DNA from: a virus
Length of the DNA stretch: 64,000 bases
Strand: one strand, 5' to 3'
IMG/VR virus record: IMGVR_UViG_3300009127_000001
Span: 58,318-122,317 of that record
Positions within the stretch are counted from its first letter, which is position 1. Each line of letters opens with the position of its first letter. Below the pieces are notes generated by a model that made no database searches, was not told where the DNA came from, and saw only the letters and a program-made list of their open reading frames with translations. Both the position numbers and the translations under genes were made by a program. Shown here one piece after another: positions 1 through 64,000 of the stretch.

Positions 1-1
1 A

Positions 2-142
2 ATAGCTAATCAAGTATATGATAACCCACATTTAGCATGGGTAATAATAGCATTTAATGGGACGAGAGATGTACTTAATTGGCCTAGGGCTGGTGATACA
101 ATAGAATATCCTATAAGCAGATTAGTTATTACTGAACTCTAA
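2..142 (+). CDS. LysM/gp53-like baseplate wedge protein, C-terminal end (partial)
   Basis: The open frame enters from the left edge and stops at TAA 140-142, leaving 46 readable residues. They include N-P-x-L-A-W-V-I, then a short loop and a W-P-x-x-G-D-T-I-E-Y-P-I ending, which is the pattern of a LysM-like domain as found at the end of T4-type baseplate protein gp53 and other small tail proteins. Its place next to hub, spike and wedge genes fits a baseplate role. The stop overlaps the end of the convergent hub-like gene by 4 bases. The N-terminus is outside the window, so the family is only a likely assignment. Confidence 0.5.
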   Translation: MANQVYDNPHLAWVIIAFNGTRDVLNWPRAGDTIEYPISRLVITEL

Positions 143-1449
143 CTGCCTTCTCCAACTTTTTTGGCACTAGCATCAAAGTCGAATCTAGCAGCGTACACGT
201 CTGTATACCATTTTCTACGCGTTAGTATGTGATGGAAGCCATAAATTAACCAATTACCATGCATAAACCAGAATTCACCAGTCTGATCATTTGGTTCAGC
301 TCCCCAATGTATAAAGATAGTATCCGTTCCTAGTCCTTCACAGCTTGACCATTCTCCGTGTCCCATTACTTGGAACTTGCATCTCAATAGACTATTAACC
401 ATATTCAGCCACATTGTTCTGGGACGGCCATCCATATATTCACCATAAATCAGTCCTAGATCACCGGCAGAATAGATTTCTGGTACTGTTAGGACACTAG
501 ACCATCCAGCTACTTCTTTGTCTTCACCTTCTTCTGGTGGCTTTTTAAATGATCTCTTCGATTTGACTTTGGCTATTTGTTTACTGCTCGTTCTTTTATC
601 CTTAACTACCAATTTCTGTTCTTGTTTATCAGTTATTTTATCGAGATATTCACCAGATATTGCTGAGCACCCTTGTGTAATAATCTTAGTCTGTACTAAT
701 GATAGTGCGTTATCTGCGAGCAATTCCCAATTTCTAATAGTATCATGTGCTTGTTTTAATTTAGTGTTAGCATAATATGCTCTTGGTTTGGATGGTATGT
801 CAGCTTGTTCTTTGATAGTGAGTTCATCGCCATTAGCTGCTATCAACCATTGAGTTTTGTTTTTAGTAACGGAAGATGACCAACCAGTCAGTGATGAGAT
901 GAATGTTCTTGGATCTTGTCGCATCATCCACCATTTATTCTTATCAGAATCAATGGTTTCTCCTATATCTAAACTAATCTTAGGTGCATATTCACTTACT
1001 ACTTGTTCGATAACATTACTAACCTTGCCTTCATATACTGTTCCGGCCGCCAATCCTTTATTGAGGTACCATGATGGTGGATCAATTGCTATAAATTCTA
1101 ATGCACCTTGATCTGGTGGGCCGCCTAGTGCATGTAGCGATAATATAATTGCTCTTTGTTCTTTGGTGGCGGATTTTGGGTTTTCACCGTCTTCACCGGC
1201 TTTTATTTGAAATTTACAATAGACAGCTTCGCGTCGTGATTTATCTAAATATCCATTCTCGATCAGTTTGGTTAGTAAATTGTAATTAGGATCACCAAGC
1301 TTAGTTCGTACAATGTATCCTCCATTCACCATTGCTTTGAATTCGAATTTCATTAACCTGTAGCCGAAATCGTCATTAGATACATCACCTAATTCGAATA
1401 TAAGCTTTAGTTGCGGCCGAGCTTTTGAGACTGGTCTGGAGCCTGCCAT
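139..1449 (-). CDS. Baseplate hub protein, gp27-like (436 aa)
   Basis: Predicted hub subunit that would hold the central spike of the contractile tail. The last 60 residues show the pattern of tail hub proteins: a G-N-W-L-I-Y-G-F-H-H segment followed by W-Y-T-D-V-x-A-A-R. A central W-S-S-S-V-T-K-N-K-T-Q-W-L segment is also hub-like. Length is near that of T4 gp27 (391 aa). It is antisense to the other baseplate genes, lying between the LysM-like and spike genes. Its start codon lies in the palindrome CCATGG at 1446-1451, which also holds the start of the divergent 96-aa gene. A different tail protein with a similar fold is possible; sequence identity to gp27 is not obvious by eye. Confidence 0.5.
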   Translation of the reverse strand: MAGSRPVSKARPQLKLIFELGDVSNDDFGYRLMKFEFKAMVNGGYIVRTKLGDPNYNLLTKLIENGYLDKSRREAVYCKFQIKAGEDGENPKSATKEQRAIILSLHALGGPPDQGALEFIAIDPPSWYLNKGLAAGTVYEGKVSNVIEQVVSEYAPKISLDIGETIDSDKNKWWMMRQDPRTFISSLTGWSSSVTKNKTQWLIAANGDELTIKEQADIPSKPRAYYANTKLKQAHDTIRNWELLADNALSLVQTKIITQGCSAISGEYLDKITDKQEQKLVVKDKRTSSKQIAKVKSKRSFKKPPEEGEDKEVAGWSSVLTVPEIYSAGDLGLIYGEYMDGRPRTMWLNMVNSLLRCKFQVMGHGEWSSCEGLGTDTIFIHWGAEPNDQTGEFWFMHGNWLIYGFHHILTRRKWYTDVYAARFDFDASAKKVGEGS

Positions 1450-1738
1450 GGAATTACTCTGGATTGATTACACTAAGAAAAATGGTACTTCTAGATATAT
1501 ACTATTCCTCTTACTTGGTAAGCGATCAGGGAAATTATGTGGGTTAGAAACGGATAAAATTCCTGATGCGTATCGTAAGAAAATAGTTAATACTCTGACC
1601 AGTTTATCTTTGGAGTCGAGAATTCGTTGGTTGAGACAAAATTGCCCTATTCTAATGCGATCGGCATATAAGGAACTTGTTGCCGAACGTGCAACAATAC
1701 GCACTAGATACCCCATTGATAAATCTAAGATTGTTTGA
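1448..1738 (+). CDS. Small hypothetical protein (96 aa)
   Basis: Unrecognised basic protein with ordinary amino-acid composition, no signal peptide and no clear domain. A GGAG at about 1438-1441 sits 6 bases before the ATG, a good ribosome-binding site although it lies inside the opposite-strand hub gene. The ATG overlaps the hub gene's own start codon on the other strand, and the stop overlaps the end of the convergent HNH gene by 14 bases. The opposite-strand reading of this stretch is open for 82 codons but looks like a shadow. Location among baseplate genes makes a small assembly or hub-associated factor conceivable, but nothing in the sequence shows it. Confidence 0.55.
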   Translation: MELLWIDYTKKNGTSRYILFLLLGKRSGKLCGLETDKIPDAYRKKIVNTLTSLSLESRIRWLRQNCPILMRSAYKELVAERATIRTRYPIDKSKIV

Positions 1739-2423
1739 TTGTGCTGAAAAATTGCCGAATTTCTTGATCAGAGAATACATTTTTTGCAAGATTTATACAA
1801 TAGCAAACTAGTTGGATATTGGATGCAATATAACCTTTTGACGAATCAATTCTATCGATTGATATAGAATATGGTGATTTTCTAATATGTTGCATTGGGA
1901 TTCCAGTAATAGCACAACGGCCACATTGATGCTCCCAAAGTGCTAGAACATCATTAATAGTAATATACCAACCTTTCTTAGATTTACGTTTTTGTGTATG
2001 CCCAAGCATATATTTCAGAAATCTTTCTGGAGATGCTTCAATATTCTTTAACCATTTTTTTCTTGCTTTTTCTCTCATTGGTTTGTTACGTTCAGCATCA
2101 TGCTTAGAACAATATAATACTTTGCTTTGTCTTGGGAATGGTACTTCTTCTTCTGATTTATTACAGATCTTACAGATTCTAGGGCCATTCCTTTTGGTGA
2201 TGCAACCGCAACTTTGAGTATCTGTTAAATGACTACTTCTTACAACTGTTTGTTTTCCGCATTTATAGCATTTACATTCATAGAATACTCTGTTCTTAAT
2301 TTCATGACGCTTGAATGGTGTTGAGGTGATTTCTAAAAATCCAAATTTAGTTCCGATAGGAATTGTTTTATGATTTGAGCGTGAAGATAATGGTATACGG
2401 GCCGATGCTTGTACATAAGTCAT
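1725..2423 (-). CDS. HNH homing-type endonuclease (232 aa)
   Basis: Free-standing HNH nuclease of the kind that homes into phage genes. The N-terminus (about 22-76) has the 'IGTKFGFL...SHL...SCGC' zinc-ribbon pattern of homing endonucleases with C50, C52, C55, C72 and C74. A second possible zinc site is C84, C87, C105, H108. The nuclease core is near 160-215: W-E-H-Q-C-G-R-C-A-I-T-G, then S-I-S-I-D-R-I-D with D190, N202 and a final N-L-A-K. It resembles the core of the HNH gene at 35087. It lies antisense between the 96-aa gene and the spike gene, both of which look intact, so it occupies intergenic space. The presence of the full N-terminal ribbon supports the first ATG. Confidence 0.85.
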   Translation of the reverse strand: MTYVQASARIPLSSRSNHKTIPIGTKFGFLEITSTPFKRHEIKNRVFYECKCYKCGKQTVVRSSHLTDTQSCGCITKRNGPRICKICNKSEEEVPFPRQSKVLYCSKHDAERNKPMREKARKKWLKNIEASPERFLKYMLGHTQKRKSKKGWYITINDVLALWEHQCGRCAITGIPMQHIRKSPYSISIDRIDSSKGYIASNIQLVCYCINLAKNVFSDQEIRQFFSTIKQS

Positions 2424-2434
2424 TAGGAGGTCCT

Positions 2435-4573
2435 ATGGCTACTGATAATATAAAAGTTGCATGGCAATCATTCTTTAAACAACGCACAAAAACTTTGTGG
2501 GAACGTTTTCCTGGCCAATATCGTGCATTGGTAGTGGAAACTAATGATCCGTTGAATATGCGACGGATCAGGTTTAAATGCCCAGAAATGCACGATTATG
2601 ATATGTTTGCCGGAGATTGTCCATGGGCTGTCCCTGCTACGGACTTGGGAGGGTTTCGTGCTGGTAGATTTACCCATCCTATGATAGGTGATTGGGTGTG
2701 GATAGAATTCGAGAAGCAACATCCATATGGTCCAATATGGACAGGATTTGCAGATCCGACCCGGCGGAAACGGTATACTTATCCAGGTACTAATACTGAG
2801 ACTCCTGTACCCGTAGACGATGAGGGAAAACCAGCTCAAAAACCTCAGGACTATGATGAGGATTACCTACCAAAAGATAGACGTCCTATGTCGCATGGAT
2901 GGCAGGATAGGTATGGTAATCTAGATATACATTCATCAACTGGATATTATCCTATAGAGCACAAAGAGAAACCACCCCCGCCAGATCATGATGCTGTCCA
3001 AGGGTCAGAATTTGAACAGCAGACTAAGAAACCAGAGGTAAATGATCCAGATCAGAAGTATATGGCTAGGGTCACTAAGTATGGTATGATCTATATAATG
3101 GGTGACCAGGGATATTACTGGCAGAAGAACGGAGATAAAGGAGAGTTTAAGGGCGACTTCAAGGAAGATGAGCAATTTGAGACTAAAAGATGGCTATATC
3201 TTCAGAAACTCTTGAATGAGGGTGTATCAAAGTCCTCCGATGAGAATGGTGATCAACGACGGCAAGGAATGCTTACGCGATATGGCCATCTCTTCGAGAT
3301 GCGTGATACTGGTTGGGCACAGAAAGGTCCTATAGAGTCTAAGTCCAGGGATGGTGAATATGATGAGCCTAGAGTACTATCCGAGGAAAGTAAAAATGAT
3401 TTTCGGTGGATAAAACTACGCACTAAAGGTGGAATGTTATTTCAGGCCTGTGATAAAGGTTTCCATCCACAAGATGACAAGTTTGTCAAGAGAAAGCTTA
3501 TAGAGGATGTTGGTCCTAAGAGTGAGAAAGAGGATGAATACTGGGGCGACCGTGATGCTAGATGGATACGATTTGTTACTAGATACGGTATAAAGCTCGT
3601 CTTTGACGATCGTGGTAGTGATGATAAGGATGCCAGGGGTAAGGAGTCGCCTAGAGGTGTAGGTCTTCTTATCAAGGGTAGGCGATCGCCTGGTTCGAAG
3701 AAGAATGATAAAACTGGTAATCCTAGAGGATTCTATTGGGAATTTAATGAGCGCGATGATGCTAATCATACTAGTTGGGGTTCGCCTATAGGGCAAGCCG
3801 TCGAAATAAATGACAGATATCAATATGTTATGATAGCTTCATCACTCGGTAGGGGTTGGGTCAGAAAATGGCAACATATCAAGGATAATGAGTTTCTGCG
3901 TAAACCGATGATGCTAAGAGATCCGGAACATACTTCTCATCATCTCAAGATAGACTATGATAATGAGTATATTAGATTCAAAACACGGGCTGGTAAAGGC
4001 CCAAAACCAGATCAACCAGCCAATCAAGCGGACAGCTTAGATGTCCATCAGGGTTTAGAGGCACGCGATGGGATGAAGGGTGATGGTGCTTGGGTAGAAC
4101 TTGTTGATGCTCAGCATCGGGGGATGTGGTTTAGTAAGAAATATGGACTTGGTATATGGCGTGGTAGAGATAATTATGGCATGTACCAATGGTTCGATGA
4201 ACGACAAAGAAAAATAGTAATATACAATTACGATTTTGAAAATAATGAACCAGTTGGTGTTGTTGAAATATACGTTGGGAAGGAAGTTAATATTATCTCG
4301 AGAAAGGATGTACACGTCCAAGCCGACGAAAAAGTATATGTCAAATCCGAAGATGGCATCTATTTCCATGCCGGTCAGACTAGGATGACATGGCGTGGAT
4401 CATCACAATTAATCGAAACGAATGCTATTATCAAGGCACAAGCCTTTGTTGAGAGTACTGGTGGTGATCCTGTGACTAGGAAAGAAAACACACAAGTACC
4501 AACTAAGATGGAACCAACTGATAGGGCCAAGACCTATAACAAGCCCTATGAAGAAGCAGAAGAAGTCGAATGA
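2435..4573 (+). CDS. Baseplate central spike protein, gp5/VgrG-like (712 aa)
   Basis: Predicted tail spike that pierces the host envelope. Residues about 27-107 form a gp5-type OB-fold: F-P-G-Q-Y-R-A-L-V-V-E-T-N-D-P, then C-P-W-A-V-P and H-P-M-I-G-D-W-V-W-I-E-F. The C-terminus (about 600-660) alternates hydrophobic and polar residues (V-E-I-Y-V-G-K-E-V-N-I-I, V-H-V-Q-A-D-E-K-V-Y-V) as in the triple-stranded beta-helix needle. T4 gp5 carries a lysozyme domain between these parts; I see none here, and the middle has instead long Asp/Lys/Gly-rich segments. The chosen ATG at 2435 follows TTAGGAGGTCCT, a near-perfect ribosome-binding site; an upstream in-frame ATG at 2363 has none. Confidence 0.8.
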   Translation: MATDNIKVAWQSFFKQRTKTLWERFPGQYRALVVETNDPLNMRRIRFKCPEMHDYDMFAGDCPWAVPATDLGGFRAGRFTHPMIGDWVWIEFEKQHPYGPIWTGFADPTRRKRYTYPGTNTETPVPVDDEGKPAQKPQDYDEDYLPKDRRPMSHGWQDRYGNLDIHSSTGYYPIEHKEKPPPPDHDAVQGSEFEQQTKKPEVNDPDQKYMARVTKYGMIYIMGDQGYYWQKNGDKGEFKGDFKEDEQFETKRWLYLQKLLNEGVSKSSDENGDQRRQGMLTRYGHLFEMRDTGWAQKGPIESKSRDGEYDEPRVLSEESKNDFRWIKLRTKGGMLFQACDKGFHPQDDKFVKRKLIEDVGPKSEKEDEYWGDRDARWIRFVTRYGIKLVFDDRGSDDKDARGKESPRGVGLLIKGRRSPGSKKNDKTGNPRGFYWEFNERDDANHTSWGSPIGQAVEINDRYQYVMIASSLGRGWVRKWQHIKDNEFLRKPMMLRDPEHTSHHLKIDYDNEYIRFKTRAGKGPKPDQPANQADSLDVHQGLEARDGMKGDGAWVELVDAQHRGMWFSKKYGLGIWRGRDNYGMYQWFDERQRKIVIYNYDFENNEPVGVVEIYVGKEVNIISRKDVHVQADEKVYVKSEDGIYFHAGQTRMTWRGSSQLIETNAIIKAQAFVESTGGDPVTRKENTQVPTKMEPTDRAKTYNKPYEEAEEVE

Positions 4574-5304
4574 TAGTAACATATCCAACAGCATTATATA
4601 ATAATGTCCTACCACAAGAGCCCGATGATGGTGGTAACGTAACATTTACGATCAGTAACAGCGAACCACCTAGGACTAGTCTTTTATTTCCCAAAATAGC
4701 AATTGGTATACAACGTAGGCGAAGGATTGTAGAAGAAACCACCCTTGTTAATAGAAGAGGTGCTCTTGGTGGTCTAGCCTTTACTGTGAATAAGGCTAGC
4801 CGAGACCAAGTGGGCAATACGGCAAGACAATACGAAGTTGGACAGATCCTTGAATTTGGCGATGAATCTGCTGCTCAAAGTGTGAGCCCAATGCTAGTTG
4901 CTGATGAGACAGAAGCACAACATGATACTAACGTCTTTGATTACGATACACTTGGAATTTCCTCCGAGGAAATTCAGCTGATAAATGATAAGTCATTGAT
5001 AGCTCATGACCAACTAAGTACCAGATTGAATCAATTACGGGTATTACGTTCTGATGCCGAAATAGATATTAGTACTAATCAGAAATTGATAAATGAGGCT
5101 AATAGGAATATAGCAGCATTGCAAGCTATTATCGATAATTCGGGAGTTGACCATGAAATCTCTGAATTGATTACTAAATTTGAACGAAAAAGGATGGAGG
5201 CACAGCAAGCATTAGATATGGCTATTACCAATGCTAATGCATACGCCAGTGAAGCCTCAGAATTGCTCAATGATCTGCGAAAGGTGGCGACGGTGCTGAA
5301 ATGA
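4570..5304 (+). CDS. Structural protein with C-terminal coiled coil (244 aa)
   Basis: Unrecognised protein between the spike and the gp25-like wedge gene, therefore probably a tail or baseplate component. Residues 1-110 look like a compact beta-rich part; from about 130 to 244 the sequence is Leu/Ile/Ala heptad-rich with many charged residues and no proline, a long coiled coil. Its start overlaps the spike gene stop (ATGA, 4570-4573), indicating translational coupling. Its own stop TGA (5302-5304) lies in an AATGACC that is repeated at the start of the gp25-like gene, so the two genes were probably directly adjacent before the HNH gene came between them. Confidence 0.6.
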   Translation: MIVTYPTALYNNVLPQEPDDGGNVTFTISNSEPPRTSLLFPKIAIGIQRRRRIVEETTLVNRRGALGGLAFTVNKASRDQVGNTARQYEVGQILEFGDESAAQSVSPMLVADETEAQHDTNVFDYDTLGISSEEIQLINDKSLIAHDQLSTRLNQLRVLRSDAEIDISTNQKLINEANRNIAALQAIIDNSGVDHEISELITKFERKRMEAQQALDMAITNANAYASEASELLNDLRKVATVLK

Positions 5305-5306
5305 CC
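5300..5306 (+). repeat. AATGACC direct repeat, left copy flanking HNH gene
   Basis: AATGACC at 5300-5306 overlaps the stop of the coiled-coil gene and recurs at 6066-6072 as the start of the gp25-like gene. The two copies bracket the HNH gene, as would be left if the insertion regenerated the downstream start. Seven bases is short, so chance cannot be excluded. Confidence 0.4.
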
Positions 5307-5311
5307 TTCTG

Positions 5312-5354
5312 AGCAAACCTAAGTACAGGAGGATTCAATCCAAAAAGGTTTGCT
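5312..5354 (+). promoter_or_regulatory. Hairpin around the ribosome-binding site of the HNH gene
   Basis: A perfect 9-bp inverted repeat, AGCAAACCT (5312-5320) and AGGTTTGCT (5346-5354), ends directly before the ATG at 5355. The 25-base loop holds AGGAGG (5327-5332), which in linear RNA is 22 bases from the ATG, too far to work well. Folding could bring it nearer, or hide the start region until a given time. Structural control of homing endonuclease translation is known in T4; the effect here is inference. Confidence 0.5.
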
Positions 5355-6092
5355 ATGAAGATTTGTTCTAAATGTGGTATTGCCAAAAAAGAAAATGACT
5401 TTGCTTTTAGGTATGATAAAGGGATTCGTAAGCGGCGAGGTACATGCAAAGAATGTATGAATAAGACTAGAAGCCAATTAGCCGCGCGGCCAGAATATAG
5501 ACAACAATATAATGCACGTCGAAGAGAACGGAGGTTAGAAAAAGCAAAATTTTTATTCGATTATCTAAGCAATCATGAATGTGTGTGTGGAGAATCGAAC
5601 CCATTTATTTTGCAATTTGATCATGTTCGCGGCGAGAAGCTGTTTGGGATTGGTGCAGAAATTAGGGAGAAATCCTTAGAAGATCTAAAGCGAGAAGTAG
5701 CAAAATGCGATGTGATATGTGGCAATTGTCATATGAGGAAGACCAGGCAAAATGGTGAAATATGGCAAAAATCATATAAGAACAAACCATGGCTTCTTAA
5801 AAAAAGACAAAAAATCAGACAATATTTGGAACAACATTCATGTGTTGATTGTGGAGAATCTGATCCGGTCGTGCTCGAATTCGATCATGTCAGAGGAGAG
5901 AAATTATTCACGATCAGCTTAAATTTTTGCGATCGGCGATGGGAATTAATCGAAGAAGAAATTGCGAAGTGTGATGTTCGTTGTACCAATTGTCATTTGG
6001 TGAGAACAATCGCAACGAGCGATAATTCACAATGGTACAAAGTACAAATGTACCAGGAGTTGTGTAATGACCGCCACTTTTTGGGGGTTTAA
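5355..6092 (+). CDS. HNH-like endonuclease with two tandem nuclease modules (245 aa)
   Basis: Protein with an N-terminal zinc ribbon (C4, C7, C31, C34) and two copies of an HNH-like module, about residues 67-130 and 156-218. Each copy has C-x1-2-C-G-E-S-(N/D)-P, then F-D-H-V-R-G-E-K-L-F and A-K-C-D-V-x-C-x-N-C-H. The duplication is direct: the two modules share most of these positions. It lies between the coiled-coil structural gene and the gp25-like wedge gene; its last 26 bases overlap the wedge gene in another frame and it supplies that gene's ribosome-binding site (AGGAG near 6054). A mobile endonuclease is most likely; a non-homing HNH protein is possible. Confidence 0.75.
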   Translation: MKICSKCGIAKKENDFAFRYDKGIRKRRGTCKECMNKTRSQLAARPEYRQQYNARRRERRLEKAKFLFDYLSNHECVCGESNPFILQFDHVRGEKLFGIGAEIREKSLEDLKREVAKCDVICGNCHMRKTRQNGEIWQKSYKNKPWLLKKRQKIRQYLEQHSCVDCGESDPVVLEFDHVRGEKLFTISLNFCDRRWELIEEEIAKCDVRCTNCHLVRTIATSDNSQWYKVQMYQELCNDRHFLGV

Positions 6093-6456
6093 TCCGCCCT
6101 TCATAGGAGGAGCACAGAATATAATGTCCCGTCAGGAGGACCATCAATTAATTAAGAATGATATATTACAGTTCTTGATGACTATACCTGGTGAAAGGGT
6201 GATGAGACCTAATTTCGGTGTACATTTGAGAGATATGATCTTTGAACCAAATGATGTGAATACTTCTCTGCAATTAGAGGGTGAGATTAGGAATGGTTTG
6301 CTGGAAAATGATAAAAGATTATCAGAAGTGGAAGTGAATTTGGAAATAGATGAAGAAAATCATGGTATGACAATTCATGTAGTAGCACAACTTCGTAATG
6401 ATCCTGAACAATTCGTAACAGTAGACCAATTTTTAGGTTATGCGAGTGGGCCATGA
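6067..6456 (+). CDS. Baseplate wedge protein, gp25-like (129 aa)
   Basis: Homologue of T4 gp25, a baseplate wedge subunit related to the gpW/gp25 and T6SS TssE lysozyme-like family that sits where the sheath begins. The start W-G-F-N-P-P-F-I-G-G-A-Q-N and the core L-I-K-N-D-I-L-Q-F-L-M-T-I-P-G-E-R-V-M-R-P-N-F-G are signatures of the family (E-R and R-P-x-F-G). Length is typical. AGGAG lies 8 bases before the ATG, inside the end of the HNH gene, with which it overlaps. It overlaps the gp6-like gene by 4 bases (ATGA), so the two are translationally coupled. Confidence 0.9.
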   Translation: MTATFWGFNPPFIGGAQNIMSRQEDHQLIKNDILQFLMTIPGERVMRPNFGVHLRDMIFEPNDVNTSLQLEGEIRNGLLENDKRLSEVEVNLEIDEENHGMTIHVVAQLRNDPEQFVTVDQFLGYASGP

Positions 6457-8051
6457 CAACAGAAGAAACACTATTTGATCTACCATCATCACCTGAACAG
6501 TTTGGTGTGTTATTACCGCCTTCAACTCTCAGGAGATTTGATTTTAGTGCGCTTGACTTTACTATGGCTAGGCGTGCTATTATTGAGTATATCAAGACAT
6601 ATTGGCCAGACGATTTCAATGACTTCATTGCCAGTAATGGTATGATGATGTTGACCGAAATCGTTGCAGCCGAAGTTGGAAAAATCGCATTGAGGGGTGA
6701 TATATTAGCCAATGAAAGCTTTATAGGTACTGCTAAGACTGAGAGAGCTGTGGTTAATCATTTAGCGCTGATAAACCAGAAAATCCGACGACAAACTCCA
6801 GCAATTGTTGATATTGAAATTTCAGTCGACCAACCAACATTCACAGATGTCGTTGTTACACCAGGCCTTTCATTCACTACCAATGGTATAGACCAACAGG
6901 TAGTCACATATGAGGTCTATAGAGCACCTAATGATTGGACTAGTAATATTGTCATACCTGCTGGGAAACGCGGTGTAGTGGCATGGGGTCTCGAGGGTCA
7001 ATTTGCAAGTCCTGTAACGGTTACGAGTGCTGGTGGTACTAATCAGCGATTTACTATTGACGAACCTAATGTTCTTGAAGAGCCTATATTTGTCACCGTA
7101 ACAGTTGGCTCGACGGAGGAAGAATGGACGGTAATAACTGAACCTATTGAGCGATATGGCCCGAACGATAAAGTTGTAGAGGCTATATTCATAGGTGATA
7201 GTGTGACATTCCGTTTTGGCGATGATATAACAGGTATGTCACCGCCATCCGGCGCTCAGATTCAATTCAGGTATAGAGTTGGTGGCGGTATTCGAGGGAG
7301 AATTGGTGTTGGTCGGGTTGATTCTGCTAGACCTATTACACCATTGCCGCCAGCAAATGCTTCGGTTAGTGTACGGTTTAGGAATATATCAGCATCTAGT
7401 GGTGGGGCTGATAAGGAGAGCCTAGCGAATGCTAAGAGACGTGCTCCGAGGGAATTTGCGACACAGCGAAGCATAGTTACTGCCGAGGATTATGCACAGA
7501 TTGCTTCTACTTTTTCACATCCTGTTTATGGATCTGTTAGTAAGGCTATTGCTACTATCCGCACGGGATTGAATGCTAATAGAATAGAGATATATGTCTT
7601 GGCGGAAGGTCCTGATAATATTCCGGCAGCCCCGAATGCTGGTTTGAAGGCCGGTCTGGAGACATATTTCAGCGATTTGAATGTCTTGACGGATCATGTG
7701 GTTGTGCTTGATGGGAGCGTAAAAGCGATCGACATTGATATGAATGTTGTTGTCGGTCGTAACGCCGATGCTTCGGTGGTGAAACAACGGGTAGAGGCGG
7801 CTATTACTAATTTCTTTAATATTACTAATTGGGATTTAGGTGAGCCATTATATACTTCTAATTTGATTGAAGTGATTGAGGCGGTTGATGGTGTATCCCA
7901 TGTAGATTTATATGGACCCGCCAACAATATATTACCGTCAGGTGAATTAGGAGGTAGTACAGGTAACGTAGTTGGCTTCAATGAAGTAATTATAGAGGGA
8001 GAGCGCAAAACCAGTTACTACTATGAAAATACAGGATATAAAGGGACATGA
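6453..8051 (+). CDS. Baseplate wedge protein, gp6/gpJ-like (532 aa)
   Basis: Large wedge subunit of the baseplate, the inner-ring scaffold in T4-type phages and the counterpart of P2 gpJ. It has the length and domain order of short gp6/gpJ proteins: an N-terminal helical part (about 30-110), a beta-rich middle with D-S-V-T-F-R-F-G-D-D-I-T-G, and a C-terminal part with R-x-A-P-R-E-F-A-T-Q-R-S-I-V-T-A-E-D-Y, a highly typical J-family segment. Its pairing with the gp25-like gene immediately upstream is the conserved order in contractile tails. The downstream cupin gene starts inside its stop (ATGA). Confidence 0.9.
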   Translation: MTTEETLFDLPSSPEQFGVLLPPSTLRRFDFSALDFTMARRAIIEYIKTYWPDDFNDFIASNGMMMLTEIVAAEVGKIALRGDILANESFIGTAKTERAVVNHLALINQKIRRQTPAIVDIEISVDQPTFTDVVVTPGLSFTTNGIDQQVVTYEVYRAPNDWTSNIVIPAGKRGVVAWGLEGQFASPVTVTSAGGTNQRFTIDEPNVLEEPIFVTVTVGSTEEEWTVITEPIERYGPNDKVVEAIFIGDSVTFRFGDDITGMSPPSGAQIQFRYRVGGGIRGRIGVGRVDSARPITPLPPANASVSVRFRNISASSGGADKESLANAKRRAPREFATQRSIVTAEDYAQIASTFSHPVYGSVSKAIATIRTGLNANRIEIYVLAEGPDNIPAAPNAGLKAGLETYFSDLNVLTDHVVVLDGSVKAIDIDMNVVVGRNADASVVKQRVEAAITNFFNITNWDLGEPLYTSNLIEVIEAVDGVSHVDLYGPANNILPSGELGGSTGNVVGFNEVIIEGERKTSYYYENTGYKGT

Positions 8052-8470
8052 CCGATAGCGAGTGGCTGAAGAAAGTATGGGGTGAGACTAGAGAACTGAT
8101 CAGTACCGATTTCTATGCTAAGTATGAACTCAAGTTGAAAGTTGGTGGATATTGCTCTCTTCACTACCATATGCATAGAGCTAATAGATTTTGGGTAACA
8201 ACTGGAAGGGTGGAAGTAGTTGAATGGTACGGGCCAAAGGTGGTTAAGCATCTTCTTGGGCCTGATAACAAATTGGATGTACCATCACTTGTTCCACACG
8301 TTTTTATTGTGCATGCCACTGGTGAGATGATAGAGGAGTACTATGCTGATCGTGGTAGCCGTGTCCGGCGTGATGATATAGTCCGCTTGACGGAGGGCGG
8401 CATGTTAGAAGAATCTAATATATCAAAGGCGTTAGAGACTATAAGAACAAAATTCGATGAAAATAGATAG
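8048..8470 (+). CDS. Cupin-domain protein (140 aa)
   Basis: Small single-domain cupin similar to the C-terminal domain of mannose-6-phosphate isomerases. The metal motif is visible: H39, H41 and H43 around G-G-Y-C-S-L-H-Y-H-M-H-R-A-N, then G-R-V-E-V and the second motif P-H84-V-F-I-V. The usual Glu of motif 1 is not in its standard place (R-A-N-R-F-W), so metal binding may differ. The gene is coupled to the gp6-like gene by ATGA and overlaps the next gene, so it is expressed with late baseplate genes. A sugar-binding or isomerase role is possible; catalysis is not shown. Confidence 0.75.
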   Translation: MTDSEWLKKVWGETRELISTDFYAKYELKLKVGGYCSLHYHMHRANRFWVTTGRVEVVEWYGPKVVKHLLGPDNKLDVPSLVPHVFIVHATGEMIEEYYADRGSRVRRDDIVRLTEGGMLEESNISKALETIRTKFDENR

Positions 8471-8843
8471 AGATTCATTACCATTAGCTGAACGTGTCAT
8501 TAAATTCTGGGTTATTGTATATTATGGTGATATAAGGCAATCATATGTAATAACCGACTTCAATAAAGTTGTAGCTTCCGTTGAATCATCTATACGTGGA
8601 TACTTTGAAGAGAATGACGTCTGTGATTCTGTCTGTAAGAATATTATTAGACGTTTGAGATCTCTTGAGAATGCTATGATAATACCTATCAAGGTAGATG
8701 ATCTACAGATTATAGTTCATAGATGGGAAATGGATCATATGACTAAAGTGCATCAAGTGCTGACTAAGTGTCATGAAGCTGTGCCAGATGATCTTAGAGA
8801 AGAGATAGAAGAGCTTCTTGTACCAACGGGCTGCATTATCTAG
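8457..8843 (+). CDS. Hypothetical protein (128 aa)
   Basis: Unrecognised protein. It is mostly alpha-helical by composition, with charged residues throughout, three Cys in V-C-D-S-V-C-K and near the C-terminus, and no membrane segment. The ATG lies 14 bases inside the cupin gene, so it is probably translated by coupling. The end overlaps the convergent 106-aa gene by 8 bases. Nothing in the sequence suggests a function; it could be a tail-assembly accessory given the neighbourhood. Confidence 0.6.
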   Translation: MKIDRDSLPLAERVIKFWVIVYYGDIRQSYVITDFNKVVASVESSIRGYFEENDVCDSVCKNIIRRLRSLENAMIIPIKVDDLQIIVHRWEMDHMTKVHQVLTKCHEAVPDDLREEIEELLVPTGCII

Positions 8844-9156
8844 GCTCTGTATTTAGGCGTGCATATAGGTCTTCTTTAAAGTCTCTTAAGACTCCTGCTG
8901 ATAATGCCATCGCGTCTGTCACTTCGCCGCGAATAAATACAACAGGAGCATCATGCTCAGGGTGTATAGCAATAGCTATCGCTGTTTTCACACCATTTTC
9001 TTCGCAGGTTTCACCAAATCCATCCATCAGCTTGTGGAATAGCTGGGCAAAGATGACTTGGCGGTGCTCTTTGTTATCACCGCCATCAGTGTTCTTGGCG
9101 ATGTCCTCTGACGTTTGATCGTTATTTTCCTCATGGAGTTCACCAGTGTCGGTCAT
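8836..9156 (-). CDS. Hypothetical protein (106 aa)
   Basis: Unrecognised, acidic at the N-terminus (residues 1-30 rich in Glu, Asp, Asn, Thr, likely disordered), then a compact part with A-I-A-I-A-I-H-P-E-H-D-A-P-V-V-F-I-R-G. It is one of a few single antisense genes in an otherwise plus-strand region. Its start codon region overlaps the divergent gene at 9146 by 11 bases, a layout also seen at 1448 and at 63690. A short separately controlled gene is plausible; function unknown. Confidence 0.55.
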   Translation of the reverse strand: MTDTGELHEENNDQTSEDIAKNTDGGDNKEHRQVIFAQLFHKLMDGFGETCEENGVKTAIAIAIHPEHDAPVVFIRGEVTDAMALSAGVLRDFKEDLYARLNTEPR

Positions 9157-9838
9157 TGCGTCTCCTCGTATTGAGCATCATATGGGGAAAGCTATCGAAG
9201 AAGATCGAATTCAAGCTGTGTGGGATTGGTGCTCTGAAGCGTATCTACGCCATGGAAAGCGATTGACGTTTCCTGCCAATACCGATCGCAAAAAGACTTA
9301 TCAATGGCGATACGCCAGGGCTATAGCTAATAAATTCCAACAATGGGACTTTGACGATCAAACAGCTCGAAAATTTATCGATATAGCTGTGAATTATGCG
9401 AAACAGAAAGGCTCTCTACATAAAGGCCTAGCTGTTCTACATCAATCTAATATGTTGGATGTTTGCTATAAGAAATTACAAGAACAATCTGATAAGAACG
9501 GACAAGAATTGGATGTTCTTGCTAGCACTAAGAAATGGTTCGATCAAGTAACAGATGGTAATACTATCAATATTCTATTACATCGAGCAGATCCAAGGTC
9601 CTTCTCTAATCTCACGATCTGGTATAGAGCAAATCGTTTATCGCCATTATTCCTAGCTTTGTCGCATAGTTGTACATCCGCACTTACTAGGCTTCAAAAA
9701 GACAACCCAGATGAACGCACGATGCTGCCCACCGCAGCACGATTATTTTCGTTGAGATCGAAAATCGTACAAGATCTTAATACTTTTAAGCAAGCAAGAC
9801 GGATCTTTAAGACCGACTGGAGGGAATTGTGTCCGTAG
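9146..9838 (+). CDS. Hypothetical protein upstream of ribonucleotide reductase (230 aa)
   Basis: Unrecognised helical protein with an early W-D-W-C segment and many Lys, Arg and Trp residues, suggestive of nucleic-acid or protein contacts but without a known motif. The start chosen is GTG 9146 with GGAG 7 bases upstream; an ATG at 9182 has no good site. The stop overlaps the start of the ribonucleotide reductase by 10 bases, so both are likely cotranslated. Function cannot be assigned. Confidence 0.55.
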   Translation: MSVIASPRIEHHMGKAIEEDRIQAVWDWCSEAYLRHGKRLTFPANTDRKKTYQWRYARAIANKFQQWDFDDQTARKFIDIAVNYAKQKGSLHKGLAVLHQSNMLDVCYKKLQEQSDKNGQELDVLASTKKWFDQVTDGNTINILLHRADPRSFSNLTIWYRANRLSPLFLALSHSCTSALTRLQKDNPDERTMLPTAARLFSLRSKIVQDLNTFKQARRIFKTDWRELCP

Positions 9839-12800
9839 TGGCTAGGCAGATCAAGGTAGAGAACATATCTCAGAAGTACTTTAACAAGGAAGTAGAGGAA
9901 GAAAAGCACTTCAGACTTGGTGGATCATTCCTTAGTGGATATGTTGGTAAGAAGCCCAAATTTGGCTTTGATGGTTTGGGCGAGTTCATTTTTTACCGCA
10001 CATATTCCCGTGTCACGGATGATGGCTCCAAAGAGACATTCCTTGATACTGCACGTCGTGTTGTCGAAGGTTGCTACGAAATCCAAAGACGGCATCAACG
10101 TCGATTACACTTGCCGTGGGACTATGATAAGGCTCAGGATTCAGCCCAAGAAATGTTTGAGAGGATATGGAACTTTAAGTTCTTGCCTCCCGGTCGCGGT
10201 TTATGGATGATGGGTACTGAGTTCATGTGGGAGAGAGGATCAGCAGCCCTTAATAATTGTGGTTTTGTATCAACATATGATCAGATTGAATCTGACCCAG
10301 CGGAGCCATTCTGTTTTCTTATGGATATATCTATGCTTGGTGTCGGCGTTGGGTTTGATACAAAGGGAGCTAATCGAATACAAATTCATAAGCCCGCATC
10401 TATCGATAATATCTATACGATCGCCGATTCTCGAGAAGGTTGGGTGGACTCTCTGCGTCGTCTTATATGGTCGTATACTATAAAGTCTGATGACGGTAAT
10501 GTTCTATTCAATTATGATGAGATTAGAAGAGCTGGTGAACCAATTAATGGATTTGGTGGCAAAGCATCAGGTCCAAGCATCCTACAATCACTGCATGCAT
10601 TTGTGCGTGAACATTTGGAGTCTAGGATCGGTGCGACACTCTCCAGTGTTGATATAGTCGATATCATGAATTATATAGGGGCCTGTGTAGTAGCTGGTAA
10701 TGTGCGCAGATCCTCAGAAATAGCATTAGGCTCCCCGAAGGACTATGAATATTGTATGATGAAGAGTCCTTTAGCTGATCTGACGAGTACAGAAGCTGAA
10801 GTGTTCACGGAAGTGGTGACGAAGTTGGAAGATGAGGATATTTGGCGTGCCGAACCGATAATGTTTGGCGAAATCGCTATAGGTAGTGATCGATTCCAGA
10901 AGGCCATCGATATTTGGAATGCTAGGAATAGTCATAGATGGGCATCGAACAATTCAATCTTTGCTGAAATAGGCATGGATTATACAGATTTTGCAGAACG
11001 TACTGGTATAAGTGGTGAGCCGGGTTATCAATGGTTGGATAACATACGTGATTTCGGTAGAATGATAGATGGTAGGCGACCTGGTATAGATAGTAGAGCA
11101 TGTGGTACAAACCCCTGCTTCGCCGGAAGTATGCGGATTTTGACGCAATATGGTTATGAAAGACTTGAAGATCTTTGGCTTAGCCAAGGGTCGCTTGAAT
11201 ATGATGGGCTAGGTAGTAATCCATTAGAGAAATATGGCGAGCAGGTCATTGTTAATGATAATGGATTGGCACCAGCAACAAAGGTGTATAGGGTTGGTGC
11301 TGATATTGTGTATCGAGTAATCCTTACAGATGGATCTTGGGTTGATGCTACTAGGAATCATGAATTCATCGTTCTTGATAGGGCAAGAGTCAAGAAGAAG
11401 GTGGAGTATTCTGAGCGAAGAGTAAAACTTGGGGATCTTGAAGTTGGCATGATGATCCCACTCAATCAAACAACTCACGCAACTTCTGCTAATGTGTTGT
11501 ATGATATGGCATATGCAGAGTTGGCTGGCTGGGTAATAGGTGATGGTTCATTATCACCACAAAAAGATGGTCAAGTGCGTGCAAAGTGCGCGTGTTATGA
11601 CGATGATGTTAGTGACGTTTTGCCAAGACTTAGAGGCTTGATGCTTGAAGTATATCACACACATACAAAGTCGACAAATCAACAACCTGTATATGCTGGT
11701 TGGAAAAGAGAGCAAAAACATTTTGAGCATGACGAAGAACATATTGGTTCTACAGTGCTAGGCAGGTTGTTAGTGGCCGATGGGGTCAGATCTGGCGATA
11801 AGCATCATATTCCTTCTAGTATATGGTGTGGATCGCGTGAGACGATAGCAGCATTTCTTAAGGGGTTCGCATCTGCTGATGGTGGTGTTCAAATTAGCGA
11901 TAATGGTACAATATCGGTTAGGATATCACAGTCTAACCAGCAATTGTTATTAGATTGCAGGTTACTGTTTAGTCAACTTGGTATAGCTAGTACTGTTCAA
12001 CATCGAAGAAAATCATCTAAGCAGATGATGAATGATGGGAAAGGCGGCAAGAAATTATATAATCGAAAAGAACAATGGGAATTGATTATATCTGGAATAA
12101 AACAAGTCACGAAATTTCTTGACTACGTAGGTTTCATTCAGCAGTCTAAGATCACTAAAGCAAGACAATGGCTTGTTGGTAAGACTGGTTCTAATAATTC
12201 AGACACTGGTCGATATACTAAAATTAAGTCTGTTGAATGCCTTGGTGAAGACACTGTTTATTGTCTGACTGAGCCGAAAACGAATCAAGTAGTAGTTGAA
12301 GGTCATAAAGTAGGGCAGTGTGGAGAACAGAGTCTTGAATCTTATGAATTGTGCTGCCTCGTCGAGACATTTCCGAATAATCATGATTCCGCCGACGAAT
12401 ATATGAGGACTTTGAAGTTTGCATACTTATATGGGAAGACCGTCACACTATTGCCAACTCATAATGCCAGAACTAACCAAGTGATGTTAAGAAGTCGCCG
12501 GATAGGCCTGTCACAGAGTGGTATTGTCCAGGCTTTTGAGAGGTTTGGCAGACGTAAAGTGCTAAAGGATTTCTGCGATGCTGGATATAACGAGATTCGC
12601 AGATGGGATGAGATCTACTCCGAGTGGTTGTGCGTTCCTAAGTCTATCAAAGTGACTAGTGTTAAGCCTAGTGGTACTGTTAGTCTTATGGTTGGTGCCA
12701 CACCTGGTATACATCACCCAGAATCATGTACGTATTGGCGGCGAGTTAGAATATCGAATGATAGTGTACTTATCAAGATCTTACAAGATGCTGGTTATCA

Positions 12801-13248
12801 TGTTGAACTGTCTGTTACTGATCCGAAGACGATGGTTGCAACATTCGCCGTAAAATGCAATGGTGTAAGGCCTGTCGGCGAGGTTAATATCTGGGAGCAA
12901 GTCAAGAATGTTGTAGACTATCAGAGGTATTGGGCTGATAATCAGGTATCTTGTACCATACGATTTCATGAACACGAGGCTAAAGAAATCGCGAAGATCT
13001 TAGCATCGTATGAGGACAGCTTGAAAGGTCTCTCATTCCTTCCTACGGAGAATCACGATTATCCTCAGGCCCCTTACGAAGCTTGCACACCGGAAGAGGT
13101 TGTTGAATATAATAATAAAGTCACTGAGCCTGATTACAGTGACTATATAACTGAGGCTGTTGGAAGCCACTATTGTGATTCTGATAAATGTGAGTTGCCA
13201 CCGCCAGATCAAAAGAAGAAAGTGGTGGTTACCGTTGAGGATACTTAG
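9829..13248 (+). CDS. nrdJ: Class II (B12-dependent) ribonucleotide reductase with intein (1139 aa)
   Basis: Makes deoxyribonucleotides for phage DNA synthesis using adenosylcobalamin. Extein motifs: N-N-C-G-F near 250 nt into the conserved core, the active-site segment A-C-G-T-N-P / C-G-E-Q split by an intein, K-P-S-G-T-V-S-L-M-V-G-A-T-P-G-I-H-H, and the C-terminal C-x4-C (C-D-S-D-K-C) that shuttles electrons. Without the intein (residues 430-830) the protein is 738 aa, matching the monomeric Lactobacillus-type enzyme (about 740 aa). The start is GTG with AGGGA just upstream. As class II needs no oxygen or small subunit, none is expected nearby, but activity depends on host cobalamin. The only partner seen is the coupled gene upstream. 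Confidence 0.93.
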   Translation: MSVVARQIKVENISQKYFNKEVEEEKHFRLGGSFLSGYVGKKPKFGFDGLGEFIFYRTYSRVTDDGSKETFLDTARRVVEGCYEIQRRHQRRLHLPWDYDKAQDSAQEMFERIWNFKFLPPGRGLWMMGTEFMWERGSAALNNCGFVSTYDQIESDPAEPFCFLMDISMLGVGVGFDTKGANRIQIHKPASIDNIYTIADSREGWVDSLRRLIWSYTIKSDDGNVLFNYDEIRRAGEPINGFGGKASGPSILQSLHAFVREHLESRIGATLSSVDIVDIMNYIGACVVAGNVRRSSEIALGSPKDYEYCMMKSPLADLTSTEAEVFTEVVTKLEDEDIWRAEPIMFGEIAIGSDRFQKAIDIWNARNSHRWASNNSIFAEIGMDYTDFAERTGISGEPGYQWLDNIRDFGRMIDGRRPGIDSRACGTNPCFAGSMRILTQYGYERLEDLWLSQGSLEYDGLGSNPLEKYGEQVIVNDNGLAPATKVYRVGADIVYRVILTDGSWVDATRNHEFIVLDRARVKKKVEYSERRVKLGDLEVGMMIPLNQTTHATSANVLYDMAYAELAGWVIGDGSLSPQKDGQVRAKCACYDDDVSDVLPRLRGLMLEVYHTHTKSTNQQPVYAGWKREQKHFEHDEEHIGSTVLGRLLVADGVRSGDKHHIPSSIWCGSRETIAAFLKGFASADGGVQISDNGTISVRISQSNQQLLLDCRLLFSQLGIASTVQHRRKSSKQMMNDGKGGKKLYNRKEQWELIISGIKQVTKFLDYVGFIQQSKITKARQWLVGKTGSNNSDTGRYTKIKSVECLGEDTVYCLTEPKTNQVVVEGHKVGQCGEQSLESYELCCLVETFPNNHDSADEYMRTLKFAYLYGKTVTLLPTHNARTNQVMLRSRRIGLSQSGIVQAFERFGRRKVLKDFCDAGYNEIRRWDEIYSEWLCVPKSIKVTSVKPSGTVSLMVGATPGIHHPESCTYWRRVRISNDSVLIKILQDAGYHVELSVTDPKTMVATFAVKCNGVRPVGEVNIWEQVKNVVDYQRYWADNQVSCTIRFHEHEAKEIAKILASYEDSLKGLSFLPTENHDYPQAPYEACTPEEVVEYNNKVTEPDYSDYITEAVGSHYCDSDKCELPPPDQKKKVVVTVEDT
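11116..12318 (+). other. Intein with LAGLIDADG endonuclease inside the reductase (401 aa)
   Basis: Protein-splicing element occupying residues 430-830. It begins C-F-A-G-S-M-R-I and ends V-V-V-E-G-H-K-V-G-Q before the extein Cys of C-G-E-Q. That Cys is the predicted thiyl-radical residue, so the enzyme is dead until splicing. Splicing block B is visible as D-A-T-R-N-H-E-F. The two endonuclease motifs are L-A-G-W-V-I-G-D-G and L-K-G-F-A-S-A-D-G-G, both with the acidic residue, so the endonuclease may be active. The last residue is Gln with Gly before it rather than the usual His-Asn; Gln-ending inteins are known, for example in an iridovirus reductase. Confidence 0.9.
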
Positions 13249-13565
13249 TGGATGTACTAAAGGCTATAGTAGATCTCATCAACACGAGTCCTGATCATAG
13301 GGCTTGGCTAGACCCATATGATAATCCGGTCGGATTTGATATGGGCGTACAGATTCATATCTATGGTCCTGTGGTGGAAGGACTTTATCCAGATGCTATT
13401 GTTATTAATGAAACCATTCTCAAAATAGGCCCACATACTTTTGACCTAAATGATCCGAAGTCTATAGATAGAATAGAAGAATTATTTGGATGTGATGAGA
13501 ATGAGGAGCCGCAGTTTGATCCTATAGACACTATCGCTAGAATGATGCCAGGACGCCTTGATTGA
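13248..13565 (+). CDS. Small protein of the D-P-K-S-I-D family (105 aa)
   Basis: Unrecognised acidic protein. It carries the signature F-D-L-N-D-P-K-S-I-D-R-I near residues 65-76, following a beta-rich part. The same short signature appears near the C-terminus of several other small proteins in this window (for example at 56103, 56434 and the truncated gene at 63686), so they seem to be distant paralogues. GTG 13248 overlaps the reductase stop TAG by one base, so translation is coupled. Function unknown. Confidence 0.6.
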   Translation: MDVLKAIVDLINTSPDHRAWLDPYDNPVGFDMGVQIHIYGPVVEGLYPDAIVINETILKIGPHTFDLNDPKSIDRIEELFGCDENEEPQFDPIDTIARMMPGRLD

Positions 13566-13598
13566 CTACCCGTATTTAACCGGTAGCTATTTGTTTGC
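13566..13598 (+). terminator. Weak terminator-like hairpin
   Basis: CTACC (13566-13570) pairs with GGTAG (13582-13586) across an 11-base loop, followed by the T-rich CTATTTGTTT. The stem is short, so this is a weak candidate separating the 105-aa gene from the helicase gene. Confidence 0.25.
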
Positions 13599-13619
13599 CA
13601 CAGGTGCTTGGAGGATATT

Positions 13620-15239
13620 ATGAGAGCTAATGTAACAAGCAACCAGTGGTTATACTTCAATCACCTGACCGAACCTGAAGAGGATATGCTTTGGGAAGAG
13701 TTCAGTGTGTCTCTCCCCAATGTCCATATAGATCCAGACCAATTGGGACAGTGGGACGGAGTTTATCGGAAATACAACAGAGCGAAGAAAAGGATAGCTA
13801 GGCCGCTTCTGAGTATGCTTCGGGGGCTCTGCAGAAAGCATGATATACCATTGGTGGTCAAGGATCATCGCGAGAAGTGGGAATATAGCCCTATCGCACC
13901 CGATAAAGTTACTGAGGATTTCCTATCGGGAATAAAATTACACGATTATCAGGTGAAGAGCATTAAGCAGGCCTGTCTGATAGAATGTGGAGTGTATGAT
14001 ATACCAACTGGTGGCGGCAAGGGTGAGATTATATGTGGTATTTGTAAGGCTATAGAATGTCCTACGGTTATTATTGCTGATCAGACAGTGGTTGTAACAC
14101 AATTGAAACAACGCCTTGAGCTTCGGGATGTTGCCGAGGAGGTTGGTATATTTTATGCTGGTCGTCGCCCCAATGGTGAATTAATCGTAGTAGGACTTAT
14201 TCAATCCTTGGGTAGCCCTGGTATGCCTCCTCAGCCACCTAATCAAGAGGAAGGAGAGCCGAAGGAGAAGTTTGAAAAGCGTCTGAAGAAGTGGGAATCA
14301 CAATTACAGGCTTTTCAAACTCGCAAGAAGAATGCGAAAGAGCTCCGGAAATATGTGAAAGAAGCCGAGATGATTATAATTGATGAGTGCGATAAGGCAA
14401 CATCAGATCAATTCAAGATGCTATTCCGGCACTGGTTTAAAGGTAGACGTCGATATGGTTTTTCTGGCACTCCTTTTGATCCTGAGAAGCCTGTGGAGGC
14501 TATGGTGATGCAGGAGCACCTTGGATCACCTATTATGATAGTGCCTAGAAGAAGGTTGGAGAAGATAGGACAGATTATTCCTTGTGAGTATTTCTCAATG
14601 GGTTTTGGGATTGATGGAGATATACATGAGGGATCGGCATATGATATTGCTTATGAAGAATGGATGACAGAGAATAGAGATTTTCATAAGCTCATAGCTG
14701 CTCTTTGCAATAGGTATAAGGGTGACGGAACATTAATCCTTGTCGATAAGATAGCACTTGGGAAGCATTTGGAGAAGATTATTAGGGATAGTGGTCTTTC
14801 GACATCATTTATATATGGCCAGACTACTAAGCGCCGTCGTGATGAAATGCTGCGTGCGTTCGAGAGGCGTGAGTTAGATGTACTTATTGGTGGTAAAATA
14901 ATTAATAGGGGTCTAGACTTATCGGGTGGTTGTGAGAATTTAGTTATTGCAACCGGCGGTAAGTTAGAATCGGACTTTGTACAGAAAATTGGCCGTGCGG
15001 TACGGAGAAATCGATTAGGTCGTAGTAGGGTTTTTGACTTTTACTTCCGATGCAACAAATACCTTTACGATCATTCGAAGGCTCGTTTGCGGGCTATGGT
15101 TAATGCCGGTTATCGTACGACCATAGTGTTTCCTGGTGGAAGCATTGATGGTGAAAAACTCATCAAACGTCGATATGTCGTGCCCAAACGGCTGTTCAAA
15201 CGGACACGACAAAAACAACTCATCGCCGTCGCAGACTAA
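13620..15239 (+). CDS. uvsW: SF2 DNA helicase, UvsW-like (539 aa)
   Basis: Predicted ATP-dependent branched-DNA helicase of the UvsW/RecG-like kind that resolves recombination and origin R-loop structures in T4-type phages. Motifs in order: Q-like L-H-D-Y-Q, Walker A P-T-G-G-G-K-G-E (129-136), DEAD-box variant D-E-C-D (255-258), S-G-T-P-F (282-286) and motif VI Q-K-I-G-R-A-V-R-R (455-463). A basic C-terminal tail follows. A charged insert rich in Pro, Glu and Lys at about 200-245 lies before motif II and is longer than I would expect. ATG 13620 has GGAGG five bases upstream; an in-frame TTG at 13608 is less likely. The end overlaps the sigma-factor gene by about 90 bases. Confidence 0.88.
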   Translation: MRANVTSNQWLYFNHLTEPEEDMLWEEFSVSLPNVHIDPDQLGQWDGVYRKYNRAKKRIARPLLSMLRGLCRKHDIPLVVKDHREKWEYSPIAPDKVTEDFLSGIKLHDYQVKSIKQACLIECGVYDIPTGGGKGEIICGICKAIECPTVIIADQTVVVTQLKQRLELRDVAEEVGIFYAGRRPNGELIVVGLIQSLGSPGMPPQPPNQEEGEPKEKFEKRLKKWESQLQAFQTRKKNAKELRKYVKEAEMIIIDECDKATSDQFKMLFRHWFKGRRRYGFSGTPFDPEKPVEAMVMQEHLGSPIMIVPRRRLEKIGQIIPCEYFSMGFGIDGDIHEGSAYDIAYEEWMTENRDFHKLIAALCNRYKGDGTLILVDKIALGKHLEKIIRDSGLSTSFIYGQTTKRRRDEMLRAFERRELDVLIGGKIINRGLDLSGGCENLVIATGGKLESDFVQKIGRAVRRNRLGRSRVFDFYFRCNKYLYDHSKARLRAMVNAGYRTTIVFPGGSIDGEKLIKRRYVVPKRLFKRTRQKQLIAVAD

Positions 15240-16158
15240 CCCTGCAAATGGTGCATTACCTGGTGATGCAGCACCAACCCGCCGATTATATTTTGTCAAT
15301 GAAATTGTTGAGTGGCAATTGACCAAGTACATCTGGACTGGATGTACACAAGTAAACTTACGTGACAAGATAATGTCACATGCCACTGAACTAATTAGAC
15401 AAATTATCAGGAAACAAGGCCTCCATACGATATATCCTGGGCAAGAAGAATCTGCCTTTGGAGATCTTCTACAGACAGCGTGGTGTCAAATAGAGCGGAC
15501 ACTATATAAGTATCGTGCTAGACCACATTGTAGGTCTTGTTTTAGTCCTGATCGGCCGTCTGATTCTCTATTATATGAGCCTGCCGATAAGGAATATGGT
15601 ATAAAAACGCTGAAAGAAACTCTGAAGTTACATAAGTGTTGTCCGCATTGTAAGCATAAATTGGTGGTAATTCCTATTGTAGAGCCGATGCAGGGCAGAT
15701 ATGGAGGATCTGAGACGGTATTATACCGTGGGATGTCTAAAGTGTTTAATATGTGGTCACAGATATCCCGTACGGTAATCCTAGCATATATTAAGAAAGA
15801 AGCTAGGGATAGGAAGAATTCTGCCTCGTATATTGGCCATCTTAGTAATAAGCCCAAACCAACCAGTGACATCATGATTAGATTCCTTAGTGAAGCTAGG
15901 GATATGTGCAAGTATCATGATGACTTCTTAACAATCCTTAATGCACTGGAATACCTGATATACAACGATGATAGACCATATGATGGGATAATAGGTAAAC
16001 TGGTGCAACGATCAGGGCTTTCTCGCCCAACAGTCACCAATTTTATCAAATTTATAAAGTTGCGGAGTCTGGAATTTACAGATTCTCCAACTAATAAAGG
16101 TGCTGAACAAAAATCCGATGGTCGTCGTGAGTCAAATATCGACCACGACGAGGAGTAG
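15148..16158 (+). CDS. Late-transcription sigma factor, gp55-like, with zinc insert (336 aa)
   Basis: Predicted phage sigma factor directing host RNA polymerase to late promoters. Sigma region 2 features are visible in two parts: D-L-L-Q-T-A-W-C-Q-I-E-R-T-L-Y-K-Y (about 106-122) and F-N-M-W-S-Q-I-S-R-T-V-I-L-A-Y-I-K-K-E (200-218). Between them lies an insert of about 70 residues with C128-x2-C131 and C165-x2-C168, a likely zinc ribbon. A helix-turn-helix-like segment (S-G-L-S-R-P-T-V-T-N-F) follows near 287-297. The gene overlaps the helicase; ATG 15148 behind GGTGGA is preferred, with GTG 15136 and ATG 15175 as alternatives. The first 45 residues are low-complexity. An unrelated sigma-like factor remains possible. 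Confidence 0.7.
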   Translation: MVKNSSNVDMSCPNGCSNGHDKNNSSPSQTNPANGALPGDAAPTRRLYFVNEIVEWQLTKYIWTGCTQVNLRDKIMSHATELIRQIIRKQGLHTIYPGQEESAFGDLLQTAWCQIERTLYKYRARPHCRSCFSPDRPSDSLLYEPADKEYGIKTLKETLKLHKCCPHCKHKLVVIPIVEPMQGRYGGSETVLYRGMSKVFNMWSQISRTVILAYIKKEARDRKNSASYIGHLSNKPKPTSDIMIRFLSEARDMCKYHDDFLTILNALEYLIYNDDRPYDGIIGKLVQRSGLSRPTVTNFIKFIKLRSLEFTDSPTNKGAEQKSDGRRESNIDHDEE

Positions 16159-16224
16159 GCACCAAATATAATCAAGAGATGTGCGCTTGGTTCAACGTAG
16201 AATCAAGGTATAAAGATACTCCTC
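16150..16224 (+). promoter_or_regulatory. Structured leader before the lipoprotein gene
   Basis: GAGGAGTA (16150-16157) pairs perfectly with TACTCCTC (16217-16224). Nested inside, CTTGGTTC (16186-16193) pairs with GAATCAAG (16200-16207) with one G-T pair and a 6-base loop. No T-run follows, so it is not a simple terminator. It ends 18 bases before the lipoprotein ATG and could affect translation. Only the pairing is seen; function is inferred. Confidence 0.35.
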
Positions 16225-16242
16225 TGCTATTATGGTGACCCC

Positions 16243-16995
16243 ATGGTTAAGAACCTATTGCTATTGCTATTGTTACTCGCGATTGTTGGTTGCCAACCAG
16301 CAATTTCTGTCGATCTGCAGGTTAATGGCGATACTGCAGATACCCCGCCTGGACCCGAAATCACGGCGGATACGGAATTTACAATTACTGGGATAGTCGA
16401 TAATATCGGCTCTGTGGCCGTGTCAGAAATCAATCATACGGTTGAGCTGGCACCAGGTATGCAACCGATCCAGTTGGCGCTCAAGAGCGGAGACACAAAC
16501 AAAAACTACGTTCTTGATACCGACGAGACATGGATATTCGAAGAAACGGAGAAAGCCAAACTCGGCGAACACCGTCTAGTAATGAATGTCACTGGAGATG
16601 GGGTCGAAGCCTCTGATCCAGCCCATTACAAGGGCAAATTTGATCCGCCACCACCCCCGCCAGATCGTGTCGAAGAATTTAAGGATCAGGCTTTAGCAGC
16701 AACTGCTGATCCAGATCGTATCCTTACGGCTACGCAATTAGCTGCCGCATGTGATGCGACTGTTGCTAAGGTTACTGGTGGTGAACTTAACGGCAGGATT
16801 GAGATCTCTGAGGACGTTAGCAAGGGCTTTCGCGCTGTCCTCGACCCCAAGGGTGAGCCAGCATTAACTGCTTGGCAGCCTTTCCGCATATTGTTACAGG
16901 ATTGGTTCGACAAGTTGGGGCAAGAGGGTGCGACAAACACCGATTATGGATCGTTGCTTGTTGATTGTGCTAAAGGACTCAGAGAATCAGTCTAA
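16243..16995 (+). CDS. Lipoprotein with DUF11/CARDB-like domain (250 aa)
   Basis: Predicted lipoprotein: short basic start, eight Leu, then A-I-V-G-C with C17 as the lipid-bearing residue. Residues 18-120 form a beta-sandwich of DUF11/CARDB type with G-D-T-N-K-N-Y-V-L-D-T-D-E-T-W, the characteristic ending of such repeats. A Pro-rich linker (about 132-140) leads to a 110-residue C-terminal domain that I do not recognise. The N-terminal 130 residues closely match those of the peptidase lipoprotein at 18601, so one arose by duplication. It would be anchored in a host membrane after export; the role could be envelope alteration or blocking of other phages. The start has a weak ribosome site. Confidence 0.75.
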   Translation: MVKNLLLLLLLLAIVGCQPAISVDLQVNGDTADTPPGPEITADTEFTITGIVDNIGSVAVSEINHTVELAPGMQPIQLALKSGDTNKNYVLDTDETWIFEETEKAKLGEHRLVMNVTGDGVEASDPAHYKGKFDPPPPPPDRVEEFKDQALAATADPDRILTATQLAAACDATVAKVTGGELNGRIEISEDVSKGFRAVLDPKGEPALTAWQPFRILLQDWFDKLGQEGATNTDYGSLLVDCAKGLRESV

Positions 16996-17023
16996 TACCC
17001 AATTTTTATCCTTGGAGTCAGAT

Positions 17024-18601
17024 ATGTCCAATGAATTCCTACCATCGATCCAAGATCGAGCACTGAAAACAAAAGCCTTGGAAGCCGCTTATGCCGGTGG
17101 TTACACCGGATGCATACTTCCAGATCCGAGTACGCCAGAAGGCAGAAAAGCACTCAAGGAACAGGAGCGATTTCGAGACCTTGTCGGTAAAAATCAATAT
17201 CGTGCCGAGGATTCTCTTACGATGTACGATAATCGCGGCGACGATGAGATGGAGCCGTATCAGGGTGTTGAGGGATGTTATGTCTTTACGGCATATTCCT
17301 TCGAAGAGTTCGAGAAATACAACGAAGGATATAATAATTGGATTTACCAGATGCTCCAGAATTCTGGTAACTGTGTAGGAGCATCGGGTGCCGAGATGAT
17401 GATGAATCTGCTTGGTGTCCAATCACGAGATCCAACGAATGAATACCAGATGTTCACTCTGGCTTCATTGTGGGCCTACTCATATCGTGGTAGTTGTGGT
17501 TCTGGTTGGTATATGAGTGCTCATGCCTCTGTCGCCAGGGAACATGGTTGGTGCCCGGCCACAATTTTTGATGGTCGAGCACTAGGCACGAAGTTGACCA
17601 CACCGAGTTACCAGGACTTGGAATTCCATACAGAATCCCAATGTGAGCGATATCCTTCATCTGTATGGTGTCGTGGTGGCCCGCCAGATGCTATCGAGAA
17701 CTGGGTACACTCCAATTTCAGATATGATGACGGTGCTATTGTTGAAGTTACCGGGACAAGCGACGAGATGTATAAGGGTCTTGCTCGTCGTGGTGCTTCC
17801 CTTCACCATGGGTCTAATACGACGGCTGGCTCCGGAGGACTTGATACGACAAGAGGTATCGGTGGGCATGCTCAAACATGCTACGGCCAGGACTGGTCTG
17901 ACGAGTGCATCTCATGGTTTAAGAGCAAGGGCGTCAACAGTATCTCAAAATCTAATCATGCTATGCTTCATGGGCAGACGTGGGGTGGTGGTTGGAGCGG
18001 TGAGATTAGCGACTCTAATTGGCCATTCGGTAGTCTCAGTGATGGTACAGTCATCACCTGGGCTGACGTTAAAGCCATTCGAAGTCCGAACGAAATGTTC
18101 GATCTGATGCACGCCGTGAAGGGTAATTGGGGTTGGGGTCCTAAGAATCAGGGAGCATGGATGACAACAGTATCGACTTACAATCGATACCTAGATTCAT
18201 ATGATTACGCCTATTTCCCGAAATTCCAAGGTGTTCCTGGTGAGATTATTCCTCCGCCTCCGCCTCCGTATCGGCCAGTTAATGGCTATATATATGGGTC
18301 GATTGGTTCAGGTTTGCAGATTGTATTATCTGGTACTGTCTATCATATCGATAGTGACGGTACAAGGTGTGATCATGTTGTTGCATCTGATCCGACAAAT
18401 CCTGGTTCCTACAAGTTTGTTTCAGCCGCTAATTGTGCTCCTCTTAACGGTACGATTAAGGGTGAGGTTGCTGACGAGAGAATTGTGATCAGAGGAAGGC
18501 CATATCACATCGATAGTGATGGGTCGAGATACGACCATATTCTTGTTCCAGTACCTGGTCAGCCTGGTACTTTCAAGTTCGAAAAAGGGACTGTGATCTG
18601 A
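17024..18601 (+). CDS. Papain-like cysteine peptidase candidate with repeat tail (525 aa)
   Basis: Residues 100-400 show a papain-like arrangement: Q112 and C117 in L-Q-N-S-G-N-C-V-G-A-S, H282 in I-G-G-H-A-Q-T-C-Y-G, and Q-T-W-G-G-G-W near 318-324 where papains have N-S-W-G-x-x-W-G. The Asn of the usual triad appears replaced by Gln, so activity is uncertain. A proline linker (410-415) is followed by two related repeats, each with Y-H-I-D-S-D-G-(T/S)-R-x-D-H (440-451, 494-505). No signal peptide is seen. ATG 17024 has GGAG upstream, and the stop overlaps the next gene (TGATG). It lies between two paired lipoproteins, suggesting joint action, perhaps on host surface or virion proteins. A non-catalytic relative is possible. 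Confidence 0.55.
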   Translation: MSNEFLPSIQDRALKTKALEAAYAGGYTGCILPDPSTPEGRKALKEQERFRDLVGKNQYRAEDSLTMYDNRGDDEMEPYQGVEGCYVFTAYSFEEFEKYNEGYNNWIYQMLQNSGNCVGASGAEMMMNLLGVQSRDPTNEYQMFTLASLWAYSYRGSCGSGWYMSAHASVAREHGWCPATIFDGRALGTKLTTPSYQDLEFHTESQCERYPSSVWCRGGPPDAIENWVHSNFRYDDGAIVEVTGTSDEMYKGLARRGASLHHGSNTTAGSGGLDTTRGIGGHAQTCYGQDWSDECISWFKSKGVNSISKSNHAMLHGQTWGGGWSGEISDSNWPFGSLSDGTVITWADVKAIRSPNEMFDLMHAVKGNWGWGPKNQGAWMTTVSTYNRYLDSYDYAYFPKFQGVPGEIIPPPPPPYRPVNGYIYGSIGSGLQIVLSGTVYHIDSDGTRCDHVVASDPTNPGSYKFVSAANCAPLNGTIKGEVADERIVIRGRPYHIDSDGSRYDHILVPVPGQPGTFKFEKGTVI

Positions 18602-20250
18602 TGAGAAAATTGCTACTTTTAGTGCTATTGTTGGCTGGTTGTCAGCCTGCTATTTCTGTTGATCTGCAGATTAATGGAGATACTGCAGATACACCACCTG
18701 GGCCGGAGATTAACAAGGACACAGAGTATACTATTACTGGCATAGTTGATAATACCGGTTCTGTAGCCGTGTCTAGTATCAATCACACTGTGGAATTAGA
18801 TCCCGGTATGGCACCAATCCAACTAGCACTAAAAAGTGGTGATACTAATAAAAACTATGTCCTCGAAACAGATGAAACATGGACTTTCGAGGGCAAAGAG
18901 AAGGCCAAACTTGGTGAGCACCGGCTAGTTATGGATGTGACCGGTAAAGGAGTTGAAGGTACAGATATTGCTCATTACAAAGGCAAGTTCGTGCCACCTC
19001 CGCCGCCGCCTCCGTCTTCAATATCAGGTTTCAAATGGCATGATACTGATAATGACGGTACTTGGGATTCTAATGAGCCAGGACTTGCCGGTTGGACTAT
19101 TAAACTGAATGATAAGACAACAGTCACTAATAATCAAGGTCATTATGTATTTGCCGATTTATCTGCTGGATCATATGCAGTATCTGAGGTGCTACAGGAT
19201 GGCTGGATTAACACATATGATGGTAGTACTACTGTTACTATTCAAGCTGGCCAGAATAAAGCTGGTAAACAGGGTGTCGCCGAGCCTTTGAACTTTGGTA
19301 ATGCAGAAGAGCCTCCACCTTATTTGCCCGTTGAAGAAGCTGTTAAGAAAATCACACAAGAGGATCAGAAGGAATGGCTCTATTATCTAGCATCATCAGA
19401 ACTTGATGGACGTAGGCCAAACAGACCTGGTTATCAGAAAGCTGTGAAGTATATTGAGGATTTGTATAAGGAATGGGGGTTGGAGACGGAGCGGCAGAAA
19501 GTTACCTGGAGTGGTAGTTATCGTGATGAGAATCTCTTTGCATATATCGAGGGTACTGATCCGGCGTTGAAAAATGATGTTGTAGTTGTAGGTGGCCACT
19601 TGGATCATTTGGGTAATGGTCGATTGGGTGCTGATGATAATGCATCTGGTTCTGTGGTCGTGATGTGTGCTGCGTATGCTTTTTCATTGATGAAGCCGGG
19701 TCCAAGAACTATTGTTTTTCAATTGTATACGGCCGAAGAGAGTGGCTTGATAGGTGCTGGATATTACGTCAATAATCCGACTTTCCCGAAGGGAAATCCA
19801 GATATTGATGACCATATTGCTATGATCAATTGTGATATGGTTGGGAGATATCGATTTGGTCACGTCTATTCTCAGAAACTCGGTGAACACGAGATACAAT
19901 GGGCAGAACTTGGTGCTGATTGGGATGATTATATTGATAGATTGAGTCCTACGTATCCATTTGCTGATGACCTTACTCGTACTAGTGGTAGCGCATCAGA
20001 TCATGCCAGATTTAGGTCTGCTGGTGTTCCTGCAGTATGGTTGTTTACTGGTAGTCACAATGATTATCATACGAGCAGGGATACGGCGGATAAAATTAAT
20101 TATGAGGACATGGTTAGGATTGCGAGATACTGTACTGAACTTGCTTACTTGTGTGTTAATGAGGGCTACGGTGGTGAGAGACTGCCGATGATGAAGATGG
20201 ACGTCGAAGACCTCAAGTATGACCATGGTGGAGCAGAATTTTTACCGTAA
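18601..20250 (+). CDS. Lipoprotein with DUF11-like, SdrD B-like and M28 peptidase domains (549 aa)
   Basis: Modular predicted surface enzyme. Signal peptide with lipobox L-A-G-C (C14); DUF11-like domain (17-125) nearly identical in layout to that of the 16243 lipoprotein; proline linker (132-138); an SdrD B-like domain (141-232) with the calcium-site style D-T-D-N-D-G-T-W-D-S-N-E-P-G; then an M28 zinc peptidase (245-520). Metal and catalytic residues are all present: H333 in G-G-H-L-D-H, D345 in G-A-D-D-N, E379-E380 in A-E-E-S-G, D412 in N-C-D-M-V-G-R and H490 in D-Y-H-T-S. M28 enzymes are mostly aminopeptidases. It starts at the TGATG overlap with the preceding gene. Such a protein is very unusual in a phage. 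Confidence 0.85.
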   Translation: MRKLLLLVLLLAGCQPAISVDLQINGDTADTPPGPEINKDTEYTITGIVDNTGSVAVSSINHTVELDPGMAPIQLALKSGDTNKNYVLETDETWTFEGKEKAKLGEHRLVMDVTGKGVEGTDIAHYKGKFVPPPPPPPSSISGFKWHDTDNDGTWDSNEPGLAGWTIKLNDKTTVTNNQGHYVFADLSAGSYAVSEVLQDGWINTYDGSTTVTIQAGQNKAGKQGVAEPLNFGNAEEPPPYLPVEEAVKKITQEDQKEWLYYLASSELDGRRPNRPGYQKAVKYIEDLYKEWGLETERQKVTWSGSYRDENLFAYIEGTDPALKNDVVVVGGHLDHLGNGRLGADDNASGSVVVMCAAYAFSLMKPGPRTIVFQLYTAEESGLIGAGYYVNNPTFPKGNPDIDDHIAMINCDMVGRYRFGHVYSQKLGEHEIQWAELGADWDDYIDRLSPTYPFADDLTRTSGSASDHARFRSAGVPAVWLFTGSHNDYHTSRDTADKINYEDMVRIARYCTELAYLCVNEGYGGERLPMMKMDVEDLKYDHGGAEFLP

Positions 20251-20260
20251 GGAAATAAAG

Positions 20261-21085
20261 ATGACAGAAAGTGCATATCCTCCTGGGCATCATTTACATG
20301 GACATGATGATGCCTTAGAACAATACACACGAGATCGGGAAATAGATAGTCTCTTAGAACCTGACATATCTGATCAACTACAGGATGAACTCTATACACG
20401 TGATGAAGAACCAGAGCTTAGTCATGACCAACTTCAGAATGAGCTTTTATCGTTGAGTCATCATATAGATGATATCGAAGTATCTATAGAAAAAGGCGAG
20501 AATGAATATGCCTTGGAAGGTCTAAAAGATGCAAAAGAGATTGTTGCTAGATTAGCACAATTCTTACCTCCTGATATGGGATCCGAGCTTGATAGAATGG
20601 CGGAGGACGTGATAAAGAAAATTGATGAAGGTACTGCTACAATAGGTGACTTTCAAGCACTCATAGAATCTCCAGAAGCTATAAGGAATAGAGTGCGTAG
20701 GCATATGAGGCCTAAGAAGGGTGGGATTCGGCAGGATGACGATGGACATACTGAGACTGGCCTGCCGAGCTTTGGTGATAGAATCAAACCAAAGAGAAAG
20801 CCAGGTCATCAACAGGATAAAGGTGGGGCCAGACGGGCACATCGTGATAGCTCTAGAACACAAGAAAGGACTATGTCTAAGAGTTTGAAGAATAGTAGGT
20901 TCTCCGAGGCTGCCGAATTTATAGCTAATAATATTGGTAAGGAAGTTGCTGCACATATATTAGAACAAGTAAATGATAAGCCAATGCTCCTAGTTGCTGC
21001 TAAAAGGTTGATGAGCGTACCTAATATAGATAGAGATTGGCTCAATAGCTTATGTCACGAATTAAGGGTTCATGATGGCAGATAA
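20261..21085 (+). CDS. Hypothetical protein upstream of terminase (274 aa)
   Basis: Unrecognised, strongly charged and mostly helical. The first 60 residues are acidic and His/Tyr-rich; residues 150-215 are rich in Lys, Arg, Gly and Asp and look disordered; the last 70 form a compact helical part (F-S-E-A-A-E-F-I-A-N-N-I-G-K). It lies directly before the terminase small-subunit-like gene and overlaps it by 14 bases, so a packaging or head-assembly role is possible. ATG 20261 follows AAGGAAATAAAG; in-frame GTG/ATG codons upstream fall inside the peptidase gene. Confidence 0.6.
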   Translation: MTESAYPPGHHLHGHDDALEQYTRDREIDSLLEPDISDQLQDELYTRDEEPELSHDQLQNELLSLSHHIDDIEVSIEKGENEYALEGLKDAKEIVARLAQFLPPDMGSELDRMAEDVIKKIDEGTATIGDFQALIESPEAIRNRVRRHMRPKKGGIRQDDDGHTETGLPSFGDRIKPKRKPGHQQDKGGARRAHRDSSRTQERTMSKSLKNSRFSEAAEFIANNIGKEVAAHILEQVNDKPMLLVAAKRLMSVPNIDRDWLNSLCHELRVHDGR

Positions 21086-21698
21086 ATTAGACCAAGAGAT
21101 TGGTGATCTTCTGAACCAATTAGATGATGAAACAGAAGAAGAACAAGTAATGGATCAATTGGGGATCGAGGAGTCTGATGACGAGACTCTTGGACTACCA
21201 ATAGAAGAAGATTATTCAGATCTCGAAGATCCTGAGGACTTGCTTCCGGCAGAAGAGGCCTTACGTCCTGTTGATGTACGTGATCTTAGTGGTATTAATC
21301 AGGAAGAAAGCTTCGAGATAGCAAGTGATGAGGCTAGACCTGTTGTTGATCTATCAAAATACCATGAGAATTTGGAGGCTGTAACTGACGAAGTCTTGAA
21401 GGCATGTAGATCTGATAGGCAAGAAACGCAGGATGTCATAGATTTATTACGTGGACAAATAGATAATGCTACTAATGCTAATACTCAACCACAAAGGATG
21501 TGGGTAGATGGTCTGGTGAAGGCAGTTGAAGTAAAAGCTAATATAAATTCGACTGCTGTTAAGATTATGGAAGCCAACGCCAGAATGATAGCAGCTACCA
21601 AAGCTGGTATTAATATACTTAACCAAAACGTCCAGGGTGGCCAAACTGATCTCAATGATGTATTAGATCAGCCAATGGAACCCGAAGACGAATACTAA
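21072..21698 (+). CDS. Terminase small subunit candidate, gp16-like (208 aa)
   Basis: Acidic protein placed two genes before the large terminase. The C-terminal half (about 150-195) has the T4 gp16-type pattern: an aromatic-containing P-Q-R-M-W-V-D-G-L-V-K-A-V-E-V-K-A-N-I-N followed by a long helix with A-N-A-R-M-I-A-A. gp16 forms a ring that recognises DNA and stimulates packaging. The first 80 residues are extremely Asp/Glu-rich, unlike T4 gp16, and probably disordered. The ATG is doubled (21072, 21075) behind AAGG. The assignment rests on weak motif similarity and gene order. Confidence 0.55.
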   Translation: MMADKLDQEIGDLLNQLDDETEEEQVMDQLGIEESDDETLGLPIEEDYSDLEDPEDLLPAEEALRPVDVRDLSGINQEESFEIASDEARPVVDLSKYHENLEAVTDEVLKACRSDRQETQDVIDLLRGQIDNATNANTQPQRMWVDGLVKAVEVKANINSTAVKIMEANARMIAATKAGINILNQNVQGGQTDLNDVLDQPMEPEDEY

Positions 21699-22102
21699 TG
21701 AATTGGTTTGAATCTACACTTGATCGAGTCCTAGCGGAAGCTATACACCGTAAGCTCCGTATAGGTTATAAGGATATTGCTGGAGATCATGCCGATATAA
21801 TGATATTAGATAGAGAGGGTGCTAATATGTATACTGTTGTTAAAGACGGTATACCACTTGGAGTTGTTGGATTTTTTGTACATGATGGGAAGCCATTCAC
21901 GGAAGTAGCAATAGATCCGGAATTTAGAGGTAAAGGGTTGATGGATGAATTTTATCAGCTATTAGCTAGAAAACATGGGTTTGATAAGTTATGGGCATTT
22001 ATTAATATGAATAATAAAGCATCTGTAAGAGCACATGGAAAGATGGGATTTGATATAGTCGACAAACAACATAATAAGTTAATTTGCAGTAAAGACATGT
22101 AA
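21698..22102 (+). CDS. GNAT-family N-acetyltransferase (134 aa)
   Basis: Small acetyltransferase: V-A-I-D-P-E-F-R-G-K-G-L (about 89-100) is motif A with the acetyl-CoA loop R-G-x-G-x in slightly altered form, followed by A-F-I-N-M-N-N-K-A-S-V-R-A-H-G-K-M-G-F (motif B), where the substrate and CoA grip is completed. Substrate unknown. It sits between the two terminase genes, coupled to both (one-base overlaps at 21698 and 22102), an odd position that suggests a late function, for instance modification of a head or host protein. Confidence 0.8.
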   Translation: MNWFESTLDRVLAEAIHRKLRIGYKDIAGDHADIMILDREGANMYTVVKDGIPLGVVGFFVHDGKPFTEVAIDPEFRGKGLMDEFYQLLARKHGFDKLWAFINMNNKASVRAHGKMGFDIVDKQHNKLICSKDM

Positions 22103-24090
22103 TGCCGAAAGTAACAGCACAACAAGCACAAGTTATTAAGAGGTGCCAGTCGTCTGTAACTTGGTTCCTACGCAATTTCGGTAAATTGAAGCACCCTTCT
22201 GCTGGCGTTCTGCCGTTCAATCCTTTTAGCTATCAAAAGGATGCTATCAAAGCCTTCCGTCTTAATAGGCTTAATATCTTCCGAAAATGCCGTCAGTCAG
22301 GCGTATCAAAAATTGCTGGTGCATTCGCGACATGGTTCGCGATGATGCATAGCCACAAAACAATCCTAATCGTCTCCCGTAGAAATGAAGATGCTATGTC
22401 TTTTCTACGGGATCACGTGGTATTCCTTTTTGAGCATTTACCATTATGGATGCGAGAAATTTGGGAACCTGTCAAACAGAATGAGCATGAGATAGTATTT
22501 CCCAATGGATCTCGGATCCAGTCCTTAACATCTCACCCTGATGTCCTACGATCCCATGCATCATCATTGAATATTATCGATGAATCCGCATTTATTCAGG
22601 GTATGGATGTGATGTGGGCTGGTGGTTGGCCTACGTTGCAACATGGTGGTAATGTTATAGTCATTTCCACCACGAATGGTGTTGGTAATTGGTATTGGTC
22701 GACCTGTACCGATGCCGAGGCAGGATTGAACCAATTCAACCCACTTATCATTAACTGGTGGGACATGGATTGGGTTATTGAATTCACCGATCCGCTATCA
22801 AAGCAACGCAAGAGGATTGCACCGCGTGATGGGATCAGAAGGTGCACAAGTAAAGAAGACCTTGCCAAGTACGGCCCATATTGGTCACCATGGTTAGAGG
22901 AACAATGGAAAGCGCTTCAAGAACAAGGTGAGGCCTGGAAGTTCAAGCAGGAAATTCTAGCTAGCTTTATCGGGTCTGGTAACACAGTTCTCTCTGAGAG
23001 TGTTATTGCACATGTGCAGACGACGGTTCGAGATCCTGCTCAGAAGGTACGTGGGTATCAGACTTATGTCCATCCTGTATCTGGCGAAGCCGAAGAAATG
23101 GATTTCGACTTTATGGAGCCGGAGGAAGGTTTGTGGGTATGGAAGCAACCGGTGTCTGCCACACCAGATAAGAAGAGAGCTGGTGTAATAATAGATCAAG
23201 GAACACGAGCACATGCTTATGTGATGGGGATTGATATAGCAACGGGTAAAGGACGTGATTATAGTGCTATTGAGGTCTTTGATGTTGATACGATGGAGCA
23301 AGTTGCTGAATTCATGGCTCGATGTTTGCCTCGAGAACTCATAAAATATATTGATCGTATAGGTAGATGGTACAATTGTGCTCTGGCAGTTATTGAGCGA
23401 AATAATGGCGGGGATACAGTAGTCGATTCTATGCGATATGATGTAATGTATCCTAGAATCTGGCGAAAGAAGGATATTAACGATAATCCTAGAGCTCCAG
23501 GGTCGAGCTCTAATCAGAGAGCTCTAAAGGTATCACCGTATGGTTTTGCTACATCTCCAGCGAGTAAACCAACGCTCAATAAATTCCTAATAGACTTTAT
23601 TAGGGATAAGGAGGAAGAAGGATACACCATATACAGTAAGAGGTTGCTGAAGCAGATACAGACTTATGTTAGGAAGCGCGATAAAGCTGGTAGAGATACC
23701 AATAAGACTGAGGCTGAGGAAGGTGCTGGGAACTACGATGACCTTGTGATTGCTACTGGTTTAGGACTGCTTGGGACTAATGATGCTTTGTTGAGTGATG
23801 AGGCAGGACTTATCCCGTATGGTGGTAAGAATGATTTTAAGCAGCCTGTTGGTCCTAATATAATGTCTGATGATGAGGTTTTGGCGGCTCAACAGCGTTT
23901 TCTTGATAAGGGTGGGGCTATGCTTCTTATGCCGATGACTTTGTCTCCTGATGAGCTTCCTGAGATGTCTGCTCAAGCCCAATTAGATGATTTTACTTTG
24001 CAATTGGGGGCTATTCCGATTGGGCAAGGAGGTCCTGTTATATCTCCTAAGAAGTTTTACTATACTAGAAGCGAAGATAAACAAAAATAA
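22102..24090 (+). CDS. terL: Terminase large subunit, gp17-like (662 aa)
   Basis: Packaging motor ATPase and nuclease. Walker A-like R-Q-S-G-V-S-K (64-70), Walker B L-N-I-I-D-E (156-161) and coupling motif S-T-T-N-G (189-193) are visible. The nuclease domain has its acidic residues: D378 in V-M-G-I-D-I-A-T-G-K-G-R-D-Y, E432 in A-V-I-E-R-N, and D546/D547 in N-Y-D-D-L-V-I-A. The P-loop differs from T4 (S-R-Q-L-G-K-T) in having Val before Ser-Lys. An extension of about 100 residues follows the nuclease domain and has no recognisable motif. The GNAT gene directly precedes it. Confidence 0.95.
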   Translation: MPKVTAQQAQVIKRCQSSVTWFLRNFGKLKHPSAGVLPFNPFSYQKDAIKAFRLNRLNIFRKCRQSGVSKIAGAFATWFAMMHSHKTILIVSRRNEDAMSFLRDHVVFLFEHLPLWMREIWEPVKQNEHEIVFPNGSRIQSLTSHPDVLRSHASSLNIIDESAFIQGMDVMWAGGWPTLQHGGNVIVISTTNGVGNWYWSTCTDAEAGLNQFNPLIINWWDMDWVIEFTDPLSKQRKRIAPRDGIRRCTSKEDLAKYGPYWSPWLEEQWKALQEQGEAWKFKQEILASFIGSGNTVLSESVIAHVQTTVRDPAQKVRGYQTYVHPVSGEAEEMDFDFMEPEEGLWVWKQPVSATPDKKRAGVIIDQGTRAHAYVMGIDIATGKGRDYSAIEVFDVDTMEQVAEFMARCLPRELIKYIDRIGRWYNCALAVIERNNGGDTVVDSMRYDVMYPRIWRKKDINDNPRAPGSSSNQRALKVSPYGFATSPASKPTLNKFLIDFIRDKEEEGYTIYSKRLLKQIQTYVRKRDKAGRDTNKTEAEEGAGNYDDLVIATGLGLLGTNDALLSDEAGLIPYGGKNDFKQPVGPNIMSDDEVLAAQQRFLDKGGAMLLMPMTLSPDELPEMSAQAQLDDFTLQLGAIPIGQGGPVISPKKFYYTRSEDKQK

Positions 24091-24093
24091 TGT

Positions 24094-24534
24094 ATGAAAT
24101 TGCATTGTATAAACGAAGATCTCCGTCCTATGACGGATCTTAAAAAGCTTCCTTTCCCACCAATGGGTGTTACTGAGAGGGGGAAGTGGTTTTTAGGAGT
24201 TGATGGTGAGATTACGTTTGTTGTTCGTGTAGATGATAAATCTAAATCAGGGGCAGCAAATCCCGCACAATTTGCTAAAATATATGATCGATATTTTGCT
24301 GATTTAGTTGATAAAGAAGCTGCTTTAAAGTTTTGGAAATTTTATTTAGAAAATATGACCAGTAAGTATGATGAGGAAGCTGAGGAACCTGATTTACCAT
24401 TCCCAAAAATATATAAATCTCCTAATGCTAAGTGGATCTACCAAGATGGTCAAGTGGTATACAAGATCGGATCGAAGAAAGGTATAGCAAGCGTTGAGGA
24501 ATTTGCTGAGATATATGAGAAGTTAAAAGATTAA
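24094..24534 (+). CDS. Protein with duplicated small domain (146 aa)
   Basis: Two related halves: L-P-F-P-P-M-G then K-W-F-L-G-V-D-G-E-I ending in F-A-K-I-Y-D-R-Y, and L-P-F-P-K-I-Y then K-W-I-Y-Q-D-G-Q-V ending in F-A-E-I-Y-E-K-L. Each half would be two or three strands and a helix. No family is recognised. It starts three bases after the terminase stop and is convergent with the next two antisense genes, which it meets by a 4-base overlap. Function unknown. Confidence 0.6.
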   Translation: MKLHCINEDLRPMTDLKKLPFPPMGVTERGKWFLGVDGEITFVVRVDDKSKSGAANPAQFAKIYDRYFADLVDKEAALKFWKFYLENMTSKYDEEAEEPDLPFPKIYKSPNAKWIYQDGQVVYKIGSKKGIASVEEFAEIYEKLKD

Positions 24535-24851
24535 TCTTCCTTTTTTGTATTTTCTACGTAATGAGCGGCAATTTTTAGCACATCAGAGTTGACTGTAGCC
24601 TTCACTAGTTTTAGGAATGCCTTTAGAATTTCAGGGTCTTTTGCGGCTAATTCAGAACATCTTTCTAGCGATGATTGAACTTCCTTGACGAGCTTTTTGA
24701 CGCTCTCATCTTTGCCAGCTTGTTGAGCTAGTGCTTTCTCATACTTATCTGTGGTAGTAGCTACGCCTCCACGGAAGCCAGTGCCGAGATTTCGTAATCC
24801 ATGATCTTCTCGTTCTTTTAGGACGCGATCTATTCTTTCTGTGACTTTCAT
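24531..24851 (-). CDS. Hypothetical helical protein (106 aa)
   Basis: Unrecognised, Lys/Glu-rich and predicted mostly helical, with a Gly-Thr-rich turn near residues 22-36 (G-T-G-F-R-G-G-V-A-T-T-T). No signal or membrane segment. It is downstream of the antisense gene at 24855 and probably read from the same transcript; only 3 bases separate them. Function unknown. Confidence 0.55.
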   Translation of the reverse strand: MKVTERIDRVLKEREDHGLRNLGTGFRGGVATTTDKYEKALAQQAGKDESVKKLVKEVQSSLERCSELAAKDPEILKAFLKLVKATVNSDVLKIAAHYVENTKKED

Positions 24852-24854
24852 ATA

Positions 24855-25580
24855 TTATGTTTGAGATCTAATCATAGCGAAGAAGGATTCAGGACTATTT
24901 AGTTGAGAATGATGTAATCCTGTTATTGGTAAACCTTGCCGTGAATTATACATTGGTATGAAAGGATCGAGTGTATTTCTTAGGGCAGTGTTATTATATG
25001 GATGCGTTCCATAATAATTATTACGGAACATTTCTTTTGTTGCCCAACCATGAAATTTGAAAGCGTATGGATTACTTGCTTTTAGTTGCTCTAGGGAACA
25101 ATAATATGAATCTGGTAAGTGTTCTTCCCAGAATTCCCATGGTGGACACGGATCACCATAATCTAATGTACCATATGGTGCTCGTACATATACAATACCA
25201 GTCCTTTTGTTAAATGCATGTGCTGTTGATTTTACTTCTATATCCTTGTCGGGACCTGGAAATCCATTTATTGCATAATAGTATGCTAGTATATCCTTTC
25301 CGCAATTCCGACCTGATTTGGTGCCTGCCCACCAATATCGTAACATCCTATGATAATCGGTAGCAGTTAATAATATAAGCCCGATCTCAGCAGAAATCCC
25401 TTCAAGACTGTATTTTTTGCTGTACTTTCTCCATCTCAGATCTGTTCTATCGACTTTTGCTCGTTTACTTATTTCTTCATGTGCTCTTTTAGCAATTGTT
25501 GTAAGTGCGGGGCTACAACTAAAATCTATTTGAATTGGAAATCCGTTTATTCTGTCTGTTATTAGTTTGTTGATATCCAT
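24855..25580 (-). CDS. PD-(D/E)XK nuclease candidate (241 aa)
   Basis: The only recognisable signal is D-I-E-V-K (113-117) preceded by G-P-D-K, matching the D...(E)-x-K core of PD-(D/E)XK nucleases, with an earlier acidic residue E65 in S-A-E-I-G that could be the helix glutamate. The C-terminal part is rich in aromatic residues and Asn. The second in-frame ATG (25580) is chosen because the first, at 25628, lies in the strong hairpin 25599-25626. Two antisense genes follow or precede. It may equally be an unrelated protein; the motif is short. Confidence 0.4.
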   Translation of the reverse strand: MDINKLITDRINGFPIQIDFSCSPALTTIAKRAHEEISKRAKVDRTDLRWRKYSKKYSLEGISAEIGLILLTATDYHRMLRYWWAGTKSGRNCGKDILAYYYAINGFPGPDKDIEVKSTAHAFNKRTGIVYVRAPYGTLDYGDPCPPWEFWEEHLPDSYYCSLEQLKASNPYAFKFHGWATKEMFRNNYYGTHPYNNTALRNTLDPFIPMYNSRQGLPITGLHHSQLNSPESFFAMIRSQT

Positions 25581-25598
25581 GTTGGTCCAATACAGTAA

Positions 25599-25626
25599 GG
25601 GCGGCCCAGATAGGTCTGGGCCGCCC
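25599..25626. terminator. GC-rich 12-bp perfect hairpin
   Basis: GGGCGGCCCAGA (25599-25610) pairs perfectly with TCTGGGCCGCCC (25615-25626) around TAGG. No T-run follows on either side, so it may be a terminator of unusual type, a transcript-stability element or a processing site between two antisense genes. Confidence 0.6.
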
Positions 25627-25632
25627 AATGAA

Positions 25633-25652
25633 CCCCTGGTCGGGGTCAGGGG
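25633..25652. terminator. Second hairpin next to the GC-rich one
   Basis: CCCCTG (25633-25638) pairs with CAGGGG (25647-25652) over an 8-base loop. It lies just after the antisense 110-aa gene and forms a double structure with the stem at 25599-25626. Confidence 0.4.
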
Positions 25653-25670
25653 CCTTGATCCAGAGGTTGG

Positions 25671-26003
25671 TTAGTCCCAAGGCTTCGGATCTGTGCTAGG
25701 AGGAGATTGGCATTTCTTCTCCCAAGAGGTCTTACCTTGCAGTAATTTAATATACATGTACTTCTTGATTACTGCAGGTGGTGTGTCTTTAGCCTTGTCA
25801 CCGTACCTTTCGTAGAACTTGGCTCCGACCTTAACGAGTAATGGAAGATTAACGTCGTCTAAACGTTCTCTACCATTCTCTTTGGCTTCTGAGAACCAAG
25901 TTATTGCTTTCTTGATTTTGGCGTCCGACAAGGTGTCGAAATCAGTCAAGAAAGCTTCGAACATTTTCTGAACCGACCCATCTGAAGGAACCGCAACACT
26001 CAT
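25671..26003 (-). CDS. Hypothetical protein (110 aa)
   Basis: Unrecognised protein with a helical core (M-F-E-A-F-L-T-D-F-D-T-L-S-D-A-K-I-K-K-A-I) and a Pro-rich tail ending P-K-P-W-D. The ATG at 26003 has GGAG upstream on its strand; a longer frame starting at 26048 lacks one. It is divergent from the portal gene and is followed by the two hairpins, so it appears to be a one-gene transcript. Function unknown. Confidence 0.6.
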   Translation of the reverse strand: MSVAVPSDGSVQKMFEAFLTDFDTLSDAKIKKAITWFSEAKENGRERLDDVNLPLLVKVGAKFYERYGDKAKDTPPAVIKKYMYIKLLQGKTSWEKKCQSPPSTDPKPWD

Positions 26004-26242
26004 GACGTCTCTCCAAGCTAAAGGAAGGAAACAAATCGCTGCATCCATAATACGCTAGAATTTTCCGGAATACACCTATAACTATCTTGTGTGGGAAATT
26101 AGGGCCTTTCCATTTCCTAGCATTTGGTTATATTTACTTTCGGATATTTGCTTCTTAACACTTAGAATTCGTAAGCTATTAGTAGTGACTCTTCAAATAT
26201 TAAAATAGCACTCTTGCTGTATATATTGTGAGGTCTCTACCT
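26004..26242. promoter_or_regulatory. Divergent promoter region before the portal gene
   Basis: A 239-base AT-rich stretch without a credible gene separates the antisense 110-aa gene from the portal gene. It must hold promoters for both directions; TATATATTG at about 26218-26227 lies close before the portal start, but I cannot define a promoter with confidence. Confidence 0.4.
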
Positions 26243-28177
26243 ATGCCTACTAATTGGTTAGTCTTCGATAGAGTTCGTGCACTAGCACGCCAACACAGCA
26301 TATTCCAAGCGGAAAGAGTCTTACAAGACCAATCTAGTCTTGATCGACTCGTAGTTGGCGGGGAATTCCTGGACTTTAATGCGCAATCAGCGATTCTAGA
26401 CCAGACGAATTTGCAGATTAATAGACTGGAGAGATATAAAGATTACGAACAAATGGATCAGATGGGTGAGATAAGTCTCGCCCTAGACCTCTATGCTGAT
26501 GAGGGGAGTCTTGTAGACCCTGAGAGAAAACACACAATAATCATTAGGGCTCGCAACAAGCGGTTGAAAAAAGAATTAGAATACTTATTCTTTGATACAT
26601 TGCTTTGGGATACGTATTGCCGCCCATCTATACGTTATCTATGCAAATATGGTGATCTGCCATTTGAAATTGTTCCTACTACGGAAAGAGATGGTATATC
26701 GTCTTTGCGGTTCATGAACGTCTACAACTTCACCAGAATTGAAACACGATTTGGTGATCTTGTGGGATTCTTCTTCCAGGATGCATTATACCCACAACCA
26801 CAATTTATGCATCCATGGCAAGTTATGCATCTCCGTTTGACCAGTTTTGAGAATATTTATCACCCATATGGTAGATCTATCCTTGATGGTGGACGTAAAG
26901 CCTTCAAACAATTGCGGTTGATGGAAGATGCAGCACTCATCTACAGAATCACTAGAGCACCTGAAAAACGTAAGTTTATTATCCCAGTCGGTTTGATCCC
27001 GCCAAAAGAAGTTCCAGAATATATGCAGATGATTGCTAGGAATTATAAGAGGCAGCGCTTCTATAATCCTACTACTGGGACGTTCGATGAGAGATATTCT
27101 CCGCTAATCCAAGAAGATGACTTCTTGCTACCGAGACGAGCTGATGGTAGTGGTCCAGATATCGAGACCTTACCAGGTGCGGAAAACCTCGACCAAATTG
27201 CTGATATCGAGTACTTCAAGAAAAAGATGATAGCTCCCACCAAGATTCCTTATGCCAGAGTAGGAATTGGTGAGGGTGCTGGGGAAGCTAGTGAGAAATC
27301 ATTATCTCAGTCACATTCTGAATTTGCCAAAGCGGTTCAATGGGTACAACGAGAGGTTTCTACGGGACTTACAAAGATTGGCTTAGTCCATTTGGCATTG
27401 CGTGGTTACTCTGTCGAGGACTTGCGAGGATTTGAGATTGCTCTTACTGCCACATCTGCTATGGAGGAATTATATCGGATTGAGACGTGGCAGACTAGGG
27501 TTGGTGTGATGGCCGATCTTAAGGATTTGGGGTGGTTCCCGAAGGAGTGGATAGTTACTCATTTCACTGATTTGTCACCTGATGAGATAGAAGAATTGAA
27601 GGATATGGAAACGGAGGCTAATGAAGGTGGCCCTGGAGGTGGGATGCCAGGTCCTGATCTGGGAATGGAGGAAGGTGGCGAAGAAGAAGGTCTTGATTTG
27701 GGCGGTGAAGAGATGGGAGGTGAAGAAGGGGGAGAGGAAGAGGAGGAGAATCCCATCGAGATGATTGATGGATATGATTATAAGGCAGAAAGAAATTTAT
27801 TGCTTGAGATGAAGAAGCAGGGCCGCGAGCGGGAAGTCAGGACTATTGTTGAAAGGTGGGCTCAGAGACTTGGTAAGCCATTAGTGAGGGAGGATAGGGA
27901 GGAATTGAGCGGATATGATTATATGCTTAATTCTAATGAACTAGATGGACTTAGTGCCACTGGTCCTCCTGATATTTCAGAGAGCAATGGTGATCCCGCT
28001 ACAATTCATGATCCAAATAATGATGAGGAATTGCTGATCGAATGGTCAGTCGATTCTGATGTGAGGGAGGAAGTGATAAATGAGGTTAGGCAGATACTAA
28101 TGCAGACTAATCCAACTATTACGGATGAGAATGAAGAGATTACTGAAGAAGACCTTGTAGAGGTCAGTGAATTATGA
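26243..28177 (+). CDS. Portal protein, gp20-like (644 aa)
   Basis: Dodecameric portal at the head vertex through which DNA enters. Features typical of T4 gp20: Y-E-Q-M-D-Q-M-G-E-I-S-L-A-L-D-L-Y-A-D-E, the clip/stem-region segment H-P-W-Q-V-M-H-L-R, Y-H-P-Y-G-R-S-I-L-D-G-G-R, and A-P-E-K-R-K-F-I. The C-terminal 170 residues contain a Gly/Glu-rich low-complexity stretch (about 450-500) not expected in T4, like that in the large protein at 28791. ATG 26243 lies 9 bases after GAGG. Overlap with the next gene is ATGA (28174-28177). Confidence 0.93.
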   Translation: MPTNWLVFDRVRALARQHSIFQAERVLQDQSSLDRLVVGGEFLDFNAQSAILDQTNLQINRLERYKDYEQMDQMGEISLALDLYADEGSLVDPERKHTIIIRARNKRLKKELEYLFFDTLLWDTYCRPSIRYLCKYGDLPFEIVPTTERDGISSLRFMNVYNFTRIETRFGDLVGFFFQDALYPQPQFMHPWQVMHLRLTSFENIYHPYGRSILDGGRKAFKQLRLMEDAALIYRITRAPEKRKFIIPVGLIPPKEVPEYMQMIARNYKRQRFYNPTTGTFDERYSPLIQEDDFLLPRRADGSGPDIETLPGAENLDQIADIEYFKKKMIAPTKIPYARVGIGEGAGEASEKSLSQSHSEFAKAVQWVQREVSTGLTKIGLVHLALRGYSVEDLRGFEIALTATSAMEELYRIETWQTRVGVMADLKDLGWFPKEWIVTHFTDLSPDEIEELKDMETEANEGGPGGGMPGPDLGMEEGGEEEGLDLGGEEMGGEEGGEEEEENPIEMIDGYDYKAERNLLLEMKKQGREREVRTIVERWAQRLGKPLVREDREELSGYDYMLNSNELDGLSATGPPDISESNGDPATIHDPNNDEELLIEWSVDSDVREEVINEVRQILMQTNPTITDENEEITEEDLVEVSEL

Positions 28178-28731
28178 GAATAAACGAAATATATAGTCGT
28201 GACCTTGACCCAGATGAAAGATTTTCTAAAGCTATGCAGGATGCTGAATTGCGCGGTCCTGGAGGGCAATCTATTACTTTTTTGGAATTACCTACTATAG
28301 TTCAACATAAAATATTGGCATCTAGATCTTATGAGGATGTCGCAGCTGTCAGGGAGATGCCTAGATCGGAAATAAAAAGACCTATTGTAGGGGCTGGAGA
28401 TAAAGTATGGTATATTATCAGCTACAACGATGGGTATGAAGAGGCATTTTGGCCAGATAGTACAGAAGTGGAAACAAAGGACGAAGAAGAACATGTAGAT
28501 CCAGAGACACTAGAGTTCCATATGCAAACACATTATGGTGAATCGCCTCCGTCTTCAGTACATGATGCTATGATGATTCTACAGAGGCCTGGTATGCATA
28601 TTACTAATAGATCACAAGCAGAATATAGAGCTGAAGATTTATGGTTTAATATTAATGCCGCTAGAGAGCAATTTGAGACCAGAAAAGAATTCGCTAAAGC
28701 TGTCGGTGATTATTGGGATAAAATGGTTTAA
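28174..28731 (+). CDS. Hypothetical protein after portal (185 aa)
   Basis: Unrecognised protein between portal and the large acidic head-region protein, coupled to the portal stop by ATGA. It is mostly polar with a W-Y-I-I-S-Y-N-D-G-Y-E-E-A-F-W segment. In T4 this interval holds small prohead-core genes, so a head-assembly part is plausible by position only. Confidence 0.55.
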   Translation: MRINEIYSRDLDPDERFSKAMQDAELRGPGGQSITFLELPTIVQHKILASRSYEDVAAVREMPRSEIKRPIVGAGDKVWYIISYNDGYEEAFWPDSTEVETKDEEEHVDPETLEFHMQTHYGESPPSSVHDAMMILQRPGMHITNRSQAEYRAEDLWFNINAAREQFETRKEFAKAVGDYWDKMV

Positions 28732-28790
28732 TCAAAATTACTAGTAGCTAGATATCACAATAACCCATAACGTGCTTAGGAGTATCTTCG

Positions 28791-31700
28791 ATGGCTCAAA
28801 ATCAGACTGCTGTGGCTGATCCGGTGGTAAAAATGGACAGCCGAAAGTTTCTGGGAGCCTTGAACACTTCTGCTCAGGCAAAGGTAACGTCCTTCGAGAG
28901 CCGTATCAAGAAAATGGGGCGGAAGGCTGGCAAGAATTGGCAGCTAGTAGCTCTACGTGATGCGGACCTCTTCTTCGAGGATGTTGATACCAATCAGTAT
29001 TACCTGGCCGAGTACAGTGGTGATAGCAAGGTTACCATCTCTAACATCCGGCCGGTGGATATCTTCGAGAAGGAGAAGCAGCAAGTATTCGAGGATACTT
29101 GTATGAAGCTTGTCAACGCCATCGAAGAGAACGACCAACGAGGCATGGCTGCCATGTTTAATACCATGAAGAAGCATCGCTTCTCAGGTCGTTCAGTACC
29201 ATTTTCTGGCATGGTCCAATGCCGAGACGGCGTACGACGCCATATCAAAGTCCAGACACAGAATATTCTGGATGAATCGGTGCGACCACGGCTAATAGCG
29301 GCAATTGTTGAAGGTCTCCAAGACCAGGTTATTGTTGAAAACGGACAGGTGACGTCAGCTACGTTCAACGATGGTAGTCCTGTCAAACTCCCGGTAACCA
29401 AATGGGCTGCTAGAAAATTGGTCGCGAAGAGAATGCGAGAAGCCGCGACTAGTGCATATATGTCTGAAGGCTTCCAGAATCGAATCCATGCTATCGCTGG
29501 TATGATCTCGGAAGGGAATATCGAAGAAGCGGTCAAGTTCATATCTCCGTTCTTAGATGAAATGGAGGAATTTACCCTTCTGACGCGAGCCCAAGCCCAG
29601 ACGTTGGTCGAGAATGCCATGGCGACACACGCCATATTCAATCAGGCATTATGCAATGACACCGCTACACTATTCCATCGCACGAACATGCGTGTGAATA
29701 AGAATAAAATAGTTGCGGAATGGCGAAACATCGCGAAAAAGGCCGAACACCCAGTACTGGCAGAGAATGTCCAAATCCTGAGTGAATCCAAGAACTTCGA
29801 AGCGGCCTACAACAAATTCCTAGAGCTTATCTTCGAAGCTATCTCTAATCGTGAGGTGGCTGCCGAGGCCTTAGCAACTACCCTGGAAGTTCTACGGACG
29901 AAGACTCCGCGAATCAAGGAATCCCATGAATTGGCCAGTAAGCTGGACAATCTCATTGTCAGATTGAAAGATCCGAAATTTGACGATGCGGCCATCTACG
30001 AAGCCGAGGACTTGATTGCTACCATTCAAGAGGAATTGGCGGCCAACGAGACACTCGCCAACTTCGACCAAATCCCAGGTCAGCCCGAAAAGAGCCTGGC
30101 TGAACAACTCGGTGAATTAGGAGCAGTTGATGCTGGTGGCGGTGAAAGTGGTGCACCAGTCATCAATATTAATGCACCATTAGTCCAAGTTGGTGGAAGT
30201 AGTGGTGGTGCAGAGGAAGAAGCCCTTGGTGGGGAGGAGCTTGGTGCTGAGGAAGAGCTTGGCGGTCTAGGCGGTGAGGAAGAGGAACTTGGCGGTCTAG
30301 GTGGCGAAGAGGAAGAACTTGGTGGCCTGGGCGGCGAAGAGGCAGGTGGTGAGCTGGCCGATCTTCTTGGCGGCGGTGGACTCGGTGAAGGCAAGAGGCG
30401 AAGAAAAGCCCTTAGGGAATCGCGGCCGATCCACGCTGAAATGAAGCCTGAAGGCGACGATGATATGCCGGACTTCGATGACGATGAGGATCTCGACGAG
30501 AGCCTCGATCCTTACGCTTTGAATGCTGGAGTCAGACTTGCCGAAAATATGACCTTGAGTGAGTATGGTTCGCCCGTGATTACTGATGATAAGGATATGA
30601 GGCGAATTGTCGCTATAATGAATAAGCTTGCTGAAGAGCACGGTCTTGAAGGTAAGAAGCTCGAGGAAAGTCTCGAGAGTATGGCCAGAGCTGGCATTAA
30701 GGCTATTGGCCTAAGAATTCCTAATGGAAAGATCGGTAGGGCTCTTGAACAAGTTGTCGAGTCATATATCGAAGAGAGCGATAAACCATTCCCAGGTGCT
30801 GCTCCTCCGTTTGGTTCTGATGATGACGAAGGAGGAGATGACGGAGGAGACGACGAGGACGAAGATGATTTCGTCGAAGACCAATTCAAGGGTCCGAGAA
30901 TCCGTGGCAGAGGCTTCAAGAAGACTGCTTATAAGCCTCGAGAGCTTAAGAATGAATCAGCTCTGAAGTGGGGTGAGGCTCAAGATGATGCGGTTGCCGG
31001 TTCCATTAATGGTGTTGGATTTATTTTCGACCATGGAGGGATCAACGAGGAACTGAAACCGGTTATCCTTAGCGAAGATGGTGCTCTAGAAATTCCAGTT
31101 CCTGAGCAGCTATATCATGATGCTTTTGCTGCTGCAGGGTTAACTAAAGATGGTAATCCGGACCGGTTTGCTGCTTGGTTATCGGAATCAATTGAGCAGC
31201 TTAGACCAGTTTCAGATGCCGAAGATAGGGCCTTGAAAGAGGCTATGGCCAAGATTACTACTACTCCTGATGGGCAAATTCAGGTGGAGGTAACTGACGA
31301 CGTTGGTGTGGGCGAGGTTGGCGACGAAGGCATGGAAGGCATGGAAGGCTTGGAAGGTGAGGAAGGCCTGGAAGGCGGCGAAGAGGAGATGGCTCCGGTA
31401 GATTCGATGGAAGTTGAGGAACCGGGAGCCGAGGAAGCGGGCCTGCCTGGTGAGGAGATGCCGGACTTTGAGGGTGCTGGTGAATTGGGTGGTGAGGCTG
31501 GTGCTGAGATGGGTGCTGAGCCTGCGGCTGCCCCGGTCGATCCTAATGCTGCTCCACAACCGGCTGCCGCTCCCGCCCAGCCTGCACAACCGGCTGCTCC
31601 TGCTCCGGAGGAGGAGCAGTTCGAGGATAAGGATGTTACCAGCCCTCAGAGTTCGAAGTATACCAAGCATGTCAAGGATAATAAGCGTGACATGCCAGCC

Positions 31701-31814
31701 CACAAGATGACCGGTAAGACCGATGATAAACTCGATTCTATCGGTCCGGATCTGAAGGTTGACGACGGTAGCGGAACGAAACCACCAACCGCGAAATCAC
31801 AGAGTGACAAATAA
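28791..31814 (+). CDS. Large acidic prohead-region protein with Gly/Glu repeats (1007 aa)
   Basis: Located between portal and prohead protease, where T4 has its small core and internal genes. The first 420 residues are a soluble helical part. Then come acidic repeats of the form E-E-E-L-G-G-L-G-G (about 470-520), Asp/Glu-rich patches (565-580, 680-700) and an Ala/Pro-rich tail (about 900-940) before a basic end. Two L-A-E-N sites (in P-V-L-A-E-N-V and R-L-A-E-N-M) fit the cleavage preference of gp21-type proteases, so it may be processed in the prohead. Codons are visibly richer in C at third positions than those of the small accessory genes. A core scaffold or ejected internal protein is the best guess. 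Confidence 0.6.
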   Translation: MAQNQTAVADPVVKMDSRKFLGALNTSAQAKVTSFESRIKKMGRKAGKNWQLVALRDADLFFEDVDTNQYYLAEYSGDSKVTISNIRPVDIFEKEKQQVFEDTCMKLVNAIEENDQRGMAAMFNTMKKHRFSGRSVPFSGMVQCRDGVRRHIKVQTQNILDESVRPRLIAAIVEGLQDQVIVENGQVTSATFNDGSPVKLPVTKWAARKLVAKRMREAATSAYMSEGFQNRIHAIAGMISEGNIEEAVKFISPFLDEMEEFTLLTRAQAQTLVENAMATHAIFNQALCNDTATLFHRTNMRVNKNKIVAEWRNIAKKAEHPVLAENVQILSESKNFEAAYNKFLELIFEAISNREVAAEALATTLEVLRTKTPRIKESHELASKLDNLIVRLKDPKFDDAAIYEAEDLIATIQEELAANETLANFDQIPGQPEKSLAEQLGELGAVDAGGGESGAPVININAPLVQVGGSSGGAEEEALGGEELGAEEELGGLGGEEEELGGLGGEEEELGGLGGEEAGGELADLLGGGGLGEGKRRRKALRESRPIHAEMKPEGDDDMPDFDDDEDLDESLDPYALNAGVRLAENMTLSEYGSPVITDDKDMRRIVAIMNKLAEEHGLEGKKLEESLESMARAGIKAIGLRIPNGKIGRALEQVVESYIEESDKPFPGAAPPFGSDDDEGGDDGGDDEDEDDFVEDQFKGPRIRGRGFKKTAYKPRELKNESALKWGEAQDDAVAGSINGVGFIFDHGGINEELKPVILSEDGALEIPVPEQLYHDAFAAAGLTKDGNPDRFAAWLSESIEQLRPVSDAEDRALKEAMAKITTTPDGQIQVEVTDDVGVGEVGDEGMEGMEGLEGEEGLEGGEEEMAPVDSMEVEEPGAEEAGLPGEEMPDFEGAGELGGEAGAEMGAEPAAAPVDPNAAPQPAAAPAQPAQPAAPAPEEEQFEDKDVTSPQSSKYTKHVKDNKRDMPAHKMTGKTDDKLDSIGPDLKVDDGSGTKPPTAKSQSDK

Positions 31815-32533
31815 TGGTTCTTCCCACAAGAAGCGCTACAAGACCGCTCTTTAACCGTGGCTTGATAGCTGAAACTGGTATAGTACCCACCGGTTATCAG
31901 CTTATTCAGGACACTCACCCGTTTGAAGTCCTTGACCAGAAGACTGTTGTTGAGGATATTAATGGTCAACAGCAACCACTTACGAGAGTAACTGGTCTGT
32001 TCCAATTGGGTGATAAGGAGAATGCTAACGGTCGATTCTATCCGACTAGGGATGTTTTGGCTCCAGCGGTAAATCAGATTCAGGAGGATATTACTGCACG
32101 TGCGGTAATGGGTGAATATGATCACCCTGCTGATGCTAAGATCCATCTTGATCGTGCTAGCCATTTGATCACTAAGGTCTGGATGGAGGGTAAGAAGGTC
32201 TATGGTGAGGCTGAGGTACTCCATTTGTTACCTTGTGGGGCGATGCTTCGTGGATTATTTGAGCATAAGGTCCGGGTAGGAATTTCTTCGCGTGGTGTCG
32301 GGGACATGGAGGTCCAGGAACAGGGTGGTCATGAGACCTATCGTGTAATGCCTGGTTATGCTTTTGTTACGTGGGATGCGGTTGCCGAACCCTCAGTGGG
32401 TGGGGCAATTTTGAATATTACTGAAAGTCTGAATAAGCGACTTAGTCCTGTTCGCAGAAGTCGTAGTAGATTCAGTCCTGAGGTGTATCAGAAGATGCTG
32501 GTCAAGGAAATTGATGCTTTCTTTGGTCTGTAA
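31814..32533 (+). CDS. Prohead protease, gp21-like (239 aa)
   Basis: Serine protease that matures the head by cutting scaffold and capsid proteins. It has the expected pair of motifs: G-E-Y-D-H-P with H104 and V-G-I-S-S-R-G with S158 or S159, plus S-H-L-I near 117-120. An early I-A-E-T (18-21) could be the self-cleavage site. Its overlap with the preceding stop (one base, A of TAATGG) suggests coupling. The order portal, protease, scaffold, capsid is that of T4. Confidence 0.92.
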   Translation: MVLPTRSATRPLFNRGLIAETGIVPTGYQLIQDTHPFEVLDQKTVVEDINGQQQPLTRVTGLFQLGDKENANGRFYPTRDVLAPAVNQIQEDITARAVMGEYDHPADAKIHLDRASHLITKVWMEGKKVYGEAEVLHLLPCGAMLRGLFEHKVRVGISSRGVGDMEVQEQGGHETYRVMPGYAFVTWDAVAEPSVGGAILNITESLNKRLSPVRRSRSRFSPEVYQKMLVKEIDAFFGL

Positions 32534-32605
32534 CTATTTCAGTAATAACTAGGATTTCCATTCAAATATAATTGCGAATAACGGGAACTCGTGAGGAGTA
32601 ATACG

Positions 32606-33331
32606 ATGGACAAAATCAAGGCCTTACTTCAAAAAGCAGGTGTTTCTGAAGAGCTCGCTGCCCAAATCTGTGAGAGCCTAGAGAAGTACAAAGGTACTCT
32701 TCGTGAGCAATATGAGAAGGAATTCTCAGCCAAAGTTGAGCAGGCCAAGAAGGTCTGCTTAGAGGAAACCGAGACTCACAAACGTGAGCTCGCTCGTCGC
32801 CTCCAAATCTTCTGCGAAGCTAAGGGAGCAGCCATTGAGGCTCAGCTCGTCAAGCAGTCGGCCCTTAGTGAGTCCGAAGCCCTCGCCAAGCTGCGAAGCA
32901 TTACAGAAATGCTATCCGGCTTAACAACCGATGGCGGGACCAACGGACAATCTACAGCCATTGTCGAAAAAGCGAAAAAGCAGATCCATTTGGCGAACGA
33001 GGAACGGAAGAAAGCCGTCGAGACAGCCAACCGTCAAACCGCAATCGCCGAAAAAGTCCTCAAGGACAATCGTCGATTGACCACCGAAATGGCACGGTTG
33101 AAGTCTGGTAATCTCAGCGAAAGTCGCCAACGCCCCAAGAAGAAGGGTAAGCGACGAATTGACGAGAGACGCCGAGGCGGAAAGCCGGTCTCGACACGGG
33201 CAACAATCCTCGAGAACCAAGATCCTAAACCACCGGCAAGGCGGACAGAGCCGCAAACAACCGGTGGTGGCAACGGTGACACGTATACCGTTGACGGTAT
33301 CGCCGATCAGATGTCAGAGGATCTGGTCTAA
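32606..33331 (+). CDS. Prohead core scaffold, gp22-like (241 aa)
   Basis: Helical, highly charged protein between the protease and the capsid gene, the place of T4 gp22, which fills the prohead and is degraded by the protease. Residues 20-165 are heptad-rich coiled coil; 172-195 are very basic. The segment A-T-I-L-E-N-Q-D (199-206) matches the I-L-E-N-Q site in the capsid protein and is a likely protease target. ATG 32606 follows GAGGAGTAATACG. An in-frame GTG at 32591 is less likely. Confidence 0.8.
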   Translation: MDKIKALLQKAGVSEELAAQICESLEKYKGTLREQYEKEFSAKVEQAKKVCLEETETHKRELARRLQIFCEAKGAAIEAQLVKQSALSESEALAKLRSITEMLSGLTTDGGTNGQSTAIVEKAKKQIHLANEERKKAVETANRQTAIAEKVLKDNRRLTTEMARLKSGNLSESRQRPKKKGKRRIDERRRGGKPVSTRATILENQDPKPPARRTEPQTTGGGNGDTYTVDGIADQMSEDLV

Positions 33332-33383
33332 TACGGATCGAAAATTTCGACAATATCTAGTAACTTAACCGGAGGGCATACTC

Positions 33384-34979
33384 ATGCTTCCTACGCGCCA
33401 AAAGCGTCGCAGACACATTACCGAGGGACGCGGCCAAGGTCGCCGCCCAATCACCGAAGAAACAGATCTCCACAAAGCAGCGATCATCCACGAAGGTAAG
33501 AAAAACCGACTCGTGGGCAAGTGGAGTCCGGTCCTAAGCAAATGCCGTGAAGTGCCGCAGAAAAAATTCGGCCTGATGGCAAGTATTCTCGAGAACCAGT
33601 TCAATACCTGGAATCCCGAGAACAGAAGCGTCATTCTGGAAGACCAGACGACGACGGCCAACATCGCGGACTTCACCCGTTTCGCGTTACCCCTTATCCG
33701 CAAATCGTATCCGAAGCTGATTGCGGACAACCTCGTTGGCGTCCAGCCGATGAGCCAACCGGCCAGTCTGATCTTCTACATCAGATACCGTTACGCCCTG
33801 ACGAAGGGCCAGACGGTTGCTGGCACCCAGATCATGCGTCAAAACACGGCCCAGACGTTCTCAAGGCAGAACGGTTGGGCTCTGGACCCGTACTACAGCT
33901 CGCAAGAAGTACGCGGTGAAGACGCAACGGTTTCTGGTGGCACGGTTATTGCCGCTACTCTGGCACACCGACCAGTCCTGGCAGGAACGGTGGTTGTCGA
34001 GGCCTTCGAGACGGCCGCAGAAGCCAATCCGGACTGTGAAGAAGCAGTACCCTGCCTACGCGTCAGCTTCGATGCAGACGGCAATCCGGACGTCATCATC
34101 TACGGTGACTGCACGAACTTCACCGACACGATCACGGTCGACGACACCACGACTGGTGCTACCGCGTTTGACCACACGACCGGTGCCGTTCAGATCACGC
34201 TGAGTGCCGGTACACTACCCGCCGGAGCAGTGGCACGGGTTAATTACGAGTACGACCTCGAGGCGAATCCCTTCCAGCCCGAAGTCACGCTGAGCATCGA
34301 CAGCGATTCGGTGGCAGCCATTACTCGTAAGCTGAAGACGAGCTGGTCACTAGAGGCCGCTCAAGACCTCAAGTCGGTTCACAACATCGACGCCGAGTCC
34401 ACCCTCACCGACCTGATGGCCGATGAGATGGTCGCGGAAATCGATCGTGAAATCATCAACGACTTGATAATCGCGGCAGCCATCCGAGCGGACCACAACT
34501 TCGCTACGGCCGCTGGTGCTTCGGTGAACTTCACGGACCGCAACATCGCCTTGATGTATAAAGTCCTTGAAGTGGCCAACATCATCCATAGGACCACCTT
34601 GCGAGGTCCTGCCAACTGGATGGTGATGTCCGCCGATATCTGCTCGAAGTTCGAGCAGTTGAATGACTTCCGAGCGAGCGACGCGTTCACGACCGAGGGT
34701 GTCGACATCGGGATCATGAACATCGGCACGATCCAAGGCAAGATGAAGATCTACAAGGATCCGCTGTTCCCCAACTGCAAGATTCTCATGGGCTTCAAAG
34801 GCAACTCAGTCCTGGATGCGGGCTACTTCTACGCCCCATACATCCCGCTCCTGAGCACGCCAACAGTCCTCGATCCCAACTCGTTCACCCCCAACAAGGG
34901 GATCATGACTCGATATGGGAAGAAACTCATCGAGGATGGGGGTCTTTACTATGCCACCGTAACGGTCTCGAATTTGTAA
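33384..34979 (+). CDS. Major capsid protein, gp23-like (531 aa)
   Basis: HK97-fold capsid subunit of the T4 type. Recognised by F-A-L-P-L-I-R-K-S-Y-P-K-L-I-A-D-N-L-V-G-V-Q-P-M near 100-125 and the C-terminal G-Y-F-Y-A-P-Y-I-P-L-L followed by R-Y-G-K-K-L-I. The first 70 residues are a basic propeptide ending I-L-E before N-Q (68-70/71-72), a gp21-type cut site. GGAGGG lies before the ATG. The gene is G/C-rich with C-ending codons, as expected for a highly expressed gene, and is followed by a strong terminator. Confidence 0.95.
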   Translation: MLPTRQKRRRHITEGRGQGRRPITEETDLHKAAIIHEGKKNRLVGKWSPVLSKCREVPQKKFGLMASILENQFNTWNPENRSVILEDQTTTANIADFTRFALPLIRKSYPKLIADNLVGVQPMSQPASLIFYIRYRYALTKGQTVAGTQIMRQNTAQTFSRQNGWALDPYYSSQEVRGEDATVSGGTVIAATLAHRPVLAGTVVVEAFETAAEANPDCEEAVPCLRVSFDADGNPDVIIYGDCTNFTDTITVDDTTTGATAFDHTTGAVQITLSAGTLPAGAVARVNYEYDLEANPFQPEVTLSIDSDSVAAITRKLKTSWSLEAAQDLKSVHNIDAESTLTDLMADEMVAEIDREIINDLIIAAAIRADHNFATAAGASVNFTDRNIALMYKVLEVANIIHRTTLRGPANWMVMSADICSKFEQLNDFRASDAFTTEGVDIGIMNIGTIQGKMKIYKDPLFPNCKILMGFKGNSVLDAGYFYAPYIPLLSTPTVLDPNSFTPNKGIMTRYGKKLIEDGGLYYATVTVSNL

Positions 34980-35020
34980 ACGACCGTTATCGAGTCTGCT
35001 GTCTTCGAACAAAAATAATG

Positions 35021-35054
35021 AGCCCGGATTGGTTGTTCAGTCCGGGCTTTTTTT
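35021..35054 (+). terminator. Rho-independent terminator after capsid gene
   Basis: AGCCCGGA pairs with TCCGGGCT over about 11 bases of loop and is followed by seven T residues (35048-35054). It closes the head-gene transcript. Confidence 0.9.
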
Positions 35055-35086
35055 GTATGTATTCTAAAGACAGGAGACTATCTAAA

Positions 35087-36100
35087 ATGACATCATTAAA
35101 GAAGCCTGAGAAATGTAGTGAATGCGGGCATACTATTTTTACACACCCAAAGAAGCCTGAAAGGTGGATATGTACTTCCTGTGGACATATAGAAGCCGAA
35201 AGATCTACAAGAAATGATCCGAATAAGTGTCGCGAATGCGGTGATCCACGTGATTCAAAGCCTTTCAAGAAGGGCAGTAATATTTGCCGTGAATGCCAAA
35301 GTAAAGTTCATGAACAATACAGAAAAGACCATGCTGACCGATTGAAACAATATAAAAAAGATGATTATCAGAAGAATAAGAAACAGCGGATAGCTTCAGT
35401 TCGGAAAGCTATCCAAAGGTCTCCTGAAGCTTTTATCAGGAATCTAATGCATCATCTTACAAAACAATCAAATCAAGCTAGAAAAGGAAAAATAACTACT
35501 TATCCAAATAGACAAAGAGCTTTGCTGGGAGTCTCTATTACTTTTGAGGATTTGTGGGGGCTTTATGAAGAGCGGGGCGGCCGTTGTGCTCTTAGTGGTC
35601 TTCCTATGACTCATAAGTTTGGCGATCTTTGTAGTATTTCTGTTGACCGTATTGATTCTGATGAGGGCTATACGAGGGGTAATGTTCAGTTGCTTTGCAA
35701 GTGGGTGAATCTTGCTAAGGGGAAGAGTTCTAATGAGGATTTTATTAGGGTTCTTGTTGGTCAGCGTGGGGTGAGGTGTACTGAGTTGTTGGAGGTTCAT
35801 GGTTGTGAGTTGGATGAGGTTGCTTTGCTTGTTCTTGAGCTTGGTCGGAGGGTGCAGGTGCGGTTTTTTCTGCAGGGTTGGAAGATTCTTGTGACGTTAC
35901 TTGGGTTTCATGTGGATGTTGATTCTGCTAGGAAGTGTAGTACTGTGGTTCATGATGGGGATCTTGTTTTTAGTATGAGTGCTGAGGCGCTTAAGAATCC
36001 GTTTTTTCGTGTTCCTTTGTGTGATCCAAGTGCGATTGAGAAGTGGTGGGGGTGTGTTGAGCAGAAGTTGGAGTGTTTTATACGATCGGGGGCTTGGTAA
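35087..36100 (+). CDS. HNH homing-type endonuclease (337 aa)
   Basis: Free-standing HNH nuclease with N-terminal zinc ribbons (C10, C13, C29, C32; C48, C51, C67, C70) and a core at about 164-213: G-G-R-C-A-L-S-G-L-P-M, S-I-S-V-D-R-I-D, G-N-V-Q-L-L-C, N-L-A-K. The core is clearly related to the HNH gene at 1725. A C-terminal extension of about 110 residues after position 225 has no match I recognise, and its DNA is strikingly rich in G and T with few C. The ATG at 35087 follows AGGAG and leaves the terminator outside the gene; an in-frame ATG at 35018 would overlap it. It sits right after the capsid gene. Confidence 0.85.
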   Translation: MTSLKKPEKCSECGHTIFTHPKKPERWICTSCGHIEAERSTRNDPNKCRECGDPRDSKPFKKGSNICRECQSKVHEQYRKDHADRLKQYKKDDYQKNKKQRIASVRKAIQRSPEAFIRNLMHHLTKQSNQARKGKITTYPNRQRALLGVSITFEDLWGLYEERGGRCALSGLPMTHKFGDLCSISVDRIDSDEGYTRGNVQLLCKWVNLAKGKSSNEDFIRVLVGQRGVRCTELLEVHGCELDEVALLVLELGRRVQVRFFLQGWKILVTLLGFHVDVDSARKCSTVVHDGDLVFSMSAEALKNPFFRVPLCDPSAIEKWWGCVEQKLECFIRSGAW

Positions 36101-36131
36101 GAGTTTGGCAGCGGGCGAGTGTGCATAGCCC

Positions 36132-36222
36132 GTGGCGGTGGTCTAGGGGACAGGACGCTCGGAGTGCTGGTTTTGCAAGCCATGTAGCCGGGAATGGCAG
36201 GGTTCAACTCCCTGCCCGCCAG
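36132..36222 (+). tRNA. tRNA-like RNA with enlarged anticodon loop
   Basis: D arm GTCT/GGAC (36141-36144, 36153-36156) and T arm CAGGG-TTCAACT-CCCTG (36198-36214) are canonical, with a 5-base variable loop and TGGCGG/CCGCCA (36133-36138, 36216-36221) as acceptor stem. The anticodon stem CTCGG/CCGGG (36158-36162, 36188-36192) encloses 25 bases instead of 7; within it TGGT-TTTGCAA-GCCA forms a second small stem whose loop would present TGC (alanine). One extra C lies between T arm and acceptor, and no CCA is encoded in line. It may be a tRNA with a small insertion, a decaying tRNA or a tRNA mimic. Confidence 0.5.
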
Positions 36223-36239
36223 TTTTATTCGTAGTGGTA

Positions 36240-36617
36240 ATGATAATGGTACTGATCGAAATATTAGCTGAGGAAATTGCTAATCATTGTAAATTAGTAC
36301 TTGGATTAGATTTTCATGTTTTTTATGATAATGGCAATGATGAATATGTTATTGCTATGGAAGCGGAAGATGACGGAGCAAAAGAATGGATAGATTGTGG
36401 GGCTAGTATAAGATTCGAGGATTATGGTCTTCATTGTAAAATAGTACGATATGATGGTAGACCAGGTAGAGATATTCTAAGTTTTTGTCGGGTAAGTTTT
36501 GATATTACTGATCCTAATACAAGTCCCGCTAGAATTGTTGATATAATCATTGATGAAATGATGAAGCACTTAACAGACCTGATGCCGGATTGGTGTGAAC
36601 ACCTACCGATAGAATGA
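36240..36617 (+). CDS. Small protein of the D-P-K-S-I-D family, divergent member (125 aa)
   Basis: Unrecognised acidic protein; two beta-rich halves then S-F-D-I-T-D-P-N-T-S-P-A-R-I-V-D-I-I near residues 88-105, matching the signature of the small-protein family seen at 13248, 56103 and elsewhere. No clear ribosome site precedes any of GTG 36234, ATG 36240 or ATG 36246, so the start is uncertain. It overlaps the next gene by ATGA. Confidence 0.55.
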   Translation: MIMVLIEILAEEIANHCKLVLGLDFHVFYDNGNDEYVIAMEAEDDGAKEWIDCGASIRFEDYGLHCKIVRYDGRPGRDILSFCRVSFDITDPNTSPARIVDIIIDEMMKHLTDLMPDWCEHLPIE

Positions 36618-36871
36618 TTATTAGTACTCCTCATGGCGATTTTGCGACGAAACGTAAGGATGTTGTTGCTATATCGGTTGTGAGGGCTAAACGGCGTGTT
36701 CGCCATCATAGAATATGGTTGAGGGAAGGTGAGACTACCCATATTGAACATAGAAGAATACCAAAATCTATAGTTGGTGTTAAAGCTAATATATCAGGGT
36801 GGGCCGAATATGTAGAAACATTCAATCTAGATGGTGAAAAACTAAATCTCAAATGCTGTCATGAGAATTAA
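36614..36871 (+). CDS. Hypothetical small basic protein (85 aa)
   Basis: Unrecognised, rich in Arg, Lys and His in the first 50 residues (A-K-R-R-V-R-H-H-R). Coupled by ATGA to the preceding gene and overlapping the next by 11 bases, so part of a compact run 36240-38314. Function unknown; nucleic-acid binding is possible from charge alone. Confidence 0.5.
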   Translation: MIISTPHGDFATKRKDVVAISVVRAKRRVRHHRIWLREGETTHIEHRRIPKSIVGVKANISGWAEYVETFNLDGEKLNLKCCHEN

Positions 36872-37523
36872 AGTATATCAGATCTACTATAGAAGATTCC
36901 AGAGGAAGTTTCTATTGGAGGGCTTTATTCCGTACTTCAATGAGATTGCGGATATTTATCTAGAGAGTGGAATTATATGTGATTTGGTAGGCCAAGGAGA
37001 GTGCTCAGATTGTGATTGGTTTGGTGTGTTCTCTTGGAAAGTTGATAGAAAAATTCGAGGTTTTAACTTCGAGAGACTGCAAAATGGAGTTCGAAAACGT
37101 GGAAAGTATGATATATTAGCTCCAAAACGAAAAGGCAAATTTGGAAGACCACATAAACATTCCTATACTTATAGAGGTGTTAAAACTGGTTTTGAAATTA
37201 TTCTTCAAAAACTTCTAGAACAGAGTGTTATTCCATATATACCATCCTTCGATAAAGAAGAGCTATGTATTTATAGTAATTATTTTATAGCACGGAGAGA
37301 GGTATATATCGATTTTGTTACTACTTTACTCAGACCAGCTATAGATTTAATCGTGACTGATGAAGAATTATATGAAGTCCTGAGAGAGCTTGTAGACTAT
37401 CCTACGCCGGAAACGTTTACGGAACAAACAGGCTTTGAAAAATTTCCTGCCATCCCGTTTGTTTTGGAGAGGTTAATAAATGTTTATGTTAGAATTAATG
37501 ATCGAAGGATGGCGATGATATGA
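36861..37523 (+). CDS. Glycan-cluster protein, glycosyltransferase-like (220 aa)
   Basis: The layout K-V-Y-Q-I-Y-Y at the start, W-F-G-V-F-S-W-K-V in the first third, Y-S-N-Y-F-I-A in the middle and F-V-L-E-R-L-I-N-V-Y-V at the end resembles a family of unknown-function proteins that I recall from bacterial glycan clusters, where they behave as putative glycosyltransferases. No catalytic DxD can be fixed. It overlaps the radical SAM gene by 4 bases, so they probably act together. Confidence 0.45.
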   Translation: MRIKVYQIYYRRFQRKFLLEGFIPYFNEIADIYLESGIICDLVGQGECSDCDWFGVFSWKVDRKIRGFNFERLQNGVRKRGKYDILAPKRKGKFGRPHKHSYTYRGVKTGFEIILQKLLEQSVIPYIPSFDKEELCIYSNYFIARREVYIDFVTTLLRPAIDLIVTDEELYEVLRELVDYPTPETFTEQTGFEKFPAIPFVLERLINVYVRINDRRMAMI

Positions 37524-38314
37524 TATATATCAATCCTGAATTGGTTGATGGTTGTAATTTACGATGTGTTCTCTGTTGGAATAGTACTCATACGCCATCT
37601 AACGAACAAATGTCTTTAGAAATAGTAGAAAAAGTTATAGAAAGATTTGGGGAGCAATATTGTTTACATTGGTATAATGGCGGAGAGCCTTTACTTCATG
37701 ATGAGTTTATAACTGTTTCTAATATGATTAAAGATACTGATTCTTGCGTGAGTACCAATTTTTCATTACCTCTATCAGATGAAAAACTAGACTCTCTTAA
37801 TAATTTTAGAATAATATATATTTCATTATCTGGAATGACGCCTGATGTTTATAGGATATATCATAGGGGTGGCGATTTTGAATTAGTAATGGCTAATATA
37901 CATAGATTCTTAGCACAACAAAGAACAAAAATATGTGTTCGTTGGCTGCATCATAAGTATAATGTTCATGAACAAGAAATAGCTCGCGATTTTTGTAGTG
38001 AACATGGTCTTGAATTTGTTTTACTAAAATTAAATGTTGGGGTTGAAGAGTTATTGGCGGGTTATGAACACGATTTATATGTTAAGACCGAAAATCCTCC
38101 AGGTCATCCAAACTATCGTTCTTGTAATATTATAAATTGGATACCGATTGGTCATGATGGACGGTATTATTTATGCTGTGCTAGTTATAAAGTGGATGCT
38201 GGGTACACAGTATTTGATGATATTACTGTACCAGAGTTGATACGTAAGAGAACCAAATTACCGTTATGCCGACGATGCCGAAGAAAAAAGCTGTGGAGGT
38301 ATGTTACTTATTAG
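37520..38314 (+). CDS. Radical SAM/SPASM protein (264 aa)
   Basis: Radical S-adenosylmethionine enzyme: C12-N-L-R-C16-V-L-C19 binds the iron-sulfur cluster, and Y-N-G-G-E-P binds SAM. The C-terminal cysteines (R-S-C, Y-L-C-C, P-L-C-R-R-C) look like a SPASM-type auxiliary cluster. Such proteins modify peptides or sugars. It is short for the family but complete in motifs. The gene is coupled to the glycosyltransferase-like gene upstream; a second radical SAM gene is at 57873, so this phage uses the chemistry twice. Confidence 0.85.
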   Translation: MIYINPELVDGCNLRCVLCWNSTHTPSNEQMSLEIVEKVIERFGEQYCLHWYNGGEPLLHDEFITVSNMIKDTDSCVSTNFSLPLSDEKLDSLNNFRIIYISLSGMTPDVYRIYHRGGDFELVMANIHRFLAQQRTKICVRWLHHKYNVHEQEIARDFCSEHGLEFVLLKLNVGVEELLAGYEHDLYVKTENPPGHPNYRSCNIINWIPIGHDGRYYLCCASYKVDAGYTVFDDITVPELIRKRTKLPLCRRCRRKKLWRYVTY

Positions 38315-38538
38315 AATGGGACTGGGTTAGTTAGTCTTGATTCATACTTCTTTAGTTTGTTTGCTAGTCGTCCCTTATTTCTACCGTACTTCTTGATTAG
38401 CCATCGTAGTTCAGCGTCGTCGTATACAATATATTCCCAGATTTCTCCATTTGGATATCTAATGTAAGCGACAGCGGGACTCCACAGTGTTTTGATTAAT
38501 TGTGGAGCTGATGCTGATTCTATCATACAGATTTTCAT
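38311..38538 (-). CDS. Hypothetical small protein (75 aa)
   Basis: Unrecognised basic protein with I-R-Y-P-N-G-E-I-W-E-Y-I-V-Y-D followed by a Lys/Arg-rich helix. Antisense to its neighbours and convergent with the radical SAM gene (4-base overlap). No clear ribosome-binding site is visible upstream, so the start may be later (Met5). The beta-strand part recalls small KTSC-like domains but the match is weak. Confidence 0.4.
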   Translation of the reverse strand: MKICMIESASAPQLIKTLWSPAVAYIRYPNGEIWEYIVYDDAELRWLIKKYGRNKGRLANKLKKYESRLTNPVPF

Positions 38539-38603
38539 ATAATATTTTTGGTGTCAGGGATAATACTCCACCTCCAGAACAAAAATACAGCGGAGGATTG
38601 GTC

Positions 38604-39620
38604 ATGAGATTAAATTGGATACATCATAACTTCACTATACGTGAATTCATAGAAATAGATCCCGAAATATTGAAGCAGATCCTTAATATAGTTAATATGT
38701 ATGGTATACCGAGCGGTGATCAGGGCAAGAAAGCACTGTATCAGGCACAAGATGCTATAGTTAACAAGGTAGCCACACAATACAATCTTAAGCCTAACGA
38801 TCCAAAGGTCCTAGAGATTATAGATAATAATCTTGTTATGCGTGGCGAGGATGAGTGGTTTAACAAAGCCACAATCGATAAACCAGAGCAGCTTGATTCA
38901 GTGGTTACTGCTCCATCGCATCTTAGTACTGGTGTACCACAACCGCCACCTTTGCCGCCTCCGCCGCCTGATGAAGAGATCTTAGACGAAATTGACCAAC
39001 AAGGTGGTGATGAAGGAGATGTACCTCTTGATCGAAGTCAATGGCGTGAGCTTTGGTTAGGATTGTATAGAGATGCTATAGAGGATGATAATATAATCCA
39101 CCATCGAGTTGTGGATTATTTTGGTCGTGGTGCGAATATGGCTGAGATATTCCCATATCAATCAAGATATTACGTGTTTGAGTATGATGGTTATATAGTT
39201 ATTGCTACTTATCTTAGTGGTGGGGCGACTGGTGTCTACATCCTACGAGATCCAGTCCACAAGGATATTAGGGAATTTGGTATTAGGAAAGGGACACCGG
39301 TCCAGGATTGGGCAGAGCAAATTGCTACAGCAATTGTTCAAGGTCATGGTGAGGAATTAGAGACTGGTGAAGGCGGCGACCGTAGACGATATAAATTAGA
39401 CTTCAGAAACGCAGCTAGAAGACATGGGCTTTGTATGTTTACGAGGCGTGATAAGTTTGATGATAAAACTTACCACGATAATCTGCAAGTGACCATGCAA
39501 GGCCTTGCCGACAATTATCTGGAGCTCGCCGAATACTGGGGCGAGGAGCATTTACGACTTGCGGAAAGTATTATACGGCTTATCGAAATGGTGTGTAAGC
39601 TTCGGCGAGTTATCTTGTAA
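38604..39620 (+). CDS. Hypothetical protein with proline linker (338 aa)
   Basis: Unrecognised two-part protein: a helical N-terminal domain (about 1-95), a Pro-rich linker P-P-P-L-P-P-P-P-P near 106-116 followed by an acidic stretch, and a C-terminal part with Y-V-F-E-Y-D-G-Y-I-V-I-A-T-Y-L-S-G-G. GGAGG-like sequence (CGGAGGATT) precedes ATG 38604; an earlier in-frame ATG lies inside the antisense gene. The linker is of the kind seen in the lipoprotein block, but there is no signal peptide. Confidence 0.6.
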   Translation: MRLNWIHHNFTIREFIEIDPEILKQILNIVNMYGIPSGDQGKKALYQAQDAIVNKVATQYNLKPNDPKVLEIIDNNLVMRGEDEWFNKATIDKPEQLDSVVTAPSHLSTGVPQPPPLPPPPPDEEILDEIDQQGGDEGDVPLDRSQWRELWLGLYRDAIEDDNIIHHRVVDYFGRGANMAEIFPYQSRYYVFEYDGYIVIATYLSGGATGVYILRDPVHKDIREFGIRKGTPVQDWAEQIATAIVQGHGEELETGEGGDRRRYKLDFRNAARRHGLCMFTRRDKFDDKTYHDNLQVTMQGLADNYLELAEYWGEEHLRLAESIIRLIEMVCKLRRVIL

Positions 39621-39668
39621 GTATAATACCTCCAGTTAGGCAATGTATTTGGACTATGGAGGTATAAA

Positions 39669-40037
39669 ATGCTTAGAAAAGTCAAATTCAGCGATATTCA
39701 ACCGGGTCCCGTTCGTGGTGAACTCACTGACGAACAATCAGAAAAACTTAAGACCATCTATAAAATCTGTGGGCACCTGAATGCACCTACACTAGAAGAG
39801 TTCGAACTCGGCTTCATGAGAGATCTCAATCCTGATAATGAAATTAGGATTTGGTCTCACATATCACTTGCTTTCTATAAGGCTATGCAGCGATATCCAA
39901 AGCAGATGCCTAAAACGGAAGCCGAGATGATTCTAACATGCTTTATCTTGATGAGCATGAATGGTCCTGATACACAATTACCCGATATCGATCAAGTTGA
40001 GTGGTTACGCGAATGCTGGCGTAATCCTGAAGAATAA
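39669..40037 (+). CDS. Hypothetical protein (122 aa)
   Basis: Unrecognised helical protein; K-V-K-F-S-D-I-Q-P-G-P-V-R-G-E-L-T at the start, a W-S-H-I-S-L-A-F-Y middle. GGAGG lies 7 bases before the ATG, one of the clearer ribosome-binding sites of this region. The stop overlaps the next gene. Function unknown. Confidence 0.6.
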   Translation: MLRKVKFSDIQPGPVRGELTDEQSEKLKTIYKICGHLNAPTLEEFELGFMRDLNPDNEIRIWSHISLAFYKAMQRYPKQMPKTEAEMILTCFILMSMNGPDTQLPDIDQVEWLRECWRNPEE

Positions 40038-40429
40038 TGCGAATGTTCTATCGGGTCATCGCTGTTACGACCAAAGAATTGGTCCATCAATTTATGGATG
40101 AAAATAGTCCATCAGTAACAGCATCTAGTTATTGTACACCAGAAGCTCGAATTTGGGTGACTGAAGAAGGAATTGAAGATCCTACTGCTGTTATAATCGC
40201 AATTTGGCATATTAATACTATAGAGGATCTTGGTCAGACTAGAAAGACTCCCCAGATATATCTTCCTGGGGAGAATATGATGGTACATAATATTGAATTT
40301 GAATATGATGGTGGTCAATATATAGGATGTATGTCATATCTGACATCAACGAAAAACAATATTAAGATACCTATGTTAAGAGGCGAAATACGAGCATCTA
40401 TGGTAATTCAATGTATACCATCGTTGTAA
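40037..40429 (+). CDS. Hypothetical protein (130 aa)
   Basis: Unrecognised beta-rich protein (V-I-I-A-I-W-H-I-N, I-E-F-E-Y-D-G-G-Q-Y-I-G-C). Translationally coupled to the gene before it (TAATG). It is followed by 140 bases without a gene that contain the hairpin at 40529. Function unknown. Confidence 0.55.
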   Translation: MRMFYRVIAVTTKELVHQFMDENSPSVTASSYCTPEARIWVTEEGIEDPTAVIIAIWHINTIEDLGQTRKTPQIYLPGENMMVHNIEFEYDGGQYIGCMSYLTSTKNNIKIPMLRGEIRASMVIQCIPSL

Positions 40430-40528
40430 ATAAATTGTCAGATCAACAATTTTTTATATCAATCAAACGTATTTTAAGGGAGAAGGATTGAAAGGATTCC
40501 GAGTTGAGATGGAAACTCGTTGCACAAT

Positions 40529-40559
40529 GGGCCTGGTCGTTGTCGGGGCGACCAGGCCC
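40529..40559. terminator. GC-rich 11-bp perfect hairpin
   Basis: GGGCCTGGTCG (40529-40539) pairs perfectly with CGACCAGGCCC (40549-40559) over a 9-base loop. Like the structure at 25599 it lacks a T-run. It closes a short run of unknown genes. Confidence 0.55.
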
Positions 40560-40569
40560 ATACTATATC

Positions 40570-40788
40570 ATGATAGAACTTCAAGAAAAACTTGAGATAC
40601 GTGAAGGCTTCAATGATGCGAAACTAGATATTGAAACAATGCTTAGTTGTCCTGTCTGTCATGCAATAAAATATCTCGAAGCAACTAAAGGACCTGCTTC
40701 GCCGTATCTTAAAGGATGGCGATTAGCAATGATAGAAGCTAAGAGTACGTTGAATCATGAAACCCCCTGTAGCACAACTCGGCGGTAA
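40570..40788 (+). CDS. Hypothetical small protein (72 aa)
   Basis: Unrecognised, with a single C-P-V-C pair near residues 27-30. The start at ATG 40570 sits only 10 bases after the hairpin, with no obvious ribosome-binding site. The end overlaps the next gene by 32 bases. Low certainty. Confidence 0.4.
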   Translation: MIELQEKLEIREGFNDAKLDIETMLSCPVCHAIKYLEATKGPASPYLKGWRLAMIEAKSTLNHETPCSTTRR

Positions 40789-41503
40789 AACAAAAGGTAT
40801 TGAAGTACTCAACTCTGGATACTTTTATGCACCATATGTTCCAATGATGAGAACACCTATCTGGATTCCAGGATTAGATGAAGTTTACGGTGCCAGTAGC
40901 GAAATGGTTCACAATCTAGCACGTGAACTATGGGAAAAAGCTGAAGAGCCCAAGAAAGATTCACTATATTACTGGAACGAGGCTTTACTAGAACTTGTTC
41001 ATCCTTTAGCTCTTGGTGTGGCGGATGAGGCTGGTGTAATATTTAAGCCTGGGACATTGACTTGGCCATATTGTTTTCATAAGCATGAATATGAACGTTT
41101 TGCTCAGGGTAGAATAGAAGGGACTAAATTAGTATTACAAGGGTCATTTGGGTGGCGTGAATTTGATTTAAATGTTGATGGTAGTGTTGATGATATAATC
41201 AGAGTGCTGAAATGGTTTAAAGAGACTGTTACTGGGTATGGTGGTAGTCCTGATGAATATATTGTTATGACTGCTGGTGGTTGTAAAGCGAAAATAGCGG
41301 GGCGTACCCATTTTGGCCGCAATATTTTAAGGATTTTTATCGCTAGTCCCCAAAGCCATTGCTTCGATAGGAATCCAGTACCACAGAACAGTGAATCAGT
41401 CGCCCGCGACAAAAGCAGTTTGTCGGCTTGTTGCAATGTGATCTTGGTCTTTTTCATGGTAATTCCCCTTATTTTGAACCATTTTTATTTACTCTGGAGA
41501 TAA
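40757..41503 (+). CDS. Protein with capsid-like motif and family signature, possibly truncated (248 aa)
   Basis: Residues 17-34 read V-L-N-S-G-Y-F-Y-A-P-Y-V-P-M-M-R-T-P, almost the same as the C-terminal V-L-D-A-G-Y-F-Y-A-P-Y-I-P-L-L-S-T-P of the capsid protein. Further on, F-D-L-N-V-D-G-S-V-D-D-I-I (about 135-147) resembles the signature of the D-P-K-S-I-D family. After about residue 178 (M-T-A-G-G-C-K) the sequence loses its usual character and is antisense to a gene starting at 41457, so the true C-terminus may be lost. No function is known. Confidence 0.55.
   Translation: MKPPVAQLGGKTKGIEVLNSGYFYAPYVPMMRTPIWIPGLDEVYGASSEMVHNLARELWEKAEEPKKDSLYYWNEALLELVHPLALGVADEAGVIFKPGTLTWPYCFHKHEYERFAQGRIEGTKLVLQGSFGWREFDLNVDGSVDDIIRVLKWFKETVTGYGGSPDEYIVMTAGGCKAKIAGRTHFGRNILRIFIASPQSHCFDRNPVPQNSESVARDKSSLSACCNVILVFFMVIPLILNHFYLLWR
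41104..41457 (-). pseudogene. Antisense gene, probably 3'-truncated (first 55 codons credible)
   Basis: Starts at 41457 behind AAGGGGAATTACC, a good ribosome-binding site. The first 55 residues (M-K-K-T-K-I-T-L-Q-Q-A-D-K-L-L-L...) look like a genuine protein. From about 41290 downwards the reading is antisense to a well-supported part of the plus-strand gene at 40757 and is not credible. The tail-to-tail merging suggests a deletion that joined two genes. It may instead be a short gene whose overlap is real. Confidence 0.4.
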
Positions 41504-41509
41504 TGTATA

Positions 41510-42130
41510 ATGGAAATGTTTTTAGAACATGCCGACCACTCATCATATTTGCTTGATTGCGTGGATGCTAAGCCGACAACAGTATTTATCGCCTCGTTCG
41601 GCATATATGCTGGAATTAGTTATTCTGGTCAGGATACCACCGAATGGGGGCCAAAATATCAACTAGCTACCAGGGATATGATGGAATTGATGCGGGAAAT
41701 CCCTAAGAGGGATAAGAAGAATAAGGTCTATATATTAATTGGTATAGCCCCATACAAGAGCTGTAATAATGGGAAGTGTCTTGACTGTGAGAGGAAGTAT
41801 GCCCAAGGCCTTGTCAGGCTTTCTCACCATGTGAATGCATTTCCTGAATTTAAGTGGCGTGCTAATACGGAGTTGCATCTAAAGAGCTCGTTATTTTTCT
41901 ATTCTGGGAAGAAGGGACCAAAAGGCGTTGCGGGTGGTAGGAATTTCTCGGATTCTGGCTGGGCTGATGTAACTTTTACATTGACTCAGAGCAATATCTA
42001 TGAATTGTTCAAGCATTTGATGAGCAAATGGAATGATTCTAGGGTATTAAATGATACTACTATAGGGGAAATCCTAGAGGAACAAGGAGTGTCGGAAGAA
42101 GGCTTCCAAGCTATATCCAGGCCCTTTTGA
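41510..42130 (+). CDS. Phospholipase D-like nuclease candidate (206 aa)
   Basis: Single PLD-type domain: T-E-L-H-L-K-S-S-L-F-F (about 121-131) supplies the H-x-K pair, followed at the usual spacing by G-V-A-G-G-R-N-F-S-D-S. Four cysteines in C-N-N-G-K-C-L-D-C-E (about 84-93) could hold zinc. Single-domain PLD proteins act as dimers, often as nucleases. ATG 41510 follows CTGGAG. A DNA-processing role is likely, but the catalytic site is short of the full H-K-D pattern. Confidence 0.55.
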   Translation: MEMFLEHADHSSYLLDCVDAKPTTVFIASFGIYAGISYSGQDTTEWGPKYQLATRDMMELMREIPKRDKKNKVYILIGIAPYKSCNNGKCLDCERKYAQGLVRLSHHVNAFPEFKWRANTELHLKSSLFFYSGKKGPKGVAGGRNFSDSGWADVTFTLTQSNIYELFKHLMSKWNDSRVLNDTTIGEILEEQGVSEEGFQAISRPF

Positions 42131-42230
42131 CAAGGAGTGCGGTCCTCTTTGTTTCCCTTTGACTCTCCAGCACAAAACGGCTCTGATGCCGTAGAGGATC
42201 AGAAGCCCAAGAAGATCCGAGGGAGAAGCT

Positions 42231-42659
42231 GTGTTGGGTGGTCATAAGGATTGGACTCCGAAGAAAACAGTAATCATTCTTCTTGACGAATGCAAGGAGT
42301 TCGAGCCTAAGACATGGTTTAGGGTTATTGATATAAAAGATCAAGAAGTTACTGTTGATAATCAAGTGGAGATACCTAATTGCCAATTGATGGGTATCTG
42401 TGTATCACCAAGTCGATTGATAGACTTGGGGGAGGCACGAACGGGAATTGAATCTGGTCATGTCACAGTTCCTTTATTGTGCTTCATAGAGGATTACTAT
42501 AGATTAGGTATTTTCAAAGGCGTATTTGCCAATATACAAGATATGCGGGATGTGGCACGTATTCATAAATTGGATGAAAGTGCTGAGAAATTGGCCAGAG
42601 ATCTTGCAATACAAGAAATGGTATCAAAATGCGGACAAATCCTGGAATTACACCATTAG
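42231..42659 (+). CDS. Hypothetical protein before RarA-like gene (142 aa)
   Basis: Unrecognised. Starts with GTG 42231 behind GGGAG. Middle has Q-E-V-T-V-D-N-Q-V-E-I-P-N-C-Q and then a helical half ending M-V-S-K-C-G-Q. It overlaps the ATPase gene by 31 bases, so the two are likely cotranslated. The 100 bases before it hold no gene. Confidence 0.55.
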   Translation: MLGGHKDWTPKKTVIILLDECKEFEPKTWFRVIDIKDQEVTVDNQVEIPNCQLMGICVSPSRLIDLGEARTGIESGHVTVPLLCFIEDYYRLGIFKGVFANIQDMRDVARIHKLDESAEKLARDLAIQEMVSKCGQILELHH

Positions 42660-44089
42660 CGGCAGCTCTACGTCCTCAGAAACTAGATGATATAGTAGGG
42701 CAAGACCACCTACTGGGCGAGGGAAAAGCCCTACGCCTTATGGCGGATAAAAAGGAATACCAAAGTATAATATTCTGGGGGCCACCAGGAACCGGCAAGA
42801 CCTCAATAGTCAGGTCACTTGCTAATGAGACAGACTCACATTTCAGGCAACTCAATGCTACGCAAGCGACCGTTAAGCAATTAAGAACTATTATAACGGC
42901 CGCCAAAAAGGCCTTGCCAGATAAGAGGACATTCGTTTTTGTCGATGAATGCCATCGCTGGAATAAAGCTCAACAAGATGCACTTCTACCGTCTGTCGAA
43001 GATGGGACTATAATATTCTTTGGTGCTACTACAGAGCGCCCAAAGTTCGCTGTCAACTCGACGCTTCTATCACGATGCCTTGTGATGGAGGTAAAACCAC
43101 TTAATAAATCAGCATCTTTAAGGCTTATTCTGAAAGTAATAGAACACTATCTTCGAAAGAAGAGGGAAGTAAGATTCAAAAAGGAAGCGGCAGTAGTCCT
43201 TGTTGATAGATGTGGTGGTGACGGCCGCAAAATCATAATGGCTCTCGAGACATGTATCGAGATATTATCGAGTGACGATATAATTACCCAAGAGCATATC
43301 GATCTTGCTGTACCAACCAAAGAAATAGTTTTCGATGCTCATGGCAATGATCATTTTGATCTTGCCCATTGCTATCAAGAAGCTATACAACATTCTGATG
43401 TTAATGGTGCTATTTATTGGCTTGCTAAGTGGATAGAATCTGGTGAAGATCCAGCCTATATCTGCCGCCGGATGCTTATTACGGCCTTTGAGGACTGTGC
43501 TGGGAATCCGTTTGCTGCGACTACAGCTATGGCTGCTTGTTATACAACGGAGCGAACAGGTCTACCTGAGTGTGTCATACCGATGAGCTTGGCCACTTGT
43601 GAGATGGCGATGAGTAAGAGGAACAAGTCCGCATATTACGCCATCAAAGCAACACTTAAGGATGTTCGTAGTAAGGCTACGGTACATGTACCGGAGGCTT
43701 TGAGGGCTGGTACGGCTCACGGGCAATCCGATTACGTTAAAACTATCAAGAAGATCTATCTAAAGGGTTGGCAGAAGGACTGGGAGGTTTCAGAGCTCTG
43801 TAAGAATGATCCTGAATATAATCAGGCTATTGATCCTACTAAGATACTATATGGTGTTGGTATAGAGCATGTTGAAGGCGAATTTGGAATGGTTGATGGT
43901 CCTACCCCGGATCTGGATAGGTTACTTGGGAATACTGTGGATTCTTATCGGGATTGGCCAGCTGATGTAGATGATGAAGAGTCGTCAAAGTTGGTTATAG
44001 TTCAGTTTCATGGGGAAGATACTATAGTATTATATAGATGGGATAATACTAGGGAACTCGGCATTAATTGGCGGTACGTCGAGCAATAA
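42629..44089 (+). CDS. rarA: RarA/MgsA-like AAA+ ATPase (486 aa)
   Basis: Clamp-loader-type ATPase of the RarA/MgsA/WRNIP1 family, which acts on stalled replication forks. Walker A G-P-P-G-T-G-K-T (51-58), Walker B F-V-D-E (104-107), sensor 1 G-A-T-T (132-135) and the arginine finger at R149 (L-L-S-R-C) are intact. The C-terminal family domain follows (D-L-A-H-C-Y-Q-E-A-I-Q...Y-W-L-A-K-W-I-E-S-G-E-D-P-A-Y-I-C-R-R). An extra tail of about 90 residues after residue 400 is not usual. Bacterial RarA is about 430-450 aa. It probably helps phage replication or repair. Confidence 0.9.
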   Translation: MRTNPGITPLAAALRPQKLDDIVGQDHLLGEGKALRLMADKKEYQSIIFWGPPGTGKTSIVRSLANETDSHFRQLNATQATVKQLRTIITAAKKALPDKRTFVFVDECHRWNKAQQDALLPSVEDGTIIFFGATTERPKFAVNSTLLSRCLVMEVKPLNKSASLRLILKVIEHYLRKKREVRFKKEAAVVLVDRCGGDGRKIIMALETCIEILSSDDIITQEHIDLAVPTKEIVFDAHGNDHFDLAHCYQEAIQHSDVNGAIYWLAKWIESGEDPAYICRRMLITAFEDCAGNPFAATTAMAACYTTERTGLPECVIPMSLATCEMAMSKRNKSAYYAIKATLKDVRSKATVHVPEALRAGTAHGQSDYVKTIKKIYLKGWQKDWEVSELCKNDPEYNQAIDPTKILYGVGIEHVEGEFGMVDGPTPDLDRLLGNTVDSYRDWPADVDDEESSKLVIVQFHGEDTIVLYRWDNTRELGINWRYVEQ

Positions 44090-44155
44090 TTTCACTGTTG
44101 TGGTTTGGTGTGCAACATACTCCCAGCACCATATTCACAATAAGGGGAAATTCTG

Positions 44156-44284
44156 ATGAGAGAACTGACTGCAGCACAATGGAGATGCATTGAAGGCGAT
44201 AGAAGATTCTTGAAATGTATTGATATAGTTGAGGATAAATTGCGGACTATCGCTAGGGATAGAATTCGTGAGGCTAGCGAATAG
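44156..44284 (+). CDS. Small ORF (42 aa)
   Basis: Short basic helical protein with an AAGGGGAAATTCTG ribosome site directly upstream, and a plausible composition (W-R-C-I-E-G-D-R-R-F-L-K-C). It overlaps the end of the convergent glycosyltransferase pseudogene by about 10 bases. Function unknown. Confidence 0.5.
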   Translation: MRELTAAQWRCIEGDRRFLKCIDIVEDKLRTIARDRIREASE

Positions 44285-45108
44285 TATCACCTGAATAGGA
44301 TTCGTAGTCCATATACCTTATTGGCAACTGGCCTGGGTTGTCCATATACTCAAAAGGCACTACAAAAGGTGCCTTTAGATGGTTTCCGAACAAAAATATT
44401 CGTCCGGTTGAACTTCGATATGGTATAATATGGCTAGAAGAGAAATCATATAGTAGAAAACCACTATCTAGAAAAGATTGTGAGAAAGAGAGTTGGGCAA
44501 ATCCTCCTGCGGCTGTTGATCGTCGTCTACATCCCTTTCGTACCCATTCTAATATGTGTTCATGGAAACCGAAGTCTATATCCCATGGTATCCTACCGTG
44601 CTTTCTGTGTATCCTTTCTAGAACATCTGCTTTTGCTATACCGTGTGGTACTATAGCACTTAAATGATTATATGTCTTGTCATAAATCCGCCAGAGAGAT
44701 ACAAAGCCACATAAGAAACCGCAATTCGGTAGTGAGTTGCATCTTGCCGCTAGTTTTCTATCGAATGCGTCTTCAATAAATATTATCGTCTTCTACGAAA
44801 ATGTAATGATCGAATTTGCCTCTATATGTTTCGTACGCGTACGAATAAGAACCATATGAGAAGCCTTCATTAGGTCTTCGTAGAACAACAACTTTGGTGT
44901 TTTCTATTGTCTTTGGTAGTGAGTTGATATATGTAGTAAATGCTACCGGTTCTTCTGGGTTGTATGGTACGACAATCGTTATTTGTGATAGATCGTGGTG
45001 TACTGCATATAAGTGGTTAATATGCGCAGATAATCTTATGACGGGATCGTGATAAACATGGCTTAGTCTTTCGCCAGACCATGTTGCTATTACGTAATTT
45101 GCTTTCAT
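44274..45108 (-). pseudogene. Glycosyltransferase-like gene broken by a frameshift
   Basis: Read from 45108 the frame gives K-A-N-Y-V-I-A-T-W-S-G, V-V-V-L-R-R-P-N-E-G-F-S-Y-G-S-Y-S-Y and I-F-V-E-D-D before a stop at 44773-44775. From the next frame the protein continues E-D-A-F-D-R-K-L-A-A-R, N-C-G-F-L-C-G-F to a stop at 44274-44276. Both pieces match the intact paralogue at 47826 in order, so one gene was split by a one-base insertion or two-base loss near 44775. The D-D of V-E-D-D would be the metal site of a GT-A fold. A sequencing error is possible. The start overlaps the stop of the acetyltransferase gene (ATGA). Confidence 0.75.
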
Positions 45109-45710
45109 TGATACCAATCAGATTCTATAATTCCGTATACTAAACTATCAATCCAACCATCTTCGAATGTTGGATTAGAACCATGTATCACGTCACGTTT
45201 ATGTCCTTCTTTTCGCCATCTTGCATGCTCTGCACAGACTTGTGATGCCTTGTTGTGTTCGAGGATTTCAGCATTTAGGCGATGTAGGTGTAATTCGTTA
45301 AAGCAGAACATCGTACAAGCTGTTAATAGTGCTTTGCCGTAGCCTTTTCCTCGAGAAGCTTCACACCATATACCCCATGACGCATCTGCTCTTCTGTTCA
45401 ACCAATCGATGTCGGACAGGAAGAAAAAGCCTAATGGTGAGATATTGTCTTCATCGTCGTCCATACCTTCTGGTATGTATGTCACCTCTAGAAATAAATT
45501 ACGTGGGGAGTCGGTACTCTGATCTAAATTATCGAACCATCGTGTTTGATCATCTAAATTTAAGAAGAGTCTTCGGTGTAGAAAGTTTTGTGATTCATGT
45601 CTAAATGATAAGGCAGCCGTTATGAGTGAGTCGGAGAACATGGCTTTGTTTAGGATCACCGTCATTTGGCCGGTGCCGGTTCCTACTTTACAGCTGAACA
45701 TTTGTCTCAT
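45105..45710 (-). CDS. GNAT acetyltransferase, RimJ/RimL or PseH-like (201 aa)
   Basis: Acetyltransferase with the family profile of nucleotide-sugar and ribosomal-protein acetyltransferases: D-A-S-W-G-I-W-C-E-A-S-R-G-K-G-Y-G-K-A-L-L (about 109-129), then H-R-L-N-A-E-I-L-E-H-N-K-A-S and a C-terminal basic segment. It lies directly downstream of the DegT-type aminotransferase gene and upstream of the glycosyltransferase, so N-acetylation of an aminosugar is the likely role. The aminotransferase stop and this start overlap. Confidence 0.8.
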   Translation of the reverse strand: MRQMFSCKVGTGTGQMTVILNKAMFSDSLITAALSFRHESQNFLHRRLFLNLDDQTRWFDNLDQSTDSPRNLFLEVTYIPEGMDDDEDNISPLGFFFLSDIDWLNRRADASWGIWCEASRGKGYGKALLTACTMFCFNELHLHRLNAEILEHNKASQVCAEHARWRKEGHKRDVIHGSNPTFEDGWIDSLVYGIIESDWYQ

Positions 45711-46822
45711 TACCAGCCCTTTTTAATCTGATCGACGATATATTCTCGTCCTTCTTGATCTACCCACCAACCGCATGGTATACAAATCATGTCGCTGCAT
45801 ACCGAATCCGTATTAGGTAGAATACATCTATATTGTTTGAGGCAAGTGTGTTTATCATTACGGTCGTGTACTTGGCTTGTAGCTATACCGACTTCTCCCA
45901 TCTTTCTAGTAAAATCGCTCCTCCGTTCTACTCGCATTGTGTATATCCAATATGAAGATTCACGATTTTGAGCGTTTTCTAATAATGTAACACCTGCCAC
46001 TTCGGACAGTTCTCGATTGAAATATTTGCCATTCTCTTTGTGCTTTTTGACTATATCATTTACTTTAGGTAAGTTATGCAATCCTATCGCAGCATTCAAG
46101 TCATTCATATGAAACTTGAATCCCCATTCCTGTATATCTTGTTCGCACCGGAATTGAGCACTTCGTGTTCTATCTAGGCCGTACCATCTTAATAGTTTAG
46201 CGCGTTGGTGTAATATATCATTTGGTGTTACTAGTAAACCACCATCTACTGATGTAAGATGTTTAATCGCTTGAAAGCTGAAACAACATATATTACCGTG
46301 GTTCCCTAATAATCTAGTGTTATATGTAGCACCCCAGGCATGCGCACAGTCTTCAATAATAGGTGGGCAAAACCCGTGTAATTCTACACATTTTTGTTGT
46401 ATTTCTCGCAGATTGTCTAAGTCGCATGGATAACCGCCCCAATGTACTACTAATATTGCTTTTGTTGTTGGGCTGATCTTTCGTGCGAGATCATTCATAT
46501 CCATATTACATGTATATGGATTGATGTCCACCCATTTGATCCCTAGATCATTTGCAAGAATTGGGAAATTAGTTGCTGTACATGTGAGTGGAGTTGTTAG
46601 AACTTCATCTCCAGGGTTGAGGTTCAAGAGATGAATTGCTAGATGTATGGCTGCTGTACCACTATAGGTAGTATTTATATGTGGTGTCCCTAGATGAGAC
46701 CGCAACTCTTTCTCAAATTCTTCTACTTTATCGCCTTGTCCCACGTAACCGGACATGAGGACTTCTTTGACCGGCTCGATGACGTCCTCTGATATAGCTA
46801 CTTGAAATAGAGGAATTTTCAT
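45710..46822 (-). CDS. DegT/DnrJ/StrS sugar aminotransferase (370 aa)
   Basis: PLP-dependent aminotransferase acting on nucleotide 4-keto sugars. Family features: N-terminal P-L-F-Q-V, G-T-A-A-I-H-L-A (55-62), D-E-V-L-T-T-P-L-T (72-80), the PLP-phosphate/ring contacts near I-E-D-C-A-H-A (156-162) and the Schiff-base lysine K187 in S-F-Q-A-I-K-H-L-T-S-V-D-G-G. Length is typical. ATG 46822 has GGAGG upstream on its strand; a longer frame from 46861 lacks one. First gene of the antisense aminotransferase, acetyltransferase, glycosyltransferase operon. Confidence 0.92.
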   Translation of the reverse strand: MKIPLFQVAISEDVIEPVKEVLMSGYVGQGDKVEEFEKELRSHLGTPHINTTYSGTAAIHLAIHLLNLNPGDEVLTTPLTCTATNFPILANDLGIKWVDINPYTCNMDMNDLARKISPTTKAILVVHWGGYPCDLDNLREIQQKCVELHGFCPPIIEDCAHAWGATYNTRLLGNHGNICCFSFQAIKHLTSVDGGLLVTPNDILHQRAKLLRWYGLDRTRSAQFRCEQDIQEWGFKFHMNDLNAAIGLHNLPKVNDIVKKHKENGKYFNRELSEVAGVTLLENAQNRESSYWIYTMRVERRSDFTRKMGEVGIATSQVHDRNDKHTCLKQYRCILPNTDSVCSDMICIPCGWWVDQEGREYIVDQIKKGW

Positions 46823-46873
46823 TAGATGCCTCCGGGTAAATATTATAAGTACGCTTAACAAGGGAGATGGAAA

Positions 46874-47878
46874 ATGGAAGCTTCTGCTATCAAATCAATT
46901 CAAGCGAAGTACGAAGAAGAATTATTATCAAAAAAGAATGTTGTTGCCGTTGGGATGGGATATAAATCTGTTAATGGCCAACCAACAGCAGAGCTCTGCT
47001 TGATAGTATCAGTGGTTGAGAAGGTATCAAATCGCAATTTGAATACTGCAGATATAATCCCACCTGTGATTGAAGGATGTCTCACAGATGTCTTGGAAAC
47101 TGGTCAACTGATTAAATTCCAAGACAGAACGGATAAATGGCGACCAGCTCCCGGCGGTGTATCGATTGGTCATTATGCTATTACTGCAGGTACTTTGGGG
47201 TGTCTAGTTAAGGACAACGATGAAAACATATTCATCTTGAGTAATAATCACGTTATAGCTAATAGTAACGATGCAGAAACTGGCGACCCAATCTATCAAC
47301 CAGGTGCATATGATGGCGGCGGTGCGGAGGACAAGATAGCAGTTCTTGAAAGATTTGAACCAATAATTTTCTCCGATAATCCTCCCATTTGTAGCATTGC
47401 GAGTGCTGTTGCTGCTATAGTGAATGGAATAGCGTGGCTTACTAGATCATCTCACAGAGTTAAAGCCTATAAAATGGCTGATGATAAGAATTTGTGTGAT
47501 GCGGCTATAGCACGTCCATATAGCATCGGTGATGTAAAATCGGAAATCCTTGATATTGGTATACCCAGTGGTGTGGCAATTGCCGATATTGGTGATACTG
47601 TGAAGAAGAGCGGTAGGACTACAGAATTGAAAGAGAGTGCGGTTATTCAAACTAATGTTACCGCCAATATTGGTTACGGTACTAACAAATATGCTCTTTT
47701 CCAGCAGCAGACTATGGCAGGACCTATGTCACAACCTGGTGATTCTGGTTCACTTGTTTTAAACAATGCTAACGAGGGCGTTGGTTTATTGTTTGCAGGT
47801 TCTGATCAGGTTACTCTCTTTAGTCCTATTCAGTATGTGTTGGATGCTTTGAATGTTCAATTAGTAACCGATCAGTAA
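46874..47878 (+). CDS. Trypsin-like serine protease (334 aa)
   Basis: Chymotrypsin-fold protease with the triad H126 in L-S-N-N-H-V-I, D209 in L-C-D-A-A-I-A and S291 in Q-P-G-D-S-G-S. The layout recalls plant Nal1-like and related bacterial cytoplasmic proteases. No signal peptide. GGGAGATGGAAA precedes the ATG. It is divergent from the aminotransferase operon and convergent with the intact glycosyltransferase paralogue, overlapping its end by 53 bases. Target unknown; it could cut a virion or host protein. Confidence 0.85.
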   Translation: MEASAIKSIQAKYEEELLSKKNVVAVGMGYKSVNGQPTAELCLIVSVVEKVSNRNLNTADIIPPVIEGCLTDVLETGQLIKFQDRTDKWRPAPGGVSIGHYAITAGTLGCLVKDNDENIFILSNNHVIANSNDAETGDPIYQPGAYDGGGAEDKIAVLERFEPIIFSDNPPICSIASAVAAIVNGIAWLTRSSHRVKAYKMADDKNLCDAAIARPYSIGDVKSEILDIGIPSGVAIADIGDTVKKSGRTTELKESAVIQTNVTANIGYGTNKYALFQQQTMAGPMSQPGDSGSLVLNNANEGVGLLFAGSDQVTLFSPIQYVLDALNVQLVTDQ

Positions 47879-48650
47879 TATATTGGGTTGGTGCTGATAA
47901 GATCGGTGCTTTACGGTTGCCATAGATATTGAATCTTCCAGAAGGCCATTGAAATGGGATTCTAAAATCTGAGGCATAATCATATAATAGATAGCCTTCA
48001 TCTAAGAAGGCACGCAAAAATGCTATCTGACTAGCCCCACCATGTTTTGCATGTGGTATGCTTTTATGTTTTTGCCATATTTTGGCTAGCACATCAGCAC
48101 TGGTTAGACCTACTGATACTAAGAAATGGTCATCTGTTAATAGAGTACATCCTTTTTGTCTATCTGCTATGTAGCTGCAAAGAAAGCCGCATTTTGGCAA
48201 ACTTTCATACCTGGTTATAAGTTCTAGATCAAAATAATCTCTAATGAATACGTAATCATCTTCAGTGAAGATGTAATAGGTGAAATTTTTATACTTATCA
48301 TAGGCATATGAGAAGGACCCAAATGAGAACCCATAATTTGGTCGTCGCAACACAACAACGGGTATATGTCGTATCTGGGCTGGAAGTCTCTTCAAAAATT
48401 CTTGAAAATATTTCGGTTCATGTGGATTATCTGGGCATACAATAGTGATTTGTGTGACATGGCTTTTATATTTCTTTAGCTGCTCTAGATGGAATTTTAA
48501 ATAATGTCTTCTATCTTTATCATATTTCTTATCTCTAACCCAATTTTCATCTCTGTTGCAGTCTTTGCCAAAATTTGGGTTTCTATCACCTCTCCGGAGC
48601 CCGGACCAGGCTGCTATCACATAATTGATTGATGGTGTGTGGGCCAGCAT
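47826..48650 (-). CDS. GT-A-like glycosyltransferase (274 aa)
   Basis: Intact paralogue of the frameshifted gene at 44274. Features: N-Y-V-I-A-A-W-S-G at the start, I-T-I-V-C-P-D-N-P-H-E-P, V-V-V-L-R-R-P-N-Y-G-F-S-F-G-S-F-S-Y, and I-F-T-E-D-D as the likely metal-binding acidic motif, followed by C-G-F-L-C and a basic C-terminus. These fit a GT-A fold glycosyltransferase or a polysaccharide-synthesis protein, but no named family is recognised. The ribosome site lies within the repeat element at 48658. It overlaps the convergent protease gene at its end. Confidence 0.6.
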   Translation of the reverse strand: MLAHTPSINYVIAAWSGLRRGDRNPNFGKDCNRDENWVRDKKYDKDRRHYLKFHLEQLKKYKSHVTQITIVCPDNPHEPKYFQEFLKRLPAQIRHIPVVVLRRPNYGFSFGSFSYAYDKYKNFTYYIFTEDDYVFIRDYFDLELITRYESLPKCGFLCSYIADRQKGCTLLTDDHFLVSVGLTSADVLAKIWQKHKSIPHAKHGGASQIAFLRAFLDEGYLLYDYASDFRIPFQWPSGRFNIYGNRKAPILSAPTQYITDRLLIEHSKHPTHTE

Positions 48651-48657
48651 GAAGGTA

Positions 48658-48714
48658 TTTCCTACAAGGAAATCGGTAATATTATACGTATGTTTCCACC
48701 GAGGAAATCGGTAA
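48658..48714. repeat. Two copies of a 22-bp hairpin element
   Basis: Each copy is TTTCC, five variable bases, GGAAATCGGTAA (48658-48679 and 48693-48714), so TTTCC and GGAAA pair as a small stem. The copies share 17 of 22 bases, including the last 13. They lie between the divergent glycosyltransferase and the 48756 gene, and the first copy overlaps the ribosome-binding site of the glycosyltransferase on the minus strand. A repressor or RNA-binding operator is likely. Confidence 0.6.
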
Positions 48715-48755
48715 GCATATAATTATTTCTATGTATTTTAGAAGTGAAGGAGTAA

Positions 48756-49958
48756 GTGTGGCGGTTGCTCGCTGTCAAGGAGCGGTCGAATCTTGTATCG
48801 TATCGGAATGCAGTCTCGCCGGGTAAAATGGAGCTTGTTTTAAAAGCCGAAGGCGAACCACGCGACGCTTTCGTTTACATCTGTGATGACACCAACGTAC
48901 CTCTTCAGAATTGGACAATCCACAAGTGTAAGATCCCTGATGAAGCACATTATTTACTGTTATATCAGTTGGTCCACTTTCTTCGCGGTTGTGAAACGAA
49001 TCCTGCATCCAAACCTCCCGAAGTCCAACCGGGATTGTATAAAGATGACAAGTATAAATGGTATGACCTAAGTTGGTATGGTATTCAGGAGAATTGGACT
49101 CGTAGATTTGTCACACTCTGTACTGTGGACTCGATCTGCGGTGAAGGAGAGGGTTACAAGTCTTTGAAAGAGCTTGCTATTGTTGATTTCAGTGATGTTC
49201 AGCTTGATTTTAGGCAATTGGCTAATATCGGTCGGTTGACGGGGCTATCAGTTCTTAACCCTTGGGATGCTTTTGATCCGAATTTTGCGGGGTTACCGAT
49301 TATTGATGGGCCAAATTACACACATGGCACTGGTTCTGAAATTCAGCGGGCTGCACACAAGGATTTCTTAGATAGTTGGAAGAAGCATCCGATATTTGCA
49401 GTACGTCCTGTTGAGAGTTTGGTGGTAGATGGCGATGAAGAGAAGCGTGTGATACATTCTGCAATTGATGTGTTCAATAGACATAGTGGGATGATCGATG
49501 CTAGGATCGAGTTCTTACCGACTGGGGTATATGTAGTAGATCCTATAATTATGGATGGTAGGGACGAAGATCAGGCACCACGTGTGTATCTCCAGACTAT
49601 AGAATACTCAGAACCTACTTTGAATGATATTATTAGGGATGCCCTGGGTCATATACCAACTTCACACAGTAGGGTCTTGCATGATGATATCAGAGATGGT
49701 GCTGATGACGAACGGTTGAAGCAAGTAGCGATGGACATGATCCATAATAAAGTGTTTACGAGTGCTCAGGTGCCTCAACATGAATTTGCGAATCCTTTTA
49801 TGATATTGAGTCTCATGGATCATGAGCATATCGGGGCTATGATGGATCATGAAGTGGGCTTCTTCTATGAAGATCTTGATAAAGCTGCCCCTATGTCTTG
49901 TAATGGTCTCCCCCAATTTTTCTCATGTAAGATGCTAACAGGTCATGTAAGATGCTAA
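48756..49958 (+). CDS. Hypothetical protein with C-terminus altered by duplication (400 aa)
   Basis: Unrecognised protein; a V-Y-V-V-D-P-I-I-M-D-G-R-D-E-D segment recalls its neighbours' style. It starts with GTG 48756 behind AGGAG. The last ten residues are read through a 20-bp tandem duplication at 49923-49962; without the second copy the frame would continue to a TAA at 50027-50029 and give 417 aa ending F-F-K-M-R-D-A-L-Q-S-V-E. So the intact form was probably longer. Confidence 0.6.
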   Translation: MWRLLAVKERSNLVSYRNAVSPGKMELVLKAEGEPRDAFVYICDDTNVPLQNWTIHKCKIPDEAHYLLLYQLVHFLRGCETNPASKPPEVQPGLYKDDKYKWYDLSWYGIQENWTRRFVTLCTVDSICGEGEGYKSLKELAIVDFSDVQLDFRQLANIGRLTGLSVLNPWDAFDPNFAGLPIIDGPNYTHGTGSEIQRAAHKDFLDSWKKHPIFAVRPVESLVVDGDEEKRVIHSAIDVFNRHSGMIDARIEFLPTGVYVVDPIIMDGRDEDQAPRVYLQTIEYSEPTLNDIIRDALGHIPTSHSRVLHDDIRDGADDERLKQVAMDMIHNKVFTSAQVPQHEFANPFMILSLMDHEHIGAMMDHEVGFFYEDLDKAAPMSCNGLPQFFSCKMLTGHVRC

Positions 49959-49962
49959 CAGG
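49923..49962 (+). repeat. 20-bp exact tandem duplication
   Basis: TCATGTAAGATGCTAACAGG occurs twice without a gap (49923-49942, 49943-49962). Because 20 is not a multiple of three it shifts the reading frame of the 48756 gene. The identity of the copies points to a recent event. Confidence 0.9.
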
Positions 49963-50038
49963 GCAAGATGGTCAGAAAGTACTTGATTTGTTTTTCAAAA
50001 TGCGTGATGCGCTACAGAGCGTAGAATAAGGAAAGACG

Positions 50039-50761
50039 ATGAAAAGCAGTTTAGATCCTTTCGGTCTGATGGTTTATGATCCTAAAACGCGGACTGTGAG
50101 GACGCCGTTTCCACCTGATAAACCCAAAGAACCCAAAGAGCCAGAGGAGAAGACGATGGCAACGGTCGAGGGAAAGAATGATGTATACGAAGTCGGTAAA
50201 GTAGTCGCTGAAAATGAGCGATATCGACTTCGATTATGCACCAATAGCAAGGGCAAAGAATTGATGCTTCAAGTCTCGATGGGGCCTGAACACAACGGTG
50301 AAGTCGGTAGGAATGCTTGGATGTTGACCAAGCTTAGGGAAGCTGCACGAGTCCTTGAAGAAAGGTTTGCGAAGAAAGGCACGGATAAACGCCTCAATTA
50401 CGAGCTTGGCTTTTCTAAGATCTGGGATACCTTTATGTTGAAAGGTGGTAGACAAGTCAGTATTATTGGCCTTCGGGATATTGTGAAAGTGAGTTCTGCT
50501 ATTCCAGTGGTCAAGCTCTGGAAGGATTCGTTACGCGTTGACCTTCGTACTAGTGCTTGGATGATGGGCAAGCTGTTAAAGACGATGACATTTGCTCATG
50601 ACAATCGTTATCAGATAGGTAATGTCTCTGGTAATAACCTTCTTATCGAACCTGACCTGCATTTCATAATCATTTTTGATTGGTCGCAAGCCACCCTACA
50701 TGAGAGCATAGTTCCAGCGGCTATTAGACGGCAGGAGATTAATCGTTCTTCTAGAATTTGA
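50039..50761 (+). CDS. Protein kinase-like protein, catalytic motifs degenerate (240 aa)
   Basis: The arrangement suggests a small kinase fold: K-G-K-E-L-M-L-Q-V-S (about 71-80) where kinases have their ATP lysine, then the catalytic-loop position reads G-N-V-S-G-N-N-L-L-I (194-203) and the metal-loop position F-D-W-S (213-216). The usual H-x-D is missing, so it may be a pseudokinase. The first 40 residues have a K-P-K-E-P-K-E-P-E-E spacer. ATG 50039 follows AAGGAAAGACG. The fold call is tentative. Confidence 0.45.
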   Translation: MKSSLDPFGLMVYDPKTRTVRTPFPPDKPKEPKEPEEKTMATVEGKNDVYEVGKVVAENERYRLRLCTNSKGKELMLQVSMGPEHNGEVGRNAWMLTKLREAARVLEERFAKKGTDKRLNYELGFSKIWDTFMLKGGRQVSIIGLRDIVKVSSAIPVVKLWKDSLRVDLRTSAWMMGKLLKTMTFAHDNRYQIGNVSGNNLLIEPDLHFIIIFDWSQATLHESIVPAAIRRQEINRSSRI

Positions 50762-50762
50762 A

Positions 50763-51119
50763 TTGACGGACTTAAACGATCCTGGAGTTGAACCACTCTG
50801 TGTGTATCATAAGGCGGGGGTAAGACATTACTTGTGGCGTGATAAATTATTCGCAGAAATTGAATTGGACAGGATGGCCAGGCAGGACCTCGTAAAATTA
50901 TTGGGTAATACTGAAACATTAAAAGAGGAAGTTAAAGTCCGGAAAATGCTAAAAATGTGGGACGTTTGTACAGCTCGTCATAGTAGAATCCCGATGCCTA
51001 CAGATTGCTATGATGTAAAGGCGGCTAGGAAATGGTTTTCTATAACACGCCCTGGTAGGAAGTCATCTGGGACTCGGCGACCATATATTAGATCTATTTA
51101 CTACGTTGGGGATGCATAA
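50763..51119 (+). CDS. Hypothetical protein (118 aa)
   Basis: Unrecognised basic protein. The only start near the frame's beginning is TTG 50763, one base after the kinase-like gene's stop; no ribosome site is clear, so translational coupling is likely. The N-terminal D-L-N-D-P recalls the small-protein signature but stands at the wrong end. The C-terminus is Arg-rich. It overlaps the sulfotransferase start by one base. Confidence 0.45.
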   Translation: MTDLNDPGVEPLCVYHKAGVRHYLWRDKLFAEIELDRMARQDLVKLLGNTETLKEEVKVRKMLKMWDVCTARHSRIPMPTDCYDVKAARKWFSITRPGRKSSGTRRPYIRSIYYVGDA

Positions 51120-51826
51120 TGGACATTTTTAAAGATCATATTCATAATACTTTATTTGCTGTTAATCATAAATCTGGTTGTACTGCTGTCTTATGTGCTT
51201 TTCTCAAGGAGATGGGGCTGCTTCGTGATGCTTTGCGTTTCTCTATATGGCCACATAATTATAGAGCCCATGTTCATAACCCACAATATCCCTTTACTCA
51301 AGATGATATCGAACTTCCGATTCTGAAAGTTGTACGTAATCCATTTTTGCGGGCTGTTTCTTCATTTTTTCATAGTCGACTTGTAGATCGTTGGTCTAGT
51401 GAATTGAGTAAGATTAAGTGTGAGACATTTCGGCAATTTATTTTCCTGATGAAGCAACATATAGAATTGGTAGATGATCCACATCTTGCACCTCAATTCA
51501 AATTATTCGAATGTGAATTTCCTAATCTGATAGTATGTCAGCTTGAAGATGGGCTCCAACAAGCATTAGATGCTTTGAATAAAGCGGCTGGTACTTCATA
51601 TTCAGCTGAGGGGATCCCGAATATAGAATTTAATAGAAGTACGTTGGACCCAGAACTTACTGAATGTGTTGCAGATAAACCTTACCCATTCCGCCCAATG
51701 CTCTGTCCATCATATAACTTGTTCTATGATGATCAATTACGTGCGGATGTTGCTGAAATATATGCTATTGATTTTGAGAAATATGGATATGATTTTACTT
51801 TTCCAAGTTTGTTTGTGACCAAATAA
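51119..51826 (+). CDS. Sulfotransferase, family 2 (235 aa)
   Basis: Predicted PAPS-dependent carbohydrate sulfotransferase. The phosphate-binding loop of the 5' site is N-H-K-S-G-C-T-A-V-L (16-25) and the 3' site is V-V-R-N-P-F-L-R-A-V-S-S-F (71-83). The end A-E-I-Y-A-I-D-F-E-K-Y-G-Y also fits the family. A second such domain is fused to a glycosyltransferase at 60398. It would add sulfate to a sugar; no sulfate-activating genes are in the window, so PAPS would come from the host. Confidence 0.82.
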   Translation: MDIFKDHIHNTLFAVNHKSGCTAVLCAFLKEMGLLRDALRFSIWPHNYRAHVHNPQYPFTQDDIELPILKVVRNPFLRAVSSFFHSRLVDRWSSELSKIKCETFRQFIFLMKQHIELVDDPHLAPQFKLFECEFPNLIVCQLEDGLQQALDALNKAAGTSYSAEGIPNIEFNRSTLDPELTECVADKPYPFRPMLCPSYNLFYDDQLRADVAEIYAIDFEKYGYDFTFPSLFVTK

Positions 51827-51828
51827 TC

Positions 51829-52209
51829 ATGAACGAGAATGAAGAAATAATTAGAGCTATTGCTTACCATTTCAATATCGCTAGAGAACAACAAGGTCGA
51901 TGGGCTCGTAAATTCACCGTACGAGTTGCTGAGACTCTCAGCAGTAAAGAATATTGTGTAGTGATTACTTATAAGAACCGGAGAATTCATATTAGTTTAG
52001 GTAACGACAAGCTGGCTTATACTTCAATTATGAAGGTAACATGCTGGAGAAAAATCAAACGTGGGGCAACTAATGAAGAACTCGTTGGGACTACTGAAAT
52101 TGACTTGGTAAATCCAAACGCCTTTGACATACTAGATGAATGGATCAAAAAAGTCCTCCGAAAGAGGAATAAAACTTCTATCTTTAGGGTGGAATTAACT
52201 AAACAATAA
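51829..52209 (+). CDS. Small protein of the D-P-K-S-I-D family (126 aa)
   Basis: Unrecognised basic protein with a C-terminal I-D-L-V-N-P-N-A-F-D-I-L (about 92-103) matching the family signature in a diverged form. The first part is helix then beta-strands with N-R-R-I-H-I-S-L-G. It follows the sulfotransferase by two bases. Function unknown. Confidence 0.55.
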   Translation: MNENEEIIRAIAYHFNIAREQQGRWARKFTVRVAETLSSKEYCVVITYKNRRIHISLGNDKLAYTSIMKVTCWRKIKRGATNEELVGTTEIDLVNPNAFDILDEWIKKVLRKRNKTSIFRVELTKQ

Positions 52210-52218
52210 TTGTTCGTA

Positions 52219-52248
52219 ACAGTATAGTATGAGACAGTATAGTATGAG
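52219..52248 (+). repeat. 15-bp tandem duplication across a start codon
   Basis: ACAGTATAGTATGAG is repeated directly (52219-52233, 52234-52248), giving two in-frame ATGs (52229, 52244) five codons apart. It is a second tandem duplication in this part of the genome. Confidence 0.85.
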
Positions 52249-52900
52249 AAGATTAGCATGGGAAGATCATTGGACTTGTGACGCCAGCCTAGAATCTGGA
52301 GGCCTCAGTGAGGACTTCACGTGGCTGATCGATGTCGATGATACCGATGCTGATGCTATCGCTACGGTTTACCGGGACGGTCCTGGGGAACAATTCAAAT
52401 GGGATATTGGTAGTAATCGTAGTAGGGGTGATTTTTGTCTTGGTTCTGGACTTTGTGACTCACTTGATGAGGGTCGAGAAATAATTGAGAGAAGGTTGGA
52501 TATTCACATGAGAAAGCTCACAGCGTTCAAGCGAAAGAATCTAAGCGAACCTCTTCAGTGGAAGCTGCGTCCTAATAATAAACCGGTGTTCCATCACCTT
52601 GATATTTTGGACAAGGCTGTTGACACCAATGATGGTGAAATGGTCCAGGTCCGTATTCGTGGTGTTGTGGATCTTAATGATCCGACTCATGATGTCGCCG
52701 CGATCGTCGGAACGGCAATTGCTCTCACCAGGAGAGGAACAGTTGATTCACAATCTCCGGAATTATGGTTCTGGCAGGACAAATTCTGGGTGAAAGCCGT
52801 CGACGGCCTTAGCGTGGAATACTACAAGAACAAGGGTTATCTCTTCTATGAAGTCGAAGTGCCTGATGCCGAAGAACTCCTATCCCAACTGGAGTGCTAA
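52229..52900 (+). CDS. Hypothetical protein, family signature in middle (223 aa)
   Basis: Unrecognised; contains V-V-D-L-N-D-P-T-H-D-V-A-A-I (about 146-159), like the small-protein signature, and W-F-W-Q-D-K-F-W-V near 179-187, which recurs as W-W-R-D-K-F-W-V in the next gene. ATG 52229 or 52244 is created by the 15-bp duplication; neither has a strong ribosome-binding site. The end overlaps the following gene by 53 bases. Function unknown. Confidence 0.5.
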   Translation: MRQYSMRRLAWEDHWTCDASLESGGLSEDFTWLIDVDDTDADAIATVYRDGPGEQFKWDIGSNRSRGDFCLGSGLCDSLDEGREIIERRLDIHMRKLTAFKRKNLSEPLQWKLRPNNKPVFHHLDILDKAVDTNDGEMVQVRIRGVVDLNDPTHDVAAIVGTAIALTRRGTVDSQSPELWFWQDKFWVKAVDGLSVEYYKNKGYLFYEVEVPDAEELLSQLEC

Positions 52901-53378
52901 AGATACCAAGCATCTTGATATAGAGGGTGGGCGGTACGAGGATAATACCTTTAGTGCAGCCGATTCTGGAGGCTTCATGGTGTTTTCAGTACTTGCCACA
53001 GCCGATCTCGCTGTTAGATGCCGTATGATGGGGACGTATACGACATATGCGAAGGATGGCGGTACCATGAGTGCTATTGGGGTGTTATTTGATGGTAAGT
53101 TGGATAGATTATCTGTGCCAAGTTCTGATGTATTATTGTGTATAACGCCTGGTATGACGTCCGATGGATTCAGGGGTGGTCCTTCTATAATTTGGTGGAG
53201 GGATAAATTTTGGGTGCCATTTCGATTTACGGTACCTGCACTTCAAGAATTGGTTGTGAGTCTTGGATGGCCTACAGAGGATGAATCAGGTCTACACTTT
53301 GACGTCATATATGAAATCAATGCGAATGATATACCAGAGTTCGATTTCTCGAATTTAACTTCCGATACAGATTTGTAA
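52848..53378 (+). CDS. Hypothetical protein related in part to its neighbour (176 aa)
   Basis: Unrecognised, beta-rich; shares W-x-D-K-F-W-V with the 52229 gene, suggesting a common domain. The start is uncertain: ATG 52848 and ATG 52866 both lie inside the previous gene and have no clear ribosome site. The end reads D-I-P-E-F-D-F. Function unknown. Confidence 0.45.
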   Translation: MKSKCLMPKNSYPNWSAKDTKHLDIEGGRYEDNTFSAADSGGFMVFSVLATADLAVRCRMMGTYTTYAKDGGTMSAIGVLFDGKLDRLSVPSSDVLLCITPGMTSDGFRGGPSIIWWRDKFWVPFRFTVPALQELVVSLGWPTEDESGLHFDVIYEINANDIPEFDFSNLTSDTDL

Positions 53379-53433
53379 CAATAAGTCGGAAGGAATAAAT
53401 GTTGTTTGTCACCACAAACTGAGGAGTTAGAAA

Positions 53434-54777
53434 ATGGCGAAAATCAGTGTCATTAAGGAGTCGGTCCTGCTCTGCCGGGCAGGCGACGTGACCCCATTCA
53501 TCTGGGGCCATCGAGGTCTCGGCAAGTCCAGTTTGGTCCAACAATTGGCCGCTGAGAACGGTTGGGGTTTTATCGACTTGCGATGCTCGCAGTTGGAAGC
53601 GTCCGACATTCGCGGTTTGCCAGCGAAGGGCGAAGATCGCAGAACGCATTATCTACCACCCGCCGATATGCCGCTAGGCGACAAGGACCAAGAGCAAATC
53701 ACCGTAGAATTGGCCGAACTCTTGGGGATCAAAGGCGGCGACGGTGCGAAGGTAGATATCCCCACCGAAATCCAGAAACGGCTGACAAAGGCTGGTCTTG
53801 AAGAGCAGCGCCAGTACTTCGAGAGGTTGCAGCAGCTGCAGCCTCACTTCCAGCGTGGCATCCTCTTTATCGACGAGGTCAACAGAGCCCAGGATGATGT
53901 CCTGCAGGCTATCTTCCAGTTGGTCTTGGACCGCCGCGTTGGCCAGTACGTTCTGCCGCCGGGGTGGTGTGTGGTAGCGGCCGGAAACTTCATGGAAGGC
54001 TATATGGTTACCGGATTCAACGATCCGGCCTTCCTCGACCGTTTCTGCCACATCACGCTGTCCGCTGGTGAGACGACTTTGGAGGAATGGGTCAACTACA
54101 TGTCCGATGTCCACGGCGGTGACGCTGCGGAAGTGATCGAATTCGCTTCGCAGAACACTAAGCACCTGGACGGCGACATCGCTGGCGAGCTTGGATTCTC
54201 GGTGCAACCCTCGAGACGATCCTGGGAAATGATCGCGAAAATCCAGAAGGCACACCGTGATGGTGATTTCTCGCAGAGCGCCGCGTTCGAGGTTTACTCG
54301 GGGCTGATCGGTCGAGAACTCGCTCAGGCCTTCTCGCGATACTCCTGCCCGGTGAAGCCGCGTGATCTGATGTCGCGTGGTGTTGCGGCTTACGAGAAGC
54401 AACTGCAGAAGCTGGATCGCAACCAACTGACCGGCTTGATGTGGGGTTTGGTGTCGTTCTGCAAGAACACGATCGAGAAGGACGAAGTCGCCGACGTTTG
54501 CTTGGATTTCGCGAGCTTCATGGTTCACCACGCGAACGACAAGGACGTGGTTGTCGCTTTCTGCCGTGCCCTGGTTAGCGGGAACAACCCGAAGGACCAC
54601 CAGGAGAAGGCACGAGCGGCCGTGATCTCGAATCCTCGCTTGGCGAACATGATCTCGAAGTTCAACAAGCAGTCGAAGACAAAGAAAAAGACGTTCGTGG
54701 ACCGACTCACCGAGCGTCCGGAACTGCAAAAGGCCTTGTCCAGGGTTTCCTGGGGAACGGTCGGCACCGATTCGTAA
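53434..54777 (+). CDS. MoxR-family AAA+ ATPase (447 aa)
   Basis: AAA+ ATPase of the MoxR type, which remodels or helps assemble protein complexes. Walker A G-H-R-G-L-G-K-S (25-32), Walker B L-F-I-D-E (144-148), sensor 1 A-A-G-N (182-185) and arginine region L-D-R-F (201-204) are intact. Members usually pair with a VWA-domain protein; none is visible next door. The gene is G/C-rich with C-ending codons like the capsid gene, suggesting high expression or separate ancestry. GAGGAGTTAGAAA precedes the ATG and a strong terminator follows. Confidence 0.85.
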   Translation: MAKISVIKESVLLCRAGDVTPFIWGHRGLGKSSLVQQLAAENGWGFIDLRCSQLEASDIRGLPAKGEDRRTHYLPPADMPLGDKDQEQITVELAELLGIKGGDGAKVDIPTEIQKRLTKAGLEEQRQYFERLQQLQPHFQRGILFIDEVNRAQDDVLQAIFQLVLDRRVGQYVLPPGWCVVAAGNFMEGYMVTGFNDPAFLDRFCHITLSAGETTLEEWVNYMSDVHGGDAAEVIEFASQNTKHLDGDIAGELGFSVQPSRRSWEMIAKIQKAHRDGDFSQSAAFEVYSGLIGRELAQAFSRYSCPVKPRDLMSRGVAAYEKQLQKLDRNQLTGLMWGLVSFCKNTIEKDEVADVCLDFASFMVHHANDKDVVVAFCRALVSGNNPKDHQEKARAAVISNPRLANMISKFNKQSKTKKKTFVDRLTERPELQKALSRVSWGTVGTDS

Positions 54778-54800
54778 AAGAGTGTTGTGTTTGTGGTGAC

Positions 54801-54845
54801 GAGGGGGCGCTCGGGTGGATGCACCTGGGTGCCCCCTCTGTTTTT
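54801..54845 (+). terminator. Strong Rho-independent terminator after MoxR gene
   Basis: A 17-bp stem including several G-T pairs (54801-54817 with 54822-54838) around the loop GATG, followed by TG and five T (54841-54845). The strongest terminator in the window, setting off the MoxR gene as its own unit. Confidence 0.92.
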
Positions 54846-54857
54846 AGGGGAATACAA

Positions 54858-55175
54858 ATGAGTAAACCACAATCGAAGCTAGCATCAATCGGTCTTTTTA
54901 CAGCCGGTGTCAGCCTTACCCGTACCGAAATTGCATCACTTGTCAACGAACGATCTGAAAAGCCAATCCTAATTGATAGGTTTACAGACAAGTTGTGTCA
55001 AGAATTCGTAGAGTGGCTTGCCGGAACTGATGGTGAAGATCATTCGACCGAAGCCTGCATTGATGCTCTGATCAAAAAACTGAATGCTTGTTCTCACGAA
55101 GAATGCGATAAAGATCCTGTTGCCAAAACCGAAAGTGGGGTATGGTGTGAAGAACACACTCCGAAAGACGCATGA
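54858..55175 (+). CDS. Hypothetical protein with Cys/His cluster (105 aa)
   Basis: Unrecognised. The C-terminus has C-S-H-E-E-C-D and W-C-E-E-H, four or five possible zinc ligands. ATG 54858 follows AGGGGAATACAA just after the terminator; a longer in-frame start at 54819 would lie inside the hairpin. The stop overlaps the next gene's ATG (ATGA). Confidence 0.5.
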   Translation: MSKPQSKLASIGLFTAGVSLTRTEIASLVNERSEKPILIDRFTDKLCQEFVEWLAGTDGEDHSTEACIDALIKKLNACSHEECDKDPVAKTESGVWCEEHTPKDA

Positions 55176-55627
55176 TCACCGACGCTGTTATTAACGGACT
55201 TTGTGAAATACTGCCTATCGATACTTCTACTGATGTTGGTATAGCACGTGGTGGTCATACAACGTGGTTACGCGTTGACACGACTAGATCTTCTGGCATC
55301 CCTAAAAAGAGAGACAGTTATACGTGTTTTGTATCGCCGTGTTCAGGTGGTGCGTGGCAACAATTCGGGACATTTACAGTCGAGGTCGATCATATATCAT
55401 TAGCATTGAAGACAGTGAATGCTATGGTAAATCGTCGGCTTGAATTTACAACATATGATTTCCAATACTGTTGTCCTGATTTTCCTGACAACTTTATAGA
55501 ATTGGTGAAGATCGCCGCAAGGAATGCTAATTTTTGCTTTCGCTTTGCACACGACAAAAGCTGGAAGCATTATAATAGAGAATTGAGGAGAAAGAAACAA
55601 TGCCAAGAGCAAGCATCTACTGGCTAA
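55172..55627 (+). CDS. Hypothetical protein (151 aa)
   Basis: Unrecognised. Two beta-rich parts then C-C-P-D-F-P-D-N-F-I-E-L-V near residues 107-119, loosely like the small-protein signature with a hydrophobic start and acidic-proline core. C-terminal basic segment (R-R-K-K-Q). Coupled to the preceding gene and overlapping the phosphoesterase gene by 28 bases. Confidence 0.5.
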   Translation: MITDAVINGLCEILPIDTSTDVGIARGGHTTWLRVDTTRSSGIPKKRDSYTCFVSPCSGGAWQQFGTFTVEVDHISLALKTVNAMVNRRLEFTTYDFQYCCPDFPDNFIELVKIAARNANFCFRFAHDKSWKHYNRELRRKKQCQEQASTG

Positions 55628-56103
55628 TAGCCGACACCCACTTCTTCCACGACGAACTTATAAAGAATCGTTATAGGCCTGAGAACTATAACGAACTCCT
55701 TATTAGGAACATGTGTTATTTAATTGCGGCCCAAGATGTCCTTGTACATCTTGGGGATGTTATTTTCTATCGCTATCCAGAACTCAAGGGAATACTCGAC
55801 GGCATAGAGTGCCGCCGCAAGTTCTTGACGATGGGAAATCATGATCACAAGTCACCTATGTGGTACATGAGGCATGGTTTCGACGGTGCTTTTGAGTCCT
55901 TACAGATTGGTGATGTTCTGTTGAGCCATAGGCCACAGGAGAATTGGCCTGATGGTGTCAGGGTCAACGTACATGGCCACTGGCACACCAACGACCACAG
56001 AGCACACGAAAGAATGCCGTGGTACGACCCAGAGAAGTATCGGCATTTGTCTGCCGAAGAAACTAACTATGTTCCAGTCAACATGGTGAAGTTCGCACGA
56101 TAA
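55600..56103 (+). CDS. Calcineurin-like metallophosphoesterase (167 aa)
   Basis: Small phosphoesterase with the full metal motif set: D12-x-H14, G-D (52-53), G-N-H-D (79-82), H110 and G-H-W-H (126-129). Similar phage enzymes cleave nucleotides or phosphoproteins; the substrate here is not evident. GAGGAGAAAGAAACA precedes the ATG inside the previous gene. The stop overlaps the next gene (TAATG). Confidence 0.9.
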   Translation: MPRASIYWLIADTHFFHDELIKNRYRPENYNELLIRNMCYLIAAQDVLVHLGDVIFYRYPELKGILDGIECRRKFLTMGNHDHKSPMWYMRHGFDGAFESLQIGDVLLSHRPQENWPDGVRVNVHGHWHTNDHRAHERMPWYDPEKYRHLSAEETNYVPVNMVKFAR

Positions 56104-56447
56104 TGTCAGAGCAGGATATACTACTCGCTCTCTTTGAAGGTCTTGTTGATGAATTAGAGAAACAAGGCGTTGCTGCTAGAGTGTATAGAGCGAGTCCTGC
56201 TGCTAGCACAGAGACCGTGTTGATGCTGGAAGATCATGACGTAACGCTCTATATGGTGGAAGACGTCCAAATAGAAATTATGTGGTGTGCGAAGAATATA
56301 AAGCGAGAAAAAGATGATAGGATGAGTACAGACTTTGCGAGTCGCCGTATTGATCTAATGGCTCCCAATAGCATTGACAGGATTCTTGCTGTAATCACGA
56401 GAGTAATTCATGGCGGTTCGGCGGAGCATGACTATGCAAAAACATGA
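56103..56447 (+). CDS. Small protein of the D-P-K-S-I-D family (114 aa)
   Basis: Unrecognised acidic protein: an N-terminal helix, strands ending V-Q-I-E-I-M-W, then I-D-L-M-A-P-N-S-I-D-R-I-L near 83-95, a strong match to the family signature. It is the first of three consecutive such genes (56103, 56434, 56991). Overlap by one base with the phosphoesterase. Function unknown. Confidence 0.6.
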   Translation: MSEQDILLALFEGLVDELEKQGVAARVYRASPAASTETVLMLEDHDVTLYMVEDVQIEIMWCAKNIKREKDDRMSTDFASRRIDLMAPNSIDRILAVITRVIHGGSAEHDYAKT

Positions 56448-56991
56448 AGAAGATGTCCCAAAGCTCTGGCATAACACAAGAGCTTTTGATGCGATGATAA
56501 TCCAGCGTAGTTGGAGTGAAGATCCTCTGTTTACTAATGGATGGGGCCAAAATATAGGACTTGAATCGCATCTTGTTCATATTCACGATCATGAAAAAGA
56601 TGATTATCCTGATGTTTTGTCATATGGTGAAAATGCTGATGGAACTACAGATTTCTTTCAGATTGAGTATTATTCAGGTCATTTGATTATATATTATGGC
56701 GAGGATGGTGCTCATACGTCGATGAGCATGCAATTTGAGTTTAATGATCCTAAGAGCATTGATGCTGTCTATGAAAGGATCAAATTATTCGTTAAGATCA
56801 GAGAAATTGAAGACTTAATGACAGCTCTTCGTGATAGTGGTTCTGGCGTAAATCCTGACGATTGGACGTTGGTTGAAGATGAATTGGATAATATGAAGAA
56901 AAGCCTTGCTAGGGCTGTTAGTCTCGTAACTACTGTCGAGCGTGATATTCGCCAGAAGAAAACCAGCTTAGATGACGAGATTCCATTCTAA
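56434..56991 (+). CDS. Protein of the D-P-K-S-I-D family with helical tail (185 aa)
   Basis: Unrecognised; beta-rich first 105 residues with D-F-F-Q-I-E-Y-Y-S-G-H-L-I-I-Y-Y, then F-E-F-N-D-P-K-S-I-D-A-V (about 107-118), then a coiled-coil-like charged tail of about 65 residues ending D-D-E-I-P-F. ATG 56434 is chosen because GGAG lies 7 bases upstream; ATG 56410 does not have such a site. Overlaps both neighbours. Confidence 0.6.
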   Translation: MQKHEEDVPKLWHNTRAFDAMIIQRSWSEDPLFTNGWGQNIGLESHLVHIHDHEKDDYPDVLSYGENADGTTDFFQIEYYSGHLIIYYGEDGAHTSMSMQFEFNDPKSIDAVYERIKLFVKIREIEDLMTALRDSGSGVNPDDWTLVEDELDNMKKSLARAVSLVTTVERDIRQKKTSLDDEIPF

Positions 56992-57368
56992 TGACTTGGG
57001 TAACGCACCTTCGTAATATCGGTGCATCGGTAAATCCAGAGCTGCTTATTGCTCAAGGGATTGCTGAGGAAATAGAGATTGCTCTCAAGGAAAGTCCGTG
57101 GATTCAATATAAGGTGTCGGTACATCCGCATGCAATGGTTCAGATCGACTTTCATCAGAAAGGTAGTGCGGATTCAGAAAAAGTCTTTGAGGGCATGACA
57201 TTTCTGGATACTATGGCTATTTTTATTCATGATGGTGAAGCATCTGTTACAAGACATGTAGCAAACCCAAATGAGAATAAAGGAGATATCGCGTTTGTTC
57301 TAGCCGATCCAGTCTTCCCACAGAATCTCGTAGAATATGTGAAAAGTGTTATGAAGGACTTGAGATGA
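56991..57368 (+). CDS. Protein of the D-P-K-S-I-D family (125 aa)
   Basis: Unrecognised; N-terminal helix, strands V-S-V-H-P-H-A-M-V-Q-I-D-F-H, then F-V-L-A-D-P-V-F-P-Q-N-L-V-E-Y-V near 103-118, a diverged signature. One-base overlap with the previous gene (TAATG) and ATGA overlap with the next small ORF. Third of the tandem set. Confidence 0.55.
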   Translation: MTWVTHLRNIGASVNPELLIAQGIAEEIEIALKESPWIQYKVSVHPHAMVQIDFHQKGSADSEKVFEGMTFLDTMAIFIHDGEASVTRHVANPNENKGDIAFVLADPVFPQNLVEYVKSVMKDLR

Positions 57369-57487
57369 TACCTCCTGGTATTCAAGAAGCGATGGATAAA
57401 GCTCGAAGCCTCGAATCTGAAATAGCTGAAGAGATATTATGGGAAGTTAGAAGATATATAGCCCCACAATGGGTTGAGGACTATTAG
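57365..57487 (+). CDS. Small ORF (40 aa)
   Basis: Acidic helical peptide coupled by ATGA to the preceding gene, starting M-I-P-P-G-I-Q-E-A and ending W-V-E-D-Y. It overlaps a convergent antisense small ORF by about 50 bases, so at least one of them may be unimportant. Function unknown. Confidence 0.45.
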   Translation: MIPPGIQEAMDKARSLESEIAEEILWEVRRYIAPQWVEDY

Positions 57488-57574
57488 GATGTTACCATCC
57501 ATAGCTACTTCGTCGCTGGTTTGCACTTTATCGAACAGTTCAGTTAGTCTTCCTGGTTCACATTCCCAAATCAT
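57437..57574 (-). CDS. Small antisense ORF with strong ribosome site (45 aa)
   Basis: On the minus strand AAGGAG lies 6 bases before the ATG at 57572-57574, one of the best ribosome-binding sites here. The peptide starts M-I-W-E-C-E-P-G-R-L and ends at TAA (57437-57439). It overlaps the 40-aa plus-strand ORF. Function unknown. Confidence 0.5.
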   Translation of the reverse strand: MIWECEPGRLTELFDKVQTSDEVAMDGNILIVLNPLWGYISSNFP

Positions 57575-57646
57575 ACTATACTCCTTATATGTTACTGTCG
57601 GAACTACTATGTTAAATCAAATACTTTAAATTGGAGAAAGTAAATT

Positions 57647-57883
57647 ATGTATCTTAGTAACAGGAGAGGTAGCGTGGATGATAAGAAATGCCAAATCTGC
57701 GGTAAAGCAATACCAAAAGCGCGGTTAAAGGTATTACCTACGACTATAACTTGTGTCCGCTGTAGTACCGAAAAATCGCGCGTAGGTGCTATGGTTGATA
57801 TTGGGGACAGCACCCTGGAACTGCAAATGGCAGACCCAGATAATGAATATATGAAGGACAGTCTTAAAAGGCCTACTTCATAG
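57647..57883 (+). CDS. DksA/TraR-like zinc-finger protein (78 aa)
   Basis: Small protein with C15-x2-C18, then R-L-x-x-L-P and C36-x2-C39, the zinc-finger pattern of DksA/TraR regulators that bind RNA polymerase and alter transcription. The DksA coiled coil is missing, as in short phage TraR relatives. TTGGAGAAAG precedes the ATG. It could also be a general zinc ribbon. Confidence 0.6.
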   Translation: MYLSNRRGSVDDKKCQICGKAIPKARLKVLPTTITCVRCSTEKSRVGAMVDIGDSTLELQMADPDNEYMKDSLKRPTS

Positions 57884-58760
57884 CTTTTTTATCTTTTTCA
57901 TAGCGTGTTAGGGTGCATTCATTACCTATACATGTTGAACATACTGTTAGTTTATCGTATTCGCCTGCCTTGAATTGTCTTTTTTGTTCTTTGCGAGCTT
58001 TGGATTTTAACGCTTCCTTAATTGTTTGCTTGCTTAGATCACCGTATGTCATAGTCATATCCATATCAAGACAGCATGCTGTAACCAGCCCACTTTGGGC
58101 AACCCACATTGTCTTGCTAAATATTTGGTCGCAGCTTGGGCGTATGTCCTCTTCGTGTTTGCGTACTCTGAGATCGCGGCTTTTGTCTTGATGCCTGCCA
58201 CAAAATTGGGATCTTACTGGGATTTTAAACAATTTGCGATATCGCTCTACTAATTCTCCAACATTGATATCTGTTACGATCCGTTGAATCTTAAGCCCGC
58301 GTAGCTTACCTTTCGTCTTACTAATGAAGTATAATGCGTTTTCTATTGCTACATCTAATTTTCCGCCGACTCTTAATTTATCATATACTTCTTCATCTAG
58401 CGAATCGATGCAGAGTCGTACATTTTTAGTCCGTCTGTGTACTTCTATGAAACCAGCGTCTAATAATCTATCTGTTCGCTCTGGTGTTAATAGTATACAA
58501 TTTGTTGAGAAGCTATTACCAACACGCATATCATGCTCGCGCAAATACTCGAGCATTTCATCGAATCTATTGGCAAGCAAGGGTTCACCGGCGAAGTGTA
58601 ATTGCTGGATTCCGTGTTTTCCTTTACTGCTTTTGATATCGTCAATTATCTTACAAAAGAGCGAGAATTCCATGTCTTTCTTTGGGCGTGTCATTGATGG
58701 CCAGCCACACATTGAACATTGTAAGTTACAGCGGCTGGTTACTTCTATACCTAATTGCAT
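57873..58760 (-). CDS. Radical SAM/SPASM protein (295 aa)
   Basis: Second radical SAM enzyme: C11-N-L-Q-C15-S-M-C18 for the iron-sulfur cluster, F-A-G-E-P-L in the SAM site, and a SPASM-type C-terminus with A-C-C-L-D-M-D, C-S-T-C and N-E-C. It is only distantly like the 37520 protein. Its start overlaps the end of the capsule-type glycosyltransferase gene by 10 bases, so the two are cotranscribed. It probably modifies a sugar or peptide. Confidence 0.87.
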   Translation of the reverse strand: MQLGIEVTSRCNLQCSMCGWPSMTRPKKDMEFSLFCKIIDDIKSSKGKHGIQQLHFAGEPLLANRFDEMLEYLREHDMRVGNSFSTNCILLTPERTDRLLDAGFIEVHRRTKNVRLCIDSLDEEVYDKLRVGGKLDVAIENALYFISKTKGKLRGLKIQRIVTDINVGELVERYRKLFKIPVRSQFCGRHQDKSRDLRVRKHEEDIRPSCDQIFSKTMWVAQSGLVTACCLDMDMTMTYGDLSKQTIKEALKSKARKEQKRQFKAGEYDKLTVCSTCIGNECTLTRYEKDKKAMK

Positions 58761-59614
58761 TCTGTAGCTCCTCTCTTTAATAATTCCCAGAAATCACCAT
58801 TTTCTAGTTCTTCTGGGGACCATTGGCAATAAGCTATGTTATGTGCCCATTGGGTTCTGTCTGGGGTATGTGGTGGTCCAATAACACTTTCGATGTCATT
58901 CTGCACAAGACCGTAAACCATCGAGCCCTCGTCAATAGCAATAGTTGGTGTACCGGCTAGGACTGCAAGCACTCCAGTATTGCTGTTGAAGGTTATTACA
59001 TATTTTGCTTGTTTCAGGACTTGATATAGGTCTGAGTTTAGTCCATCTCCACAGACTTCCATATATTTGTCGAAGTCTTCGGATTTGCGTAATCCTGGGT
59101 GGGGTCTATAAATTGTTGGTATATTATAATGATCAAGAAAGGATCTGGTCTTTTCAATCCATCGGCTGAATTTGATGTGGCGGACGGCTATATCGTTCTG
59201 TTTCTGTCCGACTAATAATATATAGTTACCGCTGGTATCCCATTCTTGCATGCAATCTTGGTGGTGTCTTTCCCATCTGTCGCTGGGCATTTGGTCGTCG
59301 ATGCAAAAATCTGCTCTGCCGTTTAGGCCGTCGTATCCTGCGGACGTCCATTCGAATCTATTACCAACATAAGCTCGTTCAACAACTATGAATCTGGGGT
59401 ATAATCGTTTTATTCTTTCTAGATTGAATCCTCCCCAGATAACTGCTATATCCCCTTTTCTTTTTATTTGTTTGTGTTTTGGTTTTGGGTATATATCTTC
59501 GATGATATCGATGTTCTTTTGTCTTTTTAGACCAGTAACAAATTTACTCAATAGGATATCCATAGCGATCTTTTTGCTGTGATGGCTGCGATGATAGGCG
59601 ACTATTTTGAGCAT
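58751..59614 (-). CDS. Capsule-type glycosyltransferase-like protein (287 aa)
   Basis: GT-B-like protein of the capsular-polysaccharide kind: Y-R-P-H-P-G-L-R (about 168-175), then A-K-Y-V-I-T-F-N-S-N-T-G-V-L-A-V-L-A and G-T-P-T-I-A-I-D-E-G-S-M, the usual nucleotide-sugar or CDP-glycerol transferase end. Upstream N-terminal I-A-V-I-W-G-G-F. It is paired with the radical SAM gene. Divergent from the 59643 gene with only 28 bases between, so promoters must be tight. Confidence 0.6.
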   Translation of the reverse strand: MLKIVAYHRSHHSKKIAMDILLSKFVTGLKRQKNIDIIEDIYPKPKHKQIKRKGDIAVIWGGFNLERIKRLYPRFIVVERAYVGNRFEWTSAGYDGLNGRADFCIDDQMPSDRWERHHQDCMQEWDTSGNYILLVGQKQNDIAVRHIKFSRWIEKTRSFLDHYNIPTIYRPHPGLRKSEDFDKYMEVCGDGLNSDLYQVLKQAKYVITFNSNTGVLAVLAGTPTIAIDEGSMVYGLVQNDIESVIGPPHTPDRTQWAHNIAYCQWSPEELENGDFWELLKRGATECN

Positions 59615-59642
59615 TTTAATATTCCATATCTAGGAGATTTCT

Positions 59643-60401
59643 ATGGGTTATATAGCAGAAGATAATCCTCGAGCTCGCCCTGAATTAGTTTGTAATAGAA
59701 ACTTGACTGACGATGAAACCTGTCGAGCATGCTTTTCACAACATCTTCGTAAAGACAAGAATGACCAATTTGTTGATATACCATTGGATAAATTGGTTAA
59801 TGACGCACCATGTGTCGCAATTCTACTAAAAAGATTAGTTGCCAGACTGCGTAGATCAAGTAGGCCGCCAGAGCTCTTAAGAGAAGATTGGTTATATTTT
59901 AAAGAATTGTTTGAATCTAAATACGAGTTTTGGATCAGTTTTTGTAGTACTAGATGGTTAGTTTCTATCTTAACAACATATATTGACCATGCCGATCCAT
60001 TAGAAAGCAGAAATGCAATGATCGCTATATTACCAGCTAGTTGGGAGGTAATGGTACAAAACAGAATGTCTAGTACTGAGGAGGGTTGGGAGTTTCGCAA
60101 GAAGAGAGCAAGTGAATTATCACCATATTCAAGGCGCAGATGGAAAGTACATCCGAGCATTCGCAACTCAAGGCCCGCCTTTTGGTCTGGACAGCAGTCA
60201 TTCACATCGCCGGGAGATATGCCGATAAAGTTGCTTAGAAGAGTTAGTACTATATTGCGTTCGACACCAATAATTTATAAAGTGTTCAAATATATTATTG
60301 CAGAAATGCTGAGGGCTCCCGAGACCACTATAGGTGCACTAACCGATCTTGATTATGAGAATTTCAGGAGGATATCTAGGAAATATAAGGCTAATATATG
60401 A
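59643..60401 (+). CDS. Hypothetical protein upstream of fused transferase (252 aa)
   Basis: Unrecognised Arg-rich protein with an early C-N-R-N...C-R-A-C-F cluster and long helical stretches; no membrane segment. AGGAG precedes the ATG. It is coupled to the sulfotransferase-glycosyltransferase gene by ATGA, so it may be a partner or helper of that enzyme. Function unknown. Confidence 0.55.
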   Translation: MGYIAEDNPRARPELVCNRNLTDDETCRACFSQHLRKDKNDQFVDIPLDKLVNDAPCVAILLKRLVARLRRSSRPPELLREDWLYFKELFESKYEFWISFCSTRWLVSILTTYIDHADPLESRNAMIAILPASWEVMVQNRMSSTEEGWEFRKKRASELSPYSRRRWKVHPSIRNSRPAFWSGQQSFTSPGDMPIKLLRRVSTILRSTPIIYKVFKYIIAEMLRAPETTIGALTDLDYENFRRISRKYKANI

Positions 60402-61639
60402 TAATAAGTACCTCTAAAAAATTTATATTTATTCATAATCCTAAAACTGCTGGATTCAGTTTTGAGGCCGCATTAGAAGAATATGTCCGGCCCGACTTCT
60501 GTCTAGCGCTAAACAGAGCTCTACGTTCCAAACATTCCAGTATCCCGACCTGTTTTGAGACGCAGAGAGGTAAGATGCGGCATTTAAGTTTGCAAAATAT
60601 CTGTAAATTACATCATCTTGGCATTATTGATATTTCTGATTATTTCATTTTCGGCTTTGTTAGAAATCCTTGGGACAGATTTGCGTCGGCCTACCATTAT
60701 ATAATTGGGTCAACAAAGAGGAAGTGGCGAAGAGGGAGAATTCGGAAAGGAGACATAAATCGTTTTGCCAGAAGATTAAATTGTCAAAAACAATGGGCTA
60801 TTGCAACTCTTAGAAGGCCTCCATTTGACCCTCAGATACATTATTTCGAGCAAGATATTCTTCCAGATTTGCGATATAAGCCATTGATCGGTTACTATGA
60901 AAGATTAGATGAATATACTGAGTATATTAGCAGAATGATAGGCATACCCATACAATTGCCTCATATTAATAAAAGCGCAAATACTGATTATATCAGTCAA
61001 CTTAGTGAAAAAACTAAAGAATTAATTGGAAAATGGTATAGTCGAGACGTGGAAACTTTTGGGTATACTTTCGACACACACCCCATTCATAATCGTGGGT
61101 TACTGAAACTCTGCGACCACAAGAAGATATTAATAGTTGGTAATGCCAGAGTAGATTGGACTGGGAAATCGCTCGATGATTATACTGTTGTTAGAATCAA
61201 TAGATATCATCGGGAACATGAAGGCGGAACCAATAGGTGTGATATATGGGCCGTTAATAGCAGCTTAATTAAATCTGCTAGAGTTCGAGAATGGGAAGCT
61301 ATTGGTTATAAGCATCTCATCACTGCAGGGGGGAGTGTTGTTAGGACATTGCGAAGACGTAAACCACAAGAAGCATATAAAATACATCCGTGGCCAACAA
61401 GCAAACAACGAGCTAGTGCAGCAATCGATTGTCCTGTAATTAGTGCTAGTGCTGGCACTCGAGCTATTGCTGCTTTTCTTGGTCTAGACGTAACTATTGC
61501 TGGTTTTGATTTCTTCAAGACAAGGAGTAGGTACTCTAAACCGAGAAGAAAACATCATTTTGGGTGGGAAAGACAGTACGTTAGAAAGCTTATAGAAGAT
61601 AGGAAAATATCTGTAATGGAAGGCACTTGTAATATTTAA
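60398..61639 (+). CDS. Sulfotransferase fused to GT29-like glycosyltransferase (413 aa)
   Basis: Two enzymes in one chain. Residues 1-225 form a family 2 sulfotransferase: H-N-P-K-T-A-G-F-S (13-21) and F-V-R-N-P-W-D-R-F-A-S-A-Y (87-99) bind PAPS. Residues 242-413 resemble family 29 sialyltransferase-like proteins: I-L-I-V-G-N-A, V-V-R-I-N, S-A-G-T-R-A-I-A (351-358), A-G-F-D-F-F (368-373) and H-H-F-G-W-E-R-Q-Y (386-394). A short linker joins them. Joined activity would add a sugar and sulfate to one glycan. I know of no such fusion in a phage. The end overlaps the convergent methyltransferase gene by 4 bases. Confidence 0.78.
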   Translation: MIISTSKKFIFIHNPKTAGFSFEAALEEYVRPDFCLALNRALRSKHSSIPTCFETQRGKMRHLSLQNICKLHHLGIIDISDYFIFGFVRNPWDRFASAYHYIIGSTKRKWRRGRIRKGDINRFARRLNCQKQWAIATLRRPPFDPQIHYFEQDILPDLRYKPLIGYYERLDEYTEYISRMIGIPIQLPHINKSANTDYISQLSEKTKELIGKWYSRDVETFGYTFDTHPIHNRGLLKLCDHKKILIVGNARVDWTGKSLDDYTVVRINRYHREHEGGTNRCDIWAVNSSLIKSARVREWEAIGYKHLITAGGSVVRTLRRRKPQEAYKIHPWPTSKQRASAAIDCPVISASAGTRAIAAFLGLDVTIAGFDFFKTRSRYSKPRRKHHFGWERQYVRKLIEDRKISVMEGTCNI

Positions 61640-62433
61640 TAATTCATATAAACTCTTTCAGTCATCCTTCTCTTCGATTTGCCTCCAGCAGCATTATTCG
61701 GCAAATCGAAGTTCTTCACCTTCCAGCCCTTCAATACAGTATCATACATCTTATTTGGGTAACTGGATAGTATTACCTTTCCTTTTAGATTACATATTGC
61801 TGCGAGCATTTCCATGTGTTGCTCGTCTGACATTTGAAATCGGTAAACTCCTTGTGTCGCCACACATCCTTGGGGATATGTTGGGTCAAGGTAGAATAAA
61901 GTCTGTACGCTATCATTCTTCTTTATGATTACTACAGCATCATCGTGATAAATGAATACTCGCTGGAGACGAGCGTGTACTTCTGGGAGACCTTCAACAG
62001 TGTTGATCCAAGCTGAACATTGCTCATTCATGCCTCGGCGTGTGCGAGTCTTAGAAACAGGGGCAAAATTGACACCTCTACCTGATAGTGATTGGCGGCA
62101 TCTGATGAAGAAATAGATCGCGGCGTCCACATCTAGATATTGCTGCGGTGCTGTTGGTGCGGCCTCTGCCCATTCTACTTGGGAGAATGGGGTAGCGTCT
62201 ATCCGTCGTTTGAATTCTTCGAATGTAGCTGGGTTCTGTAAGACTCGCCAGAAGTTAGTAAGATCGAGGTCTATATCATTTACAACTTCTGATGTCTTGG
62301 CTGGATCTTTTCTAAGCAGAACTGAACCACCAAAATAAGGTTCTACATAATGTATGTGTGGCGGCATCAAAGCTAGAATACGAGTTGCTAGGTATGATTT
62401 GCCACCGTGGTATTTGAGAGGACTTCTTGGCAT
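61636..62433 (-). CDS. DNA adenine methyltransferase, D12 class (265 aa)
   Basis: N6-adenine DNA methyltransferase with K-Y-H-G-G-K (7-12) and V-E-P-Y-F-G-G-S (30-37) as the AdoMet site and D-P-T-Y (183-186) as the catalytic motif, where the usual form is D-P-P-Y; the second Pro being Thr is a variation found in some family members. Likely protects phage DNA against host restriction. It is single and antisense. Target sequence cannot be told from sequence. Confidence 0.88.
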   Translation of the reverse strand: MPRSPLKYHGGKSYLATRILALMPPHIHYVEPYFGGSVLLRKDPAKTSEVVNDIDLDLTNFWRVLQNPATFEEFKRRIDATPFSQVEWAEAAPTAPQQYLDVDAAIYFFIRCRQSLSGRGVNFAPVSKTRTRRGMNEQCSAWINTVEGLPEVHARLQRVFIYHDDAVVIIKKNDSVQTLFYLDPTYPQGCVATQGVYRFQMSDEQHMEMLAAICNLKGKVILSSYPNKMYDTVLKGWKVKNFDLPNNAAGGKSKRRMTERVYMNY

Positions 62434-62500
62434 GTTTTCTCCTTAGGTATTTCAATACATACGTAGTGTTCAGGTTCAATGATGTATTTGGGGTAATTCT

Positions 62501-63352
62501 ATGATCGTGAGGATAGCCGGTAATCATAGCAGATATCATCATGGGTGCAAGCAAGTTTACAGATGTTTGTGTAAACAGATTAGAGATAGTGGGCATACTG
62601 TATATGACGGAGTTGGAAAAGTTGATGCTTTAATTGTTAACGGCGAAGGATCGATGCATCACAATTCTAGTACGTTTCAGCGTAAGATGAAGCTCTTACG
62701 TAGGTTTCAGAAGTTAGGGATACCAACATATTTGATAAACACTGTGTGGGATACGAATCCACCAACCAAAAGAATTCTTAGAACTCTTTCCAGAACTAAA
62801 TATATTTCAGTCAGAGAAATTCTAAGCCAAACAGAATTAGCGAACACATACCGGATTCATGCTGATATACATATAGATTTGAGTTATTGGTCTGAATTCA
62901 AGGAAAGGAAGTACGATCAGCAGTATGGTCTCGCTATTGGTAATCTTAGGCAAAATAAACCTGGGATTGAAGGAGATGTACGAATAAACATTAAGAGAGA
63001 TAGTTGGGGGAAGATGATAGGTATTTTGCGGAATTGTGAGATTTTTGTGACCGCAAGATTCCATGAAGTACATGCGGCTTGCAAGGCTAGGTGTCCATTT
63101 GTTTCTATCGGCGGAAGCTCGCATAAGATAAATGGGCTATTACGCTATGCTGATGTTGACATACCAGTTCTGCCAGCTATGGCAAGCCGCATGGAGATCC
63201 AAAAACAAATTGATATTATCAAATCAAGAAAAGACCAATTTGAGAAATTATTTGACTTTATGGAGGCATGCGAACCACTCGATGTGGGTAAAATGCTTGC
63301 TAGTGCTGATATGTGCTCAGATCAATCTTCATCTTCTACCGAGCAGACATGA
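62501..63352 (+). CDS. Polysaccharide pyruvyltransferase-like protein (283 aa)
   Basis: Related to CsaB/WcaK-type proteins that add pyruvate to glycans. Typical pieces: an early I-V-N-G-E-G-S-M-H-H (about 45-54), and V-T-A-R-F-H-E-V-H-A-A-C near 185-196 with S-I-G-G-S after it. The donor-site Glu and His (G-E-G and R-F-H) are present. Divergent from the methyltransferase gene. Its 3' end overlaps the antisense zinc-ribbon gene by 31 bases. Confidence 0.72.
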   Translation: MIVRIAGNHSRYHHGCKQVYRCLCKQIRDSGHTVYDGVGKVDALIVNGEGSMHHNSSTFQRKMKLLRRFQKLGIPTYLINTVWDTNPPTKRILRTLSRTKYISVREILSQTELANTYRIHADIHIDLSYWSEFKERKYDQQYGLAIGNLRQNKPGIEGDVRINIKRDSWGKMIGILRNCEIFVTARFHEVHAACKARCPFVSIGGSSHKINGLLRYADVDIPVLPAMASRMEIQKQIDIIKSRKDQFEKLFDFMEACEPLDVGKMLASADMCSDQSSSSTEQT

Positions 63353-63507
63353 ATTGAACCAAAGAACGGCCTATCTATTCTGATTACCCTATTACAATCA
63401 CGACAAACGGCATACCGTTTTCCGTTTCGATCAATCATCTCGCCTTTAGCCATTCTCTGGAGTTCTCCATCGCTCCATGAGCCGTCGTGGTAGATCATGT
63501 ATTTCAT
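63322..63507 (-). CDS. Small zinc-ribbon protein (61 aa)
   Basis: Cys pattern C-R-D-C and a final V-C-S-V in the last 30 residues suggests a small zinc-binding ribbon. First half is Asp/Gly-rich. It overlaps the start of the next antisense gene and the end of the pyruvyltransferase gene. Function unknown. Confidence 0.5.
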   Translation of the reverse strand: MKYMIYHDGSWSDGELQRMAKGEMIDRNGKRYAVCRDCNRVIRIDRPFFGSIHVCSVEDED

Positions 63508-63692
63508 CCCTCATCCCCGTAGTAGCAGTGATTCATCTGTTGCATAGTTTTCATGTTGATCCAGATATTGTTTTCGTGATCGCACCAGATCGGTAGTTGA
63601 TTCGGTGCTTGGTTCTGGATCTTTTCGCGCTCTTCGTTCCAGGCACCGAAGAAGTCCGCCTTCCAGTCGAGGTAGGCATCTCTATTTGTCAT
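63504..63692 (-). CDS. Hypothetical small protein (62 aa)
   Basis: Unrecognised, rich in Trp, Asn and Asp (Y-L-D-W-K-A-D-F-F-G-A-W-N). The ATG at 63692 is preferred because GAGG is upstream; a longer frame from 63758 has no support. It is coupled to the zinc-ribbon gene by 4 bases. Its start overlaps that of the divergent gene at 63686. Confidence 0.45.
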   Translation of the reverse strand: MTNRDAYLDWKADFFGAWNEEREKIQNQAPNQLPIWCDHENNIWINMKTMQQMNHCYYGDEG

Positions 63693-64000
63693 TACCAAAA
63701 CTGCCTCTGGTATGGAAAATCGTAGAAGTTGAACCTTTTGTGGTTCAAGGCACGGCATTACCGACCAATGAATTTGCTGTCACAAGTGGTGCATATACTA
63801 TGAAGGTTCATGTTCTCGTGGCTAATGGGGTAGTAAAGTGTAATATTATACACCCACAGAACCCATGTATGGAAGTGAGTATAGATAGGAAATCTAATTT
63901 ACCTGAATTACCACGAGGCGTAGAGACGAAATCAACCCGATATGAATTCTCCGTTGATCTAGCCGACCCGAAATCAATTGAAAAATGTTGTACTGGTGTA
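63686..64000 (+). CDS. Small protein of the D-P-K-S-I-D family (partial, 105 aa visible)
   Basis: Open to the right edge. Start chosen as TTG 63686 behind GAGGTAGG; ATG 63799 is an alternative. The end reads F-S-V-D-L-A-D-P-K-S-I-E-K, a full copy of the family signature, preceded by strands (M-K-V-H-V-L-V-A-N-G-V-V-K-C-N). The rest of the gene is outside the window. Confidence 0.55.
   Translation, partial: MSLPKLPLVWKIVEVEPFVVQGTALPTNEFAVTSGAYTMKVHVLVANGVVKCNIIHPQNPCMEVSIDRKSNLPELPRGVETKSTRYEFSVDLADPKSIEKCCTGV

Follow-up and report, generated by a model that had tools for sequence, protein, structure and literature searches.

The fusion gene and its surroundings

The window analysed here covers the final 64 kb of an IMG/VR record of 122,317 bases (IMGVR_UViG_3300009127_000001), whose two ends share no overlap. 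The record belongs to a tailed phage, as seen from its T4-type major head protein, terminase, portal and baseplate genes. Located 2.4 kb from the record end, one open reading frame encodes a protein of 413 aa in which an N-terminal Sulfotransfer_2 domain is followed by a C-terminal GT29-like domain (Table 1). The frame starts with an ATG, closes with a stop codon that ends at 61639 and is single and uninterrupted throughout; at this base composition, the chance of 413 stop-free codons is ∼2e-11. The gene directly upstream, which overlaps the start of the fusion gene, had no family match in Pfam, PHROGs or NCBIfam and is probably translated together with it. The fusion gene is overlapped at its 3′ end by a gene for a D12-class DNA adenine methyltransferase, which lies on the other strand (61636-62433, -).

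Several genes for glycan modification were identified around the fusion and elsewhere in the record. The polysaccharide pyruvyl transferase family gene downstream likely belongs to the same glycan set as the fusion, and the remaining candidates of the window are listed in Table 1. Outside the window, two further Sulfotransfer_2 genes were found at record positions 1573-2349 (-) and 9857-10324 (+), near genes for a 653 aa GT2-type protein, a Glyco_trans_1_2 protein and a Glyco_tranf_2_5 protein; the glycosyltransferases of the record are of the GT2/GT1 type. At the left end of the record (L016:1552-3047), the second Sulfotransfer_2 gene and a permuted papain-like (Peptidase_C92) gene overlap. 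Neither an APS kinase nor a CMP-sugar synthetase was recognised in the record, so that both donors would have to be supplied by the host or by a part of the genome outside the sequenced record.

Table 1. Features of the fusion gene and of the glycan-related genes in the window.
Feature	Position	Strand	Basis
Fusion gene, N-terminal Sulfotransfer_2 and C-terminal GT29-like domain	60398..61639	+	ORF, Pfam, PHROGs, profile comparisons
Sulfotransferase domain, residues 2-223	60401..61066	+	PF03567, phrog_3347, AlphaFold, Foldseek
Linker, about residues 224-239	61067..61114	+	Sequence; no in-frame ATG/GTG/TTG
GT29-like domain, about residues 240-409	61115..61624	+	Phage-family HMM, hhalign
Gene without functional match, 252 aa, overlaps fusion start by ATGA	59643..60401	+	No family match
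Polysaccharide pyruvyl transferase family gene	62501..63352	+	PF04230, E 4.8e-9
Possible capsule-synthesis/glycosyltransferase-like gene (weak)	58751..59614	-	PF05159, E 0.12, below cut-off
Radical SAM/SPASM gene	57873..58760	-	PF04055 and PF13186
DegT/DnrJ/EryC1 sugar aminotransferase	45710..46861	-	PF01041, E 1.4e-80
GNAT acetyltransferase, adjoins DegT gene	45105..45710	-	PF13302, E 2e-11

Two observations concern the phage as a whole. The GC3 values of the major head protein gene (33384-34979) and of the AAA ATPase gene (53434-54777) were 0.71 and 0.72, respectively, whereas most other genes lie at about 0.3-0.4. A 360 aa protein (35018-36097, +) presented a TFIIB-like zinc ribbon (E 1.3e-5, 25.1 of 29 bits), which suggested an archaeal host; this suggestion was set aside, as the match is below the Pfam cut-off.

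The sulfotransferase domain

The N-terminal half was matched by PF03567 (Sulfotransfer_2) over residues 2-223, with an E-value of 1.1e-13 and a score of 52.4 bits against a cut-off of 22, and the match spanned model positions 4-251 of 252. In PHROGs, residues 1-225 matched phrog_3347, 'Galactose-3-O-sulfotransferase' (E 2.4e-18). The 5′-PSB loop IHNPK16T17AG (HNPK16T17AG at 60434-60454) holds the catalytic-type K16, and an alignment with 25 phage relatives showed that H13, P15 and G19 of this loop are invariant. The candidate catalytic base H62 (60581) was found in more than 90% of these relatives. An H-x-S segment falls at the same region in the profile match to HS2ST, and we take H62 to be the equivalent of the HS2ST catalytic base. 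The 3′-PB segment R89NPWDRFAS97 (60662-60688) contains the PXXRXXS signature as P91WDR94FAS97, with R89, P91, R94 and S97 invariant in the 25 relatives. This signature is listed, together with other hallmarks, for polysaccharide sulfotransferases (PMC11625862).

The structural comparisons agreed with this assignment. Among solved structures, a profile of the sulfotransferase-half family retrieved the heparan sulfate 2-O- and 6-O-sulfotransferases, and the AlphaFold models of residues 1-228 had a mean pLDDT mostly between 65 and 95. Of the viral structures found by Foldseek, five matched at E<=1e-3 (best E 8e-9), and three of these carry the name sulfotransferase; the top PDB structure matches were also sulfotransferases, but weak. 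As judged from the sequence, the identification of the N-terminal half as a Sulfotransfer_2 domain with all signature residues is fully supported, and the two profile matches and the retained residues bear out the sulfotransferase half that had been proposed in a preliminary description of the locus.

The GT29-like domain

Direct searches with the C-terminal half found no family match in Pfam (even at E 10), PHROGs or NCBIfam, and its relationship to GT29 was instead traced through intermediates. Within the candidate set, blastp linked it to standalone phage proteins of 181-193 aa at an E of about 1e-8. An HMM of 73 small phage proteins scored 26.4 bits on the fusion, with matches to the small-protein family at 26-29 bits, while 2000 shuffles of the C-terminal half reached at most 8.0 bits and no other ORF of the window exceeded 2.2 bits. 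Several of the small standalone relatives pass the PF00777 cut-off (29.8 bits against 23, E 5e-7), the match being present in 7 of the 11 aligned (up to E 5e-7), and those over the cut-off share 25-30% identity with the C-terminal half. A joint profile of the small family and the window sequence aligned over 169 columns, at an hhalign probability of 96.6, with the alignment made from bona fide phage GT29s, whose members mostly score 60-110 bits to PF00777. The C-terminal sequence alone gave 9.8 bits against the bona fide GT29s, slightly above the noise (shuffle maximum 6.6).

The conserved motifs of the family were then located in the domain. A remnant of motif L (VGN249, VVR266IN268 and CD282IW) aligns with the bona fide GT29s and keeps the donor-site asparagine pair, N249 and N268. 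The motif S remnant ASAG353T...GLDVTIAG369FDFF aligns with SPTIGF...LYGFDF, and motif VS is present as H386HFGWE391, an Hx4E pattern that aligns with SHNLEAE of a clear GT29. The histidine of motif VS is the catalytic base in GT29 enzymes (PMC10225777), and it was kept in all of the compared phage relatives. For motif III, only RY379S was found at the expected place, in a stretch 7-9 residues shorter. The earlier claim that both halves keep their binding motifs holds for PSB and PXXRXXS and for motifs L, S and VS, and not clearly for motif III.

The structure prediction that had been proposed as a check succeeded for the N-terminal half, but the models of the C-terminal half were poor, with a pLDDT of 34 for the half alone and mostly <50 in the full chain. 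The MAFFT alignment of the mixed set was left out of the folding, as it aligned relatives of the C-terminal half onto the N-terminal half. Given the lack of a profile match of its own, the unclear motif III and the poorly modelled fold, we label the domain 'GT29-like' and not as a GT29 member. At the sequence level, the GT29-like character proposed in the preliminary description holds through intermediates, the homologous phage proteins of which several pass the GT29 cut-off, and not through a direct match.

The standalone 181 aa GT29-like gene occurs in many viral contigs, at L003:5971-6516 and about 70 further loci. In the former contig, it is located between GT8-like/methyltransferase genes and a terminase-like gene. 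Three tested proteins of this type had no match in PHROGs.

Search for further fusions

Viral relatives of the N-terminal half were 184-269 aa long and those of the C-terminal half 149-226 aa, all of them standalone; no ORF among them matched both halves, and no fetched locus carries both. No other fusion was detected in 62 phage records, chosen for a related major head protein (MCP) or as look-alikes and with four of them covered by both searches, or in 50,697 annotated phage records searched by tblastn with the protein and its halves, where one weak sulfotransferase was returned. Two scans of genome contigs for the C-terminal half gave no confirmed match. A Sulfotransfer_2 gene on the same record as the 181 aa GT29-like gene was found in 0 of 30 records, which were short fragments in which the control also gave no match.

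A 1003 aa jumbo-phage protein (L239:3351-6362; L240:4275-7286, -) was considered as a further fusion and is retained as a lead only. By eye, its chain comprises sulfotransferase-like, GT29-like, GT-D-like and DXD glycosyltransferase parts; in Pfam, the last part was over the cut-off, the GT29-like and GT-D parts were weak and the first 240 residues gave nothing.

Both halves are thus predicted to be of known enzyme kinds, and with no other fusion found, their joining in one chain appears to be a new arrangement, seen once. The novelty among phages that had been claimed earlier therefore stands across the 62 and the 50,697 records. On the whole, the observation of the preliminary description is confirmed and its interpretation partly supported.

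Glycan islands of other phages

GT29 and sulfotransferase genes were observed close to each other in other phages. The 484 kb uncultured phage LR756508.1, an unannotated record, carries several GT29 genes and two Sulfotransfer_2 genes within 18 kb; its standalone GT29 genes, within 305000-330000, match PF00777 with up to 110 bits. Reading this island by eye, we recognised NeuB-like (sialic-acid-synthase-like), NeuA-like (cytidylyltransferase-like) and sugar-nucleotide genes, as well as GDP-mannose dehydratase, GDP-fucose synthase and GT25-like genes. In the IMG/VR record G071, a cytidylyltransferase (PF02348), a DegT gene, a Sulfotransfer_2 gene and a weak GT29-like gene lie within about 8-9 kb, the GT29-like part being a weak match at the C-terminal part of a 650 aa protein. 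The pairing of GT29-like transfer with sulfation, as predicted from these genes, is one that recurs in phages, elsewhere as separate genes.

A third record, G026 (370 kb, IMG/VR; L241:3648-7638), has a clear GT29 (E 3e-21) near PF02348, DAHP_synth_1 and DHDPS genes, and no Sulfotransfer_2 gene was found in it. This set of DAHP/KDO8P-synthase-family, DHDPS-family and cytidylyltransferase genes suggests a phage-encoded CMP-ulosonate pathway, which would point to a CMP-ulosonate as the donor.

Proposed function and alternative explanations

Taken at its simplest, the fused state would mean that two consecutive steps are performed on one glycan. We favour, with moderate confidence, a bifunctional enzyme that would add a CMP-activated (ulosonic-type) sugar and a sulfate to the same glycan. 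In this tailed, T4-like phage, the protein would be a cytoplasmic enzyme with two domains, both acting on glycans. Its N-terminal domain may transfer sulfate from host PAPS to a sugar hydroxyl, with PAPS held by K16 and R89...S97 and with H62 as the base. The C-terminal domain would then be a minimal GT29-like glycosyltransferase using a CMP-activated sugar as its donor, most likely a host ulosonic acid, e.g., Kdo, or a nonulosonic acid; the nucleotide would be bound near N249 and N268, with H386 as the base. This domain may add its sugar to the residue that receives the sulfate or to a neighbouring one, the single chain handing the glycan between the two adjacent steps. The product could be an acidic decoration of a host or virion glycan, made in concert with the glycosyltransferases, aminotransferase and pyruvyltransferase that the phage itself encodes; from the gene neighbourhood, it may be a sulfated surface glycan. 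The fuller scheme, in which the one chain performs both reactions on the same glycan in the order 'glycosylate-then-sulfate' so that a host or virion glycan receives a doubly acidic decoration while the infection proceeds, is offered tentatively, as a possibility that we would not yet favour. We know of no bifunctional 'glycosylate-then-sulfate' enzyme from any organism.

The fusion could also be a product of error, two adjacent phage genes having been joined by sequencing or assembly. It was seen in one metagenome sequence, close to the end of the record, and no second assembly of the virus or other independent copy was found. Against this, the stretch from residue 218 to where the second domain starts lacks an in-frame ATG, GTG or TTG, and positions 61034 to 61142 contain no ATG in any of the frames. 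A lost stop between two genes would accordingly leave the second gene startless, making an artefact of this type unlikely. Codon usage and GC3 agree between the two halves (0.05/0.09 and 0.30/0.29), and those of both halves fit the other genes of the phage. The frame is kept exactly at the domain boundary, and the join (about residues 226-240) coincides with the end and the beginning of the two kinds of standalone relative. An assembly or sequencing artefact is therefore an unlikely source of the fusion, to which we assign a very small probability; the possible assembly artefact of which the preliminary description had warned was not apparent in the start codons or in the codon usage.

The alternatives to a second active enzyme concern the C-terminal half. 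The main rival, which we consider improbable, is that this half is no longer an enzyme and that it steers the active sulfotransferase by binding the acceptor glycan or a nucleotide. The half is the most divergent of its set, lacks a clear motif III and a Pfam match of its own and is shortened from motif S to motif VS; on the other hand, a dead enzyme would most likely have lost N249, N268, D282, G353, H386 and E391, all of which are kept, and the conservation of the motif histidine in every compared phage relative argues in the same direction. Its poor models, its low score against the bona fide GT29s and its length, ∼100 residues short of the Pfam model, likewise count against a bifunctional enzyme, as does the absence of a recognised APS kinase or CMP-sugar synthetase from the record. 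It is doubtful, and to a greater degree, that the half is a Rossmann-like sugar enzyme nearer to GT42 or to another CMP-sugar family, in which case only the label 'CMP-sugar transferase-like' would apply. Although the half itself had no match to GT42 (PF06002), a profile that included the window sequence weakly touched Campylobacter GT42 structures (E 0.02), and a single phage relative did so with CST-I (E 0.03-0.045). PF00777, however, retrieves more relatives with better scores, the Hx4E pattern stands at the GT29 position, and GT42 and GT29 are themselves related (PMC5811610).

If the fusion is natural and bifunctional, it names a partner reaction, by putting a sulfotransferase and a GT29-like transferase into one pathway; this reading fits the clusters in which unrelated huge phages carry the two as separate genes. 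In the literature, what phage sulfotransferases do biologically is described as unclear (PMC10580990). Furthermore, small phage GT29-like proteins that lie near or below the usual profile cut-off would now join the picture of the GT29 family, whose described members come mainly from eukaryotes and from a few proteobacteria (PMC5811610).

Comparison with known systems

The N-terminal half shares with the Sulfotransfer_2 carbohydrate sulfotransferases (heparan sulfate 2-O-/6-O-sulfotransferases; phrog_3347) a whole-domain profile, the PSB lysine, PXXRXXS and the candidate catalytic histidine. Unlike these enzymes, it is about 225 aa long, has no Golgi membrane anchor and is followed by a second enzyme domain. 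The C-terminal half has in common with the GT29 sialyltransferases and their small phage relatives the VGN/VRxN asparagines, the G-F-D-F of motif S and the Hx4E of motif VS. It differs from GT29 (PF00777) in its length (about 170 aa against 272 model positions), in its score below the Pfam cut-off and in its fusion to a sulfotransferase. The cysteine pair of motifs L and S in opisthokont GT29 is missing here, as it is from bacterial GT29 (PMC5811610).

The islands of LR756508.1 and G071 combine GT29 and sulfotransferase with glycosyltransferase and nucleotide-sugar genes, but as separate genes, whereas here the two domains form one chain and the record contains no recognised CMP-sugar synthetase. 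In the parts of the giant-virus study that we consulted (PMC10117803), no chain of a sulfotransferase and a GT29 is mentioned for the glycan clusters, and the cluster of Moumouvirus australiensis is described there with a sulfotransferase beside papain-like, aminotransferase, acetyltransferase and multi-domain glycosyltransferase genes. The multidomain glycosyltransferase A111/114R of PBCV-1 shows that multi-domain viral glycan enzymes are already known. A 429 aa Megaviridae 'GT25' protein, A0A5J6VIG4, contains a region with a sulfotransferase-like fold, which hints at another fusion of a glycosyltransferase with a sulfotransferase.
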